Made by a program: the position numbers and the translations under genes
In this document: piece after piece, positions 1-32,392 of the stretch
Layout: each line of letters opens with the position of its first letter
How positions within the stretch are numbered: the stretch's first letter is position 1
The notes under the pieces: generated by a model
Told to the model about the DNA's origin: nothing
Database searches by the model: none
Seen by the model: the letters and a program-made list of their open reading frames with translations, nothing else
Assembly: GCA_028712175.1 (NCBI GenBank)
Contig: JAQTQQ010000012.1
Span: 1 to 32,392 of the forward strand
Length of the DNA stretch: 32,392 bases
Origin: Candidatus Omnitrophota bacterium
GTDB lineage: Bacteria > Omnitrophota > Gorgyraeia > Gygaellales > Profunditerraquicolaceae
Direction of reading: 5' to 3'

Positions 1-191
1 CGGTGGCCAACTGCTTCAACTGATCTGATTTCCTCAAGTATAACTTTTAAACCGGAGTAATGATTGCCGAATTTTGAGCCTTCTTCGCCTATGTGGCTGA
101 TTACACCATTAGAAACTAAACGCGCAGAAGGCATATCGAAAAGTTTATATTTAATAGAAGAGCTTCCGCTGTTAATAACCAGTATTTTCAT
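1..191 (-). CDS. ackA: acetate kinase, N-terminal part (cut by window edge)
   Basis: Only the first 63 codons are inside the window; the rest lies to the left. The translation begins MKILVINSGSSSIKYKLF, the N-terminal phosphate-binding signature of acetate kinase (ASKHA fold), followed by DMPSARLVSNGVISHIGEEG, where the family usually has a variable strand region. The enzyme interconverts acetyl phosphate + ADP and acetate + ATP in the cytoplasm. The ATG shares one base with the stop of pta upstream (TAATG), so translation is probably coupled. Together with pta it forms the acetate/ATP-generating pathway. The call is firm because of the N-terminal motif and the pta neighbour, although the catalytic core is not visible. 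Confidence 0.93.
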   Translation of the reverse strand, partial: MKILVINSGSSSIKYKLFDMPSARLVSNGVISHIGEEGSKFGNHYSGLKVILEEIRSVEAVGH

Positions 192-1120
192 TATTGCGCC
201 CTTACTGCCGTAACCGCCACACAGTCAACGATATCCTCGGCAAAACAACCACGCGACAGATCGCTGGATGGTTTATTTAAACCTAAAAATAACGGGCCTA
301 ATGCCCGGCAGCCGCTTAAACGCTGAACAAGTTTGTAAGCGATATTGCCTGCCTCCAGGTTTGGGAAAATAAGCACATTGGCTCGTCCATTTATAGGGCT
401 ATCTGGGCACTTGATTTCAGCTACATCCGGAACAATAGCCGCATCCCCCTGCAGCTCTCCGTCAACCAATATCGTAGGCGAAAGAGTTTTAAGTAAAGCT
501 AAAGCCTCGGAAATTTTTTCTGCGGCCTTAGTCCTTGCTGAGCCTTTTGTCGAATAACTTAAAAAAGCAACCCGGGGGGTAATATTCAACACTTTACCAG
601 CTAATTCTGCCGCAGTAAAAGCAATACATGATAATTGCCTGGCGTTAGGATCCGGGATCACTCCACAGTCCGCAAAAATAAATGTCCCGTTATCCCCGTA
701 TTCACAATTCGGAACATCCATAATAAAACAGCTTGAGGCAATGGTAAAACGTTCATCTAAACCTATGCAACGAATACAGGCACGTGCCACATCCGCGGTA
801 GTATGTGACGCCCCGGCGACTAAACCATCAGCCTTACCTTCCCTGGTCATCATTGCCGCATAATAAAGATTATCGGAAAAAAGTTTCTTTACCGTATCCA
901 GGTCAATATCCTTGGATTTATAAAGTTCATAATATTGCTGGATATACCTGTCTTTTTCGTTTTTATTAATCATTTCAGGTGACAAAACCAAAACACGAGC
1001 CAGAGCTTCCCGCTGAATAATCTTTTCTGCCTCCAGGGTGCGCGCGTCATCGTATTCCGGCAAAACAATCGTCTTTATTTTTTCTGCTGCTCTCCTGCGA
1101 ATCCTCCCTATTGCATCCAT
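191..1120 (-). CDS. pta: phosphate acetyltransferase (short, catalytic domain only)
   Basis: This enzyme converts acetyl-CoA + phosphate to acetyl phosphate + CoA. At 309 residues it holds only the PTA/PTB catalytic domain, not the roughly 700-residue form with BioD-like and DRTGG domains. Visible signatures are ADGLVAGASHTTADVAR (about residues 98-114), FADCGVIPDPNA (149-160), LSYSTKGSA (187-195), VDGELQGDAA (219-228) and ANVLIFPNLEAGNIAYK (247-263). The stop overlaps the ackA start by one base, and a single base separates it from the BioD/DRTGG gene upstream, which looks like the missing N-terminal half encoded separately. A phosphotransbutyrylase is less likely because ackA follows directly. 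Confidence 0.93.
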   Translation of the reverse strand: MDAIGRIRRRAAEKIKTIVLPEYDDARTLEAEKIIQREALARVLVLSPEMINKNEKDRYIQQYYELYKSKDIDLDTVKKLFSDNLYYAAMMTREGKADGLVAGASHTTADVARACIRCIGLDERFTIASSCFIMDVPNCEYGDNGTFIFADCGVIPDPNARQLSCIAFTAAELAGKVLNITPRVAFLSYSTKGSARTKAAEKISEALALLKTLSPTILVDGELQGDAAIVPDVAEIKCPDSPINGRANVLIFPNLEAGNIAYKLVQRLSGCRALGPLFLGLNKPSSDLSRGCFAEDIVDCVAVTAVRAQ

Positions 1121-1121
1121 C

Positions 1122-2210
1122 CTAGATTCCTTTCAAGATTTTTTTAAAATCTACATATTCTTTAATTAATTTTACAACCGCATCAATCTTATCCGTATCA
1201 CATGTCCTGATCTTTACCGTTATATCATGCACACAGGTTGCCACATCATATGTGTCCAACTTAGCAAGCAAAACCGGAATATGCGCTTTAAATAAAAGAT
1301 CCATAACCGCCGGCTGCGGAATTATTCCGCATGTCAAAACTATTCCGCAAACTTTTAATCTCGTATTGACTGTCTCGCGGAAACAGTTAAGGGCAATCAT
1401 AATCATATCCTCCCTGTCCCCGGGAGTGATCATAAGGCTATCTTCGCTGATATAACGCTGGGCATCGCGCGGCTCCATCGCCGCAACAATTACCTTAGAC
1501 ACAGAGCTTTCTAAATACTCTTTGCCGCAAAGCACCTGAAAATTTGTTTCCTCTAAAATCTGCTCAATCGTAGGCCTGGCAAGCATAGGGTCATAAGGCA
1601 AAACACCCAGGACATCAATACCTTTTCTTTCCAAACCTTTCCTGACTAAACGGTTAATCTTATCAAATTTATTCGGCAGGACTTTATTTACAATTACGCC
1701 TAAAACCTTAACCCCTTCTTTTTCAAAAAGGGATTTATTTAAGATGATCTCATCAATCGGCCGGCCAACGCCGCCAGAAGAAATAATAATTACTTTTGAT
1801 CCTAGGAGCTTTGCCACTGCGGCATTAGAATGATCAAATACCGAACCCACTCCTGCATGGCCTGTTCCCTCAATAACCACCAATTCCTGCTTTTTTGAAA
1901 TCCTGCGGAAAGAATCTTTGATTTGCTTAGATATACTGTTCTTATCCGGCTTTGAAATGTATTTCTCGGTAAATCCTTTTTCTACTGCGATCGGGCTCAT
2001 ATCTTTAAGCCCGCATTTTATTCCGCAAACCTCTTCGATAAGGATAGAATCTTCATCAATCTTTTGCCCCTCTTCCTGAAGGTAGCGCTGGCCGATTGGC
2101 TTAATAAAACCAACTTTACCGAATTTCTCCTGTAAATTACGGATTATCCCTAAAGAAACCGTGGTTTTGCCGTCATTCTGCTTAGTAGCGGCAATAAAAA
2201 TTTTACGCAT
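1122..2210 (-). CDS. BioD-like P-loop + DRTGG domain protein (stand-alone Pta N-terminal half)
   Basis: 362 residues. The N-terminus has a dethiobiotin-synthetase-like P-loop (ATKQNDGKTT, about residues 8-17) with GFIKPIGQRY next, and IEGTGHAGVGSVFD near 115, as in the AAA_26 domain. The second half contains a DRTGG domain (around LMITPGDREDMIMIAL). The same two domains form the N-terminal regulatory half of long phosphotransacetylases; here they are a separate gene immediately before the short pta. I infer a regulatory or complex-forming partner of Pta, not a biotin enzyme. I chose the ATG at 2210, which overlaps the trxA stop (TGATG), over a TTG one codon upstream. The nucleotide bound and the effect on Pta cannot be read from sequence. 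Confidence 0.85.
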   Translation of the reverse strand: MRKIFIAATKQNDGKTTVSLGIIRNLQEKFGKVGFIKPIGQRYLQEEGQKIDEDSILIEEVCGIKCGLKDMSPIAVEKGFTEKYISKPDKNSISKQIKDSFRRISKKQELVVIEGTGHAGVGSVFDHSNAAVAKLLGSKVIIISSGGVGRPIDEIILNKSLFEKEGVKVLGVIVNKVLPNKFDKINRLVRKGLERKGIDVLGVLPYDPMLARPTIEQILEETNFQVLCGKEYLESSVSKVIVAAMEPRDAQRYISEDSLMITPGDREDMIMIALNCFRETVNTRLKVCGIVLTCGIIPQPAVMDLLFKAHIPVLLAKLDTYDVATCVHDITVKIRTCDTDKIDAVVKLIKEYVDFKKILKGI

Positions 2211-2530
2211 CAAAGGTTCTCTTCTATTTTACGCTTTAAATCGAGCTTGCTCACCGCCCCTACTAACTGGCTCATAACTTTGCCTTTTTTGAAAAAAATA
2301 ATTGTCGGTATTGACATTATTCCATACTGGGTAGCGGCCTTGGAGTTTGCATCAACATCAACTTTTCCGATCTTCATTTTTCCCGAATACTCCTTAGCCA
2401 AATCATCAACAAACGGAGCGATCATTTTACACGGGCCGCACCAGCTAGCCCAAAAATCAACTAAAACCGGCAGTTCTGAATCCAATACCTCTTTCTTAAA
2501 ATTAGCATCGGTAAAATGTTGAATACTCAT
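2210..2530 (-). CDS. trxA: thioredoxin
   Basis: A 106-residue cytosolic disulfide reductase of normal thioredoxin length. The active site WCGPCK lies in WASWCGPCKMIAPF (about residues 28-41), and the cis-proline loop SIPTIIFFKKGK is at about 74-85. No signal peptide is present. It is the first gene of the acetate operon, with the next start overlapping its stop. The Shine-Dalgarno sequence AAGGA stands about 8 bases before the ATG. The pairing of a thioredoxin with pta/ackA is unusual enough to note, but nothing in the sequence shows whether it acts on those enzymes. Confidence 0.95.
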   Translation of the reverse strand: MSIQHFTDANFKKEVLDSELPVLVDFWASWCGPCKMIAPFVDDLAKEYSGKMKIGKVDVDANSKAATQYGIMSIPTIIFFKKGKVMSQLVGAVSKLDLKRKIEENL

Positions 2531-2579
2531 TCTTTAATCCTTTTACATAAATGGGTTAATAAAATTGGCAGGTTTAATT

Positions 2580-2608
2580 AAAATAACATAAACGCTCCGA
2601 AATTGCAA
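2580..2608 (-). promoter_or_regulatory. possible sigma-70-type promoter of trxA operon
   Basis: TTGCAA (2603-2608) and TATTTT (2580-2585) are separated by exactly 17 bases, about 50 bases upstream of the trxA start. Each box matches the consensus at only four of six positions, so this is a weak call. Confidence 0.35.
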
Positions 2609-2629
2609 GAAATTTGATAAGGAGTTGAC

Positions 2630-2642
2630 GCAAACAGTTTGC
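2630..2642. promoter_or_regulatory. 13-bp perfect palindrome upstream of trxA
   Basis: GCAAACAGTTTGC is a perfect inverted repeat about 25 bases upstream of the candidate -35 box of trxA. It has the size and symmetry of a repressor or activator half-site pair. I do not recognise the binding family, and chance is possible in AT-rich DNA. Confidence 0.25.
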
Positions 2643-2643
2643 T

Positions 2644-2790
2644 TTATTTCTCCAGGCAACGCTTAAGCCGCCCCGATGTAATAACTCTACCCTTCATCGG
2701 AACCTTTCGCTCCCGAGCCAAGAAAATAACCGGGACGACTTCATTTAATTCATTAAAGGATAAACCTCCCGGAATTATTATTTTTACCAA
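2644..2790 (-). CDS. possible 48-residue ORF, unknown
   Basis: A TTG-started frame of 48 codons runs through most of the 333-base gap between trxA and the BNR-repeat gene. Its product would begin MVKIIIPGG and end GRVITSGRLKRCLEK, mixed hydrophobic then strongly basic. There is no good Shine-Dalgarno sequence before the TTG and no family I recognise. The same stretch can form a hairpin (CCGATG pairs with CATCGG at 2675-2700), so it could instead be a gene remnant or a structured leader. I see nothing else gene-like in 2531-2863. Confidence 0.25.
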   Translation of the reverse strand: MVKIIIPGGLSFNELNEVVPVIFLARERKVPMKGRVITSGRLKRCLEK

Positions 2791-2863
2791 TTATAGCCTA
2801 TAAGGATTTTAGCTGTTTTGCGGATTCTCCTGTGGTCTAAGAACACGAACTGACAACTTAAAA

Positions 2864-4435
2864 TTAACCCCGATGTTTATCCGCAAGCCGGCGTAATTGA
2901 TCTGAATAGTATCCTGCGGTAAGCGAATCTAAAGAAGCCGTGAGCTCTTCAAGCCTTAGCTGTTTATCAAAAATTTTCTTCCTATCCTCAATAGGTAAGT
3001 TATCCAGTTCCGATTTTACCCTCAAGCGTTCAAAATAAAGTTTATTTACCTGATCCAGTATATCATCGCGCAGCTCCACCATAAGCTTTGAGCGCACATC
3101 AATGCTTGTCTGCGCGTCATTCCAGATCAAGTCACCAAAATCCCAGGATATGGAAACATCCCAATCAATACTATCCTGCCCTCGGCGCAGAATATCATCT
3201 TCAGCTTTAGTGCTCGAACCACCTTCCCAATGCCATAAATCAGTTGAATTACGGTCAAGGCCGACACGCACTTGAGGAAATAATGCCTTTTTTGCCGCTT
3301 TTTTCCTCCAGGCAGATATTTTTTCCGGACCTACTTCAGCATAATTTATTGCTGCCTTCTGCACATCCCTTATTTTTGGTTCACGCTTAAGATACTCTTG
3401 CATCAAAGACTGACGCGAAAAAGAGGAGAGGTCAGGCGGACTAGATCTGAATAACCCTTTTTCCGCGGCAACGTAGATATTGAATTTACTATCCAGCGAG
3501 AGATAATTAAATTTTCCTGCCGGCAGCCCGAAAGAAACTTCTACCCAATGCGAATCCTCGAAAACGAAGACTCCTGAACGGCAAAGCGCAAAAATCTGCG
3601 AATTTTCCGATACACATATCATCTTGACATCCCGATCCAACAAGCCATACTCACTTAACTTAATCCAGCTCTTACCTTGGTCCGGACTTTTATATATACC
3701 CTTGGATGTAGAAAGGTATAATAAATTAATATTATTGATACCTGCTTTTACAAAACGCAAATCAGATGTTTTCTTAAAGAGGCTTTCTTCGTTCTCAAGG
3801 TCTTCATGGCTGATATCTTCCTTACTATTACTAACAAAAATCTTCTCCCAATTATTACCGCTGTCTATTGATTTAAAAATACCATTTACGGCAGATAGGT
3901 ATACGACTGTGTTTTGTTTAAATGGAGCATCAATATTAATTACCTCGTTTTTTCCTATCTCTCCATTATCTTTCCGCCAGCTTCTTCCTTTGTCCCTGCT
4001 GACAAAAAAACCTGCTCTTGTGCCAAGAAAAATTCCCTGCGCAGTACTAAACACAGAAGTGCATTGGTTCTCTAGGCTATTCTTTCCGCGAAAAATTCTT
4101 GCCCAGCGGGCGCCTAAATTACCGCTGCGGTATAAACCATTATCAGTAGCAGCATAAACTATATTAAAATCACCTGCTTCTGTTATTAAAACATTAATAT
4201 TGCGCAGCCGCCCTCTTATGCTTAAAACTCTGCGCCAGGTTAAGCCGGCATTATCAGTCATTAATACGCTCCCCGGGACCCCCGCAAAAATAACCTTATT
4301 ATCAGGCGGGTTAACTAAAATTGCCTGAATATTGGAATTTCCCCTGCTTAAATCCTCCCAAACCAATTCCTCCGCCAGAAGAGTACAACTCATAACCCCA
4401 AAACAAACCGCAGTCAGCAATAATTTTTTATTCAT
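2864..4435 (-). CDS. exported Asp-box (BNR/VPS10-type) repeat protein with helical C-terminus
   Basis: 523 residues with a signal peptide (about 1-21, MNKKLLLTAVCFGVMSCTLLA). Residues about 25-330 hold at least five Asp-box motifs of the form (S/T)xDxGxxW: TDNAGLTW, SGNLGARW, SRDKGRSW, SIDSGNNW and SPDQGKSW, each on a strand pair with GLYRS or GIYKS-like lead-ins. This is the beta-propeller pattern of sialidase-like, Ycf48-like and VPS10 proteins. Residues about 340-523 are predicted helical and charged, with SISWDFGDLIWND resembling outer-membrane barrel edge sequences. A periplasmic or surface propeller is likely. Substrate or partner is unknown and the sialidase catalytic residues are not evident. 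A strong Shine-Dalgarno sequence (GGAGGTGG) precedes the ATG. Confidence 0.75.
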   Translation of the reverse strand: MNKKLLLTAVCFGVMSCTLLAEELVWEDLSRGNSNIQAILVNPPDNKVIFAGVPGSVLMTDNAGLTWRRVLSIRGRLRNINVLITEAGDFNIVYAATDNGLYRSGNLGARWARIFRGKNSLENQCTSVFSTAQGIFLGTRAGFFVSRDKGRSWRKDNGEIGKNEVINIDAPFKQNTVVYLSAVNGIFKSIDSGNNWEKIFVSNSKEDISHEDLENEESLFKKTSDLRFVKAGINNINLLYLSTSKGIYKSPDQGKSWIKLSEYGLLDRDVKMICVSENSQIFALCRSGVFVFEDSHWVEVSFGLPAGKFNYLSLDSKFNIYVAAEKGLFRSSPPDLSSFSRQSLMQEYLKREPKIRDVQKAAINYAEVGPEKISAWRKKAAKKALFPQVRVGLDRNSTDLWHWEGGSSTKAEDDILRRGQDSIDWDVSISWDFGDLIWNDAQTSIDVRSKLMVELRDDILDQVNKLYFERLRVKSELDNLPIEDRKKIFDKQLRLEELTASLDSLTAGYYSDQLRRLADKHRG

Positions 4436-4483
4436 TTTACCACCTCCTGAGACAATGGACGCAAGAGATGAAAAAATCTAACT

Positions 4484-4530
4484 AAAAAAATAGAGGGGCA
4501 CTCCCTCCGTGCTATGAGGGAAATGCCCCC
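4484..4530 (-). terminator. rho-independent terminator after feoB
   Basis: A long hairpin (GGGGCA.TCCCTC pairing with GAGGGA.TGCCCC, 4495-4529), followed on the minus strand by a run of seven T, stands just downstream of the feoB stop. Confidence 0.85.
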
Positions 4531-4551
4531 TATCCATTAAAAATTTACTTA

Positions 4552-6282
4552 TTAGCGCAAAATTGTAAAATGCAGCAAAGAACCTATAATGATGCTGATA
4601 AAAAGCATAAGTGAAGTTGCCTTAATCATACCCTTAAACCCTAGCTCCTTAGCTAAAACCACAAAAGTAGCTATGCAAGGAAACGATATAGCCAATAGTG
4701 TTGCGGAAATAAATAATTGATTCGCGGATAAATTAAGCGGCATCAGCATCCCTACAGCAACATCCTTTCTTAAGAACCCGATAGATAAAGCAACTACCGC
4801 TTCTTTGGGCAGGCCAAACAAACCATGAACTACCGGCGCAAAGATACCTGTTACAAAATCAAATAATTTATAATACAAAAGGATATTAATGAACAATACC
4901 CCTAATAAAACTACCGGCAAGGCTTCTATCAAAAATCCCTTGATGCGAAAATACAATTTTTTCCACAACATAAATAAAGGCGGGAACCTGTAAGGAGGGA
5001 TCTCCAAAAGAAATTCCGGGCTATAACCGCTCAACGTACGATTCAAGATTATTCCCAAGATAATAATCAAAGAAAATAATACCAAGTATACTCCGCCAAC
5101 GTAAAAACCTCCGAATTTTCCTAACAAGCCGAATATCATCGCCTGCAGAGGAACACAAGGTACGCCGATAGATATAATTGTAGCGGCGATAAATCTTTCT
5201 CTTTTTGACTCTAATACGCGCGTGGATAAAATTCCGGGTACATTGCAGCCAAAACCCAAAAGTACGGGGATCACCGCATAACCATGCAGCCCTAAACGGT
5301 GCAAGAGATTATCTAACAATATTGCCAGCCTTGGCAGGTACCCAATATCCTCCAGAAGGCTTAAAATAAAATAAAATGACACTACATACGGCAGCACCAT
5401 TCCAAATTCAATATAAGGAGCAGTAGTCAAAACTCCCAAGGATTGCTTAAAATCAATTTTTCCATCAATTAAATCCCCAATCAGCAAATGATACCAAAAA
5501 CCTTTTTCCTGCCAATGAGAAGTAAGGTTCTCTAAAACAGGCTGGTAAAAATTCAAGAAAATCGGGTCAGTGATATGAGAAATAATCCCTTCACCGATAA
5601 AGCGCACAAACTTAAATGCGGCGTAAATAACCCCGGATGCCATAAGCAAACCGGTTACAGGGCGCACTGAAGCATCTTCCAGAATTTCCCTAAAATTATG
5701 ATGCCGGTGCTCTAAGCGTTGAGATTGTTCAACAATTTTGCCAATTTCTAACCAAAGCTCCTGATGCGTAAGTTTATTTCTTAAAGAAGGCCTTGCTTCT
5801 TTAACCCTTTGAATTAATAATTTTATGCCTGCGCCTGTTACTGCGCAGGTAGAAATTACCGGAGCCTTAAGCAATTCTTCAAGCCTTCCAATATCTATAT
5901 GGATGCCCCGGTGGCTGGCGTCATCACACATATTCATGCAAACAATTACCGGGAAACCTTCTTCAATTAACTGCAAGGTCAGAAGAAGGTTTCTTTCTAA
6001 ATTCGTAGAATCGACAATATTGATTACAGCGATATCTTCCTTCGGGAGCTCCCTCAATAATGATACCGCTACTTCTTCGGCGCCGGAGCTGGGATCTAAG
6101 GAATAAGTCCCCGGCAAGTCTAGGACTTCAACCTTCTGCTCATCTAAGCGTAAATATCCCTTTGCGATCTCAACGGTTGTACCTGGGTAATTGGAAGAAA
6201 TTACCTGAACTCCGGTTATACGCGAAAATACAACACTTTTACCGACATTAGGATTTCCAATCAAATAAATTTTCTTTATCAT
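4552..6282 (-). CDS. feoB: ferrous iron transport protein B
   Basis: Inner-membrane Fe(II) uptake protein with an N-terminal GTPase. The G motifs are GNPNVGKS (9-16), YPGTT (32-36), DLPGTYS (55-61) and NMCD (117-120). The membrane part holds the Gate-type signatures GFGCNVPGI and GVPCVPLQAM and a series of hydrophobic segments to the end. At 576 residues it is shorter than E. coli FeoB (773) but still has both membrane halves, so it does not look truncated; the linker between G domain and membrane is reduced. Its ATG overlaps the feoA stop by one base (TAATG). FeoC is absent, as in many lineages. Confidence 0.95.
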   Translation of the reverse strand: MIKKIYLIGNPNVGKSVVFSRITGVQVISSNYPGTTVEIAKGYLRLDEQKVEVLDLPGTYSLDPSSGAEEVAVSLLRELPKEDIAVINIVDSTNLERNLLLTLQLIEEGFPVIVCMNMCDDASHRGIHIDIGRLEELLKAPVISTCAVTGAGIKLLIQRVKEARPSLRNKLTHQELWLEIGKIVEQSQRLEHRHHNFREILEDASVRPVTGLLMASGVIYAAFKFVRFIGEGIISHITDPIFLNFYQPVLENLTSHWQEKGFWYHLLIGDLIDGKIDFKQSLGVLTTAPYIEFGMVLPYVVSFYFILSLLEDIGYLPRLAILLDNLLHRLGLHGYAVIPVLLGFGCNVPGILSTRVLESKRERFIAATIISIGVPCVPLQAMIFGLLGKFGGFYVGGVYLVLFSLIIILGIILNRTLSGYSPEFLLEIPPYRFPPLFMLWKKLYFRIKGFLIEALPVVLLGVLFINILLYYKLFDFVTGIFAPVVHGLFGLPKEAVVALSIGFLRKDVAVGMLMPLNLSANQLFISATLLAISFPCIATFVVLAKELGFKGMIKATSLMLFISIIIGSLLHFTILR

Positions 6283-6512
6283 TATCTTTCTACGATTATT
6301 TTGGCCGCAACTCCATGGCCTAGGGCCAAAATGCTCCTTCCGGATTTAATTACTACCGGCCCCCGCAGCCCGATATGGCTTAATTTTACGACTTCCTTGC
6401 CTTTATATACCCCCATACTCATAAGCCTTCTTTCTAAATTGGAACCGCCTAAAATCTCCAGGATCTTTATTTTTTCATTTTCTCCGGCTTGCAACAATGA
6501 TATTTTTTTCAT
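6282..6512 (-). CDS. feoA: ferrous iron transport protein A
   Basis: A 76-residue SH3-like cytosolic protein that supports FeoB. It has the FeoA core LERRLMSMGVYKGKEVVKL (about 29-47) and the ending GHGVAAKIIV typical of the family. It is the first gene of feoAB, with its stop overlapping feoB. The 94 bases upstream contain a GATAAT followed by TATATTC about 10 bases later, only a faint resemblance to a Fur box, so iron regulation is expected from biology and not shown by the sequence. Confidence 0.92.
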   Translation of the reverse strand: MKKISLLQAGENEKIKILEILGGSNLERRLMSMGVYKGKEVVKLSHIGLRGPVVIKSGRSILALGHGVAAKIIVER

Positions 6513-6606
6513 AAATAGCTCTTTCTGAATATAGCGAACATTATCTTTTATTGTTTAATGAGTAAGTCTATCACACTCTTTATTATTCACCAAGAAAAAA
6601 TATAAA

Positions 6607-7215
6607 TCAAAGCGCATTAATAACAAAATCTAGTACCAAATCTGCTTGTTTTGCCGCAGCGATATTTACTCGGGGGGATAGGGCCGGTTTATCCCTTATG
6701 TCGGATTGTAAATCACCGACTAAGACGAATTTATCTTTTATCCTGTGCACTTTAATATCATCACTTGAGCCTATCCCTGCGACTCCGGATACCGCCACTA
6801 CAAATTTATCCAAACTAAGCAGCTGTTCAACCAGCATCTTTTTATAAGCCGCCCGGTCAAGGCATTCAACAACAACGTCACAGCCAGAAAAAATCTCTGT
6901 TACATTGTTTTTATTGATTTTTCTTTTAATTAATTCAAGATCCAGCTCCGGATTTACCTTAAGTAGATTTCTCTTAAGCGCCGCCACCTTATCCATGCCT
7001 ACCTGATTAAGAAAATAGAACTGCCGGTCTAAATTTGAAGGCACAACTTTATCAAAATCTACAATGGTCAAATTTTTAAAACCTACCCTCACAAGATTAA
7101 GCGCACAGTTTGAGCCCAGCCCTCCCAAACCCGCCAGTCCGATTCTTACGGACTGAATTTTCTTAAGGTTGATTTTACCGATTTTCTTAATCAGGCTGTT
7201 CTGAAGTGAATCCAT
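6607..7215 (-). CDS. thiF: ThiF-type sulfur carrier adenylyltransferase
   Basis: A 202-residue E1-like enzyme that adenylates the C-terminal glycine of ThiS. It shows the nucleotide-binding loop GLAGLGGLGSN (about 26-36), DFDKVVPSNLDRQF with the catalytic Arg region (about 49-62), and CDVVVECLDRAAYKK (about 102-116). It lacks CxxC zinc pairs and is shorter than E. coli ThiF (about 250), matching the short ThiF form found beside ThiH in clostridia-like thi operons. I took the ATG at 7215, two bases after the thiH stop; a TTG at 7233 would overlap thiH. It is the last gene of thiSGHF. Confidence 0.88.
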   Translation of the reverse strand: MDSLQNSLIKKIGKINLKKIQSVRIGLAGLGGLGSNCALNLVRVGFKNLTIVDFDKVVPSNLDRQFYFLNQVGMDKVAALKRNLLKVNPELDLELIKRKINKNNVTEIFSGCDVVVECLDRAAYKKMLVEQLLSLDKFVVAVSGVAGIGSSDDIKVHRIKDKFVLVGDLQSDIRDKPALSPRVNIAAAKQADLVLDFVINAL

Positions 7216-7217
7216 TT

Positions 7218-8330
7218 TTAGAAATTCAACCAATCTTTAAACACAGGCTGATAACCTTTACATTCAAGCATTCCCCTAATTTCATCCACGCTTCTTTGAT
7301 CCTGAATCTCAAATTGAGAATATTTTTGCAGGTGCTCCACACAGAGGGTATGTCCCCCGACAGCCGTAGTAGACCCGGCGGATATCTTTGTAATTCCGAG
7401 AGGAATAAGCGCCTCCCTAAAATCGGGGTTCTCGCGCGTAGACAGCGTAATACCGATACGGGGCAGAAAATTACGAAGCGCCAAAATTATCTGCGCGATA
7501 TTTTTATCGCTTACCATGCTTATCGGCTTAAAATCTCCTACCTGCGGCTGGATTCTGGGGACGGATACACCAATATCGATATCCGGAAATTTATCCTGCA
7601 GGTACTTTGCATGAAGCCCAAGAAAGAAAACTTCCCTTCTCCAGTCTCCTAGCCCAAGTAACGCTCCGATAGAAATATTCCTCATTCTGCTTTTTGCTCC
7701 TCTCTCCGGAGCCTCCAGCCTGAATTTATAATCTTTTTTGGGTCCGCTGACATGCATTTTAGCATAAACCTCTTGGTCATATGCCTCCTGATAGATTGTT
7801 AGGCCGTCTACCCCGGAAGCAACGAGCTCGGAATATTCGTCTTCAGCCAAAGGATAAACTTCAATTGACACAGATGAGAAATATTTTTTTAAGATCTTAA
7901 CACAATTCTTTATGTAAGAAACCGGGCTTTTAAGGCGAGACTCGCCGGTCAAAATTAAGATGTGCTTTAGGCCGGATGAAGAAATAAATTGCGCTTCTTT
8001 CTCAACCTCATTAAGGCTAAGTTTTTTTCTTTCTATATTATTATTTAAATTAAAGCCGCAATAGAGGCAAGAATTTTCACAATAATTAGATAAATACATA
8101 GGGGTATAGAGCTGGATTGTTTTGCCGAAATTTCTCCGGGTTATTGCATATGCTCTTTGAGCCATGCCTTCCAGGCAGTTTTCAGCTTGCGGAGAAATAA
8201 GTTGTATATACTGGCCTATATCAAGGAGATCTCTCTCCAAGGAATTTTGGATAGATCCGGGAGAAACAACGCTAAAAATTTTTTTTAAATCGAAATCTTT
8301 ATGCTGCAGATAGAGATCATAAAAACTCAT
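7218..8330 (-). CDS. thiH: 2-iminoacetate synthase ThiH
   Basis: A radical SAM enzyme that cleaves tyrosine to dehydroglycine (2-iminoacetate) and p-cresol for thiazole formation. It is 370 residues, normal length. The cluster motif CxxxCxxC is in [12 protein letters not shown] (C84, C88, C91). [33 protein letters not shown] and [12 protein letters not shown] are further ThiH signatures. The start overlaps the thiG stop (ATGA). Using ThiH and not the oxygen-dependent glycine oxidase ThiO fits an anaerobic way of life. Confidence 0.95.
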
Positions 8331-9103
8331 TTTTTATCCCTTAAAAATCCTGTTAGGGGACTGGAGGCGCTGGCAATTTTTCCTGCTGCGGGAATACCCG
8401 ATAGATAAGCAAGCCTGCCGGCGCAAACCGCTTTACTAAATGACACGGCCATCCTGACCGGATCATCGGAAACAGCAATAGCGGTATTAACTAAAACAGC
8501 GGCCGAACCTATCTCCATACATTCACACGCTTCCGAAGGTTTCCCTAACCCCGCATCTACTATAATCGGCAGATTAATCTCGTTTATCATTATCTCAATA
8601 AGTTCGCGTGTTTTTACCCCCCGGTTAGAGCCTATAGGAGAACCCAGCGGCATAATCGCAGAGGCCCCTGCTTCAGCCATTCTCCTGCCTATAGATAAAT
8701 CAGGGCTCATGTAAGGAAACACTACAAAATCCTCTTTAACTAAAATCTCAACTGCCTTAAGGGTCTCTAAATTATCCGGCAACAGGTATTTATTATCACG
8801 GATGACTTCTATTTTAATCCAATTCCCCGCGCCGGCTGCTTTTGCCAGGCGCCCGATACGCACTGCCTCATCAGCATCCCTTGCGCCAGAGGTATTTATC
8901 ATTACCCGGCAAGATTTTGGCAAATAATTCAGGATATTCTCGGCTTTTGAATCAGCATCAACTCTTCTTAGGGCTACCGTAGCAACTTCTGCTTTAGCCT
9001 CTTCTAAGGCCCGTTTCATTATTGAATAGCTTGCAAATTTTCCAGTACCGATAAAAAGCCTGTTATTTACTTTTTCCCCCGCTATCTCAAGCGAATCTTC
9101 CAT
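8327..9103 (-). CDS. thiG: thiazole synthase ThiG
   Basis: 258 residues. It joins 1-deoxy-xylulose 5-phosphate, 2-iminoacetate and ThiS thiocarboxylate to form the thiazole phosphate of thiamine. Visible motifs: [11 protein letters not shown] near residue 16, [10 protein letters not shown], the Schiff-base Lys region [19 protein letters not shown], and [13 protein letters not shown] with VLVNTAIAV at the phosphate-binding end. I chose the ATG at 9103, three bases past the thiS stop; the frame stays open upstream but only through thiS. Confidence 0.96.
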
Positions 9104-9105
9104 GA

Positions 9106-9306
9106 TCACCCCCCACCGACAAAACTTATAATCTCGATAGTGTCGTTCTCTTTTAAAACTACATTCTGCCAATCCTGCCTTGGTACAATACGGTAATTAA
9201 GCTCAAGAACCAAATTATCCGGGCATAAACTCTTGCCTGAGATAAGTTCAGCGATATTCGAATGCATTTTAACTGCTTCAGATTTGCCGTTTATCTTTAT
9301 AATCAT
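9106..9306 (-). CDS. thiS: sulfur carrier protein ThiS
   Basis: A 66-residue ubiquitin-like carrier ending in IISFVGGG, whose terminal Gly becomes the thiocarboxylate sulfur donor to ThiG. The start is [12 protein letters not shown], with the strong Shine-Dalgarno AAGGAG five bases before the ATG; the longer open frame to 9372 only reads back through the riboswitch. It is the first gene of the TPP-controlled operon. Confidence 0.95.
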
Positions 9307-9318
9307 TGGTCTCCTTAA

Positions 9319-9348
9319 CAAAAAACCCTTACGCCAGGGCATAAGGGT
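9319..9348 (-). terminator. attenuator hairpin of the TPP riboswitch
   Basis: On the minus strand CCCTTA and TAAGGG enclose a GC-rich loop, followed at once by TTTTTT, directly after the aptamer and just before the thiS Shine-Dalgarno. This is the expected off-state terminator, so control is probably by premature termination. Confidence 0.85.
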
Positions 9349-9353
9349 ATAGA

Positions 9354-9443
9354 ATTTTCCCTCCGCTGGCATTATCCAGATCAGGTAAATGGGTAATCTG
9401 CTTGTAACGCAGAACTCTCAGGTTGCTTGACAGCCTCCCCGCG
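9354..9443 (-). ncRNA. TPP riboswitch (THI element)
   Basis: Read on the minus strand, the element shows the conserved thi-box parts in order: GGGGAGGC at the 5' side, CTGAGA about 20 bases in, then ACCTGATCTGGATAATGCC and AGCGGAGGGAA. The closing P1 strands flank them. It sits between a good promoter and the attenuator upstream of thiS, so thiamine pyrophosphate should switch off thiSGHF. Confidence 0.98.
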
Positions 9444-9447
9444 TTTT

Positions 9448-9476
9448 ATTAAAACACCCCTAAAGCACTTTGTCAA
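9448..9476 (-). promoter_or_regulatory. sigma-70-type promoter of the thi operon
   Basis: A perfect TTGACA (9471-9476) and TTTAAT (9448-9453) are 17 bases apart. The predicted start falls only a few bases before the riboswitch P1 strand. Confidence 0.8.
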
Positions 9477-9492
9477 TAATTTCTTATGCTTT

Positions 9493-9527
9493 ACAAGGGA
9501 GGGGGGGGGAAATCCCCTCTCCCTTGT
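9493..9527 (-). terminator. G/C hairpin after the cysteine-rich gene
   Basis: ACAAGGGA (9493-9500) pairs with TCCCTTGT (9520-9527), and a nine-G tract pairs with CCCCTC inside it. It lies between the stop of the cysteine-rich gene and the thi promoter. There is no T-run on the minus strand, so termination would be imperfect or rho-assisted. Confidence 0.5.
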
Positions 9528-9537
9528 AATTGCTTTT

Positions 9538-9753
9538 TTAGCAGTTACATTTCGTGCTGCATTTATTACCAGCACATTTGCATCCGCTTTCAGAACAGCA
9601 CTGGCTCTTGCACACGCATTTTCCGCTAGAACAACAGCTGGTTTTAATGCTTGCGCAGGCTTTTTCAAGACAACATGCATCGTACGACCAAACATTACTA
9701 TAGGCAGAAAAAATAGCCAGAATAAACGCTGCTACAAGTATGTATTTATTCAT
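9538..9753 (-). CDS. small exported cysteine-rich protein (metallothionein-like)
   Basis: 71 residues. A signal peptide (MNKYILVAAFILAIFSAYSN, about 1-22) is followed by a mature part of about 48 residues with 14 cysteines, arranged as CC, CxC and single Cys separated by Ser, Lys and Gly (for example CCSSGKCVCKSQCC). The density suggests metal binding or many disulfides outside the cytoplasm. I know no named family. The Shine-Dalgarno AGGAGG is eight bases before the ATG, so it is a real gene. The gene upstream also encodes an exported Cys-rich product, so the two may act together in metal handling (inference). Confidence 0.75.
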   Translation of the reverse strand: MNKYILVAAFILAIFSAYSNVWSYDACCLEKACASIKTSCCSSGKCVCKSQCCSESGCKCAGNKCSTKCNC

Positions 9754-9779
9754 TTTAACCTCCTAATTATTGTTATTGA

Positions 9780-10097
9780 TTAAAAGAGGCTTTTTCTCGG
9801 AGGATGGAAGATGGATTTAACAGATAAGTAAACGTAAATAGATGGTAATTTGGGGGTAAACTGGCTTAGTAAATCCGGCTTTGAAAGCAGTTCATTTTCG
9901 AACAAATAAACTTGAAAGTGCGCTAAAGGACCACAAACACATTCCTTGTGCTTATCGTGACAGCCTCCTTTACCTGGACATTGATTACTGCAACAAGAAC
10001 AATCCTTATGCGCATTAGCATAAACATATTCAACCATTCCGGCCATAGTCAAAACCAAAATCAATAGGATCATCCTAATTAAAGGTTTATTCTTCAT
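9780..10097 (-). CDS. small exported protein with Cys cluster and SIFHPPR tail
   Basis: 105 residues from the ATG at 10097. A hydrophobic signal or anchor (about 8-28) is followed by a cysteine/histidine cluster, CSCCSNQCPGKGGCHDKHKE, then CVCG, and a C-terminal stretch ending VKSIFHPPRKSLF. Endings of the SIFHPPR kind occur in small secreted proteins near metal-resistance genes; that link comes from memory of the family style and is not shown here. The start is uncertain: no clear Shine-Dalgarno is visible, and a longer frame reaches 10187 but overlaps the tautomerase gene. The product is probably periplasmic. Confidence 0.6.
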   Translation of the reverse strand: MKNKPLIRMILLILVLTMAGMVEYVYANAHKDCSCCSNQCPGKGGCHDKHKECVCGPLAHFQVYLFENELLSKPDLLSQFTPKLPSIYVYLSVKSIFHPPRKSLF

Positions 10098-10134
10098 ATT
10101 TAAAGCATAGCTGATAATTCTTATGAAAATGAAT

Positions 10135-10314
10135 CTAACCGAAAAACTTATCTCCTTTAGCCCAATTCTCCCCTGCCACCTCATCAATAACCAAATATAA
10201 ACTCTCTTTGGGCTTTTTTGCGACTTTTAATAATGTATCGGAAAACTCCTTAGCGATCATTTCTTTTTGCTCTTTATTAAGTTTACCAACTAATTTTAAA
10301 TTAATATAAGGCAT
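10135..10314 (-). CDS. 4-oxalocrotonate tautomerase-like protein
   Basis: A 59-residue protein starting MPYINLKLVGKLNKEQKE. After Met removal the N-terminal proline would be the catalytic base of the tautomerase superfamily, and the beta-alpha-beta layout with SLYLVIDEVAGENWAKGD matches 4-OT subunits (usually about 60-70 residues, hexameric). It starts nine bases after metW ends, with Shine-Dalgarno GGGAGG, so it is in the methionine operon. The substrate is unknown, as for many stand-alone 4-OT paralogues. It is easily missed because of its length. Confidence 0.85.
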   Translation of the reverse strand: MPYINLKLVGKLNKEQKEMIAKEFSDTLLKVAKKPKESLYLVIDEVAGENWAKGDKFFG

Positions 10315-10323
10315 GCTCCCTCC

Positions 10324-10917
10324 CTATTTAGAAATCATAAATATCCCCGTTTGAGCAAGCAAATTAGGCAAAAACGGTATCATTTTTGTCTGGCCGATAT
10401 AAACGCTGCGTTCAATTTTAATATCTTTTAAGCGGCAGTAGCTCTTAAAATCAGTTATGCTCAAGAAATGCAGGTTTGGAGTATCATACCATTGATAAGG
10501 AAGAGCCCCTGTTACCGGAGTCCTTCCTTTAAAAAACATCTGCAGCCTTGACTTATAATGCGCAAAGTTAGGAAACCCAACAATTACTTTTTTACCTACA
10601 CGCAACGCATCAATAAGAACTTTATCTACATGAAGGATCTGCTGCAGGCTTTGATTAAGCACAACATAATCAAAAGATTTATCACTGAATTCGGCAAGGC
10701 CGCTGTCAACATCACCGTGAAAAACATTTAGTCCTTTAGCCACACACTTATAAATCGCCTGCTCATCAATCTCAATACCCTGTACACGTGCATTCCTCTC
10801 CTTAATCAAAAGGTATAAAAGGTCCCCATTGCCACAGCCCAAATCCAGAACTGTTGATTGCGGTCTAATCAAATCCAATATAACCGCATGGTCCAACTGA
10901 ATATCTTTATGCGCCAT
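10324..10917 (-). CDS. metW: methionine biosynthesis protein MetW
   Basis: A class I SAM-methyltransferase fold of 197 residues with motif [13 protein letters not shown] (about 23-34), [19 protein letters not shown] and [10 protein letters not shown]. MetW is commonly paired with MetX and thought to act with it in homoserine acetylation or its control; its own reaction is unsettled. The gene overlaps the end of metX by 11 bases. I chose the ATG at 10917; a GTG two codons upstream sits closer to the GAGGTGA Shine-Dalgarno. Confidence 0.93.
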
Positions 10918-12064
10918 ATTCACCGGTCACCTCATAAGCATAAAACACTTTTTTAAGAAAATGCCTGATCAGATGTGATTCTTCGGCTACCTCAAGAAGA
11001 AAAGCATCATGTCCATAAGTTGAATCAATTTCACAATAAGTAGTTTCCACTCCGGCAAGTTTGCAAGCCTTTACAATCTCTTTAGACTGATAGGCCGGGT
11101 ATAGCCAGTCGGACTTAAAAGAGATAACTAATACTTTTGCCTTAGTACCGCGTAGAACTTCCTCAAAACGCTTTCCTCCTGAAGCATCAAAGTTATCCAT
11201 GGCTTTAGTAATATAAAGATACGAATTTGCGTCAAAGCGCTTTACAAAGTTATCTCCGCGATAACGCAAATACCCCTCTACTTCGAAATCAGCCGTAAAT
11301 TTAAACGGCTCGCCAATTCCTTTTTTAGCACGGCCGAATTTTTCAGCCATAGACTTATCGCTCATATATGTAATATGCCCAATCATCCTGGCTACCGCCA
11401 AACCTTTAGATGGCGGCAAACCTTCATAATAGTTACCGGACTTCCAATGCGCATCAGCCATAATCGCCTGCCTGCCCACTTCATTAAAAGCAATCTGCTG
11501 AGGGGAATGCTTAATGGTCGTAGCAATAGGCACCGCACTGCATAAGCTCTGGGGATATTTAACCAACCATGCTAAAACCTGTTGGCCGCCCATTGAACCA
11601 CCAACCACAGAAAGTAATTTTTCTATCCCCAAATGATCAATCAACCGTTTTTGGGCAGCAACTATATCATTAATAGTAATTAAAGGAAATTCTAAAGCAA
11701 AAGGCTTAGATGTTTTTGGATTTAAACTGGCCGGGCCGGTTGAGCCCTTACATCCTCCGAGCACATTGGAACAAATTACAAAATATCTATCTGTATCAAA
11801 AGCCCTGCCCGGTCCGATAAACTCATCCCACCATCCGGGGTTATCCTCGCCCTCATGCACTCCGGCCGCATGCGCATCTCCTGATAAGGCATGTGCAATA
11901 AGAATGGCATTGGATTTATCTTTATTTAGGGAGCCATAAGTTTCATAAGCCAGGCTTACCGGACCCAGTTTCTCTGCGTTTTCAAGTTTTAGCGAATCAA
12001 AAGTAAAAACCTGACTCCGCACTTTACCTACCCCGTCATTTTTTATTACCTTGTCTTTATTCAT
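10907..12064 (-). CDS. metX: homoserine O-acetyltransferase
   Basis: A 385-residue alpha/beta hydrolase that acetylates L-homoserine, the entry to methionine via direct sulfhydrylation. Signatures are [13 protein letters not shown] (about 56-68), [31 protein letters not shown], the nucleophile elbow GGSMGG (Ser157), and the late catalytic Asp in SFKSDWLYP and His in [11 protein letters not shown]. The start overlaps the cysK stop (ATGA). The paired metY makes acetyl, not succinyl, the likely activation. Confidence 0.95.
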
Positions 12065-12996
12065 ACTTTTACCTCTTGGAAAAGCCAGGTTGTTAAATAC
12101 CGCTCACCGGTATCAGGTAAAATTACCACAATGACTTTACCTTTATTTTCTTTACGTTTTGCAACCTCTAAAGCTGCCCATAAAGCTGCCCCGCTAGAAA
12201 TACCGGCAAGTATACCTTCCGATTTTGCCAGGGCGCGGGCAACAGTTCCTGCATCATCATTGCTAACGCGGATAATTTCATCTATTATACCACGATTAAG
12301 CACCTCGGGAACAAAACCTGCGCCTATTCCCTGAATTTTATGAGGCCCGGGGTTTCCTCCGGACAAAACCGGCGAAGCATCAGGTTCGACTCCAATTGCT
12401 TTAAAACCGGGTTTTCTTTTTTTAATTACCTCAGATACTCCGGTAATTGTGCCACCAGTACCTATACCTGAAACAAGGATATCGATCTTACCATCAGTAT
12501 CATTCCATAATTCTTCAGCCGTGGTTTTACGGTGTATTTCGGGATTAGCCGGATTATTAAACTGTTGTAGAATAATACCACCCGGTATTTCTTTACCCAA
12601 CTCTTCAGCTTTTTTTATGGCTCCCTTCATACCCTCAGCACCAGGGGTGAGAACAAGCTGGGCTCCAAATATTGCCAGAAGCTGCCTTCTTTCCAAGCTC
12701 ATTGTATCCGGCATGGTTAGAATTAATTTATAACCTTTGGCAGCAGAAACAAAAGCTAAAGCTATACCCGTATTACCGCTGGTTGGTTCAATTATAGTAG
12801 AATCCTTCTTTAAAACTCCTCTTTTCTCGGCGTCCTCGATCATAGCCATACCGATCCGGTCCTTAACACTCGAAAGCGGATTAAATGACTCAAGTTTAAC
12901 CAACACAGTAGAACCTAATCCTTTAGTAATGTGGTTTAGTTTAACTAAAGGCGTGTTCCCGACGGTTTGAGTAATGTCAGAATATATTTTCCCCAT
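12061..12996 (-). CDS. cysK: cysteine synthase (O-acetylserine sulfhydrylase)
   Basis: A 311-residue PLP enzyme making cysteine from O-acetylserine and sulfide. The PLP lysine is K45 in [11 protein letters not shown]. The substrate loop TSGNTG (about 74-79), phosphate loop GTGGTITG and [14 protein letters not shown] are all in place. Length and motifs match CysK/CysM, with no CBS regulatory domains. The Shine-Dalgarno AAGGAG precedes the ATG. It sits between metY and metX, so sulfide is fed into both cysteine and homocysteine from one transcript. Confidence 0.95.
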
Positions 12997-13055
12997 TTTT
13001 AACTCCTTATTTAAAGAGACAGCTTACAATTCCTAATTATATATATCGGTATATT

Positions 13056-14360
<1,305 letters not shown>

Positions 14361-14390
14361 TCATTATTATCCGGGCAGATGCCCTGTTTT

Positions 14391-15221
14391 CTAAAACGCA
14401 TACTGCGCGCTTAATACTACCCCATCACCTAATCCGGTAACCTTTGAAGATTTATGACCACCAGCATTAACATAAGCTAGAATCAGCGAAAGATTTTTAT
14501 TCGGCGTCCAGGCCAGATGGAGATCCCAATAATTTGCGTTTTTAAAATCAGAATACCTTGCGCCTTGCTTATATTCAAACCCTGTGATAAAGTTCCAGGG
14601 CAGAATTACATCAATGTTACCAAAGAATACTTCATCTCTATCCTTATCAAATCCGAAAACACCGGTTACCCTGCCCTTGGTAGAAAGCAATCCCCCTGAA
14701 AGTAAAACCGGCCTGGGCAGATGATCAATCAACTTAGTCGCAACCAGATAAAAATCAGCTCCACTTGAATCGACCCCTAAAGTAACATTTGAAGTATGTT
14801 TAAAAATGCTTCCTGCCGATATCGCCGGTAAAAATTTTGTATCAAAAGAATTCTCCGGGAGTAAAAGAAGCTTGGCGCCCAGATTATTCTTGCGCTTAGT
14901 AGACGCATTATCCTGTGCTATTGTCTCATAACCATATGAAACTTCCAGCCTTTTAAAGAACGTGTCAGCAATTCCAATTGCTGTCCAATCAACTTTTACA
15001 TTATCCAGGCTTACATACCATCCCCCAAGCCTGGGCTTACCTATAATATCAGTTTCACCTAGCTTAAAATGGGTATCTTCGCCGTCTGAATCGGCAAGAT
15101 AAGCCAAAGGATTAAAAGCTACCCCGCCTACGCCTTCAAGGTTGACAAAAGGCGCACCGGCAAATAAACCATTTGTCAAAGAAACTGATAAAAAGAACAC
15201 TATCAAAAATATTTTTTTCAC
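14391..15221 (-). CDS. outer-membrane protein, DUF3034-like
   Basis: 276 residues beginning with a signal peptide (MKKIFLIVFFLSVSLTNGLFA, about 1-21) from a GTG start. The mature part alternates strands with aromatic belts and ends in Phe (VVLSAQYAF), as outer-membrane barrels do. GGVAFNPLAYLAD near the N-terminus and WDLHLAWTPNKNLSLILAYVNAG near the end resemble DUF3034 proteins; the family name is from memory. Its place between the Rrf2/DUF2292 pair and metY suggests a role in uptake of a sulfur source (inference). It could be an unrelated barrel. Confidence 0.65.
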   Translation of the reverse strand: MKKIFLIVFFLSVSLTNGLFAGAPFVNLEGVGGVAFNPLAYLADSDGEDTHFKLGETDIIGKPRLGGWYVSLDNVKVDWTAIGIADTFFKRLEVSYGYETIAQDNASTKRKNNLGAKLLLLPENSFDTKFLPAISAGSIFKHTSNVTLGVDSSGADFYLVATKLIDHLPRPVLLSGGLLSTKGRVTGVFGFDKDRDEVFFGNIDVILPWNFITGFEYKQGARYSDFKNANYWDLHLAWTPNKNLSLILAYVNAGGHKSSKVTGLGDGVVLSAQYAF

Positions 15222-15289
15222 GTTAAACCCCCAATACTTTTACCTCTTACTCCAGCTATCTGGTCGTATCGGGAATATAATATTATTTT

Positions 15290-15315
15290 AAAAAAGTCCC
15301 GGTTATTCCGGTAAC
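15290..15315 (-). terminator. weak terminator or attenuator between DUF2292 and the barrel gene
   Basis: On the minus strand CCGG-AATAA-CCGG with an outer GT/AC pair is followed by six T. The stem is short, so partial termination (stronger Rrf2/DUF2292 output) is more likely than a full stop. Confidence 0.4.
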
Positions 15316-15332
15316 TACGAAACAAACTATTA

Positions 15333-15521
15333 TTAAATTCCACCCCCTTCCTCTTTCCAGATATCATCGAACCTTTTTCTTTCGGCAACTTCAATCTGGG
15401 TAATTCTTCTATCATGCACTTTAACCGTAACCGTACCGTAATCCAAATTTCCAACTGCAGTGCTTAAATCCTTGATAATTGCGTCGTTAACTATGTTTTT
15501 AGTATAAATTTTAACAGTCAT
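15333..15521 (-). CDS. DUF2292 (YezD-type) small protein
   Basis: 62 residues. The core LDYGTVTVKVHDRRITQIEV followed by AERKRF is the DUF2292 signature; proteins of this family (for example YezD of Bacillus) are commonly found next to Rrf2 regulators and sulfur-metabolism genes, and their function is unknown. The Shine-Dalgarno AGGAGG is close before the ATG at 15521; the frame upstream is open but without a better start. It lies 10 bases after the Rrf2 gene and probably shares its transcript. Confidence 0.88.
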   Translation of the reverse strand: MTVKIYTKNIVNDAIIKDLSTAVGNLDYGTVTVKVHDRRITQIEVAERKRFDDIWKEEGGGI

Positions 15522-15531
15522 TAAAACCTCC

Positions 15532-15972
15532 TTAGATTGAATAGGCGAATACTTCCTTTTTTGCATTATATTTATTGGCTAAATCGCTAAAACTTATATT
15601 ATCAATTATCCCTGAAGTAGCATCAGCTACTTTCTGCCAAATTTCCCTAAAAAGACAACAACCTAAATCAATGCATTTTGCATAATTTTTTTCTACACAA
15701 GAAATTGGCTCAATCGGGCCTTCAATATAACGAACAACTTGCCCTAAAGTAATTTTAGCCGGGTCTTTAGCTAATTGGTAGCCTCCTACATTTCCGCGCC
15801 TGCTTTCTACAAAACCGCCTTTTTTCAAATCAAGCAAGACTTGCTCAAGAAATTTAACCGGGGCATCAATACGTTTAGCAATATCATTAATTGTAGAGAC
15901 TCCTAATTCATAATGTATGGATAAATCTAACAAAGCCTTCATTGCGTAATCACCTTTATATGTAATTCTCAT
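15532..15972 (-). CDS. Rrf2-family transcriptional regulator with Cys cluster
   Basis: 146 residues from the ATG at 15972 (Shine-Dalgarno AAAGGAG). The winged-helix part MRITYKGDYAMKALLDL, then VKFLEQVLLDLKKGGFVES and RGNVGGYQLAKDP are classic Rrf2. A cluster C92, C100, C105, C106 sits where IscR and NsrR carry iron-sulfur ligands; spacing is C-x7-C-x4-CC, not the IscR x5/x5. CymR-like sulfur regulators of this family often lack Cys. Position at the head of the cysteine/methionine genes argues for a sulfur regulator that may sense redox, a cluster or a thiol. A palindrome over its own start site suggests autoregulation. Confidence 0.9.
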   Translation of the reverse strand: MRITYKGDYAMKALLDLSIHYELGVSTINDIAKRIDAPVKFLEQVLLDLKKGGFVESRRGNVGGYQLAKDPAKITLGQVVRYIEGPIEPISCVEKNYAKCIDLGCCLFREIWQKVADATSGIIDNISFSDLANKYNAKKEVFAYSI

Positions 15973-15986
15973 TTTCTCTCCTTTGT

Positions 15987-16010
15987 CTACTAAGTCTATT
16001 AACATAGTAG
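15987..16010. promoter_or_regulatory. inverted repeat, probable Rrf2 operator
   Basis: CTACTAAG and CATAGTAG (15987-15994 and 16003-16010) form an imperfect 24-bp palindrome that begins right after the -10 box and covers the expected transcription start of the Rrf2 gene, a typical repressor position. Confidence 0.6.
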
Positions 16011-16038
16011 AGTATAACTGAAAAAAAATAATTGTCAA
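16011..16038 (-). promoter_or_regulatory. sigma-70-type promoter of the Rrf2 sulfur block
   Basis: TTGACA (16033-16038) and TATACT (16011-16016) with 16 bases between them, about 40 bases upstream of the Rrf2 ATG and separating this block from the CHAT gene. Confidence 0.8.
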
Positions 16039-16054
16039 GTTTTTTATGTTTTTT

Positions 16055-18283
16055 TTAAATAGTATCTATCTCCTTTAATTCCCGCCGGATTTCCTGATAC
16101 ATTTCAGGATCTACCAGGCGCGATATCTCCTGAGCTTTGCGCCAATATTCCCTAGCCAGATTCTTCCGCCCCTGCTTCTTATATAGCAATCCAAGGTTAT
16201 ACCCTGCATTTACCATATCCGGCTGGCTATTGATCTGGCTGGAGAGAATAAACGACTTTTTAAAATAATCTTCCGCTATAGGCAAATCCTCCATTTCCAA
16301 ATAAAGTTCCCCTATCATGTTATAGTCACAGGCTAAACCAACCTTATTATCCTGGCCTTCATCTATCCTTAAACCTTTAAAATAATACTCCGATGCCTTC
16401 TGATATTCTTTTTCAAAAAGATAAATTTCCCCAAGGTTGAAATAACAATCGCTTAATTCGTTCTTTAAATTAAGACGCTCAAATATTTTCATGCTTCTTA
16501 CATAAAAATCTTTCGCTGCAGGGTAATCATTTTTATTTGCAAACACTAAACCAATATCAAAATAATCGCATGCCAAGTTCTTTGTGTTTTCAAAATTATT
16601 GGGGTGCTCAAGATTAATTGCGGCGCTTTTAGTCAGTAAATCCAGGGCCTGCCCATAATTACTGTTATCAATGTGCCAAACGGCAAGTTTTCTTAAAGCC
16701 ACGGCCTCATTTTTCTTATTTTTTAACTGCCGGCTCAAACTTACCGCCTTATTATAAAGCTCCTCCGCCTTAGGATATTTGCCATCAAGATGATAGAACC
16801 ATCCCAGTTTTATGTAGGCTTCAGTAAGATGGTTTTTATTATTTAATCTTTCGCTCTTTAGCACATATTCAAAATAATATTTTTTTGCCTTCTCTTTATC
16901 GCCAAGACGCTGATAAGCGTCGGCAATTACTGGATAGGCAGCTAAAAAGTTCTGATCAAGGCTGATTACCCGTTTGCTTAAAGCTATCGCTGCCTGATTA
17001 TTGCCTTTACGGTATGCTGCCTGTGAATTTAAAAAATGAAAAAGCTTTCCCGGATTAATTCTTGGGAATAAAAAAATAAAGAAAACACTCAAAAAAATAA
17101 GGATAACCGCCAGCCCAACCTTAAGCTTAAATTTTTTATAAATAACGCCAAACTTTTTCTTTTCTTTACGTTGATGAATTCTAAAAAAAACAAAACTTGG
17201 ATCTCCGTAAAGCAAATAGTTTACCCAATGCAAACTGTCTAAACCGAATTCTTTGACTAATTTCAATTTGGATAAGCGTAAAGACTCGCCTACGCTTATG
17301 CCAGAAATCAGTTTTAAGTAAAATTCGCGGGCAAAGACATGGCTAGCTTTATCCTCTATCTTCCGGATTGAACCAATATAATGCCTTACTCCGGCGAATA
17401 AAAATGCGCTGGCCATACCATAATTAGCTCTTTGGTATTCAGCATCGATTAGGCCCTTAAGAGCTGCGCTATTGGCTGCGGTGATACTGCGTGGATAAAC
17501 TTGGGCAGAATGACAGGCATTTGAGAAGATCAAGGCCGGAAAATTCAAGCTATGCCCCATTTTAAGTATGTCCTCAACTTTAAATATCCCGTCGCTTAAC
17601 ACCCATCCGCTGTTCTTGGAATCCCTTTTATCAAATTCGCAGTGTCCGGCAAAATGCACGATATCATAATCACAGATATTCTTTTTTACATAGTTTTTTT
17701 CAATATTGGTAGATTTAAAATCAACATAGACTTTTTTAGCCATATGATTAAACTGGTTCTTAATGTTTAACCCTTCAGAATAGGCGCTCTTTAAATCAGC
17801 GCTGGGATTAGCTAAAATTAACATCCTCAGGCTATCGGATAAATCACGGTATTGTAAAAGGGTAGCCTCGCCTTTGCTGCGGACTAACCTGCCTACACTG
17901 AATTTCAAACAGAGAAAATCAGAGCCATCAAAAATCAGCTCCCAAGGGATATAAATCAATTCTTCATCTAAACAGAGAGTTAATACGGCAGGAGGTGAAT
18001 TTTTAAGATTTTCTTTGATCGAACGGCTGAACAGGTGGTTCCAAAATAACTGCCCTATCTTTTGCAGGCTCTTTAGCTGCTCAAATTTAGAAACATTATC
18101 ATTGGCCGGCCAGTTAAGAACAGCGACTAACTCGGCACTTAATTGTTTTAATTCATCAAAAGAAACCCCCACCTGGCTATAATGGCGCAGGGTGGGGAGA
18201 GTTTGCCCCTGGTCGAATAAACCCATCTTAAGGCAGTCATTCTGCTTAAATACTTCCAAAATCAGCGTTTCCACTTGGGGCAT
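16055..18283 (-). CDS. CHAT-domain (caspase-like) protease with TM helix and TPR repeats
   Basis: 742 residues in three parts. Residues about 95-365 are a CHAT domain of the caspase-like clan CD, with the His motif HFAGHCEF (H210/H214) and the Cys motif FSNACHS (C257), so the dyad looks intact. A lysine-rich stretch (371-388) then leads into a hydrophobic helix (about 389-408), which by the positive-inside rule leaves CHAT in the cytoplasm. Residues about 415-735 are TPR repeats (about eight), with pattern AxxxYxxGLRIDE and similar, predicted outside the membrane. The start lies five bases after the zinc-finger gene stop without a Shine-Dalgarno, suggesting coupling. Target and trigger are unknown; the neighbouring zinc-finger protein is the obvious candidate target (inference). 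Confidence 0.88.
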   Translation of the reverse strand: MPQVETLILEVFKQNDCLKMGLFDQGQTLPTLRHYSQVGVSFDELKQLSAELVAVLNWPANDNVSKFEQLKSLQKIGQLFWNHLFSRSIKENLKNSPPAVLTLCLDEELIYIPWELIFDGSDFLCLKFSVGRLVRSKGEATLLQYRDLSDSLRMLILANPSADLKSAYSEGLNIKNQFNHMAKKVYVDFKSTNIEKNYVKKNICDYDIVHFAGHCEFDKRDSKNSGWVLSDGIFKVEDILKMGHSLNFPALIFSNACHSAQVYPRSITAANSAALKGLIDAEYQRANYGMASAFLFAGVRHYIGSIRKIEDKASHVFAREFYLKLISGISVGESLRLSKLKLVKEFGLDSLHWVNYLLYGDPSFVFFRIHQRKEKKKFGVIYKKFKLKVGLAVILIFLSVFFIFLFPRINPGKLFHFLNSQAAYRKGNNQAAIALSKRVISLDQNFLAAYPVIADAYQRLGDKEKAKKYYFEYVLKSERLNNKNHLTEAYIKLGWFYHLDGKYPKAEELYNKAVSLSRQLKNKKNEAVALRKLAVWHIDNSNYGQALDLLTKSAAINLEHPNNFENTKNLACDYFDIGLVFANKNDYPAAKDFYVRSMKIFERLNLKNELSDCYFNLGEIYLFEKEYQKASEYYFKGLRIDEGQDNKVGLACDYNMIGELYLEMEDLPIAEDYFKKSFILSSQINSQPDMVNAGYNLGLLYKKQGRKNLAREYWRKAQEISRLVDPEMYQEIRRELKEIDTI

Positions 18284-18288
18284 AAGGA

Positions 18289-18993
18289 TTAGGCTTTAAC
18301 TTTTAAATCAATTACAGCAATTTTTTGGCCCTCTCGGCTCACTTCAACCAAATAATCACCCGGCGGGATATTTTCAAAAAAGCTGCTTCCTGAATCAGTC
18401 ATATATGATTCCAATTCAATCTCATCTTTAATCAAGGTTATCCTAAGATTTTTATATGTCTTCTGACTTAATTTATCTTTTACGGTGATTGCGAGGCTAA
18501 ATTTCTTGCTGTTTTTATTCTGGATCTTAGCGAGCACCCTTAACTGCTGGATATCTTTTAATATACTTATTTCCTCTTTAAACTCATTAATTTGGCGGCT
18601 GCGTAATACAGGAGCAGGTATCAACTCTTGGCCGACAAGTACATCCCCGGAAGTCTGAATAATCTCTAAAGCCTTATCCTTAAGCTTAAGAAATATTTCA
18701 AATAAGTTTTCTTTAGAACCATGAATAACCATGTTTTTAATCTTTTCTTCAAGTGGCAGGGGAAGATCTAAGCTTAAATGCGGCTGTATTTTCAGCTGAA
18801 CGCTGACATATTCAGCGCAGATATTACAGCTTATAAGGTGTTTCTGGACTATCTCCTTATCTTTACCCGATAGTTTATTCTCCGCGAAACAAGCTAAACT
18901 TTCTTCATCCGGATGGTTTTTCCCCGTAAACTGCCCTGCGGATTTCCACTCTCGATAAATAACCTTGGCTATTGCTTCTAAATAATCAGGCAT
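18289..18993 (-). CDS. soluble zinc-finger anti-sigma-like protein with C-terminal beta domain
   Basis: 234 residues. The N-terminal part has HPDEESLACFAENKLSG then QKHLISCNICAEY (H27, H52, C56, C59), the HxxxCxxC zinc-binding pattern of ZAS/zf-HC2 anti-sigma factors. No membrane helix follows, so it should be cytoplasmic. The middle (about 70-150) is helical. The end (about 155-234) has YKNLRITLI, then SGSSFFENIPPGDYLVEV, like the carboxypeptidase-regulatory or prealbumin-type beta-sandwich. It lies between an ECF sigma gene and the CHAT gene, 40 and 5 bases away. I infer an anti-sigma factor or sigma partner that CHAT could cleave; a plain DNA- or protein-binding zinc finger is the alternative. 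Confidence 0.75.
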   Translation of the reverse strand: MPDYLEAIAKVIYREWKSAGQFTGKNHPDEESLACFAENKLSGKDKEIVQKHLISCNICAEYVSVQLKIQPHLSLDLPLPLEEKIKNMVIHGSKENLFEIFLKLKDKALEIIQTSGDVLVGQELIPAPVLRSRQINEFKEEISILKDIQQLRVLAKIQNKNSKKFSLAITVKDKLSQKTYKNLRITLIKDEIELESYMTDSGSSFFENIPPGDYLVEVSREGQKIAVIDLKVKA

Positions 18994-19033
18994 ATTCTGT
19001 CCTCAATTCAATAGACGGATCTGCTTATCAAAT

Positions 19034-19633
19034 CTAACCCAAAAAACCTTTCTTTTTAAAGCAATCTTGAAGTTTTTGCAATATCCTCCCTTTACGCATA
19101 TCCGCTGCGCCGCGGTTAATCTTAAGATAATCCTTAACTTCGTCCAAAGTTAATTCCTGGTTCAATAATAATTCAAGAAAGAACTGTTCGTCCGATTCCA
19201 ACAAGCTAATACACTCTTGTAAAGTTTTACGCCTGTTTTGATCATGAAGAAACTCCACTGCCCCAGCGGAAACCTCTTTAAGCGTATCCGCCAGACTGAA
19301 ACCTTCTTCATCTCTTAGGTCAATTGAAACCATAGGCTTAAGCTTGCGCATATAATCTATGGTAAAATTAATGGTAACCTGCCGAAGCCAGCTGGCAAGA
19401 GAACAGCCATTCCTCCCCTTATAAGTAGATAGTTTCCTGTAGTTATCCTTTATCAGAGAACAAAATATCTCCTGAAAGATATCTTCGGCCTGCTCTGTAG
19501 ATATATTTCGGCCTTTAACAGCTAAAGTGCTATATATGTAGTTATAGATTAAACGGTTATAACGCGAAATAAACTCTGACCATGACTGTTTATTTCCTTT
19601 GAGGCAGCTTTGGACAAACTGCAAATCATCCAT
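19034..19633 (-). CDS. ECF-type RNA polymerase sigma factor
   Basis: 199 residues from the ATG at 19633. Region 2 shows [13 protein letters not shown], then [20 protein letters not shown], matching the sigma-70 region 2.2-2.4 pattern. Region 4 is less canonical but readable: [20 protein letters not shown] followed by KGRILQKLQ. Region 3 is absent, as in ECF sigmas. The frame stays open upstream to 19672, but the -10 box sits immediately before the ATG, so the internal ATG is preferred. It heads the operon sigma > zinc finger > CHAT-TPR. Target promoters are unknown. Confidence 0.88.
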
Positions 19634-19646
19634 AAATATAATTATA
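19634..19646 (-). promoter_or_regulatory. -10 box giving a possibly leaderless sigma-factor mRNA
   Basis: A perfect TATAAT (19641-19646) ends seven bases before the ATG and there is no Shine-Dalgarno between them, so the expected start site coincides with the start codon. The -35 region is weak (TATTTT at 17 bases). Confidence 0.5.
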
Positions 19647-19670
19647 ACACTAAAAATACCCTTAAAATAC

Positions 19671-19720
19671 AAAAAAAATAGGGGACGTTTCCCTTCCGCC
19701 TTAGCGGGAAACGTCCCCTA
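19671..19720 (-). terminator. rho-independent terminator after hppA
   Basis: A perfect 15-bp stem (TAGGGGACGTTTCCC with its complement, 19679-19720) followed on the minus strand by eight T. It lies 20 bases past the hppA stop. Confidence 0.92.
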
Positions 19721-19741
19721 TTCCTTATTAAAAGTTAACTT

Positions 19742-21841
19742 CTACTTAAATAAACTATTTCTGATAATAAATGACGCAAATACGATAGAAACCATGGACA
19801 TAAGCTTAATTAATATGTTTAAGCTCGGGCCTGAGGTATCCTTAAACGGATCCCCCACCGTGTCTCCGACTACCGTAGCCTTATGAGCAAGAGAACCTTT
19901 ACCTCCATGATGCCCTTCTTCAACAAATTTCTTGGCATTATCCCAGGCACCACCGGAATTAGCCATCATAACCGCAAGAACAAATCCGGTAACAAGTGCC
20001 CCAACCAAAAGACCGGCAACTGCATCAATTCCGATCAATAATCCTACGACTATTGGAGCAGAGATGGCTAAAACTGAAGGAGCAATCATTTCTTTCTGCG
20101 CAGCTGCGGTTGCAATACTTACGCAACGCGCATAATCCGGCTTAGCCTTTCCTTCCATAAGCCCGACTATCTCCTTAAACTGCCTGCGCACCTCCACTAC
20201 GATTTTTCCAGCTGCCCTTCCTACCGCGCGCATGGTCATAGAGCAGAACAAAAACGGCAACATTCCGCCCAAAAACAAACCTACCAACACCGTAGGATTC
20301 ATCATATTTGCATTTATATCTTTTCCAAAAAGCATAACCTGATCTTTGTACGCAGCTATTAAAGCCAAAGCCGTCAATGCCGCTGAACCGATTGCAAACC
20401 CCTTTCCGGTTGCCGCAGTAGTATTCCCTAAAGAATCCAGAGCATCAGTCCTCTTTCTTACTTCAGGAGGAAGTTTAGCCATTTCTGCGTTACCACCGGC
20501 ATTATCTGCAACCGGGCCGTAAGCATCAGTAGCCAAGGTTATACCTAAGGTAGAAAGCATGCCAACCGCTGAAATTGCAATTCCATAGAGGCCTGCATTA
20601 AAATTTGCCGCGCCCCCTGAAACAAAAAAGCTTATCAATATGGCAACACAAACAATAATTACCGGCATAGCAGTAGACATCATTCCTACGGCAATACCTC
20701 CGATGATTACGGTTGCCGGTCCGGTTAAAGAAGCATCTGCAATAGAACGGGTGGGTTTAAAGCCGCTGGAAGTATAATACTCTGTACATAAACCAATTAA
20801 TACTCCGGCAATTAAACCTGCCAGGACCGACCAATAAACACCTATATATTCAATACCTAAAGTATATTTAACCAAAAAGAAGGAAATTACCGCAACTATT
20901 ACCGAACTTGTAAATACGCCCTTGCGTAAAGCCGCCAAAAGAATCTTCTGACTGGCTTGTTCGCCGCTTTTTACAAAAAATGTCCCGATTATCGATGCTA
21001 TAACACCTACTGCCGCCATAACCATAGGCACGGTTACCCCGGCAACTCCGAGTCCGGCGGCAACACCTAAGGCAGAAGTGGCAACAATTGATCCGACATA
21101 TGACTCATAAAGATCGGCACCCATACCCGCAACATCACCGACATTATCACCAACATTATCAGCAATAACTGCCGGGTTACGCGGATCATCCTCAGGGATT
21201 CCTGCTTCAACTTTACCCACTAAATCCGCGCCGACGTCAGCAGCTTTAGTAAAAATACCGCCGCCTACCCTGGCAAACAAAGCCATGGAACTTGCCCCCA
21301 TACCAAAACAAAGCATAGTTGAGGTAATCGCCGCGATTTTATCTGTACCTAAAGGAACCGGGTGAACAGAATAATACCAATTTAGAAAATAATACCAAAT
21401 ACTTAAATCTAATAACCCAAGACCTACAACAGTAAGCCCCATGACCGCGCCGCTTGAAAAAGCCACGCGCAGGCCTGAATTTAAGCTCTTACTTGCTGCC
21501 TGGGCTGTACGATTAGATGACTGCGTAGCAATAGTCATCCCGATAAAACCGGATAAACCCGAGAATAAACCTCCAGTCAAGAAAGCAAAGGGAACAAATA
21601 TAACCAGATAATTCTTTAAAGCCATAGCCAGAAGAATAAAAAATACCACAACAAAAAACATAGAAACACCCAGATATTGCCTTTTTAAATAAGCCTGGGC
21701 GCCAATACGCACTGCCTGTGCAATCTCCTTCATTTTATCCGTACCTTCATCCATTTTAAGGATACTTAAAGCAAGATAAAACGCAAAACCTAAAGCCAAA
21801 ATCGAACCAACCGGTGCCAACAACAAAAGGTCAAACCTCAC
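19742..21841 (-). CDS. hppA: membrane-bound cation-pumping pyrophosphatase
   Basis: 699 residues with about 15-16 membrane segments; it uses pyrophosphate hydrolysis to pump H+ or Na+ across the inner membrane. The substrate region is [20 protein letters not shown], with the second acidic site [14 protein letters not shown] near the C-terminus. [10 protein letters not shown] carries Ala where potassium-independent enzymes usually have Lys, which points to the K+-dependent subfamily; the pumped ion cannot be decided by eye. The start is GTG at 21841 with Shine-Dalgarno AAAGGAG. It is monocistronic between its own promoter and terminator. Confidence 0.96.
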
Positions 21842-21908
21842 ATTAACTGCGCTCCTTTCAAAATATGTGGAATTTATTGCGCTTATGAATTATTAAAAAT
21901 TAGGCAAT

Positions 21909-21936
21909 ACTTTAACATAACTACACTATTTGTCAA
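21909..21936 (-). promoter_or_regulatory. sigma-70-type promoter of hppA
   Basis: TTGACA (21931-21936) and TAAAGT (21909-21914) with a 16-base spacer, about 60 bases upstream of the hppA Shine-Dalgarno and overlapping the 3' end of the glycosyltransferase gene. Confidence 0.65.
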
Positions 21937-23431
21937 TACCATTTGAACTGTTAACATACCTATACACCCATAATCCGTCAAAATTAATACTCAGCTCCCT
22001 AAAGTATTTTTTATCCAATTCAGCTTTTACAAGAGAAGAATTTTCATCCAGCATCCCGCTACGAGGCCAATCGCAAGCAATAAGCCATAATCTGCTGTTT
22101 GCCGATAAATCCACATCCCCAACTTCAACATTCCTGCACCCCGCCAAAAACGGCCTATTCCAATTAGTATCAATCATTCCGGACTTAAACAGAAAGAACT
22201 GCCTATCTCTATGATTTTCAATATAAAATTCCAAAGGAAGCTTTGAAGAAGGATTAGTATGCGCAATTATGTCAGCACTCTTGAAATTTTCTTTAATATA
22301 GTAAGCTAAAGGTTTAAATGGCTTCTTTAGATATGCCCCCATATGGTGCTCAACCGGAGTAAACATAAGATCGTAAAAGTAACCGCAGGCCCCAAAAGCA
22401 AAAAGGGAAATCAGAAGAAAAATAATTATCCTGCTAAACCGCTTAGAGCCGAAAAAATACTCCGCACCTAAACCAAGTAAAATATAATAATACGGGCTGA
22501 AAATAATCAAACCGCGGTCAAGATAAACCGGGCTAAAAAACTTAGAGACAAAAAATATTAACAGTATGGGTAAAAATGATAAAAATAAAATAAAAAGAGT
22601 TTTCCTAGTAATACCCATATCTCTTTTTGCCAATAAAAAACACCCCCACAAAAGAAAACAGCTTAATAAAACGGAAATCTGATATAAAAAAGGAGGCATG
22701 TTATACCCAAGATTGAAATTCTCTATAGTGATGACCAATGATTTTAAATTCGGAGCAGGTATCCAGAACCCTTCCTTTATATAAAGTAACTTTGCTATTA
22801 AAGAAGGCAGCCGCGGCAGGAAAAACAAAAATACCGGCAGGAAAAACAAAACACCTAAGATCTTTTTACGTGAAAAAATCAAAACAGATAATAGCTGGGA
22901 GAAAAATAAAAAAAAGCCGAAATAGGTAGTATCGCAATAAAAGAGAAGAGTTGACAATAGGACAAATAATATCCAGTGCCTTAACTTCTCTTCGGTTAAG
23001 GCGGTATACAAAAAATAGGTTGCGGCAACTCCCAGCAAAACACTTAGGCTGTAGGGCCGGGCCTCTTGTGCATACCAAATCTGAAAAGCCGATAAGCTCA
23101 TCAGAATTGAAGCAAAGATGCCGACACGGGCGCTAAATACCCGTTTAGCTAAAAGAAAGGTAAAATAGACCCCCAGAAGATTAAAAATTAACGAAGTGAA
23201 CCGAAGGCTGAATTCAGATATCCCAAAGAGATTAATCCATTGGTTGAGAAACGAAAAATACAAAGGAGGATTCCAGTTTTCCCAGAAGTTTTCTGAAATA
23301 ATAATACTGAATACTTCATCGTACCATAAATCATGAAAACCAAGGCGGTATAACCTTAAGAAAAACGCGCCCGCCAAAATCGCTAATATAATAACAGTTT
23401 CCTTTTTTATGTTAAACCCGTAAAAGCGCAT
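21926..23431 (-). CDS. GT39-type membrane glycosyltransferase (ArnT/PMT-like)
   Basis: 501 residues with about 11-12 hydrophobic segments and a short soluble end. The first periplasmic loop has the catalytic-type acidic pair in LWYDEVFS (D38, E39) and NPPLYFSFLNQW; AQEARPYSLSV follows in a later loop. These are the marks of PMT_2/ArnT-like transferases that use polyprenyl-phosphate sugars. The gene just upstream encodes a DPM1-like synthase that would make such a donor, so the two may work as a pair on a protein, lipid or glycan acceptor not identifiable here. Confidence 0.85.
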   Translation of the reverse strand: MRFYGFNIKKETVIILAILAGAFFLRLYRLGFHDLWYDEVFSIIISENFWENWNPPLYFSFLNQWINLFGISEFSLRFTSLIFNLLGVYFTFLLAKRVFSARVGIFASILMSLSAFQIWYAQEARPYSLSVLLGVAATYFLYTALTEEKLRHWILFVLLSTLLFYCDTTYFGFFLFFSQLLSVLIFSRKKILGVLFFLPVFLFFLPRLPSLIAKLLYIKEGFWIPAPNLKSLVITIENFNLGYNMPPFLYQISVLLSCFLLWGCFLLAKRDMGITRKTLFILFLSFLPILLIFFVSKFFSPVYLDRGLIIFSPYYYILLGLGAEYFFGSKRFSRIIIFLLISLFAFGACGYFYDLMFTPVEHHMGAYLKKPFKPLAYYIKENFKSADIIAHTNPSSKLPLEFYIENHRDRQFFLFKSGMIDTNWNRPFLAGCRNVEVGDVDLSANSRLWLIACDWPRSGMLDENSSLVKAELDKKYFRELSINFDGLWVYRYVNSSNGIDK

Positions 23432-23439
23432 TTTTCCTG

Positions 23440-24171
23440 TTAAAAAATTATTACTCTAGGTTTAAGGCTTCTTCTTAACTTAATAAAATGAACCAACGAA
23501 ATAAAACTTTGCCTTAGGCCTGCCTTGCTCCTACCGTTTTTTCTTTCTCCGAAAGCATAGGGCATATCTATGATTTTTTCATACTTGCCTTTTGATAAGA
23601 CTTCAAGGAGGATCTTATATCCTATAGGGGTAAGCTTCACACCTTCTACCACTTTCTTTCTTAATATAAAATAACCGGATAATGGATCCGTAGTTAGCTT
23701 GAATACCTCCGGGATAAATATTCTGCCAAAAAGAACGGCTAATTTCGATTTAAACGCCTTTGAAGCGCTACGGTTTAAAACTGTTGAACCTGCGATATAC
23801 CTGCTGGCAATTACGATATCAACGGCAGGGCAGCCAACAATAGAATTAAGCATTTTCTCAAGAGCTGCGGCAGGATGCTGCATATCCCCATCTATAACCC
23901 CTATAACATCACCGCGACAGAGCGCCCAAGCCGAAACTACTGCGCTGGCAAGCCCCCTTTTGCCCATGCGGCGGATAACTCTTACCCTTTTGTCTTCTCT
24001 AGCCAGAGCTTCTGCGACCCTCCAGGTGCCATCAGGGCTATTATCATCAACAAAAATAATTTCAAAACCACAATGTAAATTCTCTAAAACCCCAATAAGC
24101 TGGCCGCATAAACCTTTTATATTAAGCCCTTCATTATAGGTAGGTATTACCAGAGAAAAATCCATCGGCAT
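23440..24171 (-). CDS. GT2 family polyprenyl-phosphate mannose synthase-like
   Basis: 243 residues, GT-A fold. FSLVIPTYNEGLNIKGL at the N-terminus, VDDNSPDGTW (about 41-50) and the DxD-type VIDGDMQHP (about 92-100) match dolichol/polyprenol phosphate mannose synthases. There is no clear C-terminal membrane pair, as in the soluble DPM1 form. It probably transfers mannose or another sugar from a nucleotide donor to polyprenyl phosphate for the GT39 enzyme encoded 8 bases downstream. Confidence 0.85.
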   Translation of the reverse strand: MPMDFSLVIPTYNEGLNIKGLCGQLIGVLENLHCGFEIIFVDDNSPDGTWRVAEALAREDKRVRVIRRMGKRGLASAVVSAWALCRGDVIGVIDGDMQHPAAALEKMLNSIVGCPAVDIVIASRYIAGSTVLNRSASKAFKSKLAVLFGRIFIPEVFKLTTDPLSGYFILRKKVVEGVKLTPIGYKILLEVLSKGKYEKIIDMPYAFGERKNGRSKAGLRQSFISLVHFIKLRRSLKPRVIIF

Positions 24172-24178
24172 AAATAAA

Positions 24179-24433
24179 TCACCTTAGTTTCTTATCTTCT
24201 TCAACCACATGGCCCTGGACATCAATCACATTATGCTTAGGTTTACACTGCCGGTTAATTTTACGCGCCAGGATTTTTATTCTCAGGATAAATATCAGTA
24301 TTAATAAAACTTCGAAACCTAACCATTTAAACGTTGAATCAAAAATAAACCTTCCGAAAAATAAATTAAATATAATGAGAAAAGGCAACAAACAACCAAA
24401 GTTACCTACCCAAATAAATCCCGGATTAACCAT
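24179..24433 (-). CDS. small two-helix membrane protein, unknown
   Basis: 84 residues from the ATG at 24433, which shares a base with the nitroreductase stop (TGATG). Two hydrophobic segments (about 8-27 and 40-56) are followed by a basic/acidic cytosolic tail ending VVEEDKKLR. I recognise no family. The compact spacing (7 bases to the GT2 gene) places it in the glycosyltransferase operon, where it may be an accessory membrane subunit (inference). Confidence 0.65.
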   Translation of the reverse strand: MVNPGFIWVGNFGCLLPFLIIFNLFFGRFIFDSTFKWLGFEVLLILIFILRIKILARKINRQCKPKHNVIDVQGHVVEEDKKLR

Positions 24434-24936
24434 CAAAACCTCTCCCAATGTAATAAATCATTTAACCCTTTTTTCTGAACAGGCTTAAAGCTGTTTTCTT
24501 CTTGCGGGTATCCCAAAGCAATTAAACTCACCAATTTTAAGCCTGTTGGCGCATATAATAAAGAATTTACCTTAGGGCAATAAGTTTTTTTATCACCGGC
24601 TATCCAGCAAGAGCCTATTCCTAAAGCGGTAGCCGCCAAAAGTATATTACAGGTAGCAGCACAGCCGTCCTCAAGATAATAATTCGTTTCAGTTGAAAAA
24701 ACAGCGATACAAGCCGCTGCTTGAGAGATAAAGCTTGCGTTTTGGCCAAAACCAGCTATCTCTGACAATATATTTTTATCCGTTATCACCACAAATTCCC
24801 ATGGCTGAATGTTTCGGGCGGTAGGCGCAAACCTTGCGGCATCAATTATCTCCCTTAACTCTTCTTCCGGTATATTTTTATCTTTAAATAACCGGACACT
24901 GCGCCTGGATTTCAACAGCTTCAGAAGATTGTCCAT
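24433..24936 (-). CDS. nitroreductase-family FMN protein
   Basis: 167 residues. The N-terminal SRRSVRLFKDK (about 10-20) and AARFAPTARNIQPWEFVVI (33-51) bind FMN phosphate; ALGIGSCWIAG (about 109-119) and IALGYPQEE (about 138-146) complete the single-domain nitroreductase pattern. It would reduce nitro, quinone or similar groups with NAD(P)H in the cytoplasm; the physiological substrate is not predictable. Shine-Dalgarno GAGGTG precedes the ATG. Confidence 0.9.
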   Translation of the reverse strand: MDNLLKLLKSRRSVRLFKDKNIPEEELREIIDAARFAPTARNIQPWEFVVITDKNILSEIAGFGQNASFISQAAACIAVFSTETNYYLEDGCAATCNILLAATALGIGSCWIAGDKKTYCPKVNSLLYAPTGLKLVSLIALGYPQEENSFKPVQKKGLNDLLHWERF

Positions 24937-24955
24937 TTTTCACCTCAAGTTTTAA

Positions 24956-25339
24956 TTAATTGGAGGATATTTTTTTACGTAAGTCGTCTGGAATGGCTTG
25001 GGGCTTCAGGTTTTTATCGACGCAAACAAGGATGGTCTTTGCTTTAACTATAATTTGCTTATTCTGATTATAAATTTCATGTAAAAACTCGATACGCACA
25101 TGAGTCATTTCACCAACTTGAGTCTTAATATCAAGATCATCTGCGTATTTGGCCGGGAATTTATAATCTATCTCCTGACGCGCAACTACAAACATAATCC
25201 CGGCATCAGAAAGCGCTTTAATAGAAGCTTCTTTTAGAGAAAAAAATTCGGTGCGCGCCTCTTCCAGAAAATTGAGATAATTGGCGTAATAAACTACACC
25301 TCCGCAGTCGGTATGATGGTAATAAATGTGTTTCTTCAT
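24956..25339 (-). CDS. YbgC/FcbC-type acyl-CoA thioesterase
   Basis: A 127-residue hot-dog fold protein. The active-site Asp lies in HHTDCGGVVYYANYLNFLEE (D11 region), followed by RTEFF, as in YbgC and 4-hydroxybenzoyl-CoA thioesterases. It hydrolyses an acyl-CoA or acyl-ACP thioester; no Tol-Pal genes are nearby to support the classical ybgC setting. The start overlaps the mtaB stop (ATGA). Confidence 0.88.
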   Translation of the reverse strand: MKKHIYYHHTDCGGVVYYANYLNFLEEARTEFFSLKEASIKALSDAGIMFVVARQEIDYKFPAKYADDLDIKTQVGEMTHVRIEFLHEIYNQNKQIIVKAKTILVCVDKNLKPQAIPDDLRKKISSN

Positions 25340-26604
25340 AATTTAATTCTACATTTAATCTTAGAATTGTCAATATATTCACCAATAAGACAGTCTTGGT
25401 CCATACGTCTAAGAGCAACCCGGACAACCTTATTCATTAAACCGGGCTTAAATGCTAATTTAACCGGCAGATAATTATCAGTCAGCCCTTCCCAAAAATC
25501 CGGATCACTCTTGCTCCTGCACTCGATCAAAACATACGCCTGCTTTGATAGAAACTTCCGCATGAAATTAATCCGGCAATCATAAGCAATATCCTCTAAT
25601 TGCTTACAGCGGGCGCTGATTATCTCCGGTTTTACTGACCCGCCGAACTTTGCAGCCGCGGTACCCTCTCTTTTTGAATATGGGAATATATGCACCTTTA
25701 ACGGCTTTATTTCTTTAATTAATTCAGCCGTATTCCTGAAGTTTTCTTCTGTTTCTCCGGGAAAACCCACAAGGCAGTCGGTAGTAATAGAAAGATGCGG
25801 GATCTTTCGTTTTAATCCGGTAATTAAATCTATGTATTTCCTCCTAGTATATTTGCGATTCATCATTTTTAGGATCAAATCATCCCCGCTCTGAATGGGA
25901 ATATGCATATGGCGGCAAAATTTCCTGCTGGTTTCAAGGCGTTTAACCAGTGATGGACTCAGGTCTCCCGCTTCTATCGAACTTAATCTTATACGCAATA
26001 AACCTGTAATTTTCTCTAAAGAATCAACCACATCAATCAAGCTTTTCTTTGGGTAAAGATCATCCCCATAGGCACCGAGGCAAATACCAGTCAACACAAT
26101 TTCTTTGTACCCGCAGGCAACAAGTTTTTCGGCCTCAAGAATTATCTTTGGGAGCTTTTTACTACGCTGTCTTCCCCGCACTAAAGCTACTTTACAATAG
26201 GTGCAGAAATTACTGCATCCATCCTGGATTTTTAAGAAAGCGCGGGCATGCTGGCTAAAGCTGCTTATCCCTTCAGGAAAGAAACTCTTTTTTATAATTA
26301 AACCAATGCCCTTAATTTCCATTAATGACTGCCAGTCATTTTCCACTAAGCAGCCGGTAACAATTACTTTTGCTTTAGGATTTGCGTGAATACACCTGCG
26401 GATAATATTGCGTGATTTCTGGTCGGCTCCGGCGGTAACAGTACAGGTATTCACCAGAAAACAATCCGGTAATTTATAGCCAAAGTACTCCCGGAATCCC
26501 TTGCTTAAAAACCTCTCCCGGATACTTTGGGTATCATACTGGTTAGCTTTACATCCTAGAGTAAAAAATTTTACGGTTCGGGATTTAGAGGGCGCAGGGT
26601 TCAT
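25336..26604 (-). CDS. mtaB: tRNA t6A37 methylthiotransferase
   Basis: A 422-residue radical SAM methylthiotransferase that converts t6A to ms2t6A at position 37 of ANN-decoding tRNAs. N-terminal cluster cysteines are C18 (TLGCKANQYDT), C54 (VNTCTVT) and C85 (VTGCLV). The radical SAM motif DGCSNFCTYC gives C130, C134, C137. FPGETEENF and a C-terminal TRAM-like region complete it. NTCTVT with TLGCKANQYDT favours MtaB over MiaB or RimO. It overlaps the 3' end of rsmE by 20 bases. Confidence 0.93.
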   Translation of the reverse strand: MNPAPSKSRTVKFFTLGCKANQYDTQSIRERFLSKGFREYFGYKLPDCFLVNTCTVTAGADQKSRNIIRRCIHANPKAKVIVTGCLVENDWQSLMEIKGIGLIIKKSFFPEGISSFSQHARAFLKIQDGCSNFCTYCKVALVRGRQRSKKLPKIILEAEKLVACGYKEIVLTGICLGAYGDDLYPKKSLIDVVDSLEKITGLLRIRLSSIEAGDLSPSLVKRLETSRKFCRHMHIPIQSGDDLILKMMNRKYTRRKYIDLITGLKRKIPHLSITTDCLVGFPGETEENFRNTAELIKEIKPLKVHIFPYSKREGTAAAKFGGSVKPEIISARCKQLEDIAYDCRINFMRKFLSKQAYVLIECRSKSDPDFWEGLTDNYLPVKLAFKPGLMNKVVRVALRRMDQDCLIGEYIDNSKIKCRIKL

Positions 26605-27328
26605 TTAATTTTATAAAACTTACAACCGCAATTGCTGCGGTATCAACCCGTAAAACTTGCCGGCCAAGGCTTACAGGCTGGAAACCGGCCGATTTTGACA
26701 AGACAATCTCTTCAGGAGAAAAATCACCTTCCGGGCCGATTAAAACCATTATCGAATTGATATCTTTTGGTGCACTATGAATAAGTGCCTTAAGGGTTTT
26801 TCTTTCTCCCTCCAAGGTAGGTATTAATTTCAAAGGAAAGTCACCGGCCCGCGCAATTATTTCTTTTAAACCGGATACTGCTTTTATTACCGGAAGCCTG
26901 CTTCGCTGGCTCTGCTTAGCAGCACTTAAGGCAATCTTGTTCCAGCGCTCCAAACGTTCAATTTTCTTCTGCCTGCTTAGCTTAACAATCACGCGCTCTG
27001 TTTCAAGCGGGATTATACATTCAACACCCAACTGCGTAAGCTTATCTATAATATCGTCCATTTTGGCATTTTTTGGTATGGCACAGGCTATGGTAATTTT
27101 TAACCCGGGCTGATCATGCATTCTTTTCTCCATCAGTTCAAGCTTTGCCGACGACAATCCAATCTCTTTAACCAAAACGATATAATCATTGCCTGAATTA
27201 TCAAAAATTCCGATCTTCTCAGAAGGCCTGACCCTAAGCACGTCCCTTAAATGATGCAGCTGCTTAGGGTCATCTAAAAAAATTAAATTTTCGGAAATTT
27301 GAATATGCTCTACAAAAAAACGGTTCAT
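26585..27328 (-). CDS. rsmE: 16S rRNA (uracil1498-N3)-methyltransferase
   Basis: A 247-residue SPOUT methyltransferase for helix 44 of 16S rRNA. N-terminal PUA-like part HHLRDVLRVRPSEKI (about 25-39), then the knot signatures LIGPEGDFSPEE (about 196-207) and SLGRQVLRVDTAAIAV at the end. Length is normal. The start overlaps the Memo-AMMECR1 stop (ATGA). A common neighbour, prmA, is not present. Confidence 0.94.
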   Translation of the reverse strand: MNRFFVEHIQISENLIFLDDPKQLHHLRDVLRVRPSEKIGIFDNSGNDYIVLVKEIGLSSAKLELMEKRMHDQPGLKITIACAIPKNAKMDDIIDKLTQLGVECIIPLETERVIVKLSRQKKIERLERWNKIALSAAKQSQRSRLPVIKAVSGLKEIIARAGDFPLKLIPTLEGERKTLKALIHSAPKDINSIMVLIGPEGDFSPEEIVLSKSAGFQPVSLGRQVLRVDTAAIAVVSFIKLNEPCAL

Positions 27329-28833
27329 TCTCCTTGTTCTTTCTCGGAAAAAACTTCCGCAGTAAAAACATAAAGTTCGGTGTTTTTGTCTCTCCAGGCA
27401 TCCGCAGGCAACCCTGCCTTATGCGCACAAAGATTATTCAGGAATTCCTCTTTACTCCAGCCGGTTTCCGTCGCTACCTGAGGCAGGAATACCCCGCTAT
27501 GGACGCCCTTACGCACCAAAACTCCGTGCATGCCTAATTTTATATCATCCGCTGAAACTACCCTATTTAACGCAGATAATACAGAGATCTCTATCTCTGT
27601 TTCTTCAAGTTCCGATAAACTAAGCGCGCTAAATCGCAAGTCACCTACCGCCGCTTCAACTGCCATATCGCGTACGGTTAAATAAAGGGGCGCATTACCT
27701 ATAAGGTTACCGATACAACCTCTTAGATTGCCGTGCATATTAAGTGTAACAAAAGAACCCGTTTTCTGGTTTAACAGCGGATCGCTTTGGCTTACCTGTA
27801 GCTTCTTGCCTGTTTTTAGGTATGTTGCAATTGAATCCCTGGCGATTTTTAAGAGCTCTTTTTTCTGCTGATTATTTAGCATATTTTCTCCTTTCGGATA
27901 AGCAATTGCACAGCTTAAGTAACCTACGGTCCAATCTCCTTTAGTAAGATTTCCGGTTACAAGCGCAGAATTAGTTTGATTTAACACCTCCACCTTGTTG
28001 CAGCCAATATCCTTAGCTAAACTTAGTGCGATTACGCTGGCAAACCCTCCGCAGGCGCTCGCTTTCCCGTCCCGAAGCGCGTAGTATAATTCTTCGTAAG
28101 CCATTTTTTCAATCAGGCCAAGGGTAAATGTATCAATCTTCTCGGCCTCTTTAAAATCATAACCATGGTACATATCGGTAGAAACAACCAACAGGACATC
28201 CCGCCGTTCTCCGATAGCATTCTTAAGCAAACCGGAAATATGCTTACAGGTTTCAAGCGAACAATCTCCAATAATTACAGGTACAATCTTCCAGCGGTAA
28301 TTCCCGGTTGATCCTGTTTTATCCGGGAGGTAAGAATTTGGCAATACTTTTTGTAAAAAGGGCAGCTGCACTTCCACCGAGTGCTCATTTTTAAATGCTG
28401 ATTCATCTAAAAAGATCTCCGGGTTTCCCTCGGTAATGCTTTTAACAAATTCTTCGTCGATACTTATTCGCCCTAAACTGGTCAAAAAAGAACCCTGCCC
28501 GTAAACAGCGGCACCATTAAAAGCCTTGTGGTGGCTTGTACCTAAAACAATTACGGTCTTATAAGGCTTATTTCTTATTAGCTTATAACCAAACGCAGCA
28601 GTAGGCCCCGAATAACCATAGCCGGCATGCGGGCTGATAAGCATAAGAACCTCACCGCCTGCAGGCACAGGCTCGGCTTTTTCCAGAAAACCATCAATCA
28701 TCCTTGATAATTCTTCTTTTGAGGCGGGATAAAACTTGCCGGCGAAATCCGGCTCTTTTATCGAGGCAAAACAGATTGCATAAAGCCAAAAGACAAAAAT
28801 AAAAACGAAATTAGAAATTATTTTCTTACACAT
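27325..28833 (-). CDS. exported Memo-AMMECR1 fusion protein (AmmeMemoRadiSam B+A)
   Basis: 502 residues. A hydrophobic signal (about 5-23, NFVFIFVFWLYAICFA) is followed by a Memo-type domain (about 27-310): GKFYPASKEEL, SPHAGYGYSGP, LGTSHHKAFNGAAVYG, NEHSVEVQLPFLQ and ACGGFASV carry the conserved His, Asp and Cys positions. A linker leads to an AMMECR1 domain (about 325-495) with LRGCIGNLIGNAPLY and DLRFSALSLSELE. Both families belong to the AmmeMemoRadiSam set, usually with a radical SAM gene, which is not in this window. Fusion plus export signal is the odd point. The function is unsettled. No good Shine-Dalgarno is seen before the ATG. Confidence 0.9.
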   Translation of the reverse strand: MCKKIISNFVFIFVFWLYAICFASIKEPDFAGKFYPASKEELSRMIDGFLEKAEPVPAGGEVLMLISPHAGYGYSGPTAAFGYKLIRNKPYKTVIVLGTSHHKAFNGAAVYGQGSFLTSLGRISIDEEFVKSITEGNPEIFLDESAFKNEHSVEVQLPFLQKVLPNSYLPDKTGSTGNYRWKIVPVIIGDCSLETCKHISGLLKNAIGERRDVLLVVSTDMYHGYDFKEAEKIDTFTLGLIEKMAYEELYYALRDGKASACGGFASVIALSLAKDIGCNKVEVLNQTNSALVTGNLTKGDWTVGYLSCAIAYPKGENMLNNQQKKELLKIARDSIATYLKTGKKLQVSQSDPLLNQKTGSFVTLNMHGNLRGCIGNLIGNAPLYLTVRDMAVEAAVGDLRFSALSLSELEETEIEISVLSALNRVVSADDIKLGMHGVLVRKGVHSGVFLPQVATETGWSKEEFLNNLCAHKAGLPADAWRDKNTELYVFTAEVFSEKEQGE

Positions 28834-29178
28834 TTATCAGATAGGCATCCGCCTGATTAGCGATTCCCCTGGGGGCAGCCAAGAAAATTGTGGTCCTTTC
28901 TGGATAAGATTAGAGCTTGTATCCAGCAAGCACCGTCAAAATACTCTTAGTCTATATCAATGCTCTGCGCGCGGAGCGCGCCCCGTATTTTCATGCAACA
29001 GTCAGCCTTTGCCGAAGCAAGGCCTCCTTTGGCGCTCGCTTCTTGCCAATTTTAAGGCTTGTACGACTTTGCTTCGACTTGCCTCTGTTACTGCCTAAAA
29101 ACAGCACGAAACAACAAACAAAATCTCTTGGGGCCAGCGTTTAGAAACGCTGTAAAATTTTGCAAAGAAAAAAGAGTG
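28834..29178 (-). other. hairpin-rich non-coding stretch: long leader or unknown RNA
   Basis: About 345 bases between a good promoter and the Memo-AMMECR1 gene with no convincing minus-strand ORF. Read on the minus strand it holds, in order: CAGCGTT/AACGCTG hairpin (29135-29152); a stem with a C(UUCG)G tetraloop (29005-29023); a GCGCGC/GCGCGC hairpin with a 3-base loop (28967-28981); and CTGGATA/TATCCAG (28900-28926), which competes with a nested GCTTG/CAAGC pair. The part around 28961-29040 is clearly GC-richer than its surroundings. There is no T-run terminator, so it may be a 5' leader of the downstream operon. I could not match it to RNase P, tmRNA, 6S or a known riboswitch. A decayed mobile element is the alternative. 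Confidence 0.45.
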
Positions 29179-29184
29179 AATTTT

Positions 29185-29213
29185 ATTATACTGCAAGCAC
29201 ACAAAATATTCAA
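29185..29213 (-). promoter_or_regulatory. strong sigma-70-type promoter
   Basis: TTGAAT (29208-29213) and a perfect TATAAT (29185-29190) with exactly 17 bases between. The predicted start near 29178 begins the structured stretch that leads to the Memo-AMMECR1 operon. Confidence 0.75.
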
Positions 29214-29252
29214 GAACGGAATTTTGCTTCAGGCAGGCTTAAAAAACTATTT

Positions 29253-29720
29253 TTATGTGCAAGGGCTTGCTTCTATCCATTTTTCCAAAGCATCTGGATC
29301 CCACGCCAAATGTTGTGTCGACCTGCATTCCAGAGCCTTAGGAGCTATTGCTTTTTCGCAGCCTTCAAGAAATATACCGCGAATTCTCATCCACGCTTTC
29401 CCAGGTAAAAGCGCATCTTTCATTTTATAAAAATTATTGACTTCCCACTCCACCCAAGCATTCTTATAAGTCTCATTTCCGATTAAAACGGCTAATTTGG
29501 CACACTGCTCAAATTTCTTAATAATCTCTTCCCGTATTGTTTTTGAACGGCTATCATTTTGCTGACATTGCAGCAATTTTTCGCTCCCGTTAGCCGATAT
29601 TTCTTTGAAGCAATAATCATAAGACTCAAACACATGTTTCGATTTGCCTTTAATAAAATTGAAGGATTCAACTTGCTTTTGGTCGGTATGGTCAAAACTG
29701 ACAAATACGTTTATTGCCAT
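29253..29720 (-). CDS. TIR-like (ThsB/DUF1863-type) protein
   Basis: 155 residues. It begins MAINVFVSFDHTDQ, the first strand of TIR-like domains, and has IREEIIKKFEQCAKLAVLIG (about 62-81) followed by NETYKNAWVEWEV. The Glu of WVEWE (E93) matches the catalytic-type glutamate of TIR NAD-processing enzymes and ThsB proteins. It is a single domain with no membrane helix. ThsB works in Thoeris anti-phage defence with ThsA; no ThsA-like gene is in the window, so defence is only a possibility. Shine-Dalgarno AAGGAG precedes the ATG. Confidence 0.85.
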   Translation of the reverse strand: MAINVFVSFDHTDQKQVESFNFIKGKSKHVFESYDYCFKEISANGSEKLLQCQQNDSRSKTIREEIIKKFEQCAKLAVLIGNETYKNAWVEWEVNNFYKMKDALLPGKAWMRIRGIFLEGCEKAIAPKALECRSTQHLAWDPDALEKWIEASPCT

Positions 29721-29833
29721 GGCTTCTCCTTAATATTCTGCTTCCAGATAGAAACCCTTACCAACTTGCAAACAGACAGCATTGAAAATTCAGGCCAAAG
29801 GTTATTTATCTGTATTGCTTAAATATTTATTTC

Positions 29834-30004
29834 TTATCCGCCTAAGACTTCTTTTTCTGCCTTAAGCCATATATACCAATCTTTTCCTTGAGGCTTACCT
29901 TCTTTTTCCCAAATACAGTATGCTTTCTTCTGCACCTCAACAAACAACTTCCCGGATGCAACGAGAGAATCTTTCTTGTCGGACATAATTTTTTTTGCGG
30001 CCAT
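29834..30004 (-). CDS. DUF2934 small protein
   Basis: A 56-residue basic protein. The second half, KAYCIWEKEGKPQGKDWYIW then LKAEKEV, is the DUF2934 signature (aromatic residues, a Glu-Gly-Pro-Gly turn and WLxAE). These small proteins are widespread in soil and subsurface bacteria and have no known function. Shine-Dalgarno AAAGGAG sits eight bases before the ATG at 30004. It lies 113 bases upstream of the TIR-like gene. Confidence 0.85.
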   Translation of the reverse strand: MAAKKIMSDKKDSLVASGKLFVEVQKKAYCIWEKEGKPQGKDWYIWLKAEKEVLGG

Positions 30005-30085
30005 TGATCACTCCTTTCTTTTCAACGACTTTGTTTATCCTATTACCTAAAATACTATTCTCTATCCACCTCCTTTCGATAAGAC

Positions 30086-30373
30086 TTAATCTAATATGGC
30101 AATACCCTTAACCAGCATTTTTTTATCTCGAGTTTTTATAAAATCTATATTAACCTTACTGCCGGGTTTTATATCGGTTAAAGCGACAAATTTATTACAT
30201 CTGCCTATAATCAATGCGTGAATGTCTACAACAAAAATTGTCTCTATACACTTTATCTTGCCTCCACTAACTACTCTTTCCTCTACAATTAATCTCTTGG
30301 CATTATTATCTACTCTCTTTATTCTAACTCCCAGCAACCTATCAGAAATTATTCCTTTGCGTTTACAACCCAT
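30086..30373 (-). CDS. small protein, unknown
   Basis: 95 residues, basic, predicted mostly beta (LIVEERVVSGGKIKCIETIF, then IHALIIGRCNKFVAL). No signal peptide or membrane helix, and two cysteines in the middle. KPGSKVNIDFIK near the end resembles the exposed turn of OB-fold or SH3-like barrels. No family recognised. The ATG is one base after the preceding stop, so it is translationally linked to the 71-residue gene. It has no independent promoter that I can see. Confidence 0.55.
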   Translation of the reverse strand: MGCKRKGIISDRLLGVRIKRVDNNAKRLIVEERVVSGGKIKCIETIFVVDIHALIIGRCNKFVALTDIKPGSKVNIDFIKTRDKKMLVKGIAILD

Positions 30374-30374
30374 T

Positions 30375-30590
30375 TTAATTTATTTTAGAAATAGAGGCGT
30401 CTTTAAGCCAAAGATTTGTTATGCCATGGTCATTTTTTAAGGTCAAAACTATATCTTCATCATTGCCTTTATATTCAAACTTGTTAACATAACTCCCCGT
30501 TGAAATTACTTTGATCTTTTCAATTATACCAGTGCGATCTACGGGATATTTTATCGTCTCTCCTATGCTTAATACAACATTCCGAGCCAT
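30375..30590 (-). CDS. small protein, unknown
   Basis: 71 residues with Shine-Dalgarno GGAGGAGG. The sequence SIGETIKYPVDRTGIIEKIK followed by DDEDI-like strands suggests a small beta-barrel (KOW/Tudor-like layout: Pro-Val-Asp-Arg-Thr-Gly turn between strands). No family recognised. It lies 52 bases after the rnk-like gene and overlaps in expression with the 95-residue gene downstream; the two may form a pair. Confidence 0.6.
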   Translation of the reverse strand: MARNVVLSIGETIKYPVDRTGIIEKIKVISTGSYVNKFEYKGNDEDIVLTLKNDHGITNLWLKDASISKIN

Positions 30591-30641
30591 TTAGCCTCCT
30601 CCTTGATTTTTCAACCTCCTAAACTCATATTTACGATTTCT

Positions 30642-31175
30642 CTATTTTACGTACTGGTTAGAGATGGTAATCTTTGGCTGCTTCGGGCTGATACAATATT
30701 TTTTTATCTTGAGCCTTCTTAATCCCGCTGGGACTTTCCATTTAATGACATCGCCTACCTTAACTCCCAATATTGCTGTGCCGATAGGAGCTAAAATAGA
30801 GATTTTGTTTTGTTCAATATCTACGTCTTCAGGATATGCTACCTGGTAAATCTCATCTTTGCCCGTATCCATATCTTTAACGCAAACCTTTGAATTCATG
30901 GTAACTATATTTTGGGGGAGTTTGTCAATTTCAACTATAGTTGCCCTGTCCAGTTCAGCCCCGAGTTCTTCAATCCGCTCCCATTCTGTATCATTTCTTG
31001 AATTCTTTATTCTTCTTACTTCTTTAATCAATCCTGATTCGTCCCGAGAACTAAAGCTATGCTCCAGCTCATCAAGAGACCGCCTGTCAATCCCCTTCCG
31101 GGATATCATATTTTTGATTATTTCCTTTAGACGTTCGAAATCCTGCTTTGTTATATAAATTTGCTTATCTTTCAT
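30642..31175 (-). CDS. rnk: Rnk/GreA-type RNA polymerase secondary-channel protein
   Basis: 177 residues from the ATG at 31175 (Shine-Dalgarno AAGGAG). The N-terminus KQIYITKQDFERLKEII matches Rnk. The middle is a short coiled coil. The C-terminal GreA-like FKBP fold is clear: NIVTMNSKVCVKDMDTGKDE (about 91-110), YPEDVDI, ISILAPIGTAILG and VGDVIKWKVPAG. It is longer than Rnk of E. coli (about 136), mainly in the coiled coil and tail. Such proteins bind RNA polymerase; Rnk was first described as a regulator of nucleoside diphosphate kinase. The call between Rnk and a GreA paralogue is not absolute. Confidence 0.8.
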   Translation of the reverse strand: MKDKQIYITKQDFERLKEIIKNMISRKGIDRRSLDELEHSFSSRDESGLIKEVRRIKNSRNDTEWERIEELGAELDRATIVEIDKLPQNIVTMNSKVCVKDMDTGKDEIYQVAYPEDVDIEQNKISILAPIGTAILGVKVGDVIKWKVPAGLRRLKIKKYCISPKQPKITISNQYVK

Positions 31176-31185
31176 CTCTAACTCC

Positions 31186-32071
31186 TTAGTTTCTACTTTC
31201 AGCCTCATCTGATTTGGATGTGACAATTTGGGCAATATTAACAGCATGCGCAGAAATATCCTTTACGCACTGGATAATAAACAATACGGTTGATTCGCTG
31301 CTTTCAGCAGATTCGGCTGTTTTACCGGCCTCTAAAAAACTTTCCTGCATATGGCTGCATATTCTTTTGAGCCCGAGGCTCCTGAAAAAAGTCTCTTTTG
31401 CCAGCAGCATATCATTCTTTAAGAAAGCGATAACGGAATCCCAAACTATATTCTGAAAAATCCTGCCAAACTGGGAAATATTAATTTTATATTTATCCGG
31501 AATACCTGTATTTAAGCTTAACGGGTTTGCTGCAATGCCTGCAATCAGATCCGCAATTTGCTTTAGTTCTATTTACGGCTATCCCTGAGAATATAAATTT
31601 TGAATTCTCACCTTCAGGCTGGTGCTGATTAATCACGCCAGAGAAATATTCCTGAAAGTCGTTGCAGAAAACTCCGATCTTTTTATTATTATCAATGGTT
31701 TCCTGCATCTTTTGGGCGTCAAAAAACATGAGAACGCCGGATGTTTTGCTTATAGCCTCCTGCGTCAAACAGCAGCTTTTAAGCAAATCATCGTTAAATT
31801 TCTTAAGTTCTTTTTCGGTAGCCATCCTTGAGTCCTTTCTTAGATCCATCAAATGATTTTGCATTAACCAAACAAAGATATTCATATCCATGATTTCATA
31901 ATTTTCGCGCCGGCTTAATAATAACCGGCTTAGTTTCCCATTGATAAATAAGCAATCGCTAAATTTGCCGAAGCAATACTTCTTTTTACGTTTAATATTT
32001 GGATGAAATGAACCTTCTCCGTAGCAGCCGTAATAACCAATCGGTCTCAGAGCAACAAAAAATGGGCACAT
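31186..32071 (-). pseudogene. PhoU-like protein with Cys-rich N-terminus, broken by a 1-base frameshift
   Basis: Frame one runs 32071 to about 31574 and frame two from 31572 to 31186. Removing one A (minus strand) from the AAA at 31572-31574 joins them as GIAV-IELKQIADLIAGIAANP. From the ATG at 31825 (Shine-Dalgarno AAGGA) this gives about 212 residues, PhoU-sized, with two repeats: DNNKKIG then IADLIAGIA, and NDMLLAKE then ISAHAVNIAQIV. PhoU proteins regulate phosphate uptake and PhoR. A further 82 in-frame residues upstream, starting at 32071 after GAGGG, carry CPFF and YCFGKFSDCLF, a possible four-Cys site. Read as annotated, frame one ends in an out-of-frame tail. A sequencing or assembly error is as likely as true decay. 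Confidence 0.65.
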
Positions 32072-32084
32072 TATTCATTCCCTC

Positions 32085-32392
32085 TTAGATAACCGGGCCA
32101 AGGCGCGCTGATGCCCGCACATCTCCTATGGTATAGAAAGCATTCGAATCGAATTCTTTTATTATATCTAACGTTTTGTCCAATAATTTACGCCTAACGA
32201 TAATGAAAATTATTCTGACCGGTCCGGACGTCCCCTGCGCATCAATTGCAGTTGCGCCGTATCCGTTAGCACGGAAATATGTTAATAAACCGGACGGATC
32301 CTTGCCCGTAATGAATTGAACAGCTATGTTGCCTATGGCTATCTTTCTTTCTATTGTGATGCCGACGAAAGTCCCCATGCTAAACCCGGCCG
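32085..32392 (-). CDS. UPF0316/DUF2179 membrane protein, C-terminal part (cut by window edge)
   Basis: The frame is open to the right edge (AGFSMGTFVGITIERKIAIG), so the 5' end, including most membrane helices, is outside. The visible soluble end has ANGYGATAIDAQGTSGPVRI, then IIVRRKLLDKTLDIIKEFD and AFYTIGDVR, the DUF2179 signature of UPF0316 proteins. These are inner-membrane proteins of unknown function with a ligand-binding-like cytosolic tail. The stop is 13 bases before the start of the PhoU-like frame, so they are probably one operon. Confidence 0.88.
   Translation of the reverse strand, partial: AGFSMGTFVGITIERKIAIGNIAVQFITGKDPSGLLTYFRANGYGATAIDAQGTSGPVRIIFIIVRRKLLDKTLDIIKEFDSNAFYTIGDVRASARLGPVI

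Follow-up and report, generated by a model that had tools for sequence, protein, structure and literature searches.

The window, i.e. the whole stretch of 32,392 nucleotides from a Candidatus Omnitrophota bacterium that was analysed here, carries genes for an ECF sigma factor, a ZAS-type anti-sigma-like protein and a CHAT protein. Which genes does this sigma factor control, and what would set it free? The initial annotation had proposed a CRISPR-free counterpart of the Craspase system, in which the CHAT protein cuts the zinc-finger protein and releases the sigma factor, an interpretation that as a whole is partly supported by our results. The three genes and the promoter of the first one are located as follows:

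19641..19649, minus strand: vegetative extended -10 element TGTTATAAT of the sigma gene, 7 bases 5′ of the ATG
19034..19633, minus strand: ECF sigma factor gene, ATG at 19633
18289..18993, minus strand: gene for a soluble ZAS-type anti-sigma-like protein with a C-terminal transthyretin-like beta-domain
16055..18283, minus strand: CHAT-TM-TPR gene, presumed membrane caspase-like protease

The ORF coordinates confirm the gaps given in the initial annotation, 40 bases between the sigma and ZAS genes and 5 bases between the ZAS and CHAT genes, all on the same strand. Conserved gene order in related genomes, proposed there as a check, was found as well: orthologues (E<1e-40) were detected in about 98 of the 108 genomes of this Omnitrophota family, and order and strand are kept in all but three of 63 family loci, two of these three being contig ends. 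Since the orthologues are so widespread and all three genes stay together in 60/63 loci, the arrangement is not due to chance. Sigma/ZAS/CHAT triads also occur in distant Omnitrophota, there with different neighbours, and a similar one lies on a Leptospira replicon from a plasmid collection. A search of the plasmid collection with the ZAS protein of the window gave no match.

The sigma protein (about 200 amino acids) consists of regions sigma2 and sigma4 only, which is the ECF architecture. It matches Sigma70_r2 (2.5e-7, above the cut-off), Sigma70_r4 (0.003) and the sigma70-ECF model TIGR02937 (1.3e-19). In most of its 60 orthologous loci a TGnTATAAT element is found within a few bases 5′ of the sigma ATG, and the position of this -10 element indicates a nearly leaderless transcript. 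The sigma promoter that was initially placed in front of the operon is a vegetative extended -10 and not of the ECF type. Autoregulation of the sigma gene was rejected, because the ECF motif is absent upstream and the vegetative -10 is found there instead.

The ECF promoter consensus, GTTAGAT-N14-CGTCnATT, is matched exactly at two positions of the window, one inside the operon and one in front of a distant gene:

19010..19038, minus strand: ECF-type promoter GTTAGATTTGATAAGCAGATCCGTCTATT 5′ of ZAS-CHAT; its -35 box overlaps the sigma stop codon
4454..4482, minus strand: second exact sigma promoter, GTTAGATTTTTTCATCTCTTGCGTCCATT
2864..4435, minus strand: gene for a secreted YCF48/sortilin-type beta-propeller, predicted target (Pfam Sortilin-Vps10 3.3e-11, PSII_BNR 1.2e-7)

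Of 61 family loci, 56 carry the motif at the boundary of the sigma and ZAS genes, and its spacer sequence varies. GTTAGA and CGTC are separated by 15 bases at 59 sites and by 16 bases at two, with no other spacing, so that a -10 of the CGTC type stands at conserved places (GTTAGA-15-CGTCnATT), as in ECF promoters. The window's own genome contains six exact sites, where about 0.016 are expected from base composition, while the reversed pattern, used as a control, has none. Located between the sigma gene and its two partners, this promoter very probably provides negative feedback through ZAS-CHAT. Neither the feedback promoter nor the sigma regulon was part of the initial annotation.

Motif sites were present in 64 of 71 family genomes, in seven of 13 further genomes that encode a full-length ZAS homologue and in 11 of 300 others (Fisher p ~1e-51, not corrected for relatedness). 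Because the motif co-occurs with the triad and not with the genome's other ECF sigma factors, the triad sigma is its likely reader, and we strongly infer that the sigma factor of the window recognizes GTTAGAT-N14-CGTCnATT. The genome encodes at least one other ECF sigma factor (C5) and two weak sigma-like proteins, one of which might read the promoter, with the triad as one target among others. This is very improbable: C5 has orthologues in no more than 18 of the 71 family genomes, being missing from most motif-rich and common in motif-free ones, and the C11/C12 sigma-like protein is absent from motif-rich genomes (the C11 type from G080, G098, G027 and G049). As these proteins fail to track the motif, they were rejected as readers by the presence/absence comparison. 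For two genomes with five to six motif sites (G229, G246) a sigma relative was not found, perhaps due to incomplete assemblies.

The motif precedes comEA-comEC, comM, recA, spoVG-aroK-dprA, radC and the secreted propeller gene. The most constant target is comEA-comEC, with a site in front of 26 of 29 operons that were picked by ComEC homology only; in an unbiased set of 30 comM genes, 15 have the motif and the other half lack it. Among 77 genes 3′ of the motif in other genera, comM was found nine times, comEA eight to nine times, RecA seven times, SpoVG three times and DprA once. The recA gene of the window's own genome has no motif match. The propeller gene follows CHAT directly or closely in most relatives (neighbour in 30 loci, nearly all with the sigma promoter 5′ of it) and is displaced in the window. 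At target genes, transcripts are predicted to start 6-8 bases 3′ of CGTCTATT.

A promoter shared by comEA-comEC, comM, dprA and recA is what characterizes a competence regulon, and judged from these genes the sigma factor of the window very probably governs competence and is subject to negative feedback. The content of the regulon fits DNA repair too. Besides recA and radC, the targets include RecQ- and UvrD-like genes, Vsr with a DNA methyltransferase, Cas3, RAYT, ORF6N and toxin-antitoxin-like genes, as would be expected of a repair or genome-defence response. We nevertheless consider it improbable that the regulon serves this purpose instead of DNA uptake, since its most constant member, comEA-comEC, is the DNA-uptake channel and the products of dprA and comM act on incoming single strands. 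The locus was also considered as a defence system, which was rejected, as PADLOC gave TPR-type and weak matches only.

The third gene of the triad encodes the presumed protease, with the following parts:

17201..18061, minus strand: CHAT domain, residues 75-361 (Pfam PF12770)
17642-17644, minus strand: codon of catalytic His214, conserved His of the CHAT dyad
17513-17515, minus strand: codon of catalytic Cys257, conserved Cys of the CHAT dyad
17069..17137, minus strand: TM helix, residues 383-405, a helix in the structure model
16061..17053, minus strand: TPR solenoid, residues 411-741, predicted to be extracytoplasmic (Pfam and model)

The CHAT domain is recognized with 7.6e-27 (94.9 bits, cut-off 24), and the TPRs also score above cut-off. 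The structure model (mean pLDDT 87) shows the CHAT fold, the TM helix and, at high confidence, the TPR solenoid. The intact His/Cys motif reported initially is borne out by the alignments, in which His214 and Cys257 are invariant in the family and kept in 17 of 17 sequences from across the phylum and Leptospira. Likewise, 61 of the 63 orthologues have a hydrophobic stretch corresponding to the single TM helix, and in 58 of 63 its N-side is positive, so that by the positive-inside rule the CHAT domain faces the cytosol and the TPRs lie outside, as had been suggested. The CHAT proteins of Leptospira and of a second Omnitrophota class lack TPRs.

The soluble protein encoded between sigma and CHAT would have to bind the sigma factor and be cut. 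Two parts of it matter here:

18724..18993, minus strand: predicted sigma-binding helical domain, residues 1-90, with the Hx3Cx2C motif (structure model)
18586..18615, minus strand: loop PAPVLRSRQI, residues 127-136, in the beta-domain, with R131 as candidate P1 for CHAT (conservation)

The zf-HC2 profile is sub-threshold in the copy of the window (0.046) and is matched by 22 of 26 relatives (best 2.7e-6). H27, H52, C56 and C59, i.e. Hx3Cx2C plus an upstream ligand, are invariant in 26 aligned family rows; in most other families the first ligand is Cys. Helices were modelled at residues 30-37, 43-55, 57-69 and 79-90 with pLDDT 55-80 in that part. In a PDB profile search the best matches were weak and among the anti-sigma factors DdvA, RsiW and ChrR. 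The zinc ligands and these matches agree with the initial description as ZAS-like, and the lack of a TM helix of its own was also correct. Comparison of the model with PDB structures gave beta-sandwich domains only and no convincing whole-chain match. A weak zinc-finger match (E=1) was seen to 8rot/8rw5, named ‘CHAT domain-containing protein’. The weak zf-HC2 score in the window would suit a scaffold or activator of the sigma factor, or a protein with another target. Such a role is hardly plausible, as the zinc-ligand pattern, the predicted helical fold and the position directly 3′ of sigma match ZAS anti-sigma factors.

R131 is invariant not only in the family but also in Leptospira and in 13 proteins of distant Omnitrophota. 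It is conserved in all 19 aligned proteins, including those that have lost the zinc ligands (two distant Omnitrophota proteins and Leptospira). The loop is thus a candidate cleavage site for CHAT. R184 is likewise invariant. Cleavage of Csx30 depended on no single residue (PMC10028731), so that an invariant Arg of the ZAS protein could be structural.

We propose that natural transformation is controlled by a proteolytic switch linked to the membrane and assign this explanation as a whole a probability of about 60%. The vegetative promoter would drive the sigma gene, and the soluble ZAS protein would hold the sigma factor. The outward TPRs, or an equivalent input, may activate the cytosolic CHAT domain, which would cut the ZAS protein in the beta-domain loop at R131, destabilize the sigma-binding half and free the sigma factor. 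Free sigma would turn on the com, recombination and propeller genes named above and some mobile-element genes, by which cells would become competent, and would also induce ZAS-CHAT, resetting the switch.

Cleavage of ZAS by CHAT is compatible with all observations. With the same sigma factor, regulon and anti-sigma factor, ZAS could also release sigma by a conformational change (zinc/redox or a ligand of the beta-domain), and CHAT would then be an output acting on other proteins. Indeed, CHAT lies 3′ of the sigma promoter, as expected of outputs, and soluble ZAS proteins with conformational response are known from the ECF11/ECF12 anti-sigma factors (PMC8999054). We regard this as unlikely: CHAT adjoins ZAS in every complete locus, distant Omnitrophota and Leptospira included, which suggests a direct partner, and the loop Arg outlasts the zinc ligands in divergent members, which argues against zinc/redox as the core mechanism.

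For the proteolytic switch, the parallel to Craspase drawn initially is apt. In the type III-E system (Csx29, Csx30, CASP-sigma; PMC10028731) a CHAT protease is likewise encoded alongside a sigma factor of the RpoE type and its two-domain inhibitor, with sigma sites within the locus itself. In Csx30, the N-terminal domain binds sigma and the cut falls into a short flexible loop of the C-terminal domain (PMC10028731), the domain in which the ZAS protein carries the loop with its most conserved residue. The triad resembles this output arm without CRISPR, yet it is not a member. Its domain order is CHAT-TM-TPR with a membrane anchor, whereas Csx29 is TPR-CHAT, and its predicted regulon comprises DNA uptake and recombination. 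The sigma factor reaches 33 bits against CAS_III-E_sigma (NF041236; cut-off 100). No cas genes were seen on inspection of the window ORFs of at least 120 amino acids or among recurrent triad neighbours, and no similarity of ZAS to Csx30 in the PDB profile search or the 50 best structural matches. The CHAT-TPR model retrieved mostly TPR proteins from the PDB, with Csx29 (8eex, 7y9x) at ranks 36 and 42.

The findings suggest that the Csx29-Csx30-sigma arrangement has free-living counterparts, and they name both a candidate substrate and a candidate cut site for a caspase-type protease of bacteria outside CRISPR systems. A sigma/CHAT operon conserved across a family of uncultured bacteria is proposed to control DNA uptake and recombination, with a predicted promoter and regulon that are directly testable. 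This suggests ECF sigma control of competence in a deeply branching phylum. A circuit of sigma factor, zinc-finger inhibitor and caspase-like protease appears not to have been linked to natural transformation earlier. More tentatively, and with somewhat less than an even chance in our estimate, a CRISPR-free, membrane-anchored protease of the caspase type directly cleaves the ZAS anti-sigma in the loop with the invariant Arg and thereby activates an ECF sigma factor, the master regulator of natural transformation in this family, the sigma-inhibitor-CHAT core being older, common to some spirochaetes and a possible source of Craspase-like output arms.

Other systems share single elements. As in RseA/DegS/RseP and RsiW, a membrane protease input would destroy an anti-sigma factor and release sigma, but here the anti-sigma is soluble and the candidate protease, of the caspase type, is itself the membrane protein. 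ComX/SigX of Streptococcus and SigH of Lactobacillus sakei (PMC3364868) are dedicated alternative sigma factors for com genes as well; they are not ECF sigma factors paired with ZAS and CHAT, and the promoter here is GTTAGAT-N14-CGTCnATT. ECF54 sigma factors (cited in PMC8999054) have CHAT, subtilase or carboxypeptidase genes nearby and proteolytic control was proposed for them; they are described as having no anti-sigma factor, which sets them apart from the present locus with ZAS between sigma and CHAT. Caspase-type genes near ECF sigma genes are also known from ECF sigma/DUF1822/caspase operons (PMC8195603), the partner proteins of which differ; the ZAS beta-domain has no Pfam match to DUF1822. 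HetF of filamentous cyanobacteria (eLife 2021, PMC8195603), a CHAT protease, is a further example of CHAT/caspase-type proteins as developmental regulators.

Three genes form an operon whose layout, one strand and separations of 40 and 5 bases, is as described in the initial annotation:

19034-19633, minus strand: ECF sigma gene (Pfam, NCBIfam)
18289-18993, minus strand: soluble zinc-finger anti-sigma-like (ZAS) protein, 234 aa, 40 bases from the sigma gene
16055-18283, minus strand: CHAT-TM-TPR protein, 742 aa, 5 bases from the ZAS gene

The sigma identity, the CHAT domain (residues 75-361) and the TPRs are backed by Pfam and NCBIfam. On its own, the window's ZAS protein stays below the zf-HC2 cut-off, but the domain matches in 22 of 26 relatives; as zinc ligands, H27, H52, C56 and C59 are invariant across the family alignment. 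Its structure model has helices at residues 30-90 and a beta-sandwich at 97-233. For the CHAT protein the model gives a CHAT fold, a TPR solenoid (411-741) and between them the single TM helix noticed before (383-405). The CHAT His/Cys pair, initially described as intact, is present as H214 and C257 in all sequences aligned, and by the positive-inside rule 58 of 63 orthologues have a cytoplasmic CHAT side. No further CHAT proteins were found in the window's own genome. PDB 8rot/8rw5 is a solved CHAT protein of 991 aa; its N-terminal part matches the zinc-finger region very weakly (E=1), and the protein may represent a natural fusion of zinc finger and CHAT.

CHAT orthologues (E<1e-40) occur in about 98 of 108 genomes of the window genome's Omnitrophota family. 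The conserved gene order proposed as a check was found in this family, where order and strand are kept in 60 of 63 non-redundant loci (of the three others, two lie at contig ends and one has no recognisable sigma gene), and in other Omnitrophota families: full-length ZAS homologues exist in 13 genomes outside the family, reaching another class, and are flanked by sigma and CHAT genes on every contig that extends far enough to show it. The same order is present in one Leptospira interrogans record (NZ_CP092665.1, locus L127, 1987-5011), with a sigma gene, a 242-aa beta-domain protein and a CHAT gene that the gene table leaves unannotated. Compared as profiles, the Leptospira and Omnitrophota middle proteins are linked through their C-terminal parts (61% probability, 40 columns). 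A CGTCTTTT box lies directly upstream of the Leptospira middle gene. The TPR part is variable, being absent from Leptospira and the other-class locus L118 and very long in L117.

The sigma promoter initially placed before the operon is a vegetative extended -10 upstream of the sigma gene, a few bases from the ATG; a second promoter, of ECF type, is at the sigma/ZAS junction. A search for recurrent neighbours revealed a propeller gene (secreted YCF48/sortilin-type beta-propeller) 3' of CHAT in 30 loci, preceded by a near-invariant GTTAGATTT-N12-CGTCTATT with the form of an ECF promoter.

19010-19038: ECF-type promoter, sigma/ZAS junction
2864-4435: propeller gene, displaced from the triad

The junction carries this promoter in 56 of 61 genomes, and also in other Omnitrophota families and classes. 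At loci picked without regard to the motif, the GTTAGA-CGTC spacing is 15 bases at 59 of 61 sites. With this promoter ahead of ZAS-CHAT, the sigma factor probably drives its own inhibitor and the protease, a negative feedback. Between hppA and the sigma gene, positions 19667-19722 hold a perfect palindrome (GGGGACGTTTCCC ... GGGAAACGTCCCC) with T's after it, which has the look of a terminator or REP-like element; loci L040, L064 and L113 have a RAYT transposase in this place.

Exact motif matches were surveyed in 384 Omnitrophota genomes and found in 64 of 71 family genomes, 7 of 13 others with a full-length ZAS homologue and 11 of the remaining 300 (Fisher p about 1e-51, uncorrected for shared ancestry). 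The other clear ECF sigma of the own genome (C5) has orthologues in only 18 of 71 family genomes and in many motif-less ones, and the C11/C12 sigma-like protein is absent from several motif-rich genomes. Position inside the triad and this presence/absence pattern leave the triad sigma as the likely reader. The C5 locus (L263, 1405-2989), which also encodes a TM-anchored ZAS protein and one that looks Spy/CpxP-like, is probably a canonical envelope-stress system. C11 and C12 (L265, L266) encode two paralogous sigma-like proteins of 174 aa, preceded by a GAF-like protein and followed by a putative outer-membrane protein; they are conserved in more than half of the family.

Six exact sites are present in the own genome (about 0.016 expected), preceding ZAS-CHAT, the propeller gene, comEA-comEC, comM, a 23S-IVP-type protein with GH57 and a RAYT transposase; with two mismatches, a further site lies upstream of spoVG-aroK-dprA-topA. 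Three sister genomes gave the same picture. Other genera supplied another 77 exact sites (most ZAS and propeller sites excluded), and the genes first downstream of these include ORF6N (14), comM (9), comEA (8), RecA (7), Y1 transposases (7), SpoVG (3), DprA (1) and RadC. Among genes picked irrespective of the motif, 26 of 29 comEA-comEC operons and 15 of 30 comM genes carry it (≤1 mismatch). These genes are central to natural transformation and recombination, and we infer with high confidence that the triad sigma controls competence genes. In many genera (L189, L194, L202, L212, L217, L221, L240 and others) the promoter also stands before mobile-type genes, among them ORF6N, RAYT and toxin-antitoxin-like ones, a pattern that looks like gene cassettes adopting it. 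In the papers searched, an incomplete set, no ECF sigma was linked to competence.

The longest-surviving ZAS residue is R131 in the beta-domain loop PAPVLRSR, kept even where Zn ligands are lost (contexts LRSR, LRGE, MRGA, FREI, YRGA; Leptospira MRSA); R184 is likewise invariant. Since several clan CD peptidases are known to prefer Arg at P1, R131 is our candidate cleavage site. The sequences themselves show the operon and how it is conserved, the catalytic and ligand residues, the topology, the promoter, the genes of the regulon and the layout of the feedback. Beyond that, the ZAS protein can reasonably be expected to hold the sigma factor inhibited; CHAT would then cut it, probably at R131, and free the sigma factor (probability roughly 0.6), which would switch on competence genes and the negative feedback through new ZAS and CHAT. 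The input would be read by the TPRs, and the propeller protein may play a part. A parallel comes from the sigma inhibitor Csx30 of Craspase (type III-E CRISPR): its N-terminal domain binds sigma and the Csx29 cut falls in a small flexible loop of the C-terminal domain, but none of the single residues is essential (PMC10028731); R131 may therefore have another role.

Of the CRISPR-free Craspase counterpart first suggested, the likeness to the output arm holds, as does one to RseA/RsiW-type proteolytic release, but membership failed: the triad has no adjoining cas genes, its sigma scores far under the CASP-sigma cut-off, the ZAS protein has no Csx30 match, and the domain order of the CHAT protein differs. 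ECF54 sigmas also have CHAT genes nearby, but their anti-sigma is described as absent (PMC8999054).

One other gene of the window is a possible defence or signalling gene:

29253-29720, minus strand: small ThsB-type TIR protein (Pfam ThsB_TIR, 7.3e-12)
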